58,071 nt of DNA from Dehalococcoidia bacterium (GTDB lineage: Bacteria > Chloroflexota > Dehalococcoidia > Lucifugimonadales > Lucifugimonadaceae): positions 150,325-208,395 of the forward strand of contig JAKUNJ010000004.1 in the NCBI GenBank assembly GCA_022451965.1, read 5' to 3'. Under the pieces are notes generated by a model. It was not told where the DNA came from and did not search any database. It worked only from the letters and a program-made list of their open reading frames with translations. Shown here piece after piece: positions 1-58,071 of this stretch. Numbering within the stretch: position 1 is the first letter of the stretch; each line of letters begins with the position of its first letter. Both the position numbers and the translations under genes were made by a program.

Positions 1-2027
1 CCTGATATCAATTTATATAACTTAGGGACTCCTCCAACCAATTTTGATCTTAGTGGAACTTTATTTTTTTTATAGTAATTATTAAGAAATTCATATTTAA
101 TTTTTGCCATATCAACATTAGCAGGACACTCTGATTTACAAGATTTACATTCTATACATAAATCTAATACTTCTAACATTTTTTTATCTGTTAAGAAGTC
201 TTCTTGTAGGGAACCAGAAAGTACTCCCCTTAATGCATTAGCTCTTCCTCTAGTAGAATGAACTTCCTCTCTAGTTGCCATGTAAGAAGGGCACATAGCC
301 CCAGCATTAAGTTTTCTGCAAGCACCAACTCCTATGCATTTTTCTATGGCTCCCTCGAAACCTCCTTCAACTGAAAAATCTAGAAGCGTATCTATTTTTT
401 TTAATTTATAAGCTGTACCATACCTAAGATTATCTCCCATCTTAGGTGTATCAAATATTTTGCCTGGATTCATAATTTTAGTTGGATCAAAAGCGCCTTT
501 AAGCTCTCTGAATGAATCTATTATTTTTGGACCATACATTTTTTCAGACCAAACTCCTCTTACAATTCCGTCTCCATGCTCTCCGCTCAAAGATCCGTCA
601 AACTCCTTAACTAAATCAGAAATTTCATCTGAAATCTTAATCATTCTTTCTATTCCGTCCTTAGTTTTTAGGTTGATTGTTGGTCTTATATGCAAACATC
701 CTTCAGATGCATGACCATAATAACCAGCTTCGGTTCCATTATTTCTTACAATCTCATCAAATCTTTTAACATATTCTGGTAACTTTTCTGGAGAAACGGC
801 TGTATCTTCTACAAAGGGAATTGGCTTCTTATCTCCTGGGATATTCATCATAAGTCCTAAGCCAGCTTGTCTCATAGCCCAAACCTGTGATATTTTTGCA
901 GAATCAAAAAGAGTGGTTATCGCGTATGAGAGATTTAGTCGTCTCATTTTATCAGATAGCTTCTTAATTTTACTTCTAACCTCTGTTTCAGTTTCTCCGT
1001 TCATTTCAACTACTAAAATATCGGTAGGTTCTCCTTGTAAGAAATCTAAATTTCTTGAAAAACCTAAAGATTGTTTTGCCTGAGTAATTATCATTTTTCC
1101 AATATGTTCAACAGCTGCAGGTCCTTCTTCAAGGGTAGCAACAGTTGCTTCCATTGATTCAATTAAATCTTTGAAATGTAAAATTGCTAATCCTACATAT
1201 TTAGGTAATGGTTCTAGATTTAGCTTCGCTTTTGTTACTGCAGCTAAAGTCCCTTCTGATCCAACCATTATATTAACTAGGTTTAATTTATTAGAATTTG
1301 GATGTACCATATCTAGGTTATACCCACCTACTCTTCTATTAACCTTAGAGTATCTAGCATTTATTTCGTTATAATATTTAGATGACATACTCATTACGTC
1401 TCTATAGATCTTTCCTTCTAAATTTTCTAATGAGATTTTATCCTCTAATCTCTTACCGGACAATTCCTCAAAATAAGCTTTAGAACTATCTGATAAGATT
1501 ACTTCCATTTCTCTGACCTGATCAACAGTTTTACCATAAATAACTGAATGTGATCCACATGAATTATTTCCCATTGCACCTCCAACATTTGCTCGAGATT
1601 TAGTGGACGGATCAGGTGTGAAATGCAAATTTGTATACTTTAGCTTTTGATTTAAGTTATCAATAGTTATACCTGGTTCTGTGATAACATAATTTTCTTC
1701 AGGATTTATTTCTAATACATTGTGCATGTATTTTGAAAAATCTATTACGACGGCTGAATTTACAGTTTGCCCAGATAGACTTGTACCTCCACCTCTTGGC
1801 AATATAGCTGTATTATTTCTATTACATATATCAATGATTGCAGAGACATCATCAGCGTTTTTAGGAAGAGTGACTCCAATTGGAGTCATGCTGTAAATAG
1901 AGCCATCAGTGGAATACATTTGTTTGTATACTTCGTCAAATTTAACTTCACCCTGTATACTTTTACTGATCTCATTTTCTAAATGAGCATTAATCTCTTT
2001 ACTAGATTTTTTATTAGCTAGTGTCAT
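1..2027 (-). CDS. FAD-linked oxidase with 4Fe-4S domain (C-terminus cut by window edge)
   Basis: About 675 residues are visible before the gene runs off the left edge; the frame is open throughout. The N-terminal half is a FAD_binding_4/GlcD-type flavin domain, with RGGGTSLSGQT near residues 78-88, NVGGAMGNNSCGSHS near 135-150, GSEGTLAAVT near 262 and the FAD-oxidase C-terminal motif FDPTKIMNPGK. Two cysteine clusters follow, one ending MCPSYMATREE and one ferredoxin-like CxxCxxCxxxCP (ECKSCKSECP). This order matches single-chain YdiJ/GlcDF-like enzymes, which oxidise D-2-hydroxyacids such as D-lactate or D-2-hydroxyglutarate; the substrate cannot be read here. A CCG domain may lie beyond the edge. 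The ATG at 2027 is 9 bases after the greA stop, so the two are probably co-transcribed. Confidence 0.85.
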   Translation of the reverse strand, partial: MTLANKKSSKEINAHLENEISKSIQGEVKFDEVYKQMYSTDGSIYSMTPIGVTLPKNADDVSAIIDICNRNNTAILPRGGGTSLSGQTVNSAVVIDFSKYMHNVLEINPEENYVITEPGITIDNLNQKLKYTNLHFTPDPSTKSRANVGGAMGNNSCGSHSVIYGKTVDQVREMEVILSDSSKAYFEELSGKRLEDKISLENLEGKIYRDVMSMSSKYYNEINARYSKVNRRVGGYNLDMVHPNSNKLNLVNIMVGSEGTLAAVTKAKLNLEPLPKYVGLAILHFKDLIESMEATVATLEEGPAAVEHIGKMIITQAKQSLGFSRNLDFLQGEPTDILVVEMNGETETEVRSKIKKLSDKMRRLNLSYAITTLFDSAKISQVWAMRQAGLGLMMNIPGDKKPIPFVEDTAVSPEKLPEYVKRFDEIVRNNGTEAGYYGHASEGCLHIRPTINLKTKDGIERMIKISDEISDLVKEFDGSLSGEHGDGIVRGVWSEKMYGPKIIDSFRELKGAFDPTKIMNPGKIFDTPKMGDNLRYGTAYKLKKIDTLLDFSVEGGFEGAIEKCIGVGACRKLNAGAMCPSYMATREEVHSTRGRANALRGVLSGSLQEDFLTDKKMLEVLDLCIECKSCKSECPANVDMAKIKYEFLNNYYKKNKVPLRSKLVGGVPKLYKLIS

Positions 2028-2036
2028 TAAAATTAA

Positions 2037-2885
2037 TTAATTAATGGAATCAATGGTATATATTTGTTCTCCACCAGGTGTAGAAACAGTAACTTCATCA
2101 CCCATCCTTCTGCCAAGTATGGCAGAACCAACTGGTGAAACACTTGATATTTTACCTAGAAGTGGGTTTGCTTCATTTGCTTCTACTAATTGATAATCGT
2201 AATTGTTATTATTACTATGATTCTTAACAGAAACTTTAGATCCTATTACGATTCTATCTCCACCTGAAGTACTATCAATTATATTTGCTATCTTAAGAAT
2301 TGATTCAATCTCAAAAATTTTAGAGTTGACCATTTCAATCTTTTCCCTTGCTGCATCTAGAGGTGCATTTTCTCTAATATCACCATCTGCAGCAGCTCTT
2401 CTAACTTCTTCAGCTAATTGAGGTCTCTCGGACTTAAAATCTTTTAGTTGTTTTTCATAGTCCTTATAGCCAGCTTCTGTTAGATTTATTTGTTGCACCT
2501 TGCTATCTTCAAGCCTTTTTGTTATTTTGCCTACATTAGATTTTTTCATTCTAAGATGAGAGGCTAAGTTAGAGTTAGTCAATTCAGATGATCTTAGAAA
2601 AGTTAGAAATTTTTTGATATGAGCTACTTTTTGGGGGCTAGTATCTGTACTAGATCTTTTAGCAAACTCATCTGAGTAAACTCCAATTTCTGAGGGAGTG
2701 ATAGTTTCAACAGTCCTATCAGGACCCAGCCACCTAACCATTCTTCCAATTTCTTGCTGTGCTGTATTATTTAATTTTCTTGAGGATGTTTTCACATAGA
2801 ACTGAAAAGCATCAGACAGGCTATTTACTTCAGAAATGTTTTCAGTTTCCTCTATAATTGACTTAACTTCAGCTTTCTTAGACAA
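2037..2885 (-). CDS. greA: GreA-family transcription elongation factor with extra N-terminal SAM-like domain
   Basis: GreA rescues backtracked RNA polymerase by stimulating transcript cleavage. The last about 150 residues are a complete GreA: a coiled coil (about 132-209), with the acidic tip GDIRENAPLDAARE supplying Asp169 and Glu172, then the FKBP-like domain ending GRRMGDEVTVSTPGG. Residues about 23-114 are extra and resemble the SAM-like core-binding domain of tyrosine recombinases (helical, with the pattern TVETITPSEIGVYSDEF and a KVAHIKKFLTFL helix). Usual GreA is about 158 residues; this one is 282. The reading frame is open to 2978, but I chose the TTG at 2885 because GGGGAG lies 7 bases upstream. 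The fusion lies in one uninterrupted frame. Confidence 0.85.
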   Translation of the reverse strand: MSKKAEVKSIIEETENISEVNSLSDAFQFYVKTSSRKLNNTAQQEIGRMVRWLGPDRTVETITPSEIGVYSDEFAKRSSTDTSPQKVAHIKKFLTFLRSSELTNSNLASHLRMKKSNVGKITKRLEDSKVQQINLTEAGYKDYEKQLKDFKSERPQLAEEVRRAAADGDIRENAPLDAAREKIEMVNSKIFEIESILKIANIIDSTSGGDRIVIGSKVSVKNHSNNNNYDYQLVEANEANPLLGKISSVSPVGSAILGRRMGDEVTVSTPGGEQIYTIDSIN

Positions 2886-2998
2886 TTCAAAACTCCCCAG
2901 TAAAATTTCGTATCCTATCATTTTAAATGAATTTTTGATAAAAAGCTTTCTTAAATGAATGTTTTTATGAAGAAACAATTTTTTTATTCAATATTTTT

Positions 2999-3035
2999 GA
3001 TAATATTAAATAATTGAAAAATAAAAGATATTATC
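2999..3035. repeat. 8-bp inverted repeat upstream of rpmH
   Basis: GATAATAT (2999-3006) and ATATTATC (3028-3035) are perfect inverted arms separated by 21 bases, in the 174-base divergent region between greA and rpmH. The sequence is almost pure A/T, so chance is a real possibility; it could be an operator. I saw no DnaA box in this region. Confidence 0.3.
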
Positions 3036-3059
3036 GAAGAATAAGAAATTTAAGAAAAA

Positions 3060-3197
3060 ATGCCAAAAAGAACTTATCAACCGAAAAATAGAAGAAGAGC
3101 TAGGGTGCATGGGTTTAGATCTAGAATGAGATCAGCTAGCGGAAGAAGAGTTTTGGCAAGAAGACGAAATAAGGGTCGAGAAAGACTTACTGTTTAA
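3060..3197 (+). CDS. rpmH: 50S ribosomal protein L34
   Basis: A 45-residue, Arg/Lys-rich protein beginning [13 protein letters not shown] and containing [17 protein letters not shown], the near-universal L34 signature. It is a small late-assembly component of the large subunit. It sits 6 bases before rnpA, the conserved rpmH-rnpA pair that heads the yidD-yidC-khpB cluster. The upstream gene is greA, not dnaA, so this is not the common dnaA-rpmH origin arrangement. Confidence 0.97.
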
Positions 3198-3203
3198 TTA
3201 GAT

Positions 3204-3533
3204 TTGGAATTTATCAGTCTAAAAAAAAAATCAGAATTTATTGAATTAAAAAAATTCGGTAAAAAAATTAATTATAGATTTGTTTCAATTACATTTCTTG
3301 AAAACCAAGATGATTTTAGATTGGGATTTCAAATAACAAAAAAATCTGGTAATGCAGTTTTTAGAAATAAAATCAAAAGACAGATAAAAAATCTGATAAA
3401 TGAAATATTTTCTAACCAATTGGAAATTCCAATGAATAAAGGTTTTTGGTTGCTAATTTACGTAAATCCAAAGATAGATAAATTCCAATATTCTGAATAT
3501 AAATCTTTTTTTAGAAAGAAATTTGATTTATAG
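3204..3533 (+). CDS. rnpA: Ribonuclease P protein component
   Basis: The 109-residue protein subunit of RNase P, which helps the catalytic RNA bind precursor tRNA for 5' maturation. It shows the family layout: an N-terminal LKKKSEFIELKKFGKKI segment, a central strand with RLGFQITKKSGNAV, and the RNR-type motif RNKIKRQIKNLINE at about 56-69. The length is normal (about 110-120). The start is a TTG at 3204; no ATG fits before the conserved N-terminus. The stop codon TAG also forms part of the likely ribosome-binding site of the next gene. Confidence 0.95.
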   Translation: MEFISLKKKSEFIELKKFGKKINYRFVSITFLENQDDFRLGFQITKKSGNAVFRNKIKRQIKNLINEIFSNQLEIPMNKGFWLLIYVNPKIDKFQYSEYKSFFRKKFDL

Positions 3534-3542
3534 GAAAAAAAA

Positions 3543-4973
3543 TTGAATGAAATAAAATTATTTTCACTCAAAATTGATATGATTATGAAAAAATCATCTA
3601 ATGCTTTTTTATCATTTTATAAATATGCAATATCCCCATACCTCATGAGTCAATGCTGCTACGCTATATCTTGCTCCGAATACTCAAAATTTATAATTAA
3701 TGAAAAAGGATTTATTTTAGGGCTAATTTACTCTTTTATTAGATTATCTAAGTGTACCTTATTACCTTTTAGAAAATTTATATTCATTAATAAAAAAATT
3801 AAGCTTTTATTATTCGTTTTTACTTTCTTTACTTTTGTCTCTTGTACGAATTTTGAACATCAAGGTGGTTGGTCTGATGTAATACTAGATCCTGACAATA
3901 AAAGTTTTTTTGTTACATCTAATAAAGGTAAGGTATTTAACATAGTTTCGAATGATGGTATTCCGAGAATAAACTGGTCTTACCCTGAAGAAGAAAAAGG
4001 AACTTCATACTCAAATCCTATTTTATATAAAAATTCTATATTAAGTGCAAAATTTGATTGCAGGGGTAAAAATTGTGAGGGGGAAGTTTTCGAAATAAGA
4101 AAATCAGATGGCCAGGTTATTTGGAATAAAAATATACCATCCAAAATAAACCCAAAGCTTCAAATATTTAATGATATTTTGATTTTCTCAACCCTTGAAA
4201 AGCAAAATAGTGTAGAGGATCCAAAATCAAGTAATATTTACCTTATTTCTCTTAGAGATGACGATACAAAAGGAGAAGTTGTAGGCAAAATACCTGTTAT
4301 TGGTGAAATTTGGAATGGAGTCTACCTAAATAATGAAAAAATTTTTGCTGCAACATTAGAAGGATCCCTACATATTTTTGATGCTAATAAGTTCGGAGAT
4401 TTTTCAAATAACTCTTTAGATGAAATTTCAATAGATAAGGTTAATTTCCCCTATGCAATAAACTCTCCATTATTCTTTTTAGAAAATCGAATAATGTTTT
4501 CTGATACATCAGGTATGTTTTATTCTGCAGATATAAATAACCTTCAAAATTTTAATCAAATAGATTTAGAAAACTGGATGATTTCTAAGCCCTTATTTAA
4601 TGATTCCAAAATTTATGTGTTTACTCTCAATGGAGATATAATTACAATTCATCCTGATAAATTTGAAATTATAGAAACATTTAATACGGATAAAGTTATT
4701 GTAGGAGATCCTAAAATCCTAAAACTCGATACTGATGAATATATACTTTTACCCACTGAAAAAGAAGGTATTGAGATTATTAATATTAATGAATTTGATA
4801 AAGGTAATAGCGTAGGTAGGTATTCTACTGAAGAAAAATTGTATAGCTCTCCATTAATCTTTGAAAATAATTTGATAATTCATACCCAAGAAAGTAAATT
4901 ATTATTTTTTAAGGTTAAAACAAGAGATATGTACTATTGCCTTAATTTAAATGAAGAAAAGATATGTAACTAA
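3543..4973 (+). CDS. yidD: YidD membrane-insertion factor fused to a predicted beta-propeller lipoprotein
   Basis: Residues 1 to about 75 match YidD, a small membrane-associated factor that aids YidC-dependent insertion: FLSFYKYAISPYLMSQ, CSEY at 44-47, then GFILGLIYSFIRLSKC. Basic INKKIK is followed by a hydrophobic helix (about 86-99) ending in the lipobox-like FVSC (Cys101). The remaining about 370 residues carry repeated strands such as SDGQVIWNKN and GSLHIFDANK, typical of PQQ-like/BamB-type beta-propellers. No in-frame ATG, GTG or TTG lies between Met35 and Cys101, so this reads as one polypeptide. The TTG start at 3543 has AGGA 7 bases upstream; an ATG at 3579 is an alternative. The position between rnpA and yidC fits yidD. 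Cleavage at Cys101 by signal peptidase II, splitting YidD from the propeller, is inference. Confidence 0.8.
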   Translation: MNEIKLFSLKIDMIMKKSSNAFLSFYKYAISPYLMSQCCYAISCSEYSKFIINEKGFILGLIYSFIRLSKCTLLPFRKFIFINKKIKLLLFVFTFFTFVSCTNFEHQGGWSDVILDPDNKSFFVTSNKGKVFNIVSNDGIPRINWSYPEEEKGTSYSNPILYKNSILSAKFDCRGKNCEGEVFEIRKSDGQVIWNKNIPSKINPKLQIFNDILIFSTLEKQNSVEDPKSSNIYLISLRDDDTKGEVVGKIPVIGEIWNGVYLNNEKIFAATLEGSLHIFDANKFGDFSNNSLDEISIDKVNFPYAINSPLFFLENRIMFSDTSGMFYSADINNLQNFNQIDLENWMISKPLFNDSKIYVFTLNGDIITIHPDKFEIIETFNTDKVIVGDPKILKLDTDEYILLPTEKEGIEIININEFDKGNSVGRYSTEEKLYSSPLIFENNLIIHTQESKLLFFKVKTRDMYYCLNLNEEKICN

Positions 4974-4975
4974 TT

Positions 4976-5938
4976 ATGAATATTTTTAGTTTATTTTGGA
5001 CAAACATAATAATGAAGCCTATGATAAATAGTCTTTCTATTCTCTATGATTTATTAGGCAATAATTTAGGTCTTTCTATTATAAGCTTTACTGTTATTGT
5101 AAGATTTATTCTTATTCCACTTACTATCAGGCAAACAAAACAGATGAAAAGGATGCAGGATCTTCAACCACAGCTTCAGGCTATTCAAAAGAAGTATAAA
5201 AATAAAACTCCACAAACTAGACAAAAGCTACAGCAGGAAACTATGGCTCTATATAAAGAGGCAGGAGTAAATCCTATTGGTTGCTTAGGTCCACTAGTAA
5301 TACAAATGCCTATTTGGATTGGTCTCTATAGAGCAATTCTCAAGAGTGCTCCTTCATCTCCTGAAGGATTTGTAGATCTTTCTAAATATTTTTATTCTTG
5401 GAACTCATCAATTTCTAAGATACCTTTTAACAGTAATTTTATTGGAATTGATCTTGTAGATTTTGTTCAATTTGCACCCACTCCATGGCAGTTTGCACTT
5501 CCTTTGATTGTTGGATTATCAATGTTCATACAGCAAAAATTTACTACAGCACCCACAACTGATCCCAGGCAACATCAGACCCAACAAATGATGCTTTGGA
5601 TGATGCCTATCATGTTCGCAGTATTTACATGGCAATTTCCTGCTGGTTTAGCAGTATATATATTTTTTTCTAATTTAGTTGGTATAGCGATACAGTACTT
5701 TGTAGGAGGTAAACAACCATTAATGCTTTTTGGTAGGCTTTATTTCGGTACTACAGAATCTAGAGAAATATATTTAGAAAAATTAAGTGCACAAAAAGAA
5801 AGTAAAAATACAGAAGTTAATAATTTAAATAAGGAGGAAACTAATGAATCCACGAATATTCAAAGGGAAGACAGTAGAAGAAGCAACAGAAGAAGCTCTA
5901 AAAACTCTAAAAAAAGATCTAGAAGATCTAGAAATTAA
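4976..5938 (+). CDS. yidC: Membrane protein insertase YidC
   Basis: YidC/Oxa1/Alb3 insertase, 320 residues, of the short type without the large Gram-negative periplasmic domain. Visible hallmarks are LGLSIISFTVIVRFILIPLT with its membrane arginine, the cytoplasmic coiled-coil QTKQMKRMQDLQPQLQAIQ, NPIGCLGPLVIQMPIWIGLY, and the late helices WMMPIMFAVFTWQFPAG and AVYIFFSNLVGIAIQYF. It places proteins in the inner membrane alone or with SecYEG. The C-terminal tail (SRRSNRRSSKNSKKRSRR) is highly basic, as in YidC proteins whose tails bind ribosomes. That tail is encoded in the 95 bases that overlap khpB in another frame. Confidence 0.95.
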   Translation: MNIFSLFWTNIIMKPMINSLSILYDLLGNNLGLSIISFTVIVRFILIPLTIRQTKQMKRMQDLQPQLQAIQKKYKNKTPQTRQKLQQETMALYKEAGVNPIGCLGPLVIQMPIWIGLYRAILKSAPSSPEGFVDLSKYFYSWNSSISKIPFNSNFIGIDLVDFVQFAPTPWQFALPLIVGLSMFIQQKFTTAPTTDPRQHQTQQMMLWMMPIMFAVFTWQFPAGLAVYIFFSNLVGIAIQYFVGGKQPLMLFGRLYFGTTESREIYLEKLSAQKESKNTEVNNLNKEETNESTNIQREDSRRSNRRSSKNSKKRSRRSRN

Positions 5939-6650
5939 AATAATAGATACTGGAAGAAATGGTATTCTTGGGCTTGGAGGGCAACCAGCTGAAATCGAAG
6001 TATATATTATTGGTGAACCAATTGATAACTTGGGTGAAGAGATCGAGACAAATAAGAAAAAATCTCCTATCAAGCCACTTAAAAAGAAAAAAACAACAAG
6101 AAAAAATAAATCTAGCTCAAGTTCTACTACTATTACAAAGCCTAGCCCTAAGATTAAAAATGAAAATAAGAATTATCCAACTGAAAAAGATCCAGAACTA
6201 GAAAAAGCTGTTGGAAAAATACTAAGCAACTTAATCAAGTCTGCTAACTTAGAAGCAGATGTTTATGTTAGAGATGAAATGGAAGAAGGCTCTATCGTTT
6301 TCGAACTAGAAGGTAAAGACTCTGGCCTAATTATAGGAAGAAGAGGAGAAACTCTTTCATCAATTGAATATCTTGTAAGACTCATTGCTAGTAAAAATCT
6401 TGATAAAAGAGCAAATGTAATGATTGATGTTGAGGACTATAAATTAAGAAGAAAAGAAAAATTAGTAGGTATAGCAAAAAGAACTGCTGAAAAAGTTCTA
6501 AAAACTGGAAAAAGAATTAGCTTAGAACCTATGTCAGCCTCTGACAGAAGAATAATCCACGTTACTTTAGCTGATAATTCTAATGTTAGTACTCAAAGTA
6601 GAGGAGAAGGCTTGCAAAGAAAAGTTGTAATTAATCCATCAGAAAACTAA
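5844..6650 (+). CDS. khpB: RNA-binding protein KhpB (Jag/EloR), Jag_N-KH-R3H
   Basis: A 268-residue protein with the three Jag domains. Jag_N (about 1-55) has FKGKTVEEATEEALKTL and GRNGILGLGGQPAEIEV. A Lys/Ser-rich linker follows (about 68-115), then a KH domain with GLIIGRRGETLSSIEYL (about 155-172), and an R3H domain with SASDRRIIHVTL. KhpB proteins bind RNA and influence cell elongation and division. The yidC-khpB pairing is common. The ATG at 5844 has AAGGAGG just upstream, inside yidC, giving a 95-base overlap; the conserved Jag_N start supports this choice. Confidence 0.93.
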   Translation: MNPRIFKGKTVEEATEEALKTLKKDLEDLEIKIIDTGRNGILGLGGQPAEIEVYIIGEPIDNLGEEIETNKKKSPIKPLKKKKTTRKNKSSSSSTTITKPSPKIKNENKNYPTEKDPELEKAVGKILSNLIKSANLEADVYVRDEMEEGSIVFELEGKDSGLIIGRRGETLSSIEYLVRLIASKNLDKRANVMIDVEDYKLRRKEKLVGIAKRTAEKVLKTGKRISLEPMSASDRRIIHVTLADNSNVSTQSRGEGLQRKVVINPSEN

Positions 6651-6653
6651 AAG

Positions 6654-7463
6654 GTGATCAGCTCATTAGTTATAGGGAATACCTCTATTGATATACTCAA
6701 CGATTCAACGGAACAACTTGGCGGATCAGTTGCTTATATTTCAAATCTACTAGTGAAAGCTGATCAAAATGTTACTGTTATATCATCTTTTGGTAGAGAT
6801 TATCCGACAGAAATTTTTGATCCAAGTATAAAATCTATTTTTTCTTTATCTAAGGTAACCACAAAGTTTAAGGTTAGTTATAAAGATTTACTAAGAGAAA
6901 TGAGTCTAGTAAGTAGAGCTGATCATTTAGACTTAAGGTTTTTAAAAAGAAAAAAAATTCATGATGACGTTATCTTTTTTGTTCCAATTCTAGATGAAAT
7001 AAATATTTTAGATACCAAAGATATTTTAAGAAATAATAAAGATGTGTTTTCCGCATCTATCCCTCAAGGATGGATTAGAAATTTCAATCAAAGAAAAATA
7101 AAAATTGATTTTTCCTTATTATCAGAATTTCCATTTTTTGACCTAATCTTTTTTTCTCATGAAGAAATCACTTCAGCTAAGATTGACCTATCCATATTAT
7201 TAAAATTATCAAAAATATTGGTTATAACCCATGGTGATAAGGGTTCTACAATTTTTTCATCCAATAAAACTATAAATATTCCTGCACATAAAGCTAAAGT
7301 AATTGATTCTATAGGAGCAGGAGATGTATACGCAGGAATATTTATAGATGTTTATCTCAAGACTAAAAATTTAGAAAAAGCAGGAAAAGCTGCATCTAAA
7401 ATTTCTTCTAAAAGTACTGAAATTTCGGGTTTAGAAGGTCTTAAAAATTATTTAAAAATTTAA
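6654..7463 (+). CDS. PfkB-family carbohydrate/nucleoside kinase
   Basis: A 269-residue ribokinase-like kinase. It has the N-terminal GNTSIDIL and GGSVAYISNLL sugar-binding region and the C-terminal DSIGAGDVYAG signature (about residues 220-230) with the catalytic Asp, plus ITHGDKGST earlier. It is shorter and more divergent than ribokinase (about 305 residues), and the substrate cannot be inferred. The likely start is GTG at 6654, 3 bases after the khpB stop, suggesting translational coupling. Its end overlaps the converging UbiA-family gene by 12 bases. Confidence 0.8.
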   Translation: MISSLVIGNTSIDILNDSTEQLGGSVAYISNLLVKADQNVTVISSFGRDYPTEIFDPSIKSIFSLSKVTTKFKVSYKDLLREMSLVSRADHLDLRFLKRKKIHDDVIFFVPILDEINILDTKDILRNNKDVFSASIPQGWIRNFNQRKIKIDFSLLSEFPFFDLIFFSHEEITSAKIDLSILLKLSKILVITHGDKGSTIFSSNKTINIPAHKAKVIDSIGAGDVYAGIFIDVYLKTKNLEKAGKAASKISSKSTEISGLEGLKNYLKI

Positions 7464-8336
7464 TTCAGACGCTGCTGTCATAGTTGTTAGATAAAAAATT
7501 ACTGAAGCTATAATGTGCTTATCTTTTATGATTACCTCTTCAGGAGACTCTCCCAAATTACCTTGAGATGTAACTTTATAATATCTATAAATTCCATATG
7601 AAAAAAAGATGGAAGTTATTAGAAATAAAAAGTTTCTTTGATTACTTAAGATTTCTGAAAAGCAATATATTGCATAAACTAAAATATTTAGTATTAAAAC
7701 TAAATAAATTACTCTAGGGACATATTTCTTTGAATAAAAAACTCGAATATCACTATACCTAACATTTTTATAATGCTTTGATTCAGAAAATCTTTTTATT
7801 AAAATTATTAATAAAGATGCTAAAAAAGTTAATATATATAGCCAAATAGATATGTCAAAATTAATTGATAATGTTCCTACTATCATTCTAGTAATATAAA
7901 AAATACTGATGCAAAGTATGTCTAAAGCAGGAATACTCTTAATTAATCTTGAGTAAGAAAAACTTAAGATTATGTAAAAAAATATCATATAAATTATTTT
8001 AGAATCTACAAGATATGCACAAGCAATACTTATCAAGAAAAGAATTATTATGAAAATAACTATTTCTAGAATACTAATTAATCCTAAAGAGATCGGCCTA
8101 TTTTTTTTAATGGGATGATTTTTGTCATATTCTCTATCCATCAAATCATTTACTTGATATCCAATAATTGATGCGCAACAAAAAGATATGAATGCTAGAA
8201 AATTATTAGTAATAAGTGTAATATTTTCATCAAAACTTAGAATTCTCCATTTTTCTAATGTAAAGAAAAAAGGTACAAAAATTATAAAATTCTTAAGTAC
8301 TTGTTTTGGTCTAGAAGATTTAATAAATTTTTTCAT
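7452..8336 (-). CDS. UbiA-family prenyltransferase, decaprenyl-phosphate phosphoribosyltransferase-like
   Basis: A 294-residue membrane protein with about eight hydrophobic segments. The first Asp-rich motif is NDLMDREYDKNHPIKKNRPIS (about 63-83), which binds the diphosphate through Mg2+. The N-terminus SSRPKQVLKNFIIFVPFFF and the later KRFSESKHYKN match the branch of UbiA that includes DPPR synthase (Rv3806c), which transfers phosphoribose to polyprenyl phosphate. Other UbiA members prenylate quinones or haem, so substrate assignment is tentative. It is transcribed alone on this strand; the 103 bases upstream form a divergent region shared with purF. Confidence 0.75.
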   Translation of the reverse strand: MKKFIKSSRPKQVLKNFIIFVPFFFTLEKWRILSFDENITLITNNFLAFISFCCASIIGYQVNDLMDREYDKNHPIKKNRPISLGLISILEIVIFIIILFLISIACAYLVDSKIIYMIFFYIILSFSYSRLIKSIPALDILCISIFYITRMIVGTLSINFDISIWLYILTFLASLLIILIKRFSESKHYKNVRYSDIRVFYSKKYVPRVIYLVLILNILVYAIYCFSEILSNQRNFLFLITSIFFSYGIYRYYKVTSQGNLGESPEEVIIKDKHIIASVIFYLTTMTAASELNF

Positions 8337-8487
8337 AGTTAGTTAATTATTTATATTTTTTATATAAATCAAATATAATTCAACGATTATATTAAAAAGC
8401 TTAAAAACCTATTAGATATCTACTTTATAAATAAGTTCTATGATGCAAACATTAAGTTACTTGCATTATAAACAGCAAAGAAAATCA

Positions 8488-9531
8488 ATGGCCATTGAAT
8501 CTCTAAACGAAGAGTGTGGGGTTTTTGGGATAATAAGTCCTAAAGAACAAGTTGCAGAATCTATTTACCTAGGTCTTTTTGCTCTACAACATAGAGGTCA
8601 AGAAAGTGCAGGAATTGCTACTTCAGACGGATCTAAATTATTCAAAAAAACAGATACAGGTCTTATAGCAAATGTATTTAAAAATATTCATGCATCAAAC
8701 CTAAAGGGTAGTTTAGGTATTGGGCACACTAGATATTCAACTACAGGTAGTGATTCAAAAAAAAATGCTCAACCCTTAATTGTTAGGGGTATTAATGGAG
8801 AAATTGCACTCGGGCATAATGGTAATTTAGTCAATACAGAAGAACTAAAAGAAAAGTTTTTATCAGAATTTCAAATTGATTATAAGACAACTGCTGACTC
8901 AGAAGTTATTGCACATATGTATGCTAATTCATTAGGAAAAGATTGGTTTGATAGATCAAATTATTGTATGAGATATATTAAGGGTGCCTTTTCTATACTT
9001 ATTATGACAAAAGATGAATTAATCGGAGCAAGAGATCCATTGGGTATCAGGCCATTGTGCCTAGGTAAAAAAGAAGGTTCATGGATCCTTTCATCTGAAT
9101 CATCAGCCTTGTCTCATATAGGAGCAGATTTTGTAAGAGAAATTGATAATGGAGAAACAGTAGTAATAAATAAAGATGGTATCCAGTCTTCTAAGTATAA
9201 TTCTAGGTCAAATGATCATAAGATGTGTATTTTTGAACAAATTTATTTTTCAAGACCTGACTCCATAATTGATGGGCAATTAGCTTATGAATCTAGAGTT
9301 AAGATGGGAGAAAGCTTAGCAAAAGAACATTCAGTTGATGCTGATATAGTAGTTGGAGTTCCCGATTCAGCAATTCCTGCAGCCATAGGGTATTCAAATG
9401 AAAGTAAAATCCCTTACACAGAAGGATTAATTAGAAATAGATATGTCGGTAGAACTTTCATATCACCTAATCAAAAATTGAGAGAGCTTGGGGTTAAGAC
9501 AAAATTTAATGTTCTAGATCAAGTAGTTTAG
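8488..9531 (+). CDS. purF: Amidophosphoribosyltransferase, N-terminal part, ended by an in-frame TAG
   Basis: PurF makes phosphoribosylamine from PRPP and glutamine, the first step of purine synthesis. This part holds the Ntn glutaminase domain (propeptide MAIESLNEE, then nucleophile Cys10 in CGVFGI; LQHRGQESAG; GHTRYSTTG) and the start of the phosphoribosyltransferase domain up to KFNVLDQVV. TAG at 9529-9531 then interrupts the frame just before the PRPP loop. I chose ATG 8488 because it gives a short propeptide like that of Bacillus PurF; ATG 8440 is in frame upstream. The fragment alone should lack PRPP amidotransferase activity. The homology continues in the same frame in the next entry. 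Confidence 0.88.
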   Translation: MAIESLNEECGVFGIISPKEQVAESIYLGLFALQHRGQESAGIATSDGSKLFKKTDTGLIANVFKNIHASNLKGSLGIGHTRYSTTGSDSKKNAQPLIVRGINGEIALGHNGNLVNTEELKEKFLSEFQIDYKTTADSEVIAHMYANSLGKDWFDRSNYCMRYIKGAFSILIMTKDELIGARDPLGIRPLCLGKKEGSWILSSESSALSHIGADFVREIDNGETVVINKDGIQSSKYNSRSNDHKMCIFEQIYFSRPDSIIDGQLAYESRVKMGESLAKEHSVDADIVVGVPDSAIPAAIGYSNESKIPYTEGLIRNRYVGRTFISPNQKLRELGVKTKFNVLDQVV

Positions 9532-9906
9532 GATAAAAAAATAATCCTAATTGATGACTCTATTGTCAGAGGTACAACTACTACTAGGGTTATAGAAATG
9601 ATAAGAGATGCTGGAGCCAAAGAAGTTCATATGAGAGTTTCTTCTCCCCCTATAACTTCTCCGTGTTATTTTGGAGTTGACATGGCTACAACATCTGAAT
9701 TATTAGCTAACCAATTTAGTATAGATGATATAAGAAAAATAATTGGTGCAGACTCTTTAGGATTTCTAAGTTTAGAAGCCTTGATAACATCTGTCAATTC
9801 AAATAAAAATAGCTATTGTAAAGCTTGCTTTACAGGTGACTACCCAATGCCTGTTCAGTTAGATTTTGATAAATTTCATTTAGAGAAAATAAAAGAAAAA
9901 AATTAG
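9532..9906 (+). pseudogene. purF: Amidophosphoribosyltransferase, C-terminal part downstream of the in-frame TAG
   Basis: In the same frame as the preceding segment, translation resumes with IILIDDSIVRGTTTTR, the PRPP-binding loop, and continues through SPPITSPCYFGVDM to the C-terminal CKACFTGDYP. The cysteines here, with the one in MCIFEQIYFSRPDS upstream, match the four ligands of the 4Fe-4S cluster in Bacillus-type PurF. The first in-frame ATG after the TAG is at 9598, beyond the PRPP loop, so reinitiation would not rescue function. One base change separates this from an intact gene of about 472 codons. A sequencing or assembly error, a population variant or a recent nonsense mutation are all possible. 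Confidence 0.85.
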
Positions 9907-9908
9907 AA

Positions 9909-10934
9909 ATGAATTCAAATTTTAGTTATAAAAAAGCTGGTGTAGATTTAGATAAATCAGATTTGATAAAAGATAAATTAGTTAATAATGTTAGCTCTAC
10001 TCATAATAAAAATGTTATAAAGAATAATGATGGATTTGGAGGATTATTCTTAACAGATAATTTGCCAAAAGATTCTATATTAGTATCAACAACAGATTCA
10101 GTGGGAACAAAAGTCAAGATTTCTGGGAAAATGGGCCTACATAAAAATTTAGGAGTTGATATCGTAAATCATTGTATAAATGATTTGATCCCTCAGGGAG
10201 CAATACCTTTATATTTTCTTGATTATTTAGCTTTTGGTAAGTTAGATGAAAAAGTAGTATTAGAAATTGTTGAGGGTATATCAGAAGCATGTTCGAAAAT
10301 TAATTGTGCAGTAATAGGTGGAGAAACAGCAACTTTGCCTGGTGTATACACTGAATATGACTATGATGTAGTTGGCTTTATGGTAGGTTCGGTTACAAAA
10401 AATAATCTTAAGTCTAAAGAAAGAGTAAAAGAAGGATTCAAGCTTATAGGAATGCCTTCAAGTGGCCTTCATACAAATGGATTCTCTTTAGTTAGATCAA
10501 TTTTTGATACTGACTCAAGTATAAAAAACTTATCTCAAAAAGTTCCTAATGAAGAAAGAAATTTAGGAGAATTATTAGCTGAACCTCATAGAGAATATTT
10601 GTCAGATATTTTTACATTTATTAATGATATTGAAGCTATTTCTCATATAACAGGAGGGGGCCTTTATAAAAATCTTCCTAGAGTTTTTCCTAATAATCTA
10701 CAAGCTAAAATTTCTAAGAATTCATGGAATATTCCTAATCTTTTCAAGTATATTCAACAAAAAGGGAACCTAAATGAGAAAGAAATGTTTGAAGTTTTTA
10801 ATATGGGTGTAGGATTAGTTCTAATAGTAGATCCTAATAATTCTCAGAATATAATAGATCAGTGCAAGGATTCTTGGTTATTAGGTGAATTAGTTCCAAA
10901 AAATATAAATGAAGAAAGTGTAGTCATAGAATAA
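9909..10934 (+). CDS. purM: Phosphoribosylformylglycinamidine cyclo-ligase (AIR synthetase)
   Basis: A 341-residue ATP-dependent enzyme forming aminoimidazole ribonucleotide. Visible family segments are SYKKAGVDLDK, the glycine-rich GFGGLFL, STTDSVGTKVKIS, GVDIVNHCINDLIPQGA, GGETATLPGVY, and the C-terminal HITGGGLYKNLPR. Length and order are normal for PurM. It starts 2 bases after the purF stop and ends 12 bases before purH, so the three are very probably one transcript; purN, often found between purM and purH, is absent. Confidence 0.96.
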   Translation: MNSNFSYKKAGVDLDKSDLIKDKLVNNVSSTHNKNVIKNNDGFGGLFLTDNLPKDSILVSTTDSVGTKVKISGKMGLHKNLGVDIVNHCINDLIPQGAIPLYFLDYLAFGKLDEKVVLEIVEGISEACSKINCAVIGGETATLPGVYTEYDYDVVGFMVGSVTKNNLKSKERVKEGFKLIGMPSSGLHTNGFSLVRSIFDTDSSIKNLSQKVPNEERNLGELLAEPHREYLSDIFTFINDIEAISHITGGGLYKNLPRVFPNNLQAKISKNSWNIPNLFKYIQQKGNLNEKEMFEVFNMGVGLVLIVDPNNSQNIIDQCKDSWLLGELVPKNINEESVVIE

Positions 10935-10946
10935 TTCAGGTATGAA

Positions 10947-12461
10947 ATGAGAGCATTAATTAGTGTTTATGACAAAACTGGTTTAGATAAAATATGCAAG
11001 GTATTGACTTCCTTAAATTATGAAATTTTTTCAACTGGTGGTACGTTAAATCATATTAAAAATTTGCATATAAAAGCTCAATCTATATCAGAAATAACTG
11101 AATTTGATGAAATCTTAGACGGCAGAGTTAAGACTCTTCACCCAAAGATATACGGTGGAATTCTAGCAAATATATCTAATTCAAAACATCTTGAAGAATT
11201 AAGGAAATATAAAATTGAACCTTTTGATGTAATAATAAATAACTTATATCCTTTTGAAAGAGTTATTGAGGATCCAAATTCTTCAGAAGATGAAATAATA
11301 GAAAATATCGATATAGGAGGGCCTTCTATGCTTAGGGCTGCAGCAAAAAATTTTCATAGAGTATCTGTTCTTGTAGATCCTAATGACTATAAATGGTTTG
11401 CAGAGAAGTTGGTTTCTAAAACATTATCATTGCAAGATAGAAAAAAACTTGCATTCAAAGTATTCGATAGAACTTCTAAGTATGATGCAAATATTTCTCG
11501 ATATCTAAACTCTAATTTTGATGAGAAAGATATTCCGGAAATATTAAAAATTTCTCAAAATAAATTATTTAATTTAAGATATGGAGAAAATCCTCATCAA
11601 AAATCAGGAATTTACTCTAATACTAATGAAGGAGTTGCTAATTCAAAACTATTACACGGTAAAGCAATGTCCTACTTGAATTTTCTAGATGCAGATGCAG
11701 CATTTTCTTCAGCTAATTTTTTTTCTGATCATACTGTAAGCATAATAAAACATACTAATGCTTGTGGTTTATCGTCAAATAATGATCAGTTAACTGCTTA
11801 TCAAAATGCGCTAAAAGGTGATCCTATATCAGCATTTGGAGGAATAATAGGATTTAATACGGAAGTTCAACCAGATACTGCTAAAGAGATATCTAAAACT
11901 TTTTATGATGTTGTAATTGCTCCATCATATTCTGATCAAGCTTTTTTGATTTTGAGTAAGAAAAAAAATATTAGATTACTTTTGTCTAAATTTTCTAAAG
12001 AAAAATATGAATATAGAACTATTAATGGTGGTATCTTATTTCAAGAAAAAGATAACCAAATAGAAAAAGTAAGCGATTGGGATTTTGTAACAAAATCAAA
12101 GCCCAATATAGATTTATATGACGATCTTCTTTTTGCTTGGAATGCTACAAAATTTGTTAAGTCTAATGCAATTGTAATTGCTGAAGGAAAATCTATTTTA
12201 GGTATTGGGTCTGGTCAACCTAATAGAATCAATAGTGTTAACCTTGCGCTATCAAGAGCTAAGCAATTGTTGACTGAAAAATCAATTTTAGCTTCAGATG
12301 CATTCTTCCCTTTTCCTGACAGTATTGATATAGCATATGAACATAATATTAAGACGATTTTGCAACCAGGAGGTTCGTTGAAGGATAATGAAGTTATTCA
12401 AAGGGCAAATCAGTATGGAATTTCTATGATATTTACTAATAAAAGGCATTTTTCCCATTAA
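10947..12461 (+). CDS. purH: Bifunctional AICAR formyltransferase / IMP cyclohydrolase
   Basis: PurH catalyses the last two steps to IMP. The N-terminal IMP cyclohydrolase (MGS-like) domain has ALISVYDKTGLDK, FSTGGT, and DGRVKTLHPKIYGGIL. The C-terminal AICAR transformylase has LRYGENPHQKSGIY, the catalytic-region KHTNACGLS, DPISAFGGIIGFN, and the terminal LQPGGSLKDNEVI. At 504 residues the length is normal. Its stop overlaps the next start by one base (TAATG), implying translational coupling. Confidence 0.97.
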   Translation: MRALISVYDKTGLDKICKVLTSLNYEIFSTGGTLNHIKNLHIKAQSISEITEFDEILDGRVKTLHPKIYGGILANISNSKHLEELRKYKIEPFDVIINNLYPFERVIEDPNSSEDEIIENIDIGGPSMLRAAAKNFHRVSVLVDPNDYKWFAEKLVSKTLSLQDRKKLAFKVFDRTSKYDANISRYLNSNFDEKDIPEILKISQNKLFNLRYGENPHQKSGIYSNTNEGVANSKLLHGKAMSYLNFLDADAAFSSANFFSDHTVSIIKHTNACGLSSNNDQLTAYQNALKGDPISAFGGIIGFNTEVQPDTAKEISKTFYDVVIAPSYSDQAFLILSKKKNIRLLLSKFSKEKYEYRTINGGILFQEKDNQIEKVSDWDFVTKSKPNIDLYDDLLFAWNATKFVKSNAIVIAEGKSILGIGSGQPNRINSVNLALSRAKQLLTEKSILASDAFFPFPDSIDIAYEHNIKTILQPGGSLKDNEVIQRANQYGISMIFTNKRHFSH

Positions 12462-13183
12462 TGATGAATGTTGAACTCATTTTCCCAGTTTTAAACGAGG
12501 CCAATTCCTTAAGAGCCCAATTAGAAAAAGTTAGAGGTTTCGTTTCAAAAAATCTTCAATATTCATTCAATATAACTGTAGTTGACAATGGATCTACTGA
12601 TGAAACAAAATTGGTTATAAAAAAAATGATTAAAGAAAAAATTGTAGATAAATATATACATTTATCTGAAAGAGGTAGAGGAAGAGCTATTAAGACTGCA
12701 ATAGATAAATCAAAAAGTGACATAGTCGCATACATGGATATAGATTTATCTACGGATCTAAAGTTTTTGATCCCACTTATAGACTCTATATACAAGTATG
12801 GATATGATATATCTATTGGATCCAGATTATCAAAAGGTTCAAAAGTTATTGGTAGAAAAATGATTAGAGAAATTACTTCTAGATCATATAACTTTATTAT
12901 TAAGTTATTCTTTCCTTTTAGTGGGATAGATGATATGCAATGTGGATTTAAGGCCTTTAAGAGGACTAGAATAAATCAGATAATTAATAATGTTTCTAAT
13001 AATAAATGGTTTTTTGATACTGAATTGATTATTATGGCGAGGAGTGAAAATCTAAAAATTGATCAAATACCAGTAGTTTGGGTGGATGATCCAAATACTA
13101 GTGTAAATATACTTACAACTGCTATTGAAGATTTAATTGGATTGATAAAGCTTAGATTAAAATTATTCAAAAAAATAGTATAA
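12461..13183 (+). CDS. Family 2 glycosyltransferase (dolichyl-phosphate mannosyltransferase-like)
   Basis: A 240-residue GT-A fold enzyme. It has the N-terminal IFPVLNEANSL, VVDNGSTDETK for nucleotide binding, ERGRGRAIKTAI, YMDIDLSTD as the metal-binding DxD, and GSRLSKGSKV and DDMQCGFKAF near the acceptor site. This pattern is typical of DPM1/ALG5-like polyprenyl-phosphate glycosyltransferases. No C-terminal membrane helices are seen, so the product probably acts at the cytoplasmic membrane face. It starts inside the purH stop codon; no functional link to purines is implied. Donor and acceptor are unknown. Confidence 0.85.
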   Translation: MMNVELIFPVLNEANSLRAQLEKVRGFVSKNLQYSFNITVVDNGSTDETKLVIKKMIKEKIVDKYIHLSERGRGRAIKTAIDKSKSDIVAYMDIDLSTDLKFLIPLIDSIYKYGYDISIGSRLSKGSKVIGRKMIREITSRSYNFIIKLFFPFSGIDDMQCGFKAFKRTRINQIINNVSNNKWFFDTELIIMARSENLKIDQIPVVWVDDPNTSVNILTTAIEDLIGLIKLRLKLFKKIV

Positions 13184-13193
13184 TTATAAACCT

Positions 13194-14195
13194 ATGACAA
13201 ATAATGAAAAGATACCAATAAATAGATCTCTTATAGTTGGAGATACTTCTGAAGTTTATCATCACCGAACACTAAATATTTTGAGAAATGAAGGTTTAAA
13301 CCCATTCGTGACTTATGAAATTGAAGCAATGTCAGAAGGAGTAGTTTGTGGTATAAATCAAATTATTGATTTGCTAGAGAATGTACTTCCTGAAGCTGAT
13401 AGAGAACTATGGGCATTACAAGAAGGCAATGAAGTCTCTAAAGGCGAAGTTGTAATAAGAATTAGATCGAGATTTGCTAATTTTGGTCTTTATGAAACTT
13501 CAATGTTAGGTACATTAACTTCGTGTAGCTCTTGGGCTACTGCCGCTCATAATTGTGTTGTTGCGGCATCAGGTATACCTGTTGTAAGTTTTGCTTCAAG
13601 ATCTGTTCATCCATCAGTTGCAGGCCAAGTTGATTATTCTGCATATATTGGAGGATGTTCTGCAGTGAGCTCAATTATTGGTGGTAAATTAACTAATACT
13701 ACTCCCTCAGGAACTATGTCTCATTCACTAGTCCTTATAATGGGAGAAACAGTCAGAGCTGCACTAGCATTCGACAGACACATGGAGAAAAATGTACCGA
13801 GAGTTGTGTTAATTGATACCTTCAAAGATGAGGTAGAAGAGGCTATTCAAGTAGGTAAGGCCTTAAAAGAATCTCTGAGAGGTATTCGTATAGAAACTCC
13901 TCCTGAAAGAGGAGGTATTACTCCAAGTTTAGTTGAAGAAATATCTCTAAAACTTAAGGGTGAAAATATTGATAGAGCAGAAATTTATGTAAGTGGAGAC
14001 TTATCTCCTGAAGATATATCTAAATATGTTGAAGAAAAATCGCCTGTCTCAGGTTTTGCGATAGATAATTACATAGCTAGAGGTTCTAATATTAAATTTA
14101 GAGCTGATATTAAGAATATTGATGGAAATGACATAGCTAGGCGAGGGAGAAAACCAGGAATAAATGTTTCTTCAAGGTTAAATAGAATTTTTTAG
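13194..14195 (+). CDS. pncB: Nicotinate phosphoribosyltransferase
   Basis: A 333-residue type II phosphoribosyltransferase converting nicotinate and PRPP to nicotinate mononucleotide in NAD salvage. It shows FVTYEIEAM near the N-terminus, the NFGLYETSMLGTL loop with the region around the catalytic His, FASRSVHPSVA, TTPSGTMSHSL and FAIDNYIARGSNI near the C-terminus. The short length and motif spacing resemble archaeal/Thermoplasma-type NAPRTases rather than long E. coli PncB. It follows the glycosyltransferase by 10 bases and overlaps the converging tilS by 18 bases. NadE in this window acts later in the same pathway. Confidence 0.88.
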   Translation: MTNNEKIPINRSLIVGDTSEVYHHRTLNILRNEGLNPFVTYEIEAMSEGVVCGINQIIDLLENVLPEADRELWALQEGNEVSKGEVVIRIRSRFANFGLYETSMLGTLTSCSSWATAAHNCVVAASGIPVVSFASRSVHPSVAGQVDYSAYIGGCSAVSSIIGGKLTNTTPSGTMSHSLVLIMGETVRAALAFDRHMEKNVPRVVLIDTFKDEVEEAIQVGKALKESLRGIRIETPPERGGITPSLVEEISLKLKGENIDRAEIYVSGDLSPEDISKYVEEKSPVSGFAIDNYIARGSNIKFRADIKNIDGNDIARRGRKPGINVSSRLNRIF

Positions 14196-15521
14196 TAAAG
14201 ATAACTCTAATACTTTTTTATCTTTCTTTTGGACATATGAATCAATTGATTGTCTAACTCCAATAATCCATAAAATCTGTTTTTCGGTGCAAAGTAAAAG
14301 CACATTTTCTTTCTTTTTTTTATTATTTGAAATGATTTTTTTTACTCTACTTGAAAATGCCATGTCTTTAGATTGATGCAACCTGTCTCCGTCTCTTTTT
14401 GATCTGATATATAAATTTTTATTAATAAATTTTTCACTTATAAATATTTTATTTTCATTATTTATAATCAGATTTGATGGAGTATTTATTATTTTAGAAA
14501 CTAATGTTATTTGTTCATTAATTCTTGCTTTACCAGGCATTTTTATTTTTAACTTGAAATCCTCTTGTTTCCTCTTATTCTTAAGGTTTTCAAGAATAAA
14601 ATAACCATCTTTTTCATTTAAAATAATATCACCAGGTAAATTCTCAGATTTTGATTTTCCTAATAGCACATCTTCAATCATTTGATGGTGATCATAAGAA
14701 AAAAAATATCCTTTTTCAGAATTTTTTAAATTATTTAATCTATCTAAAATAATTGCTTTTGCTTGGGCTAAGTTCATTCCTTCAAATTCATTATTATAAA
14801 GAATTTTATTACTTGATTCTTTATCAATTATTTTAGATAAATTATTAATCGACTTTCTTATGTTAGGATTAATTTTTTCCAGTTCTGGAATAATCTTGTT
14901 TCTAATTAAGTTTCTTGAATAAAAATTTGATTTATTCGACCTATCCAATCTAAACTTAATTTTTTTTTCTTTACATAATTTTTCTATTTCTTTTTTTTGA
15001 ATATCAATCAAAGGCCGAAAAAGAGTAATTCTTTTTTTATTTCTTTGAATTATTTTTTTGCTTCTTATTCCTTTTAATCCATTAATATTTGTTCCTCTAG
15101 TAATATTCAAAAGAATAGTTTCAATGTGGTCATCTTGATTATGACCTAAGAAAATATAACTAGTATCTAATTTCCTAGATAGATCAAAAAACTTTTGAAT
15201 TCTATAATTTCTTGCCTTTTCTTGAATTCCTGACTTATGAGAACTCAAGTCAAATTCAAATTTAAGTAGTCTTAAGTTTAATTTTTTACAACTTTCAATT
15301 ACCATTAGTTCATCATTATCAGAATCTGTTCCTCTTAATTTGAAATTTATATGGCAAACAATTATATTTTCTTTAGCATTCTTGATTTTTTGGTAAAGTA
15401 TATTTAATAATAATGTTGAATCGGGTCCACCTGAACATCCAACTATTATTTTCTTTTTCCCTGCAAGAACATTATTAGGAATTCTTTTATATATAAGATA
15501 ATCTGAACTATGTTTTAACAT
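14178..15521 (-). CDS. tilS: tRNA(Ile)-lysidine synthetase
   Basis: TilS adds lysine to C34 of the CAU-anticodon isoleucine tRNA so that it reads AUA, a codon this AT-rich genome uses heavily. The PP-loop ATP-binding motif SGGPDS is at residues 30-35. HNQDDHIETILLNITRGT and FRPLI follow, and the C-terminal TilS domain is recognised by RSKRDGDRLHQ. The 447-residue length is usual. The start overlaps the end of the CNNM gene by 14 bases, and the end overlaps pncB on the other strand. Confidence 0.94.
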   Translation of the reverse strand: MLKHSSDYLIYKRIPNNVLAGKKKIIVGCSGGPDSTLLLNILYQKIKNAKENIIVCHINFKLRGTDSDNDELMVIESCKKLNLRLLKFEFDLSSHKSGIQEKARNYRIQKFFDLSRKLDTSYIFLGHNQDDHIETILLNITRGTNINGLKGIRSKKIIQRNKKRITLFRPLIDIQKKEIEKLCKEKKIKFRLDRSNKSNFYSRNLIRNKIIPELEKINPNIRKSINNLSKIIDKESSNKILYNNEFEGMNLAQAKAIILDRLNNLKNSEKGYFFSYDHHQMIEDVLLGKSKSENLPGDIILNEKDGYFILENLKNKRKQEDFKLKIKMPGKARINEQITLVSKIINTPSNLIINNENKIFISEKFINKNLYIRSKRDGDRLHQSKDMAFSSRVKKIISNNKKKKENVLLLCTEKQILWIIGVRQSIDSYVQKKDKKVLELSLLKNSI

Positions 15522-16791
15522 TTTTCTTAATAAAGTTTGAAGGAACTCTAATTTGAACCTTGATTATTTTATTTTTATCAATTTCTGAAATTGTAAATCT
15601 TGATCCATTAAAATTTGTCCTAGCATCCTTTTCTGGAATTGTTTGTAATCTATCTATTATAAATCCACCTAAAGTTTCATATCTTCCTTCAGGAATATCT
15701 AATTTAATTTCATCATTTATTTCGTCAATAGATATTCCTCCGTCAGCAAGAAATGTATCATTTCCTACTTTTACTATTTTTTTTACTGGTGATTCACCTT
15801 CTTCTCCAATTTCTCCTACTATTTTCTCAATACATCTAGATAATGTTAATAATCCTGAAATATCTCCGAATTCATCTATTGCTAGTGTCATCTTATTTCC
15901 GCTATTTTGAAATTCTTCTAATAGATCATCTAAGATTTTCATTTCTGGAGAAAACATTACTTCTCTCATAATCAAATTTACGGGTTTAGATTTGTCAGAT
16001 TTTTCATCTGATAGATATACCATCACATCTTTCACACTTATTATTCCAACAACCTCATCTAATGACTTATTACAAACAGGAAATCTTGTATGAGGGCTTT
16101 TTTTATATATTTTTAGAAACGAACTTAGACTTAAGTTTTGATCAATCCAAATAATTTCTGGCCTAGGTGTCATTATATCTTTTATTTCTGTTTCACTAAA
16201 TCTAAATATATTTTCTAACATTTCGCCTTGTGAGGATTCTACTGTTCCTTCTTCTTCTCCAATATCAATCAATTTTCTTAATTCTCCTGTTGTAACAGCA
16301 GGATTATCATTTATAGATTCCTTTAGTAAAGTTTTAGTTATAACTTTAGGTATAAGTGTAAATGTCCACACAGCAGGTCCTGAAATTTTCATTAATCCTC
16401 TAATGATTCTGATAACAAATAAAGACCATTGATCAGCTACTCTTGTAGATAAAGATTTAGGAGTTAGTTCTCCAAAACTCACAACTATTATTGTTGAAAT
16501 AATCGTAGCTATAATCACTCCATTTACTGATCCAGATCCAAAAATGTTCAGGACTAAGGCTCCTACTAATGTTGCTATAAGAACATTTAGTAAATTTCCG
16601 AAAAGTAGTAAAGTACCAAAAAACTTTTCATTTTCTTCCAAAGTTTTTTCTATAGCCATTGCTTTTTTATTACCCTGATCAGATAGATGTTTTATTCTGA
16701 CTTTATTAACTGCTATGATAGAAGCTTCAGATGCACTGATAAATGCACTTCCCATTAATGCAAAAATTATAATTATTATTAAAACTAACAC
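15508..16791 (-). CDS. CNNM/CorC-type membrane protein with CBS pair (hemolysin C-like transporter)
   Basis: A 427-residue membrane protein. The N-terminal DUF21/CNNM region (about 1-190) has three to four hydrophobic helices and the family pattern SAFISASEASIIAVNKVRIKHL. A CBS pair (about 200-325) includes IMTPRPEIIW and VGIISVKDVMVYL. A CorC_HlyC domain (about 340-420) carries GRYETLGGFIIDRL. Relatives are Mg2+/Co2+ exporters or sodium-coupled Mg2+ transporters; 'hemolysin' is a historical name. It begins 44 bases after recA and is coupled to tilS by overlap. Confidence 0.9.
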   Translation of the reverse strand: MLVLIIIIIFALMGSAFISASEASIIAVNKVRIKHLSDQGNKKAMAIEKTLEENEKFFGTLLLFGNLLNVLIATLVGALVLNIFGSGSVNGVIIATIISTIIVVSFGELTPKSLSTRVADQWSLFVIRIIRGLMKISGPAVWTFTLIPKVITKTLLKESINDNPAVTTGELRKLIDIGEEEGTVESSQGEMLENIFRFSETEIKDIMTPRPEIIWIDQNLSLSSFLKIYKKSPHTRFPVCNKSLDEVVGIISVKDVMVYLSDEKSDKSKPVNLIMREVMFSPEMKILDDLLEEFQNSGNKMTLAIDEFGDISGLLTLSRCIEKIVGEIGEEGESPVKKIVKVGNDTFLADGGISIDEINDEIKLDIPEGRYETLGGFIIDRLQTIPEKDARTNFNGSRFTISEIDKNKIIKVQIRVPSNFIKKNVKT

Positions 16792-16835
16792 ATTAAGATT
16801 CTACATCATAATTTAAATTTTAATAAAATTTGTTT

Positions 16836-17876
16836 CTATGCCTCTAGGATATCAAGAGACTCATCTTCAATTTCTATTGAAGGATTCATTATCAGACCTT
16901 CAATTTCATTTGATATTTCTTGGTTATTCTTAAGAAATTTTCTTACAGACTCTCTTCCTTGTCCAAGTCTTTCTCCCTTAAACGAGTAAAACGAACCATT
17001 TTTTTCAACGATATTTCTTGATACACCTATGTCTAAAAGTTCCCCTTCTTTTGAAATACCTTCGTTATACAATATCTCTATTTCTGATTTTTTAAACGGT
17101 GGAGCTACTTTATTCTTAACAACTCTTACTCTGACCTTATTTCCAACAAGCTCCTCTCCAATTTTTAGAGATTCTGATCTTCTTAAATCTATCCTCACTG
17201 AACTATAAAATTTAAGAGCCCTACCTCCTGGTGTTACTTCAGGAGAACCAAATATTACTCCTACCTTTTCTCTTAATTGATTAATGAAAACGCAAGTAGT
17301 ATTTGTTTTATGAATTGTTGAGGTTAGTTTTCTTAATGCTTGTGACATTAATCTTGCTTGTGCACCAATGTGGTAGTCTCCCATTTCACCTTCTAATTCT
17401 GCATTAGGCACTAGCGCTGCAACAGAGTCTACTACGATAATATCTAGTGCACCTGATCTCACAAGGTGATCTGTAATCTCTAGGGCTTCTTCAGCTGAGT
17501 TAGGTTGGGATATTAGAAGCTCCTGATTATTAACACCTATTTTGCTAGCATAGCTGGGATCCATTGCATGTTCTACATCTATATATGCCGCTTGCCCTCC
17601 ATTTTTTTGTGCTTGGGCAATACATGATAACGCTAATGTACTTTTTCCTGCACTTTCTGCTCCAAATATTTCAACAATTCTTCCTCTTGGCAGGCCGCCT
17701 ATTCCAAGCGCGATATCTAGCCCAATTGATCCAGTTGATATAGACTGAATTGATTCATCAATTTCAGAGCTTTCACTCATTCGCATTACTGCACCTTTTC
17801 CAAAGCTTTTTTCTATTTGTTCAATTGTAAGCTCAATAGTTCCGTTTTCTTTTTTTTGAGTTTTTTTTCTTGCCAC
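16836..17876 (-). CDS. recA: Recombinase RecA
   Basis: A 346-residue DNA strand-exchange ATPase. Walker A is GAESAGKST at 72-80. Further RecA hallmarks are [10 protein letters not shown], the Walker B strand [12 protein letters not shown], loop L1 with [17 protein letters not shown], loop L2 with [14 protein letters not shown] and TTPGG-like [10 protein letters not shown]. The acidic C-terminus is short. It promotes homologous recombination and LexA cleavage. The start is GTG at 17876 with GGAG 6 bases upstream. A promoter-like region with a possible LexA box lies immediately upstream. Confidence 0.98.
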
Positions 17877-17906
17877 TTTTTATCTCCAAATTTTATATAT
17901 ATCATT

Positions 17907-17936
17907 AATATAGCACAAATGTTCTAAATCATTCAA
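17907..17936 (-). promoter_or_regulatory. recA: Candidate recA promoter
   Basis: On the minus strand, a -35-like TTGAAT (17936-17931) and a -10-like TATATT (17912-17907) are separated by 18 bases, 31 bases upstream of the GTG. The spacing is good for a housekeeping sigma factor. The -35 matches four of six consensus positions. Confidence 0.5.
17913..17924 (-). promoter_or_regulatory. Possible LexA/SOS box in the recA promoter
   Basis: The minus strand reads GAACATTTGTGC, one mismatch from the Gram-positive-type LexA palindrome GAAC-N4-GTTC. It lies in the promoter spacer directly abutting the -10 hexamer, where a repressor would block polymerase. No lexA gene is present in the window, so this rests on site sequence and position alone. 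Confidence 0.4.
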
Positions 17937-17946
17937 GACAGCTGTC
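17937..17946. repeat. Perfect 10-bp palindrome upstream of recA
   Basis: GACAGCTGTC is a perfect palindrome immediately upstream of the candidate recA -35. It could be an operator half of a larger arrangement with the SOS-like box, or chance; the flanks are not symmetric. Confidence 0.3.
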
Positions 17947-17969
17947 AATAAACGTACAAGCATTTTTCT

Positions 17970-19103
17970 TTAGTCAGGTCTAGCCTCTAAATTAACCTCT
18001 AAATTTAGGTATTTATAATCTCTAACTACTTCTATTTTTACTATATCCCCAGGTTCAGTGTTAAGTGCTAAATAGGATATTAAGTCTTCAAATGTATTTA
18101 TTTTAAAGTTATCAATTTTTGTTATTATGTCACCATCATAATTTATGCTTGACATTGAAGAAGATGAATCACCTAAAATACCTGATTTATCTGCAGGCCC
18201 ATTAGATAAAACATTGAGTATCAGTATTCCCTTGAAGTTTTCTTCTATATCAGCTCTTATCCTTGTTCCGAAATCTAAATTTAAGGCAGTTATTCCTAGA
18301 TATGAATATTTGTGATCTTTCCCATTAATAATACTTTTTACCACTCTTTTGGCTAAATTTATTGGTACAGCAAATCCAACGCCTGAATTTTGCCTTGAAC
18401 TACTTTTTATTTGAGTATTTATTCCAATCACCTTACCATCCTTATTGAGCAGAGGGCCACCAGAATTTCCTGGATTTATTGCAGCATCTGTTTGGATTAC
18501 ACTTGGAATCTTATATGGAGTAAATGTTGAATCTAAAGATCTACCAATGGCACTAACGATACCGGTAGTCATGGTAAATTCTTGATCAAAGGGGCTGCCA
18601 ATTGCTATAGTCAAGTCGCCTGGAGATATAAGATCAGAGTCATATAACTCAAGAGGAGATAATGCATTTATTTTTTCATCATTATTAGGATTATAAATTT
18701 TTATGATTGCCAAATCAGCAGAAGAATCTAATCCAACTATATTTGCTAAGTATTCATCGTTATTAATTGTTCTTACCACAATTATAGGGTTATTATTAGA
18801 TACGGCTGGTTGAATAACATGATAATTAGTTAGTATATTCCCATTATTATCCCAAAGAAAACCTGAACCTGTTCCAATTTTATTGTCTGGGATCCCTGAT
18901 AGATCTCTAGAATACAAATCTATTTGAACAACTGATTTAGTTGATTTAATGTAAATATCTTTATATTTATTTTCTGAATCTTCTAATGGTTTATTTTCTT
19001 GAATAACTAAATCTGACTCTTCTGGTGTATCCCATTGATCATTATCACATGAAACAAAAAATAAAGATAAGATTGTTATGAATGTGTAGAGTTTCATAAT
19101 CAT
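17970..19103 (-). CDS. HtrA/Deg-like trypsin-type serine protease, lipoprotein with PDZ domain
   Basis: A 377-residue exported protease of the DegP/DegS type. The N-terminus is a lipoprotein signal peptide ending LFFVSC (Cys19). The trypsin-like domain carries the full triad: His95 in TNYHV, Asp130 in SSADLAI and Ser214 in GNSGGPL. A PDZ domain (about 270-372) includes GILILNVLSNGPADKSGI. Such proteins degrade or sense misfolded proteins outside the membrane. It follows nadE by 32 bases and may be read as the last gene of the glnA operon. The MIM start leaves two nearby ATGs as options. Confidence 0.9.
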   Translation of the reverse strand: MIMKLYTFITILSLFFVSCDNDQWDTPEESDLVIQENKPLEDSENKYKDIYIKSTKSVVQIDLYSRDLSGIPDNKIGTGSGFLWDNNGNILTNYHVIQPAVSNNNPIIVVRTINNDEYLANIVGLDSSADLAIIKIYNPNNDEKINALSPLELYDSDLISPGDLTIAIGSPFDQEFTMTTGIVSAIGRSLDSTFTPYKIPSVIQTDAAINPGNSGGPLLNKDGKVIGINTQIKSSSRQNSGVGFAVPINLAKRVVKSIINGKDHKYSYLGITALNLDFGTRIRADIEENFKGILILNVLSNGPADKSGILGDSSSSMSSINYDGDIITKIDNFKINTFEDLISYLALNTEPGDIVKIEVVRDYKYLNLEVNLEARPD

Positions 19104-19135
19104 ACTTTTAACCTTATATCATAATGTTGAAAATT

Positions 19136-20872
19136 TTAGGAATCAGTAAAGTTTTTATAAGAAAATTCATAATCTGAAGAGATTGGATATCTTCTATCTC
19201 TTCCAAAGGCCAAAGGAGTTATCTTTACTCCTGGTGGTGACTGTCTTCTTTTGTATTCATTTCTATCAATCATTCTCAAAATTTCAATTATTCTTTCTTC
19301 TGACATTATTGATGTTACATCTGAAGAGTTTAATATTTCTTCTATACTTTGTTTTTGTTCAATATATTTTTCAATAATCTTATCTAAAATTCCATAGTCA
19401 GGTAAAGTATCCTTATCAAACTGATTTGGTCGCAACTCAGCTGATGGAGGTTTAATTAATATATTCTTTGGTATTATTTCTAAATCGGAGGTCTCATTTA
19501 TATGATTAGCTAGTTTGTATACTAATGTTTTAGGTACATCTTTTAGAACAGAAAAACCACCAGCCATGTCTCCATATAGAGTGGCATATCCAGTTGCCAT
19601 TTCAGATTTATTCCCTGTGGAAAGGACAAGCCAAGAAAATTTATTTGATATTGCCATTATTAAATTACCTCTTATCCGAGATTGTAAATTTTCCTCTGCA
19701 TTATTTTCTTTGGTTCCTTGAAAAATATTTTTTAATGTTCCTAATATAGAATTATGAGAATCTTTTATTGGAATATTGATAAGTTCAATGCCTAGGTTAT
19801 TACAAAGCCCTTCGGAGTCTATTATTGAATGACTTGAGGAATATTTAGAAGGCAATGTTACTACTTTTACATTTTCTTTACCAACAGCCATAACTGCAAT
19901 ATAAGTAACTAAAGCAGAATCAATTCCACCAGATAAACTTACTAAACATTTTTCGAATCCATTTTTCCAAGCATAGTCTTTAGTTCCTAATATAAGAGCA
20001 TTCAATATATCGTCTAGTTCATTTGATTCTTTTATTTCTCCTAAAGACTTAATTTCATTATGGTTATTAATTTTAATATCTTTTTCTATAATCGTGTAAA
20101 TATGATTTTCTGATTTTTCTTTATAATTTATTTTTTTTGAAATTTCTAAATCAATTATTTCGTCTTTTTCTTCAAAGCTAGGTAAATAGGATATAATTTT
20201 GCCCTTATTATTTATAACCATTGAACTACCGTCGAAGATCAACTCATCTTGGCCCCCAACACTATTTATATATACCAAGTGTGAATTACATTCTTTAGCA
20301 ACTTTACTAAGGTGTGTTTTTCTTAATTCTTTTTTATTTAAGTCATAAGGAGATCCATTTATGTTTAGTAGAAGATTACAATTTAGCTTTGACTGTAATT
20401 TACAAATTTCAAAATCATCCCATATATCCTCGCAAATACTTATTCCTATTTTTATATCTTTATTATTTAAAACAACTAATTCTTTTCCTCTAGTAAAATA
20501 TCTTTTTTCATCAAATACTCCATAATTTGGTAATTTATTTTTTCTATATATAGCTAATAGTTTTTTGCGTGAGATAATAGCTGCTGCATTATAAGTTCCG
20601 AATTTATCTTTATCAATGAAACCAACTATCGCTGTTATATTTTTAGAATGATTAATTATTTGGTTTATAGCTTTTTTATTATTTTCTATAAACTTATCAC
20701 TTAGAACTAGATCTTCTGGGGGATACCCAGTAACTGAGAGCTCTGGAAAGCATATAATATCACATTCTTTACTTTCAGCTTCAGATATTTTTTTAATTAT
20801 TTTTTCAGAATTAATATCTAAAGATCCCACTTTAGTATTAATTTGATTCATTGATATCCTGATACTAGACAT
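19136..20872 (-). CDS. nadE: Glutamine-dependent NAD+ synthetase
   Basis: A 578-residue enzyme amidating deamido-NAD+ with glutamine-derived ammonia. The N-terminal nitrilase-type glutaminase has its triad Glu44 (FPELSVTGYPP), Lys113 (NKLPNYGVFDE) and Cys147 (SICEDIW). The C-terminal synthetase has the PP-loop SGGIDS at 314-319 and STGNKSEMATGYATLYGDMAG, the ATP/NaAD-binding segment. Its location 15 bases after gltD, in the glnA-gltBD operon, ties NAD synthesis to the glutamine supply. Confidence 0.95.
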   Translation of the reverse strand: MSSIRISMNQINTKVGSLDINSEKIIKKISEAESKECDIICFPELSVTGYPPEDLVLSDKFIENNKKAINQIINHSKNITAIVGFIDKDKFGTYNAAAIISRKKLLAIYRKNKLPNYGVFDEKRYFTRGKELVVLNNKDIKIGISICEDIWDDFEICKLQSKLNCNLLLNINGSPYDLNKKELRKTHLSKVAKECNSHLVYINSVGGQDELIFDGSSMVINNKGKIISYLPSFEEKDEIIDLEISKKINYKEKSENHIYTIIEKDIKINNHNEIKSLGEIKESNELDDILNALILGTKDYAWKNGFEKCLVSLSGGIDSALVTYIAVMAVGKENVKVVTLPSKYSSSHSIIDSEGLCNNLGIELINIPIKDSHNSILGTLKNIFQGTKENNAEENLQSRIRGNLIMAISNKFSWLVLSTGNKSEMATGYATLYGDMAGGFSVLKDVPKTLVYKLANHINETSDLEIIPKNILIKPPSAELRPNQFDKDTLPDYGILDKIIEKYIEQKQSIEEILNSSDVTSIMSEERIIEILRMIDRNEYKRRQSPPGVKITPLAFGRDRRYPISSDYEFSYKNFTDS

Positions 20873-20887
20873 CTGTATATCTCAGTC

Positions 20888-22342
20888 CTAATTCACTTTT
20901 CTAAAGTATCCTTTTACATCGGGTAAGTTTGAATTCCCCTGAAGAAAAGTATCTATTTTTTTTGCACAAGATCTTCCACTAGCAATAGCATGAACTACTA
21001 GAGACTGACCTCTTTGCATATCACCACAAGAAAATATTTTATTAATATTTGTCATAAGATTTTCATCTGTTTTGACATTACCTCTGTCATCAAAATTTAC
21101 TCCAAGATCATCTAATAAACCTTCTTGTAAGGGATGGACAAATCCCATAGCTAAAAGAACGAGTTCCGATTTGATTTCAAAATTACTATTTTCTATTTTT
21201 TCCATAGTATATTTACCTGAACTATCTTTTTTCCATTCAACTTTTTCACATATCATTTTTTCTAATTTTTCTGTTCCTTTAAACTCTTTAGTTAATATGC
21301 TATATTCCCTGTTGCCACCCTCTTCATGAGCTGAAGAAGTGCGTAATATCATGGGCCACTCCGGCCAAGGATTATCTGCTGCTCTACCTTCAGGGGGCTC
21401 AGGCATGATTTCAATTTGAGTTATTTTTTTTGCTCCTTGTCGAATTGAAGTACCTAAACAATCCGCTCCAGTATCCCCACCACCGATAATAACTACATTT
21501 TTATCTTTTGCAGTAATATCCCTGTCTTTTGGATTATCATTCCATCTATTTTGTTCGGAAAGAAAGTCCATAGCAAAATGTACACCATCTAATTCCCTTC
21601 CTTTTATAGGAAGGTCTCTAGGAACTGTAGAACCTCCTGCAAGACAGATTGAGTCAAAAGTCTCTAGAAGTTCTTTAGCTTTTATGTCTATGCCAACATC
21701 AACTGAACATTTAAAAATTATTCCTTCTTGTGAAAGAAGCTTAATTCTTCTTTCAACTACTGATTTTTCAAGCTTAAATTCAGGTATCCCAAATCTTAAT
21801 AATCCTCCAGGTTTTTCACTTTTTTCAAAAACTGTAATTTCATGCCCAGCCCTATTCAACTGTTGTGCTGCGGCAAGACCGGCAGGTCCTGAACCAATTA
21901 TAGCTATTTTTTTACCTGTTCTAATTTTTGGAGGCTCAGGTTTTACTAGGCCAGACTCCCAAGCTTTCTCAATTATATTTTTTTCTATCATTTCTATGGA
22001 AACGGGGTCATTATTTATAGAAAGAGTACAAGAAGCTTCGCAAGGTGCTGGACATATTCTTCCGGTAAATTCAGGAAAATTATTAGTCGCAGATAATCTC
22101 AAGTATGCAGATTCCCAGTCCTCTTTATAAACTAGATCATTAAATTCAGGTATAAGATTTCCTAAGGGACATCCATTATTACAAAAAGGAACTCCACAGT
22201 CCATACACCTAGATGCTTGAGCTTTAGTCTCCTCTTTTGTCCAAGGAATGTAAATTTCTTTCCAGTTCTTAACTCTTTCTGCTACTGGCTTTCTTTTTTC
22301 TGTATTTCTTTTTTGGTTTTTAAATCCTGAGATGCTACCCAT
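20888..22342 (-). CDS. gltD: Glutamate synthase small subunit
   Basis: A 484-residue NADPH-oxidising beta subunit of GOGAT that passes electrons through FAD to the large subunit. N-terminal cysteine motifs for 4Fe-4S clusters are seen in ASRCMDCGVPFC, NGCPLGNLIPE and GRICPAPCEASC. Two dinucleotide folds follow: IAIIGSGPAGLAAAQQL for FAD and VVIIGGGDTGADCLGT for NADPH. The terminal FSCGDMQRGQSLVVHAIASG is typical. The start overlaps gltB by 8 bases, so the subunits are translationally coupled. Confidence 0.97.
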   Translation of the reverse strand: MGSISGFKNQKRNTEKRKPVAERVKNWKEIYIPWTKEETKAQASRCMDCGVPFCNNGCPLGNLIPEFNDLVYKEDWESAYLRLSATNNFPEFTGRICPAPCEASCTLSINNDPVSIEMIEKNIIEKAWESGLVKPEPPKIRTGKKIAIIGSGPAGLAAAQQLNRAGHEITVFEKSEKPGGLLRFGIPEFKLEKSVVERRIKLLSQEGIIFKCSVDVGIDIKAKELLETFDSICLAGGSTVPRDLPIKGRELDGVHFAMDFLSEQNRWNDNPKDRDITAKDKNVVIIGGGDTGADCLGTSIRQGAKKITQIEIMPEPPEGRAADNPWPEWPMILRTSSAHEEGGNREYSILTKEFKGTEKLEKMICEKVEWKKDSSGKYTMEKIENSNFEIKSELVLLAMGFVHPLQEGLLDDLGVNFDDRGNVKTDENLMTNINKIFSCGDMQRGQSLVVHAIASGRSCAKKIDTFLQGNSNLPDVKGYFRKVN

Positions 22343-25300
22343 TTACTTTCTCTCTGTTTATGTCTTTTGATTTATATAATATCTTAGCGTAATCTCTTGG
22401 TATTATTTTCTTAAATTGTCTTAATTCATCTTTCCAATTATTTAGAATTCTTTCTGCTATTTTTGATGATGTATATTTTCTATGATCACTTACCATTTTA
22501 TATAGTTTTTTATCGTCATCAGATTGTTCGATAACATATTCTATATCTGATAATTCAGAATTAAAGTTTTCAATAAATTGATCATTTGGATCATAAACAA
22601 AGGAAATACCTCCACTCATACCTGCTCCAAAATTTCTTCCAACTTCACCAAGAACCACTATTGTTCCTCCTGTCATATATTCACAGCCATGATTTCCTAT
22701 ACCTTCTACAACAGCTTTAGCTGCAGAATTCCTTACCCCAAATCTTTCACCTGCTTTTCCATTAATATACACCTCTCCTCCTGTAGAACCATAAAGAGCA
22801 ACATTTCCTATAATTACATTATTTTCTGGAATAAAAGATGAATTTTTAATATTTGGTTTAACCACTATTTTGCCTCCAGATAACCCTTTTGCAAAATAAT
22901 CATTCGCATCTCCTCTAAGGTAAAAACTAATTCCTTTTGATAAAAAAGCACCAAAACTTTGACCAGCAGATCCTTCAAAGTTTATTTTAAGAGTATCTTC
23001 TGGTAGTCCATTATCACCATATAATTTTGTTAATTTACCGGAAATAATAGCTCCAACTGTTCTATTGGTATTATTTATATTAAAATCTAATTCTGTTTTT
23101 TGATTAGATATCTTCTCAAGGTTCAAATTAGATAATATTGTTTGATCTAGAGCAAGTTCTAACTGATGATCTTGAGAAGTTGAACAATAATTTTCAAAAC
23201 CTTCAATGCCTGACGGTTTATAAAGTATTTTTGATAAATCTATTTTATTAGCTTTCCAGTGATCTATATCTTTTCTCTGTTTCAGCTTATCCACTCTGCC
23301 TACCATCTCATTAACTGTTTTGAAACCCAGAGCTGCCATTTCGCTTCTGAGACTTTGTGCTAAAAATCTAAAATAGTTAATTACTGCTTCTGGAGTTCCT
23401 TTGAATAATTTTCTTAATTCTGGGTCTTGCGTTGCTACGCCTACGGAGCATGTGTTTAGATGACATTTTCTAAGCATAATACAACCCATAGTTATTAAAG
23501 AAGCAGTTGCTACTCCCCACTCCTCTGCTCCAAGCATAGTCGCTATAGCTACATCTTTTCCTGTTTTTAGTTGCCCGTCAGTTTGAAGAATTATTCTATC
23601 TCTAAGCCCTTGCTCAACTAAAACTTGTTGAGTCTCTGCTACTCCTAATTCCCAAGGAAGTCCAGCATGTCTAATCGATGATATTGGAGACGCTCCAGTT
23701 CCTCCTGAAAAACCAGATATCAATACTACATCAGCTTTTCCTTTAGATACTCCAGCTGCAATAATGCCAACACCTACTTCGGATACTAATTTTACATGTA
23801 TTCTTGCTTTTTCATTAACATTTTTGAGATCATGAATTAGCTGAGCCATATCCTCAATAGAATAAATATCATGATGAGGAGGAGGGGAAATAAGCTCAAC
23901 TCCCGGTGTAGTTTTTCTGATTGATGCAATGTATTCTGATATTTTATGCCCAGGTATTTCTCCCCCCTCACCTGGCTTTGCTCCTTGAGCCATTTTTATT
24001 TGTATGTCTCTTGAATTTACTAAATAATTTGTATTTACTCCAAATCTTCCTGATGCAACCTGCTTGACTGCAGAATTTCGTGAATCTCCATTTGAATCAG
24101 GTTTATATCTTGTTTCATCTTCTCCCCCTTCACCTGTATTTGACCTTGCTCCTATTCTATTCATTGCTATAGCTAATGTTTCATGAGCTTCTCTTGATAT
24201 AGAACCTAAAGAAATCGCACCTGTTGCAAATCTTTTTAAGATTTCAATTTCAGGCTCAACATCTTCTAGCTTTATTGATTTTGAATTTTTGTAGTCAATC
24301 TCAAGTAAATTTCTTATAGTGATATCACCATAATAATCCTTATTTGCCGCATCCTCGAATTTTTTATAGGTTTCTAAATCATTTTGAGTTGATGACTTTT
24401 GAAGGAGTGAAATAGTTTCAGGAGACCACATATGTCTTTCACCTGTACCTCTCCATAAGTAAAGTCCACCTAAATCGAGCTTAAGGTTTGAAGGTATTTG
24501 AGAGTCAGAAAATGCGTTTTTATGAAAAAGTAAATAATCATCGCTAATCTCATCAATACCAATTCCACTAATTCTTGAAGGGGTCCAAGTAAAAGATTTA
24601 TTAATTAATTCTTCTCCAATACCTAAAGCTTCAAATTGTTGTGCCCCCATGTAACCTTGAAGAGTTGAAATACCCATTTTTGACATTGTTTTCAAAACTC
24701 CAGATATCGCAGCCTTACAAAATTTTTCCTGATTTTTTCTAAAATTTTCTGAATCTGAAAAACTTCTTACTGTATCCAGTGCAATAAAAGGATTGATGGC
24801 TGATATTCCATAGCCAAAAAGTAATGCAAAGTGATGAACTTCTCTTGCTTCACCAGTTTCATACACTAAATCTACTTTATCTCTTAAATTATTTCTAATT
24901 AAGTGATGATGTAATGTACCCGCAACTAGTAAAGAAGGTAAAGCTGCTTTATTTTTAGTAACACCTCTATCAGAAAGTATGATGATAGAAACTTTATTTT
25001 TAATTAAGTTTTCTGCTTCAATCTTAATTTTTTCAAGGCATTCTATAAAACCATCTTTGCCTTTTACAACATCATATGTAGTAGAAATTTTTCTTGACTT
25101 AATCCCATTATGCTGAATGCTTAGGAGCTTGGATATTTCCTCATTAAGCATTATAGGCCTTTCTATTTTTACCAATTCAGAATGTTCTGGTGTTTCAGAT
25201 AATAAATTCTCTCTTTTTCCAACTAAAATACTCATTTGGGTGACCATTTTTTCCCTAATTGGATCTAGGGGAGGATTAGATACTTGAGCAAAAAGTTGTT

Positions 25301-26891
25301 TAAAGTATGAAAATAAATTTTGAGGTTTATCTGAAAGAATAGCTAGAGGAGCATCATTACCCATAGAACCATTTGGTTGGTTACCACTTTCACTCATAGG
25401 TTTTATAATCACTTCTATATCTTCATTTGAATATCCATAAGATATTTGTTGTTCTAGTAGAGCTGATCCTTCAAAAGCTTCTTCATTTTTGCCTTCTTCT
25501 ATGTCATCTAAGTTAATTGATTTCTGATTTACCCATTTTGAGTAGGGTTGCTTATCAACTAACTTTTCTATTATTTCTTCTGAATCAATTATTCTACCTT
25601 GCTCAAAGTCGACTAGAAATCCTTTACCTGGAGTCATTCTAGACTTGAGTTTTATATTTTCTGAATCAACTTTTAGGACTCCTGTTTCTGAGGACATAAT
25701 AAGGATGTCATCATTAGTAACTGTATATCTAAAAGGCCTAAATCCATTTCTATCTAGACAAGCACCCAATTTATCTCCATCTGTAAATGCAATCATTGCG
25801 GGACCATCCCAAGGTTCCATTAGGCCAGCATGATACTGATAAAAATCTTTAGTTTTCTGGTCCATCTGTTCATTGTGGTCCCATGCAGCGGGTATCATCA
25901 TAGAAGCAACATGCTCAATTGACCTACCACCATGAAATAATAATTCAAACACATTATCTAATGAAGCTGTGTCAGAAGCATCTTCTTCACAAATTGGCAA
26001 AATATCTGTTTTTTTGTAAAATTTTGAAGTTAAGATATTATTTTCCTTAGCTTTCATCCAGTTTCTATTGCCTCTAACAGTATTAATTTCCCCATTATGA
26101 GCAAGCATTCTATAAGGATGTGCCAATTTCCATGACCCTAAAGTGTTCGTTGAAAATCTTGAATGAACCAACCCAAAGCAGCTTTCTATTTTTTCAGAAT
26201 TGAGGTCGTTATAAAAATTTGCGAGCTGTTCTGTTCTTAGTAGTCCTTTGTAAACTATTATTTTGTTTGATAATGAACATATATAAAATTCATTATCAAT
26301 AATTAGCTTGTTTTGAGGGTTCTTAATCAAATTAATTCTATTTTCAATAATTTTTCTCAAAATATATAATTCTTTACCAAAGTTATTTTTGTTCTTGGAA
26401 TTATTCTCAATAAATATTTGTTTTATATTAGGCATAGCCTCTTTAGACCATTTACCTATTTTTTTTGGGTTAGTAGGCACATCTCTAATGTGTAAAAGAC
26501 TTAGTGAATTTTCTTCAAGTTCACTTTTAATGATATTAATTATTTCCCTTTGAAGACTATTTTCAGTAGGTAAGAAAATAATTCCAGTTGCATAATTCCC
26601 TACATTTGGTAAATTTACATTATCTTTTGCCAACTCTTCTCTGTAAAATTTATCAGGTATTTGAATTGTAATACCTGCTCCATCTCCAGTTTCTGGATCA
26701 CAACCACATGCTCCTCTATGCTCCAGATTTACAAGAACTTCTAAGGAATTCTTAACTATAGTATTAGACTTAGTCCCTTTGATATTAGCAACAACACCAA
26801 CACCGCATGCATCTTTATCTAAGTGGTAACTGCAAAGACCTTGGGTCTTCAAGTTATCTAATTTTTTTAAGAGCATATTTTTCTTAAACAT
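22335..26891 (-). CDS. gltB: Glutamate synthase large subunit
   Basis: A 1518-residue GOGAT alpha subunit that makes two glutamates from glutamine and 2-oxoglutarate. The Ntn glutaminase domain starts at Cys29 (DACGVGVVAN), after a propeptide, and includes LVHSRFSTNT. A linker region follows, then the FMN-binding synthase domain (about 860-1200) with SGGTGASPISS. The 3Fe-4S cysteines are in CIMLRKCHLNTC. The C-terminal GXGXG beta-helix (about 1290-1480) has repeated GGxGGxxxV motifs. The length is standard. A second ATG at codon 6 could be the real start. Confidence 0.97.
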   Translation of the reverse strand: MFKKNMLLKKLDNLKTQGLCSYHLDKDACGVGVVANIKGTKSNTIVKNSLEVLVNLEHRGACGCDPETGDGAGITIQIPDKFYREELAKDNVNLPNVGNYATGIIFLPTENSLQREIINIIKSELEENSLSLLHIRDVPTNPKKIGKWSKEAMPNIKQIFIENNSKNKNNFGKELYILRKIIENRINLIKNPQNKLIIDNEFYICSLSNKIIVYKGLLRTEQLANFYNDLNSEKIESCFGLVHSRFSTNTLGSWKLAHPYRMLAHNGEINTVRGNRNWMKAKENNILTSKFYKKTDILPICEEDASDTASLDNVFELLFHGGRSIEHVASMMIPAAWDHNEQMDQKTKDFYQYHAGLMEPWDGPAMIAFTDGDKLGACLDRNGFRPFRYTVTNDDILIMSSETGVLKVDSENIKLKSRMTPGKGFLVDFEQGRIIDSEEIIEKLVDKQPYSKWVNQKSINLDDIEEGKNEEAFEGSALLEQQISYGYSNEDIEVIIKPMSESGNQPNGSMGNDAPLAILSDKPQNLFSYFKQLFAQVSNPPLDPIREKMVTQMSILVGKRENLLSETPEHSELVKIERPIMLNEEISKLLSIQHNGIKSRKISTTYDVVKGKDGFIECLEKIKIEAENLIKNKVSIIILSDRGVTKNKAALPSLLVAGTLHHHLIRNNLRDKVDLVYETGEAREVHHFALLFGYGISAINPFIALDTVRSFSDSENFRKNQEKFCKAAISGVLKTMSKMGISTLQGYMGAQQFEALGIGEELINKSFTWTPSRISGIGIDEISDDYLLFHKNAFSDSQIPSNLKLDLGGLYLWRGTGERHMWSPETISLLQKSSTQNDLETYKKFEDAANKDYYGDITIRNLLEIDYKNSKSIKLEDVEPEIEILKRFATGAISLGSISREAHETLAIAMNRIGARSNTGEGGEDETRYKPDSNGDSRNSAVKQVASGRFGVNTNYLVNSRDIQIKMAQGAKPGEGGEIPGHKISEYIASIRKTTPGVELISPPPHHDIYSIEDMAQLIHDLKNVNEKARIHVKLVSEVGVGIIAAGVSKGKADVVLISGFSGGTGASPISSIRHAGLPWELGVAETQQVLVEQGLRDRIILQTDGQLKTGKDVAIATMLGAEEWGVATASLITMGCIMLRKCHLNTCSVGVATQDPELRKLFKGTPEAVINYFRFLAQSLRSEMAALGFKTVNEMVGRVDKLKQRKDIDHWKANKIDLSKILYKPSGIEGFENYCSTSQDHQLELALDQTILSNLNLEKISNQKTELDFNINNTNRTVGAIISGKLTKLYGDNGLPEDTLKINFEGSAGQSFGAFLSKGISFYLRGDANDYFAKGLSGGKIVVKPNIKNSSFIPENNVIIGNVALYGSTGGEVYINGKAGERFGVRNSAAKAVVEGIGNHGCEYMTGGTIVVLGEVGRNFGAGMSGGISFVYDPNDQFIENFNSELSDIEYVIEQSDDDKKLYKMVSDHRKYTSSKIAERILNNWKDELRQFKKIIPRDYAKILYKSKDINREKVNG

Positions 26892-26946
26892 AATCTTTAA
26901 TTTAAACTCAAACTTATAATTTTTTAATAATGAAATCCCAAAGTTC

Positions 26947-28233
26947 TTATAGAAACTTTAAGTAAAAATCTCTTTCGTAATCGGTGACTATTGAGTTATG
27001 ATCTATCCACTCTTTTTCTTTATTGACTACAATACTATTATATGCGTCTAAGCCTATAGCGTCCTGCAAAAAATTACCTTTTTGAGATTCTTTAATAGCG
27101 TCACTTAAAGTATTTGGAATATTTGATTCCCAATTTTTGGGGATTTCTAAATTATTATTGATGCCAAGCATGCCTGCGTGAAGTATAGCAGCTAATGCCA
27201 AATAAGGATTGCATCCAGAATCTGGTAACCTAAATTCAATTCTAGAATTATCTAAATTATTTTCATAAATATGAGGAATTCTCACTAAGTTAGATATCTG
27301 GAGCTCATTTCCCATACCTGCAATTGGAGCTTCAAGGTCAGGTAATAATCTTTTATATGAGTTCAACCATTGATTAGTCACAAGGGCCATATTAGAAGAG
27401 TACTTTACTAAACCGGCAAGAAATCCTTTGCCTGTTTTTGATATTCTATCTTTGCCTTTCGAAGCAAAGGTATTTTTGTCACCTTTGTATAAAGAAAGAT
27501 GGAAATGCAATCCACTTCCATTAAGGTTTTGAAATGGTCTTGGCATAAAAGTTGCAAAACCGCCTAATTTTGTTGCAGTTTGCTTTACAACCAATCTTGT
27601 AGTCACTATTGAATCAGCCATTGTTAGTGCATCAGTGTGTTTCAGTCCTATCTCGTGCTGTCCTGATGACACTTCATGATGTGAGCTTCTTACAGGAATT
27701 CCCATTTCTTCTAAACTCAACACACACTCTCTTCTTAGGTCAGATCCTTTGTTATCATCCGAGGTTTGGTCAAAATACCCTGCGTCATCCATATCTGCAT
27801 TTTTTTTATCACTATCTAAAAAATAATATTCAATTTCAGGCCCTACATAAAATTTATATCCAGCTTTGTTTACTTCCTCAAGTTTATTCTGTAAAACCTT
27901 TCTACTATCTATTATGGATTCTCGATTATCAAAACTCTTAAGATTACAAAAAAGTCTAGCTACAGAATTTTCATTTGGTCTCCATGGAAGAATTTGCCAA
28001 GTTGTAAGATCAGGTATAGCTAGAGTATCAGACTCTCCGCCTCTAGCAATGCCTTCAATAGCGCCTCCATCAAAAATTACTCCTTTTTCAATACAGTCTT
28101 CTAAGTCCTCTACATTGATTGCAAATCCTTTTAACCTTCCTAGAATATCTGTAAACCACAATCGAATAAATTTTACATCGTGTTCAGATGCTTGCTTTAA
28201 AATAAATTCTTTAGTGTCTGAGTAATCATTCAT
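26947..28233 (-). CDS. glnA: Glutamine synthetase, short type I
   Basis: A 428-residue enzyme combining glutamate, ammonia and ATP. It has the beta-grasp N-terminus (KFIRLWFTDILGRLKGFAI), VGPEIEYYFLD with metal-binding glutamates, SSGQHEIGLKH, the ATP-site NGSGLHFHLSL, and EFRLPDSGCNPYLALAAILHAG near the C-terminus. It is shorter than classical enterobacterial enzymes (about 470), and the adenylylation-site motif NLY-D-LP is not seen, which suggests control by feedback or transcription. Its start overlaps the upstream regulator by 8 bases. Confidence 0.95.
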   Translation of the reverse strand: MNDYSDTKEFILKQASEHDVKFIRLWFTDILGRLKGFAINVEDLEDCIEKGVIFDGGAIEGIARGGESDTLAIPDLTTWQILPWRPNENSVARLFCNLKSFDNRESIIDSRKVLQNKLEEVNKAGYKFYVGPEIEYYFLDSDKKNADMDDAGYFDQTSDDNKGSDLRRECVLSLEEMGIPVRSSHHEVSSGQHEIGLKHTDALTMADSIVTTRLVVKQTATKLGGFATFMPRPFQNLNGSGLHFHLSLYKGDKNTFASKGKDRISKTGKGFLAGLVKYSSNMALVTNQWLNSYKRLLPDLEAPIAGMGNELQISNLVRIPHIYENNLDNSRIEFRLPDSGCNPYLALAAILHAGMLGINNNLEIPKNWESNIPNTLSDAIKESQKGNFLQDAIGLDAYNSIVVNKEKEWIDHNSIVTDYERDFYLKFL

Positions 28234-28996
28234 TTTGACTTCCTACTTTATTTTCGTTGAATTTATAACCTACATTCCAAATTGTTTCTATAAAGTTGTA
28301 CTTATGATCTTCAATTTTTCTTCTTAATCTTCTTACATGAACATCGACTGTTCTTGTTCCTCCATAGTAATCATAATCCCAAATATTCTTTAACAAGTTT
28401 TCTCTTGAGAAGACTCTACCAGGACTTGATGCTAACACTTTAAGCAGCTCCAATTCTTTGAAAGTAAGGTCTATCTTTTTGTTCTCAAGTGTGACTAAAT
28501 ATTTTTCAGTGTCAATTTTTAAATTTTCAAAATTAATTATTTTTTCGTTTGCTTCTACAGTATCTTTTTTAGAATTAGATAAACTTCTAGCGATTTGAAT
28601 TCGTACAGAAAGATCATTATTGTTAGTTGGTAAAGTGATTATTTGGAAAGAGTTTTTATTTTGCGCAATATAATTTTCATATATAGAATAATTTTCGAGA
28701 GATATTAGTTTAGGTATAGAAGAATTCAATAATTCATTATATTTTTCACTAAAGAGATGAGGTAAATTTATTATAAGCAATTTATTTTCATCTGTTGATA
28801 TTGAAATATCCTCTTCGATCTTATCTCCCAACAAGGGATGTGGCTCAGATTTAGTTGTGACAATTAAGTTTTCATCTTTATAGTTAAATTCCTTAACCAA
28901 ATAGACATTTGATGAATGGAAATTTGCATCCAACAAACTTATTAAATGATCTTCTGATCTGAAATTAAATCCTAATAAAAAAATATCTTCGAACAT
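28226..28996 (-). CDS. OmpR/PhoB-family winged-helix regulator with degenerate receiver (GlnR-like)
   Basis: A 256-residue protein if started at ATG 28996; an in-frame TTG at 29032 would add 12 residues and neither has a clear ribosome-binding site. The last about 95 residues are an OmpR-type DNA-binding domain: LTFKELELLKVLASSPGRVFSRENLL, then RTVDVHVRRLRRKIE and the wing IETIWNVGYKF. The N-terminal half has receiver-like length, but I cannot find the acidic pair or phospho-Asp of a normal receiver. Its last 8 bases overlap glnA. An orphan OmpR-type regulator beside glnA recalls actinobacterial GlnR, so control of nitrogen assimilation is a reasonable inference. Confidence 0.82.
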   Translation of the reverse strand: MFEDIFLLGFNFRSEDHLISLLDANFHSSNVYLVKEFNYKDENLIVTTKSEPHPLLGDKIEEDISISTDENKLLIINLPHLFSEKYNELLNSSIPKLISLENYSIYENYIAQNKNSFQIITLPTNNNDLSVRIQIARSLSNSKKDTVEANEKIINFENLKIDTEKYLVTLENKKIDLTFKELELLKVLASSPGRVFSRENLLKNIWDYDYYGGTRTVDVHVRRLRRKIEDHKYNFIETIWNVGYKFNENKVGSQNE

Positions 28997-29101
28997 AAAA
29001 TTTTTAAACTTAAAGTTTTTATTTAAGCTCAATTTTACTATGAAAATTAAATATATAAGTTAAATAAAACTAAAAATAGTTGCAAAATTAACAATTTTTC
29101 G

Positions 29102-29131
29102 TTGACGGTAAGACAAGAAAATTCGTATACT
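29102..29131 (+). promoter_or_regulatory. rpsL: Promoter of the ribosomal supercluster (before rpsL)
   Basis: TTGACG (29102-29107) and TATACT (29126-29131) with an 18-base spacer form a strong housekeeping promoter, unlike the surrounding A/T-rich sequence. The predicted start near 29138 leaves a leader of about 90 bases before the rpsL ATG. The -10 and following bases, TATACTAGTAGTTTGT, recur almost exactly before map. Confidence 0.75.
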
Positions 29132-29227
29132 AGTAGTTTGTGATAACAATTAGCTTTTTAGTAAACGCCGTATGAGAATATTTATCTAACAGCTTATTTT
29201 ATTTATTTAGTATAGGAAAAACTTAAC

Positions 29228-29650
29228 ATGCCAACAGTCAATCAATTAATTAAAAAGCCTAGATCATCAGGTAGGAAGAAAGCTAAATCTCCTGCTTTGA
29301 GATTTAGGTATAACTCATTAACAAAAAAAATGACGAATGATTCTCAGGGTAGCCCCCAAAAAAGAGGAGTTTGTTTGCAAGTGAGGACAGTAACTCCCAA
29401 AAAACCTAACTCTGCTTTGAGAAAAGTTGCTAGAGTAAAATTGACAAATGGTATGGAAGTGACTGCTTATATTCCCGGTGAAGGACATAATTTGCAAGAG
29501 CATTCAGTTGTCTTGATAAGAGGGGGCAGGGTAAGAGATCTACCAGGTGTTAGATATCACATTATACGTGGTGCTCTTGATACATCAGGAGTAGAAGGTA
29601 GAAAAAGAGGAAGAAGCAAATATGGTGCAATTAGAGAAGGAAATTCTTAA
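29228..29650 (+). CDS. rpsL: 30S ribosomal protein S12
   Basis: Decoding-site protein of the small subunit, 140 residues. It has [12 protein letters not shown], the [20 protein letters not shown] loop that carries streptomycin-resistance positions (wild-type lysine present), and [15 protein letters not shown] with the aspartate often methylthiolated. The C-terminal [11 protein letters not shown] is standard. AGGA lies 9 bases upstream of the ATG. It opens the str operon and overlaps rpsG by one base. Confidence 0.98.
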
Positions 29651-30120
29651 TGTCTAGAAGAAGAAAATCTATTGTAAGGAGAATTAACCCGGATCCTAAA
29701 TATGGGAGTATAGAACTTTCCAAATTTATTAATAGATTAATGATAGGTGGTAAAAAATCAGTTGCTAGAAAAGCTGTTTATTTAGCTATAGAAAAACTTG
29801 AAAAACAAGTTAAGAGACCTGGTTTAGAACTTTTTGAAGAAGCTATGAAAAATGCAATGCCAACACTTGAAGTCAAACCTAGAAGGGTTGGAGGTGCAAC
29901 CTATCAAGTACCTGTTGAAATAAGACCAAAAAGAAGAGTTGCTTTAGCTCATAGATGGGTTGTAGAAGCAGCTCGAGAAAATAAAGGAACAACAATCACA
30001 GATGCTCTTTATAACGAATTTATGAACGCAGTAAATAATACTGGAAATGCAATTAAGAAGAAAGAAGATTCCCACAGAATGGCTGAAGCAAATAGAGCTT
30101 TTGCACATTATAGATGGTAA
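29650..30120 (+). CDS. rpsG: 30S ribosomal protein S7
   Basis: A 156-residue primary binder of the 16S rRNA 3' domain, near the E and P sites. [30 protein letters not shown] and the C-terminal HRMAEANRAFAHYRW are typical S7 signatures, and the length is exact for the short form. The ATG overlaps the rpsL stop (TAATG). Confidence 0.98.
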   Translation: MSRRRKSIVRRINPDPKYGSIELSKFINRLMIGGKKSVARKAVYLAIEKLEKQVKRPGLELFEEAMKNAMPTLEVKPRRVGGATYQVPVEIRPKRRVALAHRWVVEAARENKGTTITDALYNEFMNAVNNTGNAIKKKEDSHRMAEANRAFAHYRW

Positions 30121-30128
30121 AAGAAAAA

Positions 30129-32204
30129 ATGGCAGAAGATTTATCAAAAACAAGAAATATAGGATTTATAGCTCATATCGATGCTGGTAAAACCACTGTT
30201 ACTGAAAGAGTTTTATATTTTACAGGTGAAACTTATAAGATAGGTGATATTGATGATGGAACCACAGTTATGGATTTTATGTCCCTAGAAAGGGAGCGCG
30301 GTATAACTATTGGATCTGCTGCTACAAACGCATCATGGAATAACCATCAAGTAAATATTATTGATACTCCAGGACACGTAGACTTTACTGCAGAAGTTCA
30401 AAGGTCCCTAAGGGTTTTAGATGGTGGTGTTGTTGTTCTTGAATCTGTTTCAGGAGTTCAACCACAGTCTGAAACAGTTTGGAGACAGGCTAATGATTAT
30501 GGTGTTCCAAGAATGATCTTTGTAAATAAAATGGATAGACTTGGCGCAGATTTTTATAATGCTGTTCAAACTGTTCATGATCGACTTGGTGCTAATGCTG
30601 TCCCAATACAAATTCCTATGGGAGCAGAATCATCATTCAATGGAATGATTGATCTTATTGAAAGAAAAGCTTATATTTATGAATCTGAAGATGCTGTTCA
30701 GCATAAAATTATTGATGTTCCTGATGAGTATAAAGATGATGTGGAAAAATATAGAAATGAACTAATTGAAAAAATTGCTGAAACAGATGAAGAGTTGATG
30801 GATAAATTTTTTGATGACCAAGAGCTTACAGTTGAAGAACTAAAAAATGCTTTGAGGAAAGCGGTTATTAATCTTGAGATATTCCCAGTCTTGTGTGGCT
30901 CTGCCCTCAGGCATAGAGGTGTACACCCTCTTCTTGATGCAGTTATAGATTATTTGCCTTCTCCAATAGATGTACCTTCAATTAAGGGAACTGATCCATC
31001 AGATGAATCTAACTTGATTGAAAGAAAACCATCTGATAGTGACCCATTTAGTGCGTTGGTTTTCAAAGTTGTGACAGATCAACATGTTGGAAGACTTGTT
31101 TATCTAAGAATTTATTCCGGTGTATTAGAATCTGGTGCTAATGTATACAACTCCTCAACCAGATCTAGAGAAAGAGCTGGAAGATTAATGAAAATGCATG
31201 CAGATTCTAGAGAAGAAATCAAGGAAGCTAAAGCTGGAGAGATTGTAGCTGCAATTGGATTGAAAGATGCTATTACGGGTAATACATTATGTGATCAATC
31301 AAATCCTTTGTTGCTAGAGTCTATAGATTTTCCAGATCCTGTACTTTCGGTTGCAGTTGAGCCAAAAACACGTTCCGATCAGGATAAAATGGGAGAATCT
31401 CTAGCTAGATTAGTTGGAGAAGATCCAACTCTTCAAACATGGACAGATGAAGAATCAGGTCAAACAGTATTAGCAGGAATGGGTGAGCTGCATTTAGACG
31501 TTATTGTTGAAAGACTTAGAAGAGAATTTGATGTAGATGCTATACAGGGCGCACCCAAAGTAGCTTACAGAGAAACTATAACAGTTGCTTCTGAAAAGCA
31601 AGGTAAATTTATAAGACAATCGGGAGGTAAAGGCCAGTATGGTGATTGTACTTTGAGAATTGAGCCTTTGGAGCCGGGTTCAGGTATTTTATTTGAATCT
31701 GAAATTACTGGTGCAACTTTGCCTACTGAATATTACAAACCAATCGAATCAGGATTCAGGGAAGCTGCTGCAAGTGGAGTAATTGCTGGATATCCAGTAG
31801 TTGATGTTAAAGCTGTTTTGACTGATGGATCACACCATGATGTAGACTCCTCTGAAATGGCTTTCAAGATTGCTGGATCAATGGCTTTCAAATCTGCTAT
31901 GACTGCTGGATCTCCTTCTTTGCTAGAACCAATCATGAAAATTGATATTGTAACACCGGAAGAATTTTTAGGTGACTGTTTAGGAGATTTGAATTCGAGG
32001 CGTGCTCAAATTCTATCTATGGATCAACAAGCTAACTCCCAAGCTATAAAGGCATACGTGCCATTAGGTGAGACTTTTCAATATGCTACAACACTAAGAT
32101 CACTCACAACTGGAAGAGCTAGTTTTTCTATGGAATTAGATCACTATGCAAAGGTTCCAAATCATATCGCTACTGAAATTTCAGGTAAAGGAAAGGAAAG
32201 CTGA
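30129..32204 (+). CDS. fusA: Translation elongation factor G
   Basis: A 691-residue translocation GTPase. The G motifs are all present: AHIDAGKTT (G1), [10 protein letters not shown] (G2), DTPGHVDFT (G3), NKMDRLGAD (G4) and GSALRHRG (G5). Domain IV has the conserved [11 protein letters not shown] start at ATG 30129 ([13 protein letters not shown]), which matches the family N-terminus; ATG 30114 overlaps the end of rpsG and is less likely. fusA is followed directly by rpsJ, with no tuf gene between. Confidence 0.98.
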
Positions 32205-32515
32205 TGGCTCCAACTCAAAAAATGAGAATAATTTTGAAATCTTTTGATCATCGAGTTCTTGATGTTTCAGCACAACAAATTTTAGAAACTGCTGAAAGAA
32301 CTGGAGCTAGAGTTGCAGGACCTGTTCCTATGCCAACAACTAAAAGAATGTTTACAGTAATTAGATCTCCTCATGTGAATAAAGATTCAAGAGAATACTT
32401 TGAATTAAGAACTCATAAAAGGTTAATAGATATTCTAGAACCATCTTCAAAAACAATAGACTCTCTTACAAGTTTGAGTGTGCCATCTGGAGTAGATATA
32501 GCGATAAAGCTCTAA
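32204..32515 (+). CDS. rpsJ: 30S ribosomal protein S10
   Basis: A 103-residue small-subunit protein that also acts with NusB in antitermination. [48 protein letters not shown]-type segments and the terminal [13 protein letters not shown] identify it. It overlaps fusA by one base, so the str and S10 operons are merged here. Confidence 0.98.
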
Positions 32516-32530
32516 TAACTTAAGGAAATT

Positions 32531-33148
32531 ATGTCAATTAAAGGAATAATAGGAAAAAAATTAGGTATGTCCACCATTTATAGTGAAAACGGTGAAGCTA
32601 TACCTGTAACTGTTATTAAAGCAGGACCTTGTACCGTGACTCAAGTAAAAACTGAGAACAAAGATGGTTATAATTCAGTTCAAATTGGATTTTCAGAACC
32701 TAAAAGTTTGAATGCTCCTCAAAAAGGCCATCAAGAAAGATCTGGAGGAAAGTTTTCAATATTACAAGAATTTGAAATTGATGATTCCGCTGAAATTGAA
32801 GTAGGTCAGCAAATTTCCACTGAAATTTTTTCAGAAATAAAAAAAGTTAAAGTTAGTGGAACCAGTAAAGGAAGAGGTTTTGCAGGTGGAGTAAGAAGAT
32901 ATGGGTTTAAAGGTGGACCTAAAACTCATGGTCAATCAGATCGTCATAGAGCTGTTGGATCAATTGGAGCAGGTTCATCGCCTGGTAGAGTATGGCCAGG
33001 GACTAGAATGCCCGGACATTTTGGAAATGCAAAAACGACAGTAAAGGGATTGAGATTAGTAAAGGTAGATTCTATAAATAATATTTTATTGATTAAGGGT
33101 GCTATCCCTGGATTCAATGGATCAACTGTAAGGGTGGAAGCTCAATAA
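32531..33148 (+). CDS. rplC: 50S ribosomal protein L3
   Basis: A 205-residue early-assembly protein near the peptidyl-transferase centre. It begins IKGIIGKKLGMSTIY, and the central extension has KGGPKTHGQSDRHRAVGSIG and SSPGRVWPGTRMPGHFG. The glutamine in the central loop, methylated in E. coli, has its context preserved. It sits 15 bases after rpsJ in the S10 order rpsJ-rplC-rplD-rplW-rplB. Confidence 0.98.
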   Translation: MSIKGIIGKKLGMSTIYSENGEAIPVTVIKAGPCTVTQVKTENKDGYNSVQIGFSEPKSLNAPQKGHQERSGGKFSILQEFEIDDSAEIEVGQQISTEIFSEIKKVKVSGTSKGRGFAGGVRRYGFKGGPKTHGQSDRHRAVGSIGAGSSPGRVWPGTRMPGHFGNAKTTVKGLRLVKVDSINNILLIKGAIPGFNGSTVRVEAQ

Positions 33149-33159
33149 AGGTTAATATT

Positions 33160-33900
33160 TTGGAAATAAATATAAAAAATAAATCAGGAAATTCAACAAA
33201 AAATCTAACACTTGATCCATCAGTGTGGAATTTGGAATTAAATGAGGATCTTTTACATCAATCAATCTATGTTTATTTGGCTAATCAACGACAGTGGACA
33301 AAATCTACAAAAACTCGATCAAATGTAAAGTATGCAAATCAGAAACTTAGGCCTCAAAAAGGATCAGGAAGAGCTAGAGTCGGTTCCAAAAGATCTCCTC
33401 TAATGGTTGGGGGTGGTGTAGCCCATGGACCACTACCAAAAAATATTAGAAAGACATTAAATAAGAAAATGAAAATTAAAGCTTTGAAAATAGCACTTTC
33501 TGCTAAATTTAATGACAAAGAATTGAATGTTATTGATCAGTCACCAATTAAAGATAACCCTTCTACAAAAATTATTAATGATTACATTAAAATTTTAGAC
33601 CTAAAAGGGTCTGTTTTATTTGTTACTCCTAAAAATGATAAGGTGCTTATTAAATCTTGTGAAAATATAAATAATGTTGAGGTAATTGAAGCATCATCAC
33701 TGAATGCTTATGAATTAATTAGGCCAAAAAATTTAGTTATATCAGTTGATGCAGTAGAAAAGATACATGATTTGTGGGGAAAGCCAGATTTCAAAACTGT
33801 TTCTAAATCTGCAACCCCAGCGAAGAAAGCAACTTCAGCAAAAAAAACAACTAAAGCTCCAATAACTGCAAAAAAGAAAGTAGTAAAAAAAGATGATTAA
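33160..33900 (+). CDS. rplD: 50S ribosomal protein L4 with long basic C-terminal tail
   Basis: A 246-residue L4; the family is usually about 205. The core has LANQRQWTKSTKTRSNV, the extended tunnel loop with RPQKGSGRARVGSKRSPL, and VVGGGVAHGP-like GGGVAHGPLPKN. The last about 35 residues are a low-complexity Ala/Lys/Thr tail (SATPAKKATSAKKTTKAP). The start is a TTG at 33160 with AAGG 8 bases upstream. The tail overlaps the rplW start by 8 bases. Confidence 0.95.
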   Translation: MEINIKNKSGNSTKNLTLDPSVWNLELNEDLLHQSIYVYLANQRQWTKSTKTRSNVKYANQKLRPQKGSGRARVGSKRSPLMVGGGVAHGPLPKNIRKTLNKKMKIKALKIALSAKFNDKELNVIDQSPIKDNPSTKIINDYIKILDLKGSVLFVTPKNDKVLIKSCENINNVEVIEASSLNAYELIRPKNLVISVDAVEKIHDLWGKPDFKTVSKSATPAKKATSAKKTTKAPITAKKKVVKKDD

Positions 33901-34177
33901 TGAAGAAATACTGCTAAGTCCTATAATAACCGAGAAATCATCTATGCTTCAAGAGACTAATAAATATGTGTTTAAGGTTCATTTGGGTTCAAATAAAATA
34001 GAAATAAAAAGAGCTGTCGAAGAAATATTTGATGTTGTGGTCGAAAACGTGAATGTTATTAAAGTAAAAGGTAAAAATAAAATGTATGGAAGAAATAAAA
34101 CTCTTACTCCATCATGGAAAAAAGCTGTAGTGACCCTTAAATTGGGAGATTCTATAAGCTTATACGAGGGAGCATAA
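33893..34177 (+). CDS. rplW: 50S ribosomal protein L23
   Basis: A 94-residue exit-tunnel protein that docks trigger factor and SRP. LLSPIITEKSSMLQETNKYVFKV and IKRAVEEIFDVVVENVNVIKVKGK are standard. It is of the short bacterial form. Its ATG lies inside the end of rplD. Confidence 0.97.
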   Translation: MINEEILLSPIITEKSSMLQETNKYVFKVHLGSNKIEIKRAVEEIFDVVVENVNVIKVKGKNKMYGRNKTLTPSWKKAVVTLKLGDSISLYEGA

Positions 34178-34181
34178 CTAA

Positions 34182-35009
34182 ATGGGAATTAAGAAAAGTA
34201 AACCTACAACTGCTGGAAAAAGAGACTCAGCGGTAGACGATTTTGCTGATATAACAACGCACGAACCCTATAAACCTTTACTAGCACCTCTTACAAAAAA
34301 AGGAGGAAGAAATAATAAAGGTAGAATAACTGTTAGACACAGAGGTGGCGGTCACAAAAGAAGATATAGAATGCTAGATTTTATTCGATCTAAAGAAGGT
34401 AAAGCTACAGTTGAAACAATTGAGTATGATCCTAATAGATCATCTCGAATATCACTAATAAGATTTGAAGATGGAACCAAGAAGTATATTATTACGCCTA
34501 ATAATGTAAAACTTGGAGATGTTATAGAGACGGGAAATTCTGTTTCAAATACTCTTGGTAATACTAAACAGTTAGGATTACTACAAACAGGAACTTTGGT
34601 TCATAATGTAGAACTTTCTCCTGGTAAAGGAGGTATAATGGTCAAGTCTGCAGGAACTTCTGCTCAAGTTATGGCCCATGAAGCAGGCTATACATTACTA
34701 AGATTGCCCTCAGGAGAAATGAGAAGAATTCTAAGTAAATGTAGTGCTACTATTGGACAAGTTTCGAATCCTGATAATAAAAATAAAAAATTAGGAAGAG
34801 CTGGAACTTCTAGAAGATTAGGAAGAAGACCTTCAGTAAGAGGTTCCGCAATGTCTCCAAATGCCCATCCACATGGTGGAGGTGAAGGAAGAGCTGGGGT
34901 AGGAATGGCTCATCCCAAAACCCCGTGGGGTAAACCTGCATTAGGTAAAAGAACCAGAAGAAATAAAAAAACAGATAAGATGATTCTTAGAAAAAGGTAC
35001 GAGAAGTAA
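34182..35009 (+). CDS. rplB: 50S ribosomal protein L2
   Basis: A 275-residue protein needed for subunit joining and peptidyl transfer. It has [34 protein letters not shown], and the C-terminal [15 protein letters not shown] and [14 protein letters not shown], including the histidine once proposed to be catalytic. Length and order match the family. Confidence 0.98.
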
Positions 35010-35013
35010 AACT

Positions 35014-35277
35014 ATGACAAGATCTATCAAAAAAGGTCCTTATGTTGACCCAAAGTTAATGAAAAAAGTAATGAAAACTAAGGAATCAGGTAGCAGAGAA
35101 GTTATAAAAACTTGGTCTAGATCTTCTATGATAATGCCAGAAATGGTTGGTGTGACCTTTGGTGTACACGATGGAAGAAAATTTGTACCAGTTTTAGTAA
35201 GTGAAAATATGGTAGGGCATAGGTTGGGAGAATTTTCTCCAACTCGAACATTTAAAGGACATTCAAGAGGTAGTTAA
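35014..35277 (+). CDS. rpsS: 30S ribosomal protein S19
   Basis: An 87-residue 30S head protein that partners S13. [32 protein letters not shown] and the C-terminal [13 protein letters not shown] are diagnostic. It overlaps rplV by one base (TAATG). Confidence 0.98.
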
Positions 35278-35612
35278 TGGCAAAGGCTTATAGTAAAAAT
35301 ATTGGTTATTCTTCATACAAAATGAGAAGAGTTATTGATCAAATTAGATCCAAATCTGTATTCGAGGCAAAATTACAGCTTAACCTTTTGGGAACACCTC
35401 TTGCTAAAGAAATTTTAAAGATACTAAACTCTGCAATTGCTAATGCGAATAATAATGAATCGTTATCCGAACAAGAATTATATATCACTACAATTTTTGC
35501 AGATAATGGACCAAGATTAAAAAGATATAAACCAAAAGCTAGAGGGCGAGCTGGAGCATTTGATAGGCCATCTTCTCACCTAACTATTGAATTAACAACA
35601 GGAGAATTATAG
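35277..35612 (+). CDS. rplV: 50S ribosomal protein L22
   Basis: A 111-residue protein lining the exit tunnel; its beta-hairpin helps form the macrolide-sensitive constriction. YSSYKMRRVIDQIRSKS, ILNSAIANANNN and the hairpin RYKPKARGRAGAFDRPSSHLT-type segment identify it. Confidence 0.97.
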   Translation: MAKAYSKNIGYSSYKMRRVIDQIRSKSVFEAKLQLNLLGTPLAKEILKILNSAIANANNNESLSEQELYITTIFADNGPRLKRYKPKARGRAGAFDRPSSHLTIELTTGEL

Positions 35613-35615
35613 AAA

Positions 35616-36341
35616 ATGGGACAAAAAACTCATCCTACAGGATTTAGACTAGGCGGTGTCATTGATTGGCAATCTCAATGGTATGCAAATAATGGTAAAA
35701 ATTATTCTCTTCTACTAAATGAGGACAGAAATATAAGAGAAATAATAACTAAAGAACTTGGAGAAAATGGAGCAATTTCTAAGATAGAGATTGAAAGAGG
35801 GTCACAAGAAATTTCTGTTACAGTTTATACTGCTAGACCAGGTATTATCATTGGGCGAGGTGGAACAAGGGTTGAAGAATTAAAGAATTACTTAGAAGAA
35901 AAAACTCAGAATAAAGTAAGGCTCAATATCAATGAAATCAGAGTTCCAGAGTTAGTTGCTAAGCTAGTAGGAGAATCTATAGCGGAGCAACTAGAAAGAA
36001 GAGTTGCATTTAGAAGAGCTGTGAATACTGCAATGCAAAGAACAATGCAAGTAGGAGCTCAAGGTATCAAGGTAGTCATTTCTGGTAGATTAGCTGGTGC
36101 AGATATAGCTAGAACAGAAAAGTATATGCAAGGAAGAGTTCCTTTGCATACCCTCAGAGCTGATATTGATTATGAAATAAGTGAAGCTAATACAACTTAT
36201 GGTGTTATTGGAATAAAAGTTTGGATATATAAAGGAGATATAATACCTACTGCAGAAAATTTATTGGCATTAAAAACAGCTAGGATAGAAAAATCTGATC
36301 AAAATGATGAAAATTTAGAAAACGTTCAGGGAAATAATTAA
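35616..36341 (+). CDS. rpsC: 30S ribosomal protein S3
   Basis: A 241-residue mRNA-entry-channel protein. [12 protein letters not shown] starts it; a KH domain contains [16 protein letters not shown] (GxxG intact), and the C-terminal domain has [22 protein letters not shown] short acidic tail ([11 protein letters not shown]) ends it. Confidence 0.98.
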
Positions 36342-36342
36342 G

Positions 36343-36762
36343 ATGTTACAACCAAGTCGAACAAAATTTAGAAAACAACAAAGGGGAAAAATGAGAGGAA
36401 TGGCCACTAGAGGCTCAACTCTATCCTTTGGAGATTATGCTCTAAAAGCTCAAGGATCTGCTTGGATTTCATCAAGACAGATTGAAGCTGCAAGGCGAGC
36501 TATAACAGGTCATGTAAAAAGAGGTGGCCAGATATGGATTAGAGTTTTTCCTGACAAACCAGTTAGTGCTAGGCCTGCAGAAACTCGAATGGGTGGAGGT
36601 AAGGGTGCTGTTGACAGATGGGTAGCAGTAGTAAAAAGAGGAAGAATTCTATTTGAAATTGGAGATGTCCCTGAGGATATTGCAATAGAAGCTTTGAAAA
36701 GAGCTGGGCATAAGCTGCCTATTCCAACTAAGATTATATCAAGAGAAGAAGTGACATTTTAA
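36343..36762 (+). CDS. rplP: 50S ribosomal protein L16
   Basis: A 139-residue late-assembly protein that helps position A-site tRNA. It has [37 protein letters not shown] and the [16 protein letters not shown] loop. It overlaps rpmC by one base. Confidence 0.98.
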
Positions 36763-36992
36763 TGAATATTGAAGAAATAAGAAAATTAAATAATGAAGAA
36801 CTTGTTAAGGAGCAAGAAACCTTAATAAAAAGTATTATGGAAAATAGGTTTAAGCATAAATCTATGCAGCTTAATGATACTAGCCAAATTAATAAGTTAA
36901 GAAAAGATAAAGCAAAAATACTGACTGTGATAAATGAGAGAAAGATTTTGCAAAAATTAGATCAAGATGAGAAAGACGTAGAAAATGAATAA
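36762..36992 (+). CDS. rpmC: 50S ribosomal protein L29
   Basis: A 76-residue helical protein at the exit-tunnel rim. EEIRKLNNEELVKEQETL and NRFKHKSMQLNDTSQINKLRKDKAKI fit L29; the C-terminal acidic tail is slightly long. It overlaps rpsQ by 8 bases. Confidence 0.93.
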   Translation: MNIEEIRKLNNEELVKEQETLIKSIMENRFKHKSMQLNDTSQINKLRKDKAKILTVINERKILQKLDQDEKDVENE

Positions 36993-37227
36993 AAAAGTTA
37001 GAAGAACAGGTCAAGTTCTATCAGATATAACTGAGAAAACTATCGTAGTTGGAGTATCTTGGTCGCAGAAAGATAGAATATATAAAAAAGCTTCAAGAAG
37101 ACTAACTAAATTAGTTGCACATGATCCTAATAACGAAGCAAAGATCGGTGATAATGTGGTAATTGAGTTTTCAAAACCAATATCAAAAACAAAAAAATGG
37201 AAACTAGTAGAAATTTTGGATAAATAA
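36985..37227 (+). CDS. rpsQ: 30S ribosomal protein S17
   Basis: An 80-residue OB-fold primary rRNA binder. [48 protein letters not shown]-type C-terminus and position between rpmC and rplN identify it. It overlaps rplN by one base. Confidence 0.97.
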
Positions 37228-37595
37228 TGATTCAAAGAGAAACAAGGCTAAAAGTTGCTGATAACTCAGGTGCAAGAGAAGTTCTCTGCATAAATATCAA
37301 TGGTAATAGCCATACAAAAGTTGCAAAAATTGGGGACACTATTACCTGTACGGTCAAAGATGCTCAACCAGGTGGTAATGTAAAAATGCATCAAATTGTC
37401 AAGGCAGTTATTGTTCGAACTAAAAAAGAATATAGAAGAATTGATGGTTCATTTATAAGATTTGATGAGAATGCTTGTGTAATAATTGGTGACGATAATA
37501 ATCCTAGAGGTACTAGGATTTTTGGGCCTGTAGCAAGAGAATTAAGAGATAAACAGTTTATGAGAGTCGTTTCCTTGGCTCCAGAGGTACTTTAA
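37227..37595 (+). CDS. rplN: 50S ribosomal protein L14
   Basis: A 122-residue interface protein. [32 protein letters not shown], and [19 protein letters not shown] are near-universal L14 segments. The length is exactly that of the family. Confidence 0.98.
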
Positions 37596-37598
37596 ATT

Positions 37599-37913
37599 AT
37601 GTCAAAAATTAAAATAAAAAAAGGGGATCAAGTTCTAGTAATTACAGGTAAAGATAAAGGTAAAAAAGGTGAAGTTATTAGAGTTAATACTTCTTCTAAT
37701 ACAGTTGTAGTTGAGGGAATAAATATATTTAAAAAACATATAAAAAACACCCCTAATGTTACTCAAGCTGGAATTGTTGATACAGAATTACCTATAAATA
37801 TTTCAAATGTTATGTACATTGATCCAGAAAATTCTAATATAGGTAGGGTAACTTTTGAGAAATTAGATTCAGGTAAATATAACCGTATTGTGAAGAAATC
37901 TAAGAGAAAGTAA
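37599..37913 (+). CDS. rplX: 50S ribosomal protein L24
   Basis: A 104-residue assembly initiator of the large subunit. The KOW motif is in KKGDQVLVITGKDKGKKGEV, followed by VVVEGINIFKKHIKN. The length is normal. Confidence 0.97.
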   Translation: MSKIKIKKGDQVLVITGKDKGKKGEVIRVNTSSNTVVVEGINIFKKHIKNTPNVTQAGIVDTELPINISNVMYIDPENSNIGRVTFEKLDSGKYNRIVKKSKRK

Positions 37914-37925
37914 TTGGAGATATAA

Positions 37926-38507
37926 TTGGTAGCTAACAAAACAGATAAAAATAATATTGAAAAATTGAAACCAAGACTTAAGTCTAAGTTTGAAGATGAG
38001 ATCGTTTCTCAGATGGTAAAAGAATATAAGTACAAAAATAAACTTATGGTCCCTAAAATTTTGAAAACTGTAGTCAATGTAGGTTTAGGTGAAGCTCTTA
38101 TTTCTTCTAATGTTGTTCAAATTGTATCTCGAGATTTACAGGCAATTACTGGTCAGAAACCTATTGAGCGTAAAGCTAAAAAATCTATAGCAAATTTTAA
38201 GCTCAGAGAAGGTCAAATAATAGGATTAACTGTTACTCTTAGAGGTGATAATATGTGGCATTTCCTTGATAGGCTTCTTAATATCGCTCTACCTAGAGTG
38301 AGGGATTTTAGAGGAGTATCATCAAAATCATTTGATGGTAATGGAAATTATTCTCTTGGATTGACAGAGCAAGTTATTTTTCCTGAGATAGACTATAACG
38401 AAATTGATAAACTAAGAGGCATGCAAATAAATATAGTAACTTCTTCTGATTCAGATATTGAGTCTAGAAAACTGCTTGAATTATTAGGCATGCCATTTGA
38501 AAGTTAA
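37926..38507 (+). CDS. rplE: 50S ribosomal protein L5
   Basis: A 193-residue 5S rRNA-binding protein. KNKLMVPKILKTVVNVGLGEA, ITGQKPIERKAKKSIANFKLREG and FPEIDYNEIDKLRGMQI are diagnostic. The start is a TTG at 37926 with GGAG 6 bases upstream. The N-terminus is about ten residues longer than in most homologues. Confidence 0.97.
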   Translation: MVANKTDKNNIEKLKPRLKSKFEDEIVSQMVKEYKYKNKLMVPKILKTVVNVGLGEALISSNVVQIVSRDLQAITGQKPIERKAKKSIANFKLREGQIIGLTVTLRGDNMWHFLDRLLNIALPRVRDFRGVSSKSFDGNGNYSLGLTEQVIFPEIDYNEIDKLRGMQINIVTSSDSDIESRKLLELLGMPFES

Positions 38508-38517
38508 GGAGAAAATT

Positions 38518-38823
38518 TTGGCTAAAAAATCTGCTATAGCAAGAAATAAAAAAAGAATTAAGATGGTTGATAAGTATTTGCAAACTCGAACAGAGTTAAA
38601 AAGTATTGCAAATGATCCAAAAGTATCTTTTGAACAAAAGATGGAAGCTAGGCAAAAATTAGCTTTACTGCCAAAAAATTCTAGTCCTGTGAGAGTTAGA
38701 AATAGATGTCAAAAAACAGGAAGGCCTAGAGGTTATATGAGATTTTTTGGACTAAGTAGAATATCAATGAGAGAATTAGCACTCAAAGGTCATTTGCCAG
38801 GTATAAGAAAAGGAAGTTTGTAG
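38518..38823 (+). CDS. rpsN: 30S ribosomal protein S14, zinc-free long form
   Basis: A 101-residue S14 of the E. coli-like class. It ends RVRNRCQKTGRPRGYMRFFGLSRISMRELALKG, with no paired CxxC zinc ligands. The TTG at 38518 (AKKSAIARNKKR) has GGAG 6 bases upstream and gives the exact family length, so the longer in-frame extension to 38497 is rejected. Confidence 0.96.
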   Translation: MAKKSAIARNKKRIKMVDKYLQTRTELKSIANDPKVSFEQKMEARQKLALLPKNSSPVRVRNRCQKTGRPRGYMRFFGLSRISMRELALKGHLPGIRKGSL

Positions 38824-38833
38824 AGGTAAAAAA

Positions 38834-39232
38834 TTGACAATTCAAGATCAAATATCAGATATGATAACTAGAATTAGAAATTCTGTTTTAGTAAAACATA
38901 GCTCTGTTTCAGTTAATAAATCAAAAGTCAATGATAAAATTCTGGCAGTATTAGCAAATGAAGGTTTTATTACTCAGTATGACGAAAACATTACCGATAA
39001 AACAGCTAATTATTCAGTTAAACTTAAGTATTATGAAGATGGATCCTCTGCAATAACTGGACTTAAGAGAGTTTCAAAACCAGGGCTGAAAATTTATGTA
39101 AAAAAAGATGAAATTCCTTCTTACTTTTCTGGAATGGGTGTTGCGATAATATCAACTTCCAAAGGAATAATGACTGGAATTGAAGCAAAAAAAATGTCAC
39201 TAGGTGGCGAAGTATTATTTTATATTTGGTAA
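38834..39232 (+). CDS. rpsH: 30S ribosomal protein S8
   Basis: A 132-residue central-domain binder and, in many bacteria, the spc operon autorepressor. It has DQISDMITRIRNSVLVKH, LKRVSKPGLKIYVKKDEIP and the C-terminal GIMTGIEAKKMSLGGEVLFYIW. It starts with TTG at 38834, and AGGT lies 6 bases upstream. Confidence 0.97.
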   Translation: MTIQDQISDMITRIRNSVLVKHSSVSVNKSKVNDKILAVLANEGFITQYDENITDKTANYSVKLKYYEDGSSAITGLKRVSKPGLKIYVKKDEIPSYFSGMGVAIISTSKGIMTGIEAKKMSLGGEVLFYIW

Positions 39233-39241
39233 AGAGGAATT

Positions 39242-39799
39242 ATGAGCAGAGTAGGGAATAAACCAATAAATATACCAACTGGAGTCGATGTAAAAATTGA
39301 TCAAGGTTTAGTGATAATAAAAGGTCCTAAAGGAACTTTAGAAGAAAATATAAAATCAGATCAAATTGAAATAAAATTAGATGATAATACATTGATAGTG
39401 TCTAGAAATAATGAAGAAATAGAAACTAAAGCCCTGCATGGTTTATATAGGTCTTTAATAAATAATATGGTTATTGGAGTGACAGATGGTTTCAACAAAA
39501 AATTAGAACTAATTGGTACAGGGTATAGGGCTCAAGCTAAAGGTAAATCTCTAGAACTTAGCTTGGGTTTTTCTCATTCAATATCTGTTGATCCAATTGG
39601 TGAAAATAAACTATCTGTTGAAGAGCAAACGATGGTTATTATTGATGGAATCAATAAAGAACACGTTGGAAGGCAAGCAGCAAAAATTAGATCCTTGAGA
39701 AAACCAAATCCATTTACAGGAAAAGGAATTAAGTACACCGATGAAGAAATAAGAAGAAAATCTGGTAAATCTGCAGTTGGAGCAGGGGGAGCTGAATAA
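39242..39799 (+). CDS. rplF: 50S ribosomal protein L6
   Basis: A 185-residue protein near the factor-binding site. MSRVGNKPINIPTGVDV, LELIGTGYRAQAKGK and the C-terminal PNPFTGKGIKYTDEEIRRKSGK are clear signatures. It overlaps rplR by one base. Confidence 0.98.
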   Translation: MSRVGNKPINIPTGVDVKIDQGLVIIKGPKGTLEENIKSDQIEIKLDDNTLIVSRNNEEIETKALHGLYRSLINNMVIGVTDGFNKKLELIGTGYRAQAKGKSLELSLGFSHSISVDPIGENKLSVEEQTMVIIDGINKEHVGRQAAKIRSLRKPNPFTGKGIKYTDEEIRRKSGKSAVGAGGAE

Positions 39800-40155
39800 T
39801 GAAAATGTCAAAAAAAACTAGAGCCTTAGGCAGAAATAAGAGACATCTCAGAGTAAGAAAGAGATTATCTGGTACTCAAGAAAGACCTAGGGTATCCTTA
39901 TTTCGGTCCAATAAAAATATTTATTTACAATTGATTGATGATTCTGAAGGTAAAACTCTTGCTTCAGCTTCTAGTTTGAAGTCGGATAATAATTCTATCA
40001 ATAAGGATCTATCAAAAAAATTAGGAATAGAATTTGGAGAAAAGATATCAAAGCTAGGTATTAAAAAAGTTGTTTTTGATAGAGGTGGGTATCTTTATCA
40101 TGGCAAAGTTGCTGCTATTGCAGACGGAATTAGACAATCAGGAATAGAGGTTTAA
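39799..40155 (+). CDS. rplR: 50S ribosomal protein L18
   Basis: A 118-residue 5S rRNA binder. RRHLRVRKRL-type KRHLRVRKRLSGTQERPRV, FRSNKNIYLQLIDD, and the C-terminal FDRGGYLYHGKVAAIADGIR identify it. Confidence 0.97.
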   Translation: MKMSKKTRALGRNKRHLRVRKRLSGTQERPRVSLFRSNKNIYLQLIDDSEGKTLASASSLKSDNNSINKDLSKKLGIEFGEKISKLGIKKVVFDRGGYLYHGKVAAIADGIRQSGIEV

Positions 40156-40156
40156 T

Positions 40157-40711
40157 ATGACTACAGAGAATATATCGGCCCAACCGAATAATCCAAATCA
40201 AAATCAAAGAAGACGAGGTTTTAGAAATAGAAGAAGAAATAGAGATTCAGATGAGATTTCTCTGATTGAAAATGTAATAAAAATAAGAAGAGTTTCTAAA
40301 ACTGTAAAGGGTGGTAGAAATCTATCCTTCAATGCTATGGTTGCTGTTGGAGATGGAGCCGGAAAGGTAGGAATTGCCTTAGCAAGTGCCTCAGCGGTTC
40401 CGGATGCAGTTCAAAGAGCTGTTCAATATGCTAAGAATAAGATGGTGGAAATAAACTTAAATAATACTACTTTACCTCATGAGGGGGTATATAAGTTTGG
40501 ATCATCAAAAGTAATGCTAAAGCCTGCTGCTCCTGGAACAGGATTAATTGCTGGTGGTGGAGTAAGGGCTGTATTAGAGGCTGTTGGTGTAAAAGATGTT
40601 GTATCTAAAACATTTGGGTCTACAAATGCTATAAATGTAGTTTATGCCACTGTTGAAGCATTGAAAGCGATGAAAGATCCTAAAAAAGAAATTTCCAGAA
40701 GAAAAAATTAA
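40157..40711 (+). CDS. rpsE: 30S ribosomal protein S5
   Basis: A 184-residue protein of the decoding and helicase region. A basic Arg/Asn-rich N-terminus (RRRGFRNRRRNRD) precedes VIKIRRVSKTVKGGRNLSF, VGDGAGKVGIALA, and PAAPGTGLIAGGGVRAVLE. The order rplR-rpsE-rpmD is conserved. Confidence 0.98.
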   Translation: MTTENISAQPNNPNQNQRRRGFRNRRRNRDSDEISLIENVIKIRRVSKTVKGGRNLSFNAMVAVGDGAGKVGIALASASAVPDAVQRAVQYAKNKMVEINLNNTTLPHEGVYKFGSSKVMLKPAAPGTGLIAGGGVRAVLEAVGVKDVVSKTFGSTNAINVVYATVEALKAMKDPKKEISRRKN

Positions 40712-40715
40712 AACT

Positions 40716-40895
40716 ATGAAAATAAAAATCAAACAAATCAAAAGTAAAATAGGAGTTTCCCCTGCACAGAGGGCGACTTTATCGGCACTTGGTCTAAGAA
40801 AGATTGGATCAATTGTTGAGAAAGAAGCTTCACCGCAAATAACTGGGATGATAAAAAAAGTTGATCATCTCGTTTCTGCTGAAGAAATCAAATAA
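40716..40895 (+). CDS. rpmD: 50S ribosomal protein L30
   Basis: A short 59-residue gene between rpsE and rplO. The product starts MKIKIKQIKSKIGVSP and has ATLSALGLRKIGSIVEKEASPQI, the L30 core (usually K-x-LGLRRI), ending in a helix with VDHLVSAEEIK. L30 is a small large-subunit protein; size and position support the call fully. Confidence 0.95.
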   Translation: MKIKIKQIKSKIGVSPAQRATLSALGLRKIGSIVEKEASPQITGMIKKVDHLVSAEEIK

Positions 40896-40914
40896 TATAA
40901 CTTGTGAGAAAAAA

Positions 40915-41358
40915 ATGCCTCAATTAAATGATATAAAAAGAAAAAATAAAAATACTCCCAAAAAAAATCAAGTTGGAAGAGGTAATGGATCCAAAGGAAC
41001 TTATTCCGGAAGAGGTTCAAAGGGGCAACTTTCGAGGAGTGGAGGTAATCTTAATCCTACTTTTGAAGGAGGTCAGTTGAGATTAGTAAAAAAATTACCT
41101 CATATGAGAGGCTTTACAAACATATTTAAGAAAAATTATGTAGGCCTTAATCTAAAAGAATTATTAGCACACTTTGATAATGATTCTATAAGAATTTCTG
41201 ATTTTAGAGATAAAGGCATTATTAAGAATAAAGAAATGATTAAAATTCTTGGTCATGGAGAAATCAAAAAAGCTATAAATATAGAAGTAAATTCAATTTC
41301 ATCTTCGGCTAGATCTAAAATAGAAAAAGCTGGGGGAGAAATTAAAATTATAGAGTGA
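40915..41358 (+). CDS. rplO: 50S ribosomal protein L15
   Basis: A 147-residue late-assembly protein. The glycine-rich N-terminus is VGRGNGSKGTYSGRGSKG, followed by FEGGQLRLVKKLPHMRGF. I use ATG 40915 (MPQLNDIKR) because the longer open frame would run into rpmD. It lies 4 bases before secY, the usual spc order. Confidence 0.96.
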   Translation: MPQLNDIKRKNKNTPKKNQVGRGNGSKGTYSGRGSKGQLSRSGGNLNPTFEGGQLRLVKKLPHMRGFTNIFKKNYVGLNLKELLAHFDNDSIRISDFRDKGIIKNKEMIKILGHGEIKKAINIEVNSISSSARSKIEKAGGEIKIIE

Positions 41359-41362
41359 CATT

Positions 41363-42706
41363 ATGACAACTACCACTCAAACAAATAGACCTGCATTAAT
41401 TCAAGCGATTGTTGATGCATTTAAGCTTTCAGATTTGAGAGCTAAAATACTTTTTACTTTATTTATCTTGGTTGTCTTTAGATTTTTTGCTCACGTTCCT
41501 GTGCCAGGTGTTGATAAAGAAGCTCTTCAATCAGCTTTTGATGCTAACCCTCTATTAGGTTTTATAGATATATTTTCAGGTGGTGCTCTAAGAAATATGT
41601 CAATTGCAGCCTTGGGTGTTTATCCATATATTACTGCATCTATTATCATTCAAATTCTTACCCCTTTACTTCCTCAATTAAAAGAATTGGCTCAAGAAGG
41701 AGAGGCTGGTAGAAAAGCTATTAACAGGTACACTCATTATTTGACAGTTCCTCTTGCATTTTTGCAAGGTTATGGTCAAATTAATTTATTCTCAGGAGCA
41801 CTTGGCCAGGGTGCTCTAACAGGTATTGGATTTGGTGGTGGAAATAGCTTAAATACTCTAGCTATTTTATTATCTATGACTGCTGGTACTATGATTCTTG
41901 TATGGCTAGGTGAATTAGTAACCGAAAAAGGTATTGGTAATGGAATATCTTTGATAATTTTTGCTGGAATTGTTTCTACATTTCCATCAATTGGTGCAGA
42001 ACTTTGGTTACTCAGAGATCAACCATTCCAAGTTGGTTTACTTATAGCTTTAGGTTTATTGATTATTTATTCAATAGTTGTATTTACCGAGGCACAGAGA
42101 AGAATTCCTGTCCAATATGGTAGAAGTGTTTTTAGAGGTAATCGAATGTATAGGTCTCAAGGTTCTTCACATATTCCAATCAGAGTTAATTCAGCTGGAA
42201 TGATTCCTTTGATTTTTGCATTTTCAATTCTTGCTTTGCCAGCAGTTGTCGCTTCTTATTTTGTTGACCCAGCATCCAATGGATTTGTGCCCTCATTAGC
42301 ACAGTGGATTTCTATTCAATTTGGTCCAACTGGTACTTTATATTGGGTAACAATATTTTTATTAGTTGTTATGTTTACCTTTTTTTATACATTGGTAGTT
42401 CATAATCAACAAAATTTAGCAGAGCAACTTCAGAATAATAATGGATTTATACCTGGTATCAGACCTGGTCCTCCTACTAAAGATTATCTAATGAGAGTAA
42501 TTCTAAGAATTACTTGGGGTGGAGCACTTTTTTTAGGAACAGTTGCTGTAATTCCTTCTATAGCTGCTTTTATAACTGGATTAGAGTCAACTACAAGTAT
42601 TCTTCAAAGTACAAGTTTATTAATTATGGTTGGAGTAGCTCTTGATACCATGAGACAATTGGAGTCCCAGTTGCTAATGAGAAACTATGAGGGATTCGTA
42701 AATTAG
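41363..42706 (+). CDS. secY: Protein translocase subunit SecY
   Basis: A 447-residue, ten-helix channel of the Sec translocon. It has VFRFFAHVPVPGVD near helix 1, a plug region with FIDIFSGGALRNMSIAALGVYPYI, GIGNGISLIIFAGI, QRRIPVQYGRS in the cytoplasmic loop, and IRPGPPTKDYLMRV in the ribosome-contacting loop. It acts with SecA and YidC, the latter also in this window. Confidence 0.98.
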   Translation: MTTTTQTNRPALIQAIVDAFKLSDLRAKILFTLFILVVFRFFAHVPVPGVDKEALQSAFDANPLLGFIDIFSGGALRNMSIAALGVYPYITASIIIQILTPLLPQLKELAQEGEAGRKAINRYTHYLTVPLAFLQGYGQINLFSGALGQGALTGIGFGGGNSLNTLAILLSMTAGTMILVWLGELVTEKGIGNGISLIIFAGIVSTFPSIGAELWLLRDQPFQVGLLIALGLLIIYSIVVFTEAQRRIPVQYGRSVFRGNRMYRSQGSSHIPIRVNSAGMIPLIFAFSILALPAVVASYFVDPASNGFVPSLAQWISIQFGPTGTLYWVTIFLLVVMFTFFYTLVVHNQQNLAEQLQNNNGFIPGIRPGPPTKDYLMRVILRITWGGALFLGTVAVIPSIAAFITGLESTTSILQSTSLLIMVGVALDTMRQLESQLLMRNYEGFVN

Positions 42707-42707
42707 A

Positions 42708-43340
42708 ATGAATGTTATTCTATTGGGGCCTCCTGGATCGGGTAAAGGAACTCAGTCTTCATATTTAGTTAAAAAGTATAAATTAAATCATATTTCTACA
42801 GGTGATATATTGAGGACAGAAATAAGTTCAGGAACAAAGCTTGGTAAACAAGCTCGTAAATATATGATCGAGGGAAACTTAGTTCCAGATCAGCTGATAA
42901 TTGATATGGTATCAAAAAAATTGAAAAAATTTGATTCGGTTTTATTAGATGGATTTCCTAGAACTTTGAGTCAAGCAGTAGCATTAGATTTAGAATTTTC
43001 CAAATTATTTATGAAAATAAATCATGTACTATATTTTGATGTTCCTTCAGATGAATTAATACAAAGGCTTTCTCAGAGATTATCATGTAGGAATTGCGCT
43101 TCTACTTTTATAAAATCTGAAAAGATTGTATGCAATTCTAAACCATCTTGTAAAGAGCCAGAACTTTATCAAAGAGAAGATGATAAACCAGATGCAATTT
43201 CTATTAGAATGAAAAATTATACTGATCTGACTGCACCATTATTAGATTTTTATAATGATAAAAACCTAATGAAAAAAATTGATGCAAATGAATCAATAAA
43301 TCAAGTATCTAATCAAATTGACAAAATAATGCAGATTTGA
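42708..43340 (+). CDS. adk: Adenylate kinase (zinc-lid type)
   Basis: A 210-residue enzyme for AMP + ATP = 2 ADP. The P-loop is GPPGSGKGTQ (about 7-16), and HISTGDILR and LLDGFPRTLSQA are the AMP-binding segments. The lid carries four cysteines (CRNC and VCNSKPSC), as in zinc-binding lids of Gram-positive-type Adk. It follows secY by one base, the common secY-adk-map order. Confidence 0.97.
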   Translation: MNVILLGPPGSGKGTQSSYLVKKYKLNHISTGDILRTEISSGTKLGKQARKYMIEGNLVPDQLIIDMVSKKLKKFDSVLLDGFPRTLSQAVALDLEFSKLFMKINHVLYFDVPSDELIQRLSQRLSCRNCASTFIKSEKIVCNSKPSCKEPELYQREDDKPDAISIRMKNYTDLTAPLLDFYNDKNLMKKIDANESINQVSNQIDKIMQI

Positions 43341-43343
43341 TAC

Positions 43344-43373
43344 TGTACAACCTTCTGCTATTACTTATATAAT
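43344..43373 (+). promoter_or_regulatory. map: Candidate internal promoter before map
   Basis: TGTACA (43344-43349) and a perfect TATAAT (43368-43373) have an 18-base spacer, in the 71-base gap between adk and map. The sequence TATAATAGTAGTTTGT here matches the rpsL promoter core at 15 of 16 positions. It would drive map through rpsI independently of the upstream operon. The -35 is weak (four of six). Confidence 0.6.
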
Positions 43374-43411
43374 AGTAGTTTGTACATTATTTTTAGGGAG
43401 AACTCAATTAA

Positions 43412-44173
43412 TTGATTACTGAGGGGTCTATTAAAACTCCAGAGCAGATAGCTTCTATGAAACATGCTTGTAAGATTGTTGCAGAAGCACTAATCCAATC
43501 TGAGACTAAACTTGTAGCTGGTTCTACAACAAAAGAGATAGATGAATTTCTTAAGCAATTTATTGAAAAAGAAGGCGCAAAGCCGGCCTTTCTAGGATTG
43601 TATGGTTTTCCAGCTACGGCATGTATTTCTTTAAATGAAGAAATTGTCCATGGAATTCCAAGTAATAGAAAGTTGGTAGAAGGTGATTTGATATCTATTG
43701 ATTGTGGTGCAATTGTTGATGGGATGTATAGTGATCATGCTAGAACTTTCCTTATAGGTGAGGAAAAAAATGAAGAAAAATTAAATCTTATCTCAGTTGC
43801 AAAAAAAGCGCTAGATATTGGAATCGAGAATGCTATGCCCGGTAATAAAGTTGGTATGATATCTAACTCAATCGAAAATTATGTACTTAATGAAGGTTTT
43901 GATGTAGTTAGAGAATATGTTGGACATGGAATTGGTACTCAATTACATGAACCACCAAGTGTTCCAAATTTTGGAGATAAGGATAAAGGAGCTTTATTAA
44001 GAGTAGGAATGGCAATTGCAATCGAACCAATGGTCAATCAAGGAACTTGGGAGACAAAAGTACTTGAAGACAACTGGACTGTGGTTACAAAAGATGGCAA
44101 ATTATCGACCCATATGGAAGATACTGTATTGATCACTGAAAATGGACCTGAAATTCTTACAAGACTAAAATAA
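43412..44173 (+). CDS. map: Methionine aminopeptidase, type I
   Basis: A 253-residue dinuclear metalloprotease that removes N-terminal methionine. The five metal ligands are visible: two Asp in [17 protein letters not shown], His in [12 protein letters not shown], Glu in AIEPMVNQG, and Glu in HMEDTVLIT. The start is likely TTG at 43412, with GGGAG 11 bases upstream; a slightly different start is possible. A promoter-like site precedes it. Confidence 0.96.
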
Positions 44174-44175
44174 AT

Positions 44176-44394
44176 ATGGCAAAAAAAGAAGCAATAGAAG
44201 TGGAAGGTAAGGTAGAAGAAGCTCTTCCAAACACAACATTTAAAGTTGAGCTAGCAAATGGTCACGAAGTTTTAGCTCATGCATCGGGTAAAATAAGAAA
44301 AAATTATATAAGAATATTACCAGGGGACAGAGTATTAGTAGAACTCTCTCCCTATGACTTAACCAGAGGAAGAATTACTTACAGGTTCAAATAA
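44176..44394 (+). CDS. infA: Translation initiation factor IF-1
   Basis: A 72-residue OB-fold protein that occupies the 30S A site during initiation. [40 protein letters not shown] and [16 protein letters not shown] match IF-1 end to end. It sits in the map-infA-rpmJ order. Confidence 0.98.
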
Positions 44395-44405
44395 TTGGAG
44401 AAATA

Positions 44406-44522
44406 ATGAAAAAAAGAGCATCAATAAAAAAAAGAAGCGCTGATGACCAAATCATTAGAAGGCGTGGGAAAATAAGAATAATTAATAAGAAAAACCCTAG
44501 ATTCAAACAAGTTCAAGGATAA
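44406..44522 (+). CDS. rpmJ: 50S ribosomal protein L36, cysteine-free form
   Basis: A very short 38-residue gene between infA and rpsM. It starts [11 protein letters not shown] and continues [21 protein letters not shown], aligning with L36 throughout. The zinc ligands of classical L36 (three Cys and one His) are replaced by Ser11, Asp14, Asn27 and Phe33, so it is the zinc-free (C-minus) type. GGAG lies 8 bases upstream of the ATG. Confidence 0.95.
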
Positions 44523-44527
44523 ATATT

Positions 44528-44908
44528 ATGGCAATGCTAGCTGGAGTAAACATACCTGATTCTCAGAGAATTGAAGTAGCACTAACTGCCGTGTCAGGCA
44601 TAGGTAGATCAACTTCTAAAAAGATAATTTCTGATGTAGGAATTAGTCTTAATTCAAGAGTTAAAGATCTCGAAGAAGAAGATTTAGCAAGACTAAGAAG
44701 TGCAATAGATAGAGCTCAAATGAGAATAGAAGGAGACTTGCGAAGAGAGGTTCAGCTAAATATAAGAAGGTTATCTGACATAGGTAGTTACAGGGGATTA
44801 AGACACAAAAATGGTCTACCAGCAAATGGTCAGAGAACTAAAACAAATGCTCGGACTAAGAAAGGTAAGAAGAAAACAATAGCAAATAAAAAGAAATTAA
44901 CACACTAA
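44528..44908 (+). CDS. rpsM: 30S ribosomal protein S13
   Basis: A 126-residue head protein contacting tRNA and the 50S. AGVNIPDSQRIEVALTAVSGIG opens it, and GSYRGLRHKNGLPANGQRTKTNART and the Lys-rich tail close it. It starts 5 bases after rpmJ. Confidence 0.98.
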   Translation: MAMLAGVNIPDSQRIEVALTAVSGIGRSTSKKIISDVGISLNSRVKDLEEEDLARLRSAIDRAQMRIEGDLRREVQLNIRRLSDIGSYRGLRHKNGLPANGQRTKTNARTKKGKKKTIANKKKLTH

Positions 44909-44924
44909 TTAAAGTAGGAATTTT

Positions 44925-45308
44925 ATGGCCAGAAACAGAACCAGAAAAAAAGAAAAGATTTTTGTTCCACAAGGAAATGCTTATATTAGGGCTACCTTCA
45001 ACAATACAATCATAACCATGACTGATAACAGTGGAAATGTTATTTCTCAAAGTAGTGCAGGCGCTAAAGGATTTAGAGGTTCAAGAAAATCAACTGCGTT
45101 TGCGGCTCAAAAGGCTGGAGAGACTGCTGCTGAAGCTGCAGTGGAGTATGGTATGAAAACAGTAGATGTTCTAGTAAAAGGTCCAGGTGCTGGAAGAGAG
45201 GCTGCTGTCAGAGCAATTCAACATGCTGGAATTAGAGTAGTTTCAATCAAAGATGTAACACCTGTTCCTCATAATGGATGTCGACCACCTAAAAAAAGAA
45301 GAGTATAG
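44925..45308 (+). CDS. rpsK: 30S ribosomal protein S11
   Basis: A 127-residue platform protein. [50 protein letters not shown] and [17 protein letters not shown] are diagnostic. It keeps the alpha operon order rpsM-rpsK-rpsD-rpoA-rplQ. Confidence 0.98.
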
Positions 45309-45321
45309 ATAGGAATATAAT

Positions 45322-45906
45322 ATGGCAAGGTACGTTGGTCCAGTTAATAAAAGAATGCGTTTTTTAGGGTTAGAAGTTCCAAGAAAACCTGGAAAAGGTC
45401 CTAAGATGAATAGTAGAAGAAGACTTTCCCCTTATGGTCTTCAATTAAGAGAAAAGCAAAAAGCTAGATTTTTGTATGGAATACTTGAGAAGCAATTCAG
45501 AAATTACTATGATAAAGCATCCAAGGATATAGGATCAACTGGAGACTCTTTACTTATACTCCTAGAAAAAAGATTTGATAATGTAATGTACAGGACTGGA
45601 ATGTTCAACACACGAAGACAGGCTAGACAAGCTGTAAATCATGGACATTTCTTGATAAATGATAAAAAAGTTAATATCCCTTCTTATGAAATAAAAGAGG
45701 GAGATAAGATTTCTTGGAAAGAAAAATCAAAAAAATCAAGCTTATTTGAGATTGCTACTTCAAATACTAAAAATAATGATACTGCAAAATGGCTTTCTTT
45801 AGATAAAAATGAACTTTCTGTTCAAATTAACAATCTTCCTTCTGCGTCTGATGCAGAGTTGGAAATTGATACAAGACAAATAGTTGAATACTATTCACGG
45901 AGGTAA
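45322..45906 (+). CDS. rpsD: 30S ribosomal protein S4, cysteine-free form
   Basis: A 194-residue assembly initiator. The N-terminus MARYVGPVNKRMRFLG lacks the zinc cysteines seen in some S4 proteins. The S4 RNA-binding domain has EKRFDNVMYRTGMF and RRQARQAVNHGHFLIND. The C-terminal segment ends DTRQIVEYYSRR, as is usual. S4 often autoregulates the alpha operon. Confidence 0.97.
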   Translation: MARYVGPVNKRMRFLGLEVPRKPGKGPKMNSRRRLSPYGLQLREKQKARFLYGILEKQFRNYYDKASKDIGSTGDSLLILLEKRFDNVMYRTGMFNTRRQARQAVNHGHFLINDKKVNIPSYEIKEGDKISWKEKSKKSSLFEIATSNTKNNDTAKWLSLDKNELSVQINNLPSASDAELEIDTRQIVEYYSRR

Positions 45907-45907
45907 C

Positions 45908-46882
45908 ATGCTAGAAAAACAATTTGGATTATCACCAATTGACGATATTTCAGTTACAGAACCTGACGTTCCTGAACTAAGTATAAGAATGATTGAAGGT
46001 ACTGAAGCTTATGGTAAATTCATAGCTGAACCGTTGGATAAAGGTTGGGGAGTTACTTTAGGTAATCCACTCAGGAGAACGCTTTTATCTGGGTTACCTG
46101 GTACAGCAATAAATTGGGTGAAAATAGAAGGAATAGAGCACGAGTACTCTACTTTAAAAGGTATGAGAGAAGAAGTAAATGAATTTCTCATGAATGCTAA
46201 AGGTATTAGATTAAGATCTTTGTCTGATAGATCCGGAAGACTAAGATTAGAAGTTGAAGGTGAAGGAGAAGTCAAAGCAGGAGATATAATGGCTACAGCA
46301 GACTTTGAAATAGTGAATCCAGGGCATCATTTGGCTACATTAGATTCAGCTGATGCTCATCTTTCTGTCGAATTTAGTGTTGAACAAGGACAAGGATATA
46401 AAAAAGCAACTGAAGAAGATGACACAAACATTGGTGTATTACCAATTGATTCTATTTTTACTCCAATTAAAAAAGCTAATTTTTCTGTTCAACCAACTAG
46501 AGTTGGACAGAGGTCTGACTGGGAAAGGCTTACTCTTGAGATCTGGACAGATGGAAGTATAGATCCTCAATCTGCGTTACAAAAAGCTTCAGAGTCACTA
46601 ATGGATAATTTTTATATATTTAGTAAATTTGATCAAGGTTCTGAAGAACAAAGTCCTGCTGCAGGTTTAGGTATCAGTCCTGATATTTATAACACACCAG
46701 TAGAAACACTTGATCTGTCAGCTAGAACACTAAATTGTTTGAAGAGAGCTGGTATCAATAGAGTTGGAGAAGTAATAGCTATGCCAGAAGGAGATTTATT
46801 GAAGATTAGGAACTTTGGTAGAAAATCTTTAGATGAACTTTTTGATGTTTTAGCAGAAAGAAATATGCTTCCAGAGAGCTAG
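45908..46882 (+). CDS. rpoA: RNA polymerase alpha subunit
   Basis: A 324-residue subunit. The N-terminal assembly domain has FIAEPLDKGWGVTLGNPLRRTLLSGLPG, and the C-terminal domain has LDLSARTLNCLKRAGINRVGEV and IRNFGRKSLDEL, which binds UP elements and activators. I use ATG 45908: GGAGG lies just upstream, and the longer open frame overlaps rpsD. Confidence 0.98.
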   Translation: MLEKQFGLSPIDDISVTEPDVPELSIRMIEGTEAYGKFIAEPLDKGWGVTLGNPLRRTLLSGLPGTAINWVKIEGIEHEYSTLKGMREEVNEFLMNAKGIRLRSLSDRSGRLRLEVEGEGEVKAGDIMATADFEIVNPGHHLATLDSADAHLSVEFSVEQGQGYKKATEEDDTNIGVLPIDSIFTPIKKANFSVQPTRVGQRSDWERLTLEIWTDGSIDPQSALQKASESLMDNFYIFSKFDQGSEEQSPAAGLGISPDIYNTPVETLDLSARTLNCLKRAGINRVGEVIAMPEGDLLKIRNFGRKSLDELFDVLAERNMLPES

Positions 46883-46896
46883 ATATAGAGGTTATT

Positions 46897-47250
46897 ATGA
46901 GACATAAATCATCAAAAAATAAATTAAGTAGATCTTCTTCACAAAGAAAAGCACTCTTAAGAAATTTAGTTTCAGATACTATAAAGCATGGTAAGATAAC
47001 TACAACTAAAGCTCGAGCAAAAGAAGCTAAACCTATTCTAGAAAAAATGATTACAATCGCCAAGACTAAAGATTTTAATTCAATTAGAAAAGTATCAGAA
47101 TTTATAACAGATAAAAAAGTTGTAAATGAGCTTTTCGATAATGTTTCTGTAAGATTCAATGAAAGAAATGGTGGATATTCCAGGATTATTTTATTGGGTA
47201 CAAGACAAGGTGATAATGCAGAAATAGCTATTCTAGAATTAGTTGAGTAA
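46897..47250 (+). CDS. rplQ: 50S ribosomal protein L17
   Basis: A 117-residue exit-tunnel-rim protein. MRHKSSKNKLSRSSSQRKALLRNLV, HGKITTTKARAKEAKPILEKMI and GGYSRIILLGTRQGDNAEIAILEL identify it. Its end overlaps the truA start by 8 bases. Confidence 0.98.
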   Translation: MRHKSSKNKLSRSSSQRKALLRNLVSDTIKHGKITTTKARAKEAKPILEKMITIAKTKDFNSIRKVSEFITDKKVVNELFDNVSVRFNERNGGYSRIILLGTRQGDNAEIAILELVE

Positions 47251-47983
47251 TTACTATAATACATGCGTTTCATTATTTTATCTGGGAAAAAACTTTTTTG
47301 GATCTCAATCTCAACCTAATTTACCTACTGTAGAATCAGAGATTATAAAGAGCCTAAAATTATACTTTTCAAACTTTAAAGATTTTACTTTGGCCTCTCG
47401 TACTGATAAAGGTGTAAGTGGATTTCAATATTTTGGATTGAAGATAGCTGATAGTAATATTCACGAAATTCATAGAAAATTTGATGAGATAAGACTTAAT
47501 CTTTTAGAAGATATTCATATCAAAAAAGTTTATTTTATGCCCGATAATTTTAATGTTAGAAAAGATGCTCTTGTGAGAACTTATATATATAAGATAACTG
47601 ATAAAAAATTAATTGATTCAGTAAATATCGAAAATATGAGATTAGCTTCTAATTATCTGATTGGCAAAAATAATTTTATGTCTTTTTCAGGAAGAAATGC
47701 TAAAAATAAATTCATAAGAGAAATTTATAAGATAAAAATTATTATTCTAGATAAAATATTATTTTTTGAAATATCAGGCAAATCATTTATTCATGAACAA
47801 ATTCGCCGAATTATTTATAGTTTAATTAGAATTGGTTTAGGAAAAGAAACCAAAGAATGGTTAGAAATTTTAATTAATTTCCCTTCCAAAGGTGGGTCTA
47901 AAGGTATAGTATCTTCCAATAATCTGACTTTGAAAGAAGTTTTATATCATAAAAATCACCAAAAAATTCTAGAAAAAGTGTAA
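47243..47983 (+). CDS. truA: tRNA pseudouridine(38-40) synthase
   Basis: A 246-residue TruA. The catalytic Asp lies in SRTDKGVSG (canonical GRTDAGVH), and VRKDALVRTYIYKI, FMSFSGRNAKNK and FIHEQIRRIIYSLI (canonical FLYHMVRNI) follow. It modifies the anticodon stem-loop of many tRNAs. The N-terminal strand is divergent (LFYLGKNFFGSQSQ). The likely start is TTG at 47243, inside rplQ; no other start codon lies in frame before the conserved region. The rplQ-truA-rplM-rpsI order is common. Confidence 0.9.
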   Translation: MSNYYNTCVSLFYLGKNFFGSQSQPNLPTVESEIIKSLKLYFSNFKDFTLASRTDKGVSGFQYFGLKIADSNIHEIHRKFDEIRLNLLEDIHIKKVYFMPDNFNVRKDALVRTYIYKITDKKLIDSVNIENMRLASNYLIGKNNFMSFSGRNAKNKFIREIYKIKIIILDKILFFEISGKSFIHEQIRRIIYSLIRIGLGKETKEWLEILINFPSKGGSKGIVSSNNLTLKEVLYHKNHQKILEKV

Positions 47984-48008
47984 AATTAAGTTTTATAAAA
48001 TAAATACT

Positions 48009-48482
48009 ATGACTTCTAAACTAAAACATTATTCAATAAAAGAGGTTTCTTCTGATGATACATCTTGGATTTTAATTGATGCAAAAGGTGAAACATTAGG
48101 CAGACTATCTACCAAAATAGCTATGATTTTAATGGGTAAAAATAAGCCAACCTACATATCTAATGATTTAGTAGGTGATTTTGTTGTTGTAATAAATGCT
48201 TCTAAGATAAAGGTTACTGGTAAGAAATTTGACAATAAAACTTATATTACACATACCACAAAACCTGGAAGTACTAAAGAGAAAAAGTTTTCAGACCTAA
48301 TAGTAAAAAATCCTGAATATATAATCACAAAATCAGTTAAAGGGATGCTACCAAAAAATAAACTTGCGGCTAAAATGTTGAAAAGATTAAAAGTTTACGG
48401 TGGAGATGAGCATCCTCATTATTCTCAATTTGTTGATAAAAAGAAATCAAAATCTAAAAAAGAGGTAAGCGTTGACAAGTAA
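48009..48482 (+). CDS. rplM: 50S ribosomal protein L13
   Basis: A 157-residue early-assembly protein. WILIDAKGETLGRLSTKIA, DFVVVINASKIKVTGKK and AAKMLKRLKVYGGDEHPHYSQ are typical; a Lys-rich tail extends it slightly. It overlaps rpsI by 11 bases. Confidence 0.97.
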   Translation: MTSKLKHYSIKEVSSDDTSWILIDAKGETLGRLSTKIAMILMGKNKPTYISNDLVGDFVVVINASKIKVTGKKFDNKTYITHTTKPGSTKEKKFSDLIVKNPEYIITKSVKGMLPKNKLAAKMLKRLKVYGGDEHPHYSQFVDKKKSKSKKEVSVDK

Positions 48483-48867
48483 GAAAAATTATTTCTATGG
48501 AACTGGAAAAAGAAAGGCTTCGATAGCTAGAGTAAAAATATTTAATACACCTGGAAATATTCTAGTTAATGGAAAAGATATCAAAGAAGCATTAGGAATG
48601 GATGATTTAGTAAATATAGCTTTATTGCCACTTAAATTGACTGATAATGATAAAGTTTCAGCAGAAATAAAAACTCATGGTGGAGGGCTTTCTGGTCAAT
48701 CTGGAGCAATATCTTTGGGTCTAGCTAGGGCACTTTGTGTAATGGATGAAAGCTTGAGACCAAAATTAAAATCTAATGGTTTATTAACTAGAGATTCAAG
48801 AGTAAAAGAGAGTAAAAAATATGGTCTCAAAAAAGCAAGAAAAGCTCCTCAATATACAAAGCGTTAG
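48472..48867 (+). CDS. rpsI: 30S ribosomal protein S9
   Basis: A 131-residue protein whose C-terminal tail contacts P-site tRNA. YFYGTGKRKASIARVKIF starts it, and GGGLSGQSGAISLGLARAL and the terminal KKARKAPQYTKR confirm it. It begins with TTG at 48472, and GAGGT lies 5 bases upstream. It ends the supercluster and overlaps the converging prmC by 4 bases. Confidence 0.97.
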   Translation: MTSKKNYFYGTGKRKASIARVKIFNTPGNILVNGKDIKEALGMDDLVNIALLPLKLTDNDKVSAEIKTHGGGLSGQSGAISLGLARALCVMDESLRPKLKSNGLLTRDSRVKESKKYGLKKARKAPQYTKR

Positions 48868-49712
48868 TTCTCACTTATAGAAATAAATCTCAAATTCTTG
48901 TTCATATCTTCAATAAATTCAATTTTATTATTTGGATAAAATTTTTCCGCTAGTTTTTTTGTAATCTTATATATCTCCTCATCAATTTCTAAAAGAAGGT
49001 ATACAGCGTTATTTTTATTGATATTTTGTTCCCATTCAAAAATTTCCTTAATTACTCTAGCCCCATTCTTCCCTCCGTCTAAAGCAATTTTAGGTTCATT
49101 TTTTACCTCGTGAGATAAATTTTTTAATATATTTGATTTTATATAAGGTGGATTACTCAAAACAAAATCTATAGAAGCTATTTTACTTTCCTTTATTGAT
49201 TCATTTAGTAGATTTATTTTAGACTTATGTAAATATATATTTCTTTTTGCAACTTTTATAGCTGATAGACTGATTTCAATACCAAAGTATTCTAAAGTAG
49301 GTAATTCTTTTTGTAAGATTATAGGAATAATTCCACTTCCAGTCCCAATATCTATTAGCCGCTTACCTTTAGTTTTTGAATTTCTATAAAATTTTAAAAA
49401 GTTATCTACCAGCTCTTCTGTTTCAAATCTTGGAATTAGCACATTTTCATTAACATAAAATTTATATCTATTAAAAATTTTTTCATTAGTAATATATGCT
49501 AGTGGAATTTTAGAGAGTCTTTTTGAAAAAATTAAATCTATTCTCTTCAATTCATTATCTGAAATTGAAAGATTATTTTCTGAGATAATTTTTAGATCTG
49601 AAATACCCAAAGAAAAAGAAAGTAGTGCTATAGACTCTTGGTAACTATCAGTAATACCTACATCATCAAGTTTTTTTTTATAAATTTTTCTAATATGACC
49701 TAGATTATTCAT
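48864..49712 (-). CDS. prmC: Peptide chain release factor N5-glutamine methyltransferase
   Basis: A 282-residue SAM-dependent methyltransferase that modifies the glutamine of the release-factor GGQ motif. The SAM motif is DIGTGSGIIPIIL, and the catalytic NPPY is in FVLSNPPYIKS. The N-terminal helical domain is divergent. It overlaps prfA, its substrate's gene, by 4 bases (ATGA), the common prfA-prmC coupling. Confidence 0.95.
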   Translation of the reverse strand: MNNLGHIRKIYKKKLDDVGITDSYQESIALLSFSLGISDLKIISENNLSISDNELKRIDLIFSKRLSKIPLAYITNEKIFNRYKFYVNENVLIPRFETEELVDNFLKFYRNSKTKGKRLIDIGTGSGIIPIILQKELPTLEYFGIEISLSAIKVAKRNIYLHKSKINLLNESIKESKIASIDFVLSNPPYIKSNILKNLSHEVKNEPKIALDGGKNGARVIKEIFEWEQNINKNNAVYLLLEIDEEIYKITKKLAEKFYPNNKIEFIEDMNKNLRFISISEN

Positions 49713-50794
49713 TCATTTGATTTATTAGAGATCATTTTCTTAGCCTGCTCATCTTTCATAAGAGGTTCTATGATTTCATCTATTAATCCATCCATAAATT
49801 CAGATAATCTATGAGTTGTAAGCTTAATTCTATGATCAGTAATTCTGCCCTGTGGATAATTATAGGTTCTTATCTTTTCTGACCTCCCACCTGAACCTAC
49901 CTGAGACTTTCTAGTTTGAGAAATTTCATTTTGCTGTTTTTGTATCTCAAGATCCCATAGTTTAGATTTCAATATTTCCATTGCTTGCATTTTATTTTGT
50001 AATTGAGATCTTTCATTTTGACATGAGACCACAATACCTGATGGTGAATGAGTTAATCTTATTGCAGTAGCTACTTTATTTACATTTTGACCACCAGCAC
50101 CTCCAGAGTGGAAAACATCAGTTCTAATATCATCATCTTTAATTTCAATATCAATTTCTTCTGATTTTGGGAGAACAGCAACTGTTGCAGTAGATGTATG
50201 AATTCTGCCCTGTGATTCTGTTTTAGGGACTCTTTGGACTCTATGAACGCCACTCTCATGTTTGAGTCTGGAAAATGTTCCTTCTCCTGAAATTTCTATT
50301 ACAATTTCTTTGATACCACCTGTCTCACTATAACTTGAACTCAATATGTTCATTTTCCAATTTTGTGTTTCGGCATATCTTGTATACATTCTTAGAAGAT
50401 CATTCCCAAAAATAGCTGCTTCATCCCCTCCTGTTCCTGCTCTGATTTCTATTATTGCATCGGCCTCATCAGTAGCATCTTTAGGAATTAGGGCTAAATT
50501 TAATTTTTCATAAATCTTTGAAAGTTCTTTATCAAGTTCTGTATTTTCTAAAATTGCTAAGTCTGATATTTCAGAATCCTCACTATTTATTAATTCTTTA
50601 TTTTGATCTATTTCATTTGATATATTTTGATATAAACTCCATAATTCATTTACATTTTCTAAATTTCTATATTCTTTAGAAATTTTAGTCATTTGTGATT
50701 GATTAGAAATTATTTCAGGTTTGGTCATCATTACTTCTAGATCCTTAAATCTAGTCTTAATCTCATCTAATCTATTTAGCATCCAATCTTCCAT
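49709..50794 (-). CDS. prfA: Peptide chain release factor 1
   Basis: A 361-residue RF1 that reads UAA and UAG. GGQ lies at 234-236 in HSGGAGGQNVNK. The codon-reading tripeptide is PKT (190-192, RVPKTESQGR), against PAT in E. coli; the PxT pattern is kept, marking RF1 not RF2. TGGDEAAIFG is also present. An intact RF1 means UAG terminates here, which bears on the purF interruption. It follows hisS by 13 bases. Confidence 0.96.
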   Translation of the reverse strand: MEDWMLNRLDEIKTRFKDLEVMMTKPEIISNQSQMTKISKEYRNLENVNELWSLYQNISNEIDQNKELINSEDSEISDLAILENTELDKELSKIYEKLNLALIPKDATDEADAIIEIRAGTGGDEAAIFGNDLLRMYTRYAETQNWKMNILSSSYSETGGIKEIVIEISGEGTFSRLKHESGVHRVQRVPKTESQGRIHTSTATVAVLPKSEEIDIEIKDDDIRTDVFHSGGAGGQNVNKVATAIRLTHSPSGIVVSCQNERSQLQNKMQAMEILKSKLWDLEIQKQQNEISQTRKSQVGSGGRSEKIRTYNYPQGRITDHRIKLTTHRLSEFMDGLIDEIIEPLMKDEQAKKMISNKSNE

Positions 50795-50807
50795 TTGTAT
50801 CCTTTTG

Positions 50808-52079
50808 CTAAATTTCTAAAATTGCTTTTATTTGAGTTATATTATTCATATCAATTTCTAATTGCTCTGATTTTTTGTGTAATAACTTTATTGATATCAT
50901 ATTGTTTTCTAATTCTTTTTTACCTACAAAAACTGCAGATTTTGCATTTATATTATTTGCAAATCTCATTTGTGCTTTTATGGATTTTTTTGGAGCAATA
51001 ACAGTCTTGATTTTATTCTCTCTAAAACTATTTGCTATTTGATTAGATTTTATTCTTAGCTCTTCATCAGTGATAATCAGAACTGCATCAATAAAATTAT
51101 TTTCTATGGTAAGATTCTTTTTTAATTCATTTACTAATCTTTCTATACCCATAGCAAATCCCACTGCAGGTGTATCTTGACCTCCTAAAATTTTTATCAA
51201 AGGGTCATATCTCCCTCCTCCAAGTAAAACTCCCTGAGGGCCTTGGGAATCAGTTATATATTCAAAAACTGTTCTGTTATAGTAATCAAGCCCTCTAACT
51301 AATCTATTATTTATTCTGTAATTAAAGCTTTTGTTATTAGACTTTAGATTTTCTAAATTTAGTATTAATTCTTCGTGATGCTTCAAACTTTCTGATGAAA
51401 TATAATCTAGTGTTTTGGGAGCATTCTCAGCTATCTTTATAGTTATTTCTTCTTTAGAATCAAGTATCCTAAGCGGAGCTCTTTCTAATCTAAGTTTGTC
51501 TACTTTAGGTAGATCATTTAAGTATTTTAAGAAGTAGGTCTTCAAACTTTCAGTATATAAAAATCTGTCATTAGGATCTCCTAAGGAATTTATATTTAGC
51601 TCAATATTTGTAAATTTTAGCTTACTTAATATATCCCAAGCTATTCTTATAATTTCAAAATCAACACTTGATGAATCATCTCCTATGCATTCAACTCCAA
51701 ACTGATGAAATTGCCTGAATCTTCCTGATTGAGGTCTTTCGTATCTAAACATTGGTCCATAATAAAATAGCCTTGATGGCAATGTTGTATTGTGTAAGCC
51801 ATTTTCTATAAATGCCCTACAAACCCCTGCTGTATTTTCTGGTCTAAGGCTAATATATTCTCCACCTTTATCTTCGAATGAGTACATTTCTTTTTCAACA
51901 ATATCTGTATCAATTCCAACGGTTCTTTCAAATAATTTTGAATCTTCAAATATTGGGGTCTCAATATAGTTATAACCACTTAATCTTGCAATTTCAAAAC
52001 AAGTTTTTTGAATAATATTCCATACATCTTCATCTTTTGGAAGAATATCAAAGGTTCCTCTTTTAGCTTTATAATTCAA
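50808..52079 (-). CDS. hisS: Histidyl-tRNA synthetase
   Basis: A 423-residue class II aminoacyl-tRNA synthetase. Motif 1 is near the N-terminus (GYNYIETPIFED), motif 2 is around RPENTAGVCRAF and MFRYERPQSGRFRQFHQFG, and the histidine-specific RGLDYYNRTVFEY and motif 3 GGRYDPL and GFAMGIERL follow. A C-terminal anticodon-binding domain completes it. Two bases separate it from guaB3. Confidence 0.96.
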   Translation of the reverse strand: MNYKAKRGTFDILPKDEDVWNIIQKTCFEIARLSGYNYIETPIFEDSKLFERTVGIDTDIVEKEMYSFEDKGGEYISLRPENTAGVCRAFIENGLHNTTLPSRLFYYGPMFRYERPQSGRFRQFHQFGVECIGDDSSSVDFEIIRIAWDILSKLKFTNIELNINSLGDPNDRFLYTESLKTYFLKYLNDLPKVDKLRLERAPLRILDSKEEITIKIAENAPKTLDYISSESLKHHEELILNLENLKSNNKSFNYRINNRLVRGLDYYNRTVFEYITDSQGPQGVLLGGGRYDPLIKILGGQDTPAVGFAMGIERLVNELKKNLTIENNFIDAVLIITDEELRIKSNQIANSFRENKIKTVIAPKKSIKAQMRFANNINAKSAVFVGKKELENNMISIKLLHKKSEQLEIDMNNITQIKAILEI

Positions 52080-52081
52080 AC

Positions 52082-53212
52082 TTATGAACCTAATCCAGAT
52101 AATTGATAACTTTTACCTTCAGTTTTTATAGTGGGAGCATATATAAGAGTACCATCATGCATTTCTCTGACCTTTTCAGCTCCTAACATTCCCATACAAA
52201 CCCTCAATGCACCAACAAGATTCCTTGTACCATCCGTTTTTGAAGATGGTCCAAAAAGCAATTCTCTAATTGAGTATTCTTGTTTATTGGCAATCCTTGT
52301 CCCCCTTGGAAGAGATTCATGAGGAGTAGCCATTCCCCAGTGGTTCCCTTTTGCAGGAGATTCATATGTCTTAGAAAAAGGTGAGCCTATCATAACTGCA
52401 TCTGCACCTGCTACAAATGATTTACACAACTCACCACCGGTTCTTATTCCTCCATCCGTTATTATAGAAACATACCTTCCTGTTAATTTAAAGTAATCAT
52501 CTCTAGCGCTTGAACACTCTAATGTGGCAGAAACTTGGGGGACACCTACACCTAAAACTTCTCTACTTGTACATGCTGAACCTGGGCCTACTCCCACTAA
52601 AATTCCATGAATTCCAGTCTCCATCAATTCCCTAGAAACATTATATGTCACTGTATTTCCTACTATAATTGGAACATTAATAGACTCAACAATTTTGGAT
52701 AATATTAAACCTTCAAGACTTTTGGAATTATGCCTAGCAGTTGTTACAGTAGATTGTATTACAATTGAATCACATCCAGCCTCTACCGCTACTGGAGCAA
52801 ACCGTTTAGTAGAAGCAGGAATAAATGATGCAAAACATCTTGAATTACTATTTTTTATTTTTTTTACTATATCTCCTATCAAATTCTCCTTAACAGGAGC
52901 TGAGTAAATTTTTTGAAGAAGCTCCGTTGCATTTTCTTGAGAAGCAGATGCTATTTCATTATATATTTCTTCCGTATCATTATATCTAACGTGTATTCCA
53001 TCTAAATTGATTACACCAACTCCACCTAGATCAGAAATTTCTTTAGAAAAATTTGGATCTACGACACTATCCATAGCGGATGCAAAAATAGGTATATCAA
53101 GCTCCAAATTATCAATTTTTATTCTTGTATCTACTAATTCGGGGTTTATAGTTATTTCACCTGGAACAATGGCTACATCATCATATCCATATGTCTGCTC
53201 AATAGTTTTCAA
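52082..53212 (-). CDS. guaB3: GuaB3-type IMP dehydrogenase family protein
   Basis: A 376-residue IMPDH/GMPR-fold protein without CBS domains. The N-terminus YGYDDVAIVPGEITINPELVDT and SAMDSVVDP match the GuaB3 group of Actinobacteria and Chloroflexota. The catalytic-loop Cys214 is in GPGSACTSREVLGVGVPQ, and the phosphate-binding IITDGGIRTGGELCKSFVAGADAVMIG-type strand is present. It probably oxidises IMP to XMP for GMP synthesis, though GuaB3 biochemistry is less settled than GuaB. This links it to the pur genes in the window. Confidence 0.85.
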   Translation of the reverse strand: MKTIEQTYGYDDVAIVPGEITINPELVDTRIKIDNLELDIPIFASAMDSVVDPNFSKEISDLGGVGVINLDGIHVRYNDTEEIYNEIASASQENATELLQKIYSAPVKENLIGDIVKKIKNSNSRCFASFIPASTKRFAPVAVEAGCDSIVIQSTVTTARHNSKSLEGLILSKIVESINVPIIVGNTVTYNVSRELMETGIHGILVGVGPGSACTSREVLGVGVPQVSATLECSSARDDYFKLTGRYVSIITDGGIRTGGELCKSFVAGADAVMIGSPFSKTYESPAKGNHWGMATPHESLPRGTRIANKQEYSIRELLFGPSSKTDGTRNLVGALRVCMGMLGAEKVREMHDGTLIYAPTIKTEGKSYQLSGLGS

Positions 53213-53214
53213 AA

Positions 53215-54081
53215 TTATTCTCCCATTAATCTATCTAAATCTTCAATTATTTCAGAAAGATATAATTCATAATTTTTATTTTGATATTTTAATATAATAT
53301 TTGATTTATCCGAATCGTACCATGAAAAATGACCTTCCTCTTTTTGGTAATTTGCATTTTCAATATCTGCTTCTAATATTTCAAAATAATCTTTTACGTA
53401 TTTTTCTCCTGTCATTTGCCAAGATTTTCCACCACTTATATTGAATATTTTTCTATGAGATTCATTATTATCAACACTATTACAAATTGAATCTACAACA
53501 TCATCTCTATGAATGAACTCTATGTGTTGATTACTTAGAAATGGCCATTCTTTAGGAGGCTCTTGAAATACAGGAATTGATACTCCTGAAATCCTGAGAA
53601 CAGTAAAATTAAGATCAGATTTTGTTACAATTTCTTCAGATTCAAACTTAGTGATAGCATAGTTGTCATCAGGATTTGGATTTGTATTTTCAGTTACTTT
53701 TTTATTATCTAAATTTTTCCCATAAATACTTACTGATGAACTAAATATGAAATGAGCTTTAGGGTTATTTTTTTCAACTACTTCTACTAGCTTTTTTGTT
53801 CCTTCTACGTTAACTTTTTTAGCAAGCTCTTCATTCTCATTAGCTAGAGGAGGTAGTATAGCTGCAAGATGTATAATTGAATGAACATTATTTATTGCAA
53901 ATTCAAGATCAGATTTATCACTTAAGTCTCCTCTAATTATTTCAGTTTTATTAGGATCAAAACCTTCATAATCAGCACTAGGAAGATCAAATATTTTTAC
54001 AAAGAATCCTTTGGAAATTAGCTTTTCAGTAACCAATCGCCCCATACTGCCAGCACCACCTGTAACGAGTACATTTATCAC
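53215..54081 (-). CDS. NAD-dependent epimerase/dehydratase-like extended SDR
   Basis: A 288-residue Rossmann protein. The nucleotide motif GGAGSMGRL is at residues 8-16, with HLAAILPP for the central strand and the catalytic YAITK (Tyr-x3-Lys) after FSSSVSIYGK. The C-terminal substrate domain gives no clear specificity, so nucleotide-sugar or other carbonyl substrates are possible. It overlaps the small upstream gene by one base and is 2 bases from guaB3, in the DUF362-to-prmC operon. Confidence 0.85.
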   Translation of the reverse strand: MINVLVTGGAGSMGRLVTEKLISKGFFVKIFDLPSADYEGFDPNKTEIIRGDLSDKSDLEFAINNVHSIIHLAAILPPLANENEELAKKVNVEGTKKLVEVVEKNNPKAHFIFSSSVSIYGKNLDNKKVTENTNPNPDDNYAITKFESEEIVTKSDLNFTVLRISGVSIPVFQEPPKEWPFLSNQHIEFIHRDDVVDSICNSVDNNESHRKIFNISGGKSWQMTGEKYVKDYFEILEADIENANYQKEEGHFSWYDSDKSNIILKYQNKNYELYLSEIIEDLDRLMGE

Positions 54082-54365
54082 TATGTCAAAACTGTGCCTG
54101 GAGCATCAGCTTTGTCTTCAATCTCTTTAATAATACTTTCTATTTCTGACATATTCTGCTCATTTGAATCTGAGGCCATTTTTTCAGTGGCTTTAAAAAG
54201 CTTATTAGCTGAAGGTAATCCTGCTAAAGATTGAAAGAAAAACTTATCTTTCTGGGCATCTAATTTAACTAACCCTGAGCTAATTCTTTCTCCAAAATCT
54301 GAGTTGGAACTCATATCTTTTAGGTTATTCATAGCTTTTTCAAGTAAATCCTGTGCTCTACCCAT
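54081..54365 (-). CDS. Small helical protein of unknown function
   Basis: A 94-residue protein that I do not recognise. It is mostly helical in appearance, with a charged start (MGRAQDLLEKAMNNLKDMSS), a central SGLVKLDAQKDKFFFQSLAGLP and an acidic end (EIESIIKEIEDKADAP). It has no Cys, signal peptide or membrane segment. It lies 17 bases after the DUF362 gene and overlaps the epimerase start by one base, so it is translated within this operon. A scaffold or partner role with DUF362 is only a guess. Confidence 0.7.
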   Translation of the reverse strand: MGRAQDLLEKAMNNLKDMSSNSDFGERISSGLVKLDAQKDKFFFQSLAGLPSANKLFKATEKMASDSNEQNMSEIESIIKEIEDKADAPGTVLT

Positions 54366-54382
54366 GTTTATCTCCTAGATTA

Positions 54383-55903
54383 CTATTCTTTTTTTGCTTT
54401 GGTGTCTTTCTTTGCAGATGTACCATTAGTTGATGTACCATTAGTTGATGTACCTTTAGGATGATAACTTGTATCATCATCTCCTGGATGCCAACCTCCA
54501 TCTCCATGATAGGCGGCATCTTGATGAGAATGAGGGTCGACAGTTATATCATCACCCTTCACTGCATCAATATCAACTTTCTCTAATCTATTATAGCCTC
54601 TACCACCATATTTATCGAAAGGAAATGGCTGAAACTTTTCAAACATTTTTGCAAACCTAACTTTTGTAGGTCTTGGGTCAGGTGGGAAAGCAAATCTATC
54701 TCTACCCAGTGGTTGAGCATGAACTAATTCATGTTCTCTATTACCTAGACCATTTACAACTGCAGTATTTATTGTAGTTTGTTCACTTAGACCTTCAATG
54801 GCACCTCCGCCTAAATCAAATTTTCTTTCACCTGGTTCATCTATACCCATTTCTTCTGCTAATGAACCTGGTGTCCCTGGAGCATTTTTTGCAGCATTAA
54901 CACAAGCTTGGTCGATAGCTACCGGATCTTTTGACGCAAAAACCCCTAGATGAGGAACTAGAGGCAAATCAGAAAAACCTGCACAATCACATTTTGGAGA
55001 AACATCAACTGCTACATTTATAAATCCTATATTTTCTCTTCCAACGGCGTGTATTACTCCCAAAGCAGCATCCGCAATAGCTATATCAGTTGCATCAAAA
55101 TTAGCTAAGTTTGGCTCAAAAATACCTCTTGGATTCATCCAACTTCCACAGCCAAGACAATTTATGCACTTTTCTCTTTCCCAAAGTAATTCGTCTTTTT
55201 CTGTAACTTTGAAAAGCCCAAGAGGACAACAATTTTCTAGTAATTCCCAATCAGGATCTGCTTCTTTCCCCTTAAAATTTTCAGGATGAAAAACAGTAGA
55301 ATCACCTATTCCATATGATGGATGTCTACCCATATGTACGCTAAACTTTCCTCTTTTTGATTGACATCCTATTCCTAAATTTTTTAAGGCTCCACCTATT
55401 ACACCCATACCATGACCTTTAAAATGAGTAAGTACAATAACTTTATCAGCGGCAGCAATTGCTTGAGCTATATATGCTTCCTTCAGTAAATATCCTTCAG
55501 GAACATCAACTCTATAGTCACTTGTTCCTACGTATCCATCTGCTGACAAAAATGGGCAACCAAGTGTTGCAGAAGAAAACCCATTCCTTTCAGCGGTTTC
55601 TACCAAATCTAATTCGGTCACCCTAGAACCCCATGTGCCATAAGTTTGAGTTGTTGTATCACATGCGAAAGGTCTTCCGCCTAACTCTTTTATTTTGTCG
55701 GCAATCGCTCTAACATAAGCTGGTCTAAGATATGCGCTTGATCCTAACTCCCCACAGTGCATTTTTATTGCAACTACATCACCCTTATTTATCATTTTGT
55801 CAAAACCAGCAGCTTCAAAGACTGTAACTGTTTTATTAATCAAACTGGTATCTGGTGACTCACTTCTAGCATCCATAAAATATACTTTAGGCTTATCCAT
55901 CAT
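54383..55903 (-). CDS. DUF362 iron-sulfur protein with His-rich and NGTST-repeat tail
   Basis: A 506-residue DUF362-family protein. The N-terminal domain has VVAIKMHCGELGSSAYLRP, a GGRPFACDTTTQTYGTW loop and VLTHFKGHGMGVIGGALKNLG. A ferredoxin-like cluster site follows: CCPLG and CINCLGCGSW near residues 225-255. The function of the family is unsettled; members are thought to be redox proteins. The C-terminal about 55 residues are unusual: a His/Asp-rich stretch (HSHQDAAYHGDGGWHPGDDD), then NGTST repeats and a Lys tail. AAGGGG lies 6 bases upstream of the ATG. It is the first gene of a seven-gene operon ending with prmC. Confidence 0.87.
   Translation of the reverse strand: MMDKPKVYFMDARSESPDTSLINKTVTVFEAAGFDKMINKGDVVAIKMHCGELGSSAYLRPAYVRAIADKIKELGGRPFACDTTTQTYGTWGSRVTELDLVETAERNGFSSATLGCPFLSADGYVGTSDYRVDVPEGYLLKEAYIAQAIAAADKVIVLTHFKGHGMGVIGGALKNLGIGCQSKRGKFSVHMGRHPSYGIGDSTVFHPENFKGKEADPDWELLENCCPLGLFKVTEKDELLWEREKCINCLGCGSWMNPRGIFEPNLANFDATDIAIADAALGVIHAVGRENIGFINVAVDVSPKCDCAGFSDLPLVPHLGVFASKDPVAIDQACVNAAKNAPGTPGSLAEEMGIDEPGERKFDLGGGAIEGLSEQTTINTAVVNGLGNREHELVHAQPLGRDRFAFPPDPRPTKVRFAKMFEKFQPFPFDKYGGRGYNRLEKVDIDAVKGDDITVDPHSHQDAAYHGDGGWHPGDDDTSYHPKGTSTNGTSTNGTSAKKDTKAKKE
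54417..54459 (-). repeat. 15-bp tandem repeat within the DUF362 gene
   Basis: The unit GATGTACCATTAGTT (plus strand) occurs exactly at 54417-54431 and 54432-54446, then partly at 54447-54459. It keeps frame and encodes repeats of five residues (NGTST) in the C-terminal tail. Copy number may vary between strains by slippage. Confidence 0.9.
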
Positions 55904-55982
55904 TTAAATCCCCTTATTATAAAAAGTTTAGAAAACTTACTTTCACTCTCCTGAAAAATATAAGTAAATTTTATATATGTTT

Positions 55983-56010
55983 ATCATAATCCGAATAAAA
56001 TTACATCCAA
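55983..56010 (-). promoter_or_regulatory. Candidate promoter of the DUF362-prmC operon
   Basis: On the minus strand TTGGAT (56010-56005) and TATGAT (55988-55983) have a 16-base spacer, about 80 bases before the DUF362 start. The matches are moderate, in an A/T-rich 160-base divergent region shared with larE. Confidence 0.4.
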
Positions 56011-56022
56011 TACAACTCTAAA

Positions 56023-56051
56023 TTGAGTGAAATTTTTTAAAAAGTTAGCTA
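56023..56051 (+). promoter_or_regulatory. larE: Weak candidate promoter of larE
   Basis: TTGAGT (56023-56028) and TAGCTA (56046-56051) are 17 bases apart, leaving almost no leader before the ATG at 56064. The -10 is poor, so this is tentative. Confidence 0.25.
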
Positions 56052-56063
56052 ATATTCTGCTAA

Positions 56064-56879
56064 ATGACTACAAAAATTATAAATATAGAAGAAAATCTCA
56101 AGAGAATTATTTCTGATATGGGTAATGTGTTAATTGCTTACTCTGGAGGTGTTGACTCGTCTTATCTGATGGATGTATCTAATGAAGTACTTGGTAAAAA
56201 TGCAATTGCAGTAATGTCTTTTTCTCCAAGTGTAGCTGAAGATGATCGTAATGATGCTATTAAACTAGCTCAGAAAAAAAATTGGAAATATAAAATTATC
56301 AATACTCAAGAAATGGAAGATGAAAATTATGTTAAGAATGATGTTAATCGATGTTTTTTTTGTAAAGATGAACTCTACGGTAAATTAGTTGAATTATCTG
56401 ATGAATTAGGAGTTGATTGGGTCTTAAATGGTTCAAATTTAGATGATAAGGGTGATTATAGACCAGGAATGAAAGCTGCTAAAATGCATAAAGTAAGATC
56501 TCCTCTTATTGAAGCAGAATTTACAAAAAAAGATATCAGAAACTTTGCTGAGAAAAGAAATCTTGATACTTGGGATAGACCTGCTTCTCCTTGTTTATCC
56601 TCACGCTTACCGTATGGAACTAAGGTAACTATGGAAGCACTAATCATGGTCTCTAAATCTGAAAAGTATCTCCGAGGTTTGGGATTTAGAATAGTTAGAG
56701 TAAGGCACTATGATGAGAAAGCTCTAATAGAGATCCCTTTAGATAAATTTGATGAATATAAACTTAATGAAAATAAAATCATCAAAACTTTAAGTAGTTT
56801 TGGTTATTCTAAAATCGAACTTGATAAAAAAGGATTTAAGTCAGGAAATCTTAACTTGAAAGCGGGAATTAAAAAATAA
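56064..56879 (+). CDS. larE: LarE, ATP-dependent sulfur transferase for the nickel-pincer cofactor
   Basis: A 271-residue PP-loop enzyme. SGGVDS at 27-32 binds ATP, and SNLDDKGDYRPGMKAA is typical of LarE. LarE adds sulfur to the pyridinium precursor of the nickel-pincer nucleotide used by lactate racemase and related enzymes. Cys177 (RPASPCLSSRLPYG) matches the sacrificial cysteine of Lactobacillus LarE. Cys97 and Cys100 (RCFFCKDELY) add a CxxC, a three-Cys layout reported for homologues that use a 4Fe-4S cluster. LarB, LarC and LarA are not in the window. It is followed by an SDR after one base. Confidence 0.9.
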   Translation: MTTKIINIEENLKRIISDMGNVLIAYSGGVDSSYLMDVSNEVLGKNAIAVMSFSPSVAEDDRNDAIKLAQKKNWKYKIINTQEMEDENYVKNDVNRCFFCKDELYGKLVELSDELGVDWVLNGSNLDDKGDYRPGMKAAKMHKVRSPLIEAEFTKKDIRNFAEKRNLDTWDRPASPCLSSRLPYGTKVTMEALIMVSKSEKYLRGLGFRIVRVRHYDEKALIEIPLDKFDEYKLNENKIIKTLSSFGYSKIELDKKGFKSGNLNLKAGIKK

Positions 56880-56880
56880 T

Positions 56881-57675
56881 ATGGACTTACAAATTTCTGG
56901 AAAAGTTGCATTAGTGACAGGATCAAATAGGGGAATAGGTAAAGCTACTGCTATTACTTTATCAAAAGAAGGAGCTGATGTAGCTCTTTTAGCTAGAAAT
57001 GAAAAATTACTCTCTCAAACTAAAAATGAAATTTCTTCAATAGCTCCAAATATCAAAGTTGAATATTTTTTATGTGATACCAAAAGTAATGAGCAGGTAA
57101 AAGATACCGTAAGTAAAATAGAAAAACTTTTTGGGAAAATTGATATTTTAGTCAATTGTGCAGCAGCTCTTCCTGAAGAAAGTACTCTAGAGAATTTTCA
57201 AGATAAAAAACTTTTTGAACAAATAGAGGTAAAGGTTGCTGGATATATAAGATGCGCTCAAAATGTAGCTCCAATAATGAAAAAAAATGGATGGGGAAGA
57301 ATCATTAATATTAGTGGATTAAATGCACGGTCTTCCGGGAATCTTATAGGATCTATGAGAAATATATCTGTTAGTTCTCTAACAAAAAATCTAGCAGATA
57401 ATCTTGGACCTTACGGTATCAATGTAAATGTAATTCATCCTGGACTAACTTATACAGAAAGAAGTGATGATGGTATTGAAAAATTATCTAAAAAAAATAA
57501 TATTTCTATGGACGAGGCAAAAGAACAAATTTTAGCCAATAATTCTATAAAAAAAGTTGTTACAGCTTACGATATTGCAAATATTGTAGCCTTTTTAAGC
57601 TCACCTCTTTCTAAGGCTATAAATGGAGAACCTATACCAGCTGGTGGAGGACAAAAAGGATTTATATACTACTAA
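56881..57675 (+). CDS. Divergent short-chain dehydrogenase/reductase lacking the usual Tyr-Lys pair
   Basis: A 264-residue SDR. TGSNRGIGKATA (cofactor loop), NCAAALPEE (NAG-like) and INVNVIHPGLTYTE are clear. After the catalytic serine in IINISGLNARSSG, the positions of the YxxxK motif read Ser and Ile (GSMRNISVSSLTKNLA), so the standard proton relay is missing. A similar Arg-Asn pattern seems to define a subgroup of SDRs, so this may be a real variant rather than decay. The substrate is unknown. It is probably co-transcribed with larE. Confidence 0.85.
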   Translation: MDLQISGKVALVTGSNRGIGKATAITLSKEGADVALLARNEKLLSQTKNEISSIAPNIKVEYFLCDTKSNEQVKDTVSKIEKLFGKIDILVNCAAALPEESTLENFQDKKLFEQIEVKVAGYIRCAQNVAPIMKKNGWGRIINISGLNARSSGNLIGSMRNISVSSLTKNLADNLGPYGINVNVIHPGLTYTERSDDGIEKLSKKNNISMDEAKEQILANNSIKKVVTAYDIANIVAFLSSPLSKAINGEPIPAGGGQKGFIYY

Positions 57676-57697
57676 ATTATGAATCTTAGAAAAAAAA

Positions 57698-58071
57698 TTA
57701 TTTTCTAGTAGTCCAAAATGTAATTTCAACTGGAGTATTTATCGGAGTTAGGCAAAGTAAAACAATTTCTGATTGAGCGTTTCTTCTCTGTGTTACTGAC
57801 AATATCTTGAAATTATTATCATCTGATGTAGTTATATCATCAGTTATATCTCCGTCTTGATCATGATCTACAATTGGGGATTTATCAATAGGTATTCCGA
57901 GAGTTATTTGTTCACCAAAAAATGTAAAATTATAGCTTGTAATTATTGAAGTTTTTTCATACCCCAGGTCACCTGGTGGTAAAGGCGTAGGAGTCGGAGT
58001 GGGAGTCCAAGTTGCTGCAGGCCTGGGGGTCGGAGTAGGAGTCCAAGTTGCAGGGGGTCTTGGTGTTGGAG
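57698..58071 (-). CDS. Exported protein with Pro-Thr-rich linkers, C-terminal part (cut by window edge)
   Basis: About 124 C-terminal residues are visible; the gene starts beyond the right edge. It begins with PTPRPPATWTPTPTPRPAATWTPTPTPTPLPP, broken here into low-complexity units of PT and ATW, then a soluble domain of about 90 residues (GDLGYEKTSIITSYNF, DHDQDGDITDD, ending TFWTTRK). PTP linkers of this kind are common in Chloroflexota surface proteins. DQDGDIT resembles a Ca-binding loop. I do not recognise the domain. Confidence 0.75.
   Translation of the reverse strand, partial: PTPRPPATWTPTPTPRPAATWTPTPTPTPLPPGDLGYEKTSIITSYNFTFFGEQITLGIPIDKSPIVDHDQDGDITDDITTSDDNNFKILSVTQRRNAQSEIVLLCLTPINTPVEITFWTTRK
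57986..58071 (-). repeat. Imperfect tandem repeat encoding Pro-Thr linkers
   Basis: The plus strand repeats units such as GGAGTCCAAGTTGC and GGGGGTCTTGG/GTCGGAG at about 40-base spacing, encoding ATWTPTPTP-like repeats. It continues off the edge, and is clearly richer in G/C than its surroundings. Confidence 0.75.

Follow-up and report, generated by a model that had tools for sequence, protein, structure and literature searches.

YidD, a membrane protein insertion efficiency factor encoded in the rpmH-rnpA-yidD-yidC cluster, is a small and widespread protein whose part in membrane-protein insertion is poorly understood. In a 58,071-nt stretch of a Dehalococcoidia genome (contig JAKUNJ010000004.1; hereafter the window), the frame that starts with a YidD domain in this cluster continues through a hydrophobic segment into a beta-propeller. 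The locus raises the question of whether this frame is a real gene and whether its product is a precursor that is split at an internal lipobox, as an earlier note on this DNA had suggested. The genome comprises 1.25 Mb in 14 contigs and is 97.8% complete.

The reading frame between rnpA and yidC

The locus contains the following features, given with their positions in the window.

3204..3533, forward strand: rnpA (RNase P protein), the upstream gene of the operon; Pfam Ribonuclease_P, 63.1 bits
3532..3535, forward strand: AGGA, overlapping the stop codon of rnpA and resembling a Shine-Dalgarno site for the fused gene; AGG/AGGG at the equal position in 7/7 fused genes
3543..4973, forward strand: fused gene (YidD, putative internal type II signal, beta-propeller), 476 aa, probable TTG start; single open frame
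3603..3758, forward strand: YidD domain, residues 21-72; Pfam PF01809, 41.4 bits (cut-off 27), and TIGR00278, 41.2 (cut-off 40)
3765..3842, forward strand: basic n-region and hydrophobic h-region, residues 75-100; from charge, hydropathy and the fast-evolving junction
3843..3845, forward strand: lipobox Cys101 (FVSC), predicted cut and lipidation site; Cys in 6/6 fused genes with a readable codon
3846..4970, forward strand: predicted BamB-like eight-bladed beta-propeller, residues 102-476; AlphaFold2 and VIA-align
4976..5938, forward strand: yidC; Pfam 60KD_IMP, 180.3 bits, the sole YidC/Oxa1 match found in the genome
5844..6650, forward strand: jag/khpB, downstream gene; Jag_N, KH and R3H domains, overlapping the yidC 3′ end

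ORF and Pfam/NCBIfam scans agree with the earlier description of positions 3543-4973 as one open frame, in which the YidD domain (CSEY motif at residues 44-47) is followed by a basic and then hydrophobic segment ending in FVSC, and by a C-terminal part that matches a propeller family in Pfam. The yidC start lies 2 nt past the stop codon of the fused gene. Neither a second yidD nor a second yidC was found elsewhere in the genome, leaving the fused gene as its only YidD. Downstream, the 3′ end of yidC overlaps the start of jag by 95 nt (5844-5938) in a different frame, and this end of yidC encodes a very basic tail. Positions 2037-2978 (reverse strand) encode a GreA/GreB-type elongation factor that is extended at its N-terminus by about 160 residues; this extension has no clear Pfam match, giving a weak MarR match only, and by eye looks like a recombinase-type core-binding domain.

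Near the N-terminus of the fused frame, in-frame NTG codons are found at residues 1 (TTG), 13, 15 and 35 (all ATG) alone, which bears out the claim that no ATG, GTG or TTG lies between Met35 and Cys101. Because an AGG(G) motif occurs at a matching upstream position in all seven fused genes known from the genus, with TTG there in six and ATG in one, the TTG at 3543 is likely to be the start. At the window junction, no GGAG, AGGA, AAGG, AGG, GGA or GAG motif was found, and a hidden internal start with a Shine-Dalgarno site in this junction was rejected on that ground. Similarly, no strong Shine-Dalgarno sequence or common start codon was found at the junction among the fused genes.

The segment that ends at Cys101 resembles a lipoprotein signal. 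In the window protein, the 16 residues from Cys71 contain four K/R and no D/E, and hydropathy is 1.75 over 19 residues. A basic n-region, an h-region and a lipobox Cys are found at the internal segment of the fused genes, six of which conform to a PROSITE-like lipobox regular expression and to the hydropathy expected, the Cys codon of the seventh being ambiguous. The Cys is residue 97-108 when counted from the predicted start, whereas in an N-terminal signal it would lie within about 15-40 residues of the start. As the earlier note had observed, the identical FVSC lipobox is present in an HtrA-like protein of the window (17970-19103, reverse strand; HtrA/DegP family match), which begins MIMKLYTFITILSLFFVSC. 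A lipobox with a hydrophobic stretch arose in 98 of 20,000 shuffles of the window protein and six congeners besides the window genome keep the whole architecture, hence the fused arrangement exceeds what is expected by chance. The segment at the fused joint is therefore a plausible type II signal.

Conservation of the fused gene within the genus

The genus (g1), which consists of small-genome marine bacteria, was represented by nine genomes including that of the window, the named congeners being SAR202 cluster/Chloroflexota MAGs (OSU_BB06, TMED70, NAT118, EAC10, SP316, H12BWF_bin.23 and PW8.metabat2.98). YidD and propeller lie in a single frame in seven of the nine; the locus is absent from one genome (64% complete), and the halves are in different frames in EAC10 (G007). 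Seven of the eight members with the locus, from separate assemblies, are thus fused, and the genes of the six congeners besides the window genome show 72-41% identity.

The split frames of EAC10 could suggest that two separate genes were joined elsewhere by sequencing or assembly error. This explanation is barely credible, being refuted for the genus by the concordance of seven independent assemblies, and sequencing error was rejected as the cause of the fused frame. The EAC10 junction is itself N-rich and frame-broken, and in the deposited sequence no NTG precedes the lipobox Cys in the propeller frame. In the propeller tree, the genus forms one clade (100/100) on a very long stem branch (2.0 changes per column), within which EAC10 groups with the fused NAT118. 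Since the genus is a single clade and EAC10 nests beside a fused member, the fused state is most simply taken as ancestral for the genus. The gene fusion is real and conserved genus-wide.

Both halves of the fused gene are under purifying selection. Among the pairs that have diverged further (G001/G004, G000/G001, G000/G004 and G000/G003, with synonymous sites near saturation in the more distant ones), dN/dS was 0.11-0.15 for the YidD core and 0.06-0.22 for the propeller, against 0.37-1.75 for the junction, which evolves freely. The very close pair G002/G005 gave 0.46 for YidD and 0.25 for the propeller, from few substitutions. In the junction, the character is kept (a basic stretch, a hydrophobic one and a lipobox ending V/I-S-C) while the letters are not, a mode of change that resembles that of a signal peptide.

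The YidD half scores above the curated cut-offs of PF01809 and TIGR00278, and C38, C44, C71, SPY, CS.Y and KG are invariant in the genus. However, it is markedly changed, which the earlier note had overlooked: the C-terminal tail (GG-DPV) of a full-length YidD is lost and most basic residues of helix 3 are gone. In every fused member scanned, the Pfam match covers the domain only up to position 57 of 67, whereas it reaches 67 in nearly all order relatives, and profile scores are 45-53 bits compared with mostly 80-110 in order-level relatives. Helix 3 corresponds to residues 56-70 of the window protein and has lost basic residues while its hydropathy has risen strongly, with a mean hydropathy of 1.78 and 1.7 K/R in fused YidDs versus 0.0-0.3 and 3.4-3.9 K/R in separate ones; if this more hydrophobic helix spans the membrane, the topology could differ. 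The AlphaFold2 model resolves the YidD part poorly (pLDDT 35-70, with low confidence over residues 1-110). Judged from its sequence, the fused YidD domain is kept by selection yet remodelled; its original function therefore cannot be assumed.

Such remodelling would suit a protein whose YidD part has given up its role in insertion and serves only as an extended membrane-binding n-region to target and anchor the propeller, being degraded or left inert after cleavage. The loss of the tail and of the helix 3 basic residues, as well as the reduced profile scores, point in this direction, but the low dN/dS of the YidD core in most pairs, the invariant residues and the fact that the genome has no other YidD speak for a domain still in use, and make an inert YidD unlikely.

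The yidD-propeller-yidC neighbourhood across the class

Among the findings that would count against its proposal, the earlier note had listed relatives with two separate genes and a frameshift or missing start at this locus, or a propeller with its own ATG in most strains. Relatives with two separate genes do exist outside the genus, and their propellers mostly start at a codon of their own, yet fusion is the rule inside the genus. Throughout the remaining 11 genera of the family, yidD is separate from the lipoprotein-propeller gene and adjacent to it. A propeller lipobox is present in 21 of 22 family, 29 of 30 order and 28 of 29 class loci with separate genes, and an in-frame start at the expected distance was found in 19 of 21 family-level separate propellers. 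The order rnpA-yidD-propeller-yidC was found in all 30 loci sampled across the order (yidC being undetected within the short flank in two) and in 29 of 30 across the class, the exception being cut by a contig end; the class-level positives include the single-contig genomes G198, G233 and G288 (1.4-1.5 Mb). In other classes of the phylum, a propeller lies between yidD and yidC in 5 of 25 sampled loci and yidC directly follows yidD in 15, numbers that are not unbiased frequencies, as these loci were chosen by YidD score. Given the separate adjacent genes in the family and the gene order conserved across order and class, the fusion evidently joins two ancestral neighbours, yidD and a propeller-lipoprotein gene.

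A second case was found in G208, a genome of another family of the class, in which a full-length YidD (89.7 bits) and a propeller share one frame of 458 aa (L158, 1526-2899; one genome). Its joint contains a GTG at codon 80 behind a strong GGAGG, and its propeller groups apart from the SAR202 genus in the tree, which suggests an independent in-frame joining. Among the other long YidD frames in the phylum, G208 is the only one of this kind; those of G228 and G296 extend upstream and do not join YidD to a propeller.

Several separate propellers of another genus of the family, g12, lack a usual start codon. In g12 (L013, L019, L021, L022, L057, L060, L062, L064 and L066), the near-identical sequence GGAGGCCTAAAACGCCACCGTCAATA precedes the separate propeller, lying 146 nt ahead of the last base of the lipobox Cys codon (154 in L067). 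An in-frame ACG follows its GGAGG by 6 nt; L067 lacks one base and has a spacing of 5 nt, with its ACG still in frame. This conserved ACG is a candidate start.

These loci bear on the idea that a second ribosome entry, in frame, makes a free propeller pre-lipoprotein, so that two products would come from translation and the fusion would be incidental. Besides the GTG of G208 and the possible ACG starts of g12, G001 and G004 have an in-frame ATG 27 codons before the Cys, and an in-frame NTG of some sort lies upstream of the lipobox in five congeners. However, these candidate starts sit at differing places among congeners, the window has neither an NTG between Met35 and Cys101 nor a Shine-Dalgarno-type motif at the junction, and, as no stop codon intervenes, translation of YidD would still yield the fusion. 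Internal entry is accordingly quite improbable as the explanation of the locus.

The earlier note had regarded the arrangement as new for insertion machinery. Because the yidD-propeller-yidC neighbourhood is old and class-wide, what is new is the joining and not the association. This neighbourhood is a wider and stronger result than the polyprotein model. The gene order and two independent joinings suggest that propeller, YidD and YidC are functionally linked, although neither adjacency nor fusion proves that they interact physically. A class-wide neighbour joined twice to YidD is classic evidence for such a link, and it suggests that, in bacteria that have no outer membrane or BAM complex, the YidC machinery includes an outside component. 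In a literature search, no description of a YidD fusion or of a YidC-linked propeller was found.

Propeller fold, proposed processing and known systems

BamB (YfgL) is a beta-propeller lipoprotein of the BAM complex. AlphaFold2 predicts the propeller half of the window protein as a confident eight-bladed, PQQ-like propeller (pLDDT mostly 83-94), which VIA-align superimposes on many BamB chains with a Z of about 30, at 2.4-2.5 A over about 309 residues and 11% identity. In Foldseek and VIA-align comparisons, BamB, YxaL, tetrathionate hydrolase and designed propellers score alike (Z 28-31, 11-18% identity), hence the fold is BamB-like but not BamB-specific. The BamB equivalog score is 29.6, far under the cut-off of 285.2, and no match to Omp85/BamA, the partner of BamB, was found in the 97.8% complete genome. 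Membership of BamB was rejected for these two reasons, while the resemblance in fold stands. Chloroflexota have been reported to be without a BAM complex (PMC13319060), and cultured SAR202 relatives have been described as monoderm and as having no peptidoglycan genes (PMC10444878).

The enzymes for lipoprotein maturation are encoded in the genome, as a profile search gave LspA at 118.5 bits and Lgt at 172.4 bits, both above cut-offs. Of the polyprotein cut at Cys101 that had been proposed, what stands is a genus-wide fusion beside yidC, with a plausible type II signal at its joint and with both LspA and Lgt encoded in the genome; the polyprotein itself is a plausible model. The single frame and the hydrophobic helix between the domains would suit an uncleaved two-faced protein, in which this helix is a signal anchor and YidD and propeller form one chain across the membrane. 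Such a protein is unlikely: the lipobox and Cys101 are kept in all readable congeners despite the divergence of the rest of the segment, LspA and Lgt are present, and the separate propellers of relatives, judged by the same criteria, are lipoproteins.

We therefore consider it probable, though far from certain, that this fusion, fixed in the genus, is cut at its internal lipobox by LspA, leaving YidD inside and a lipidated propeller outside as a YidC-linked scaffold or chaperone. In this model, the whole chain would be made, probably from the TTG at 3543, and its YidD part would stay on the cytoplasmic face. Segment 75-100 would act as an internal lipoprotein signal and take the propeller across the membrane via Sec/YidC, after which Lgt would lipidate Cys101 and LspA would cut before it. 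The outcome would be equal amounts of a YidD with a C-terminal membrane helix and of a lipid-anchored propeller outside, next to YidC, where the latter would probably assist YidC-dependent insertion from outside the cytoplasm, as a scaffold or chaperone. Should the internal lipobox be used in this way, this would be an unusual bacterial precursor giving two working proteins via signal peptidase II; a literature search on bacterial polyproteins with an internal signal yielded no useful bacterial precedent. More tentatively, a lipid-anchored BamB-like propeller may be an external partner of YidC in Dehalococcoidia and some other Chloroflexota, which one SAR202 genus makes together with YidD in one chain that signal peptidase II cuts at the internal lipobox, giving a stable membrane-anchored YidD inside and the propeller outside.

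Compared with the separate yidD and propeller genes of other SAR202 and Dehalococcoidia, the fused gene comprises the same genes in the same order between rnpA and yidC. In those relatives a stop lies between the two genes, which usually have their own starts, whereas they are joined only in g1 and, independently, in G208. The fused gene resembles YidD (PF01809, TIGR00278) in family score, in gene position and in three family Cys conserved in the genus, but differs from it by the attached lipoprotein propeller, the absent conserved C-terminal tail and a far more hydrophobic, less basic helix 3. With BamB, the window propeller shares the predicted eight-bladed PQQ-like fold, a lipoprotein signal and a plausible scaffold place beside a membrane insertase; it differs in its identity of about 11%, in a genome with no Omp85/BamA match, in the link of its gene to YidC rather than BamA, and in belonging to monoderm bacteria.

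The cytochrome b/c1 precursor of Bradyrhizobium is a bacterial polyprotein cut at an internal signal sequence. In hepatitis C virus, which offers no more than an analogy, the signal peptide of E1 anchors the cytosolic core protein ahead of it (PMC5402940). The proposed precursor is similar to both in that a cytosolic domain leads into the signal peptide of the protein behind it, and this peptide can remain as the anchor of that domain. However, these systems involve unrelated proteins and enzymes of the signal peptidase I type, whereas the lipobox of the fused gene predicts signal peptidase II.
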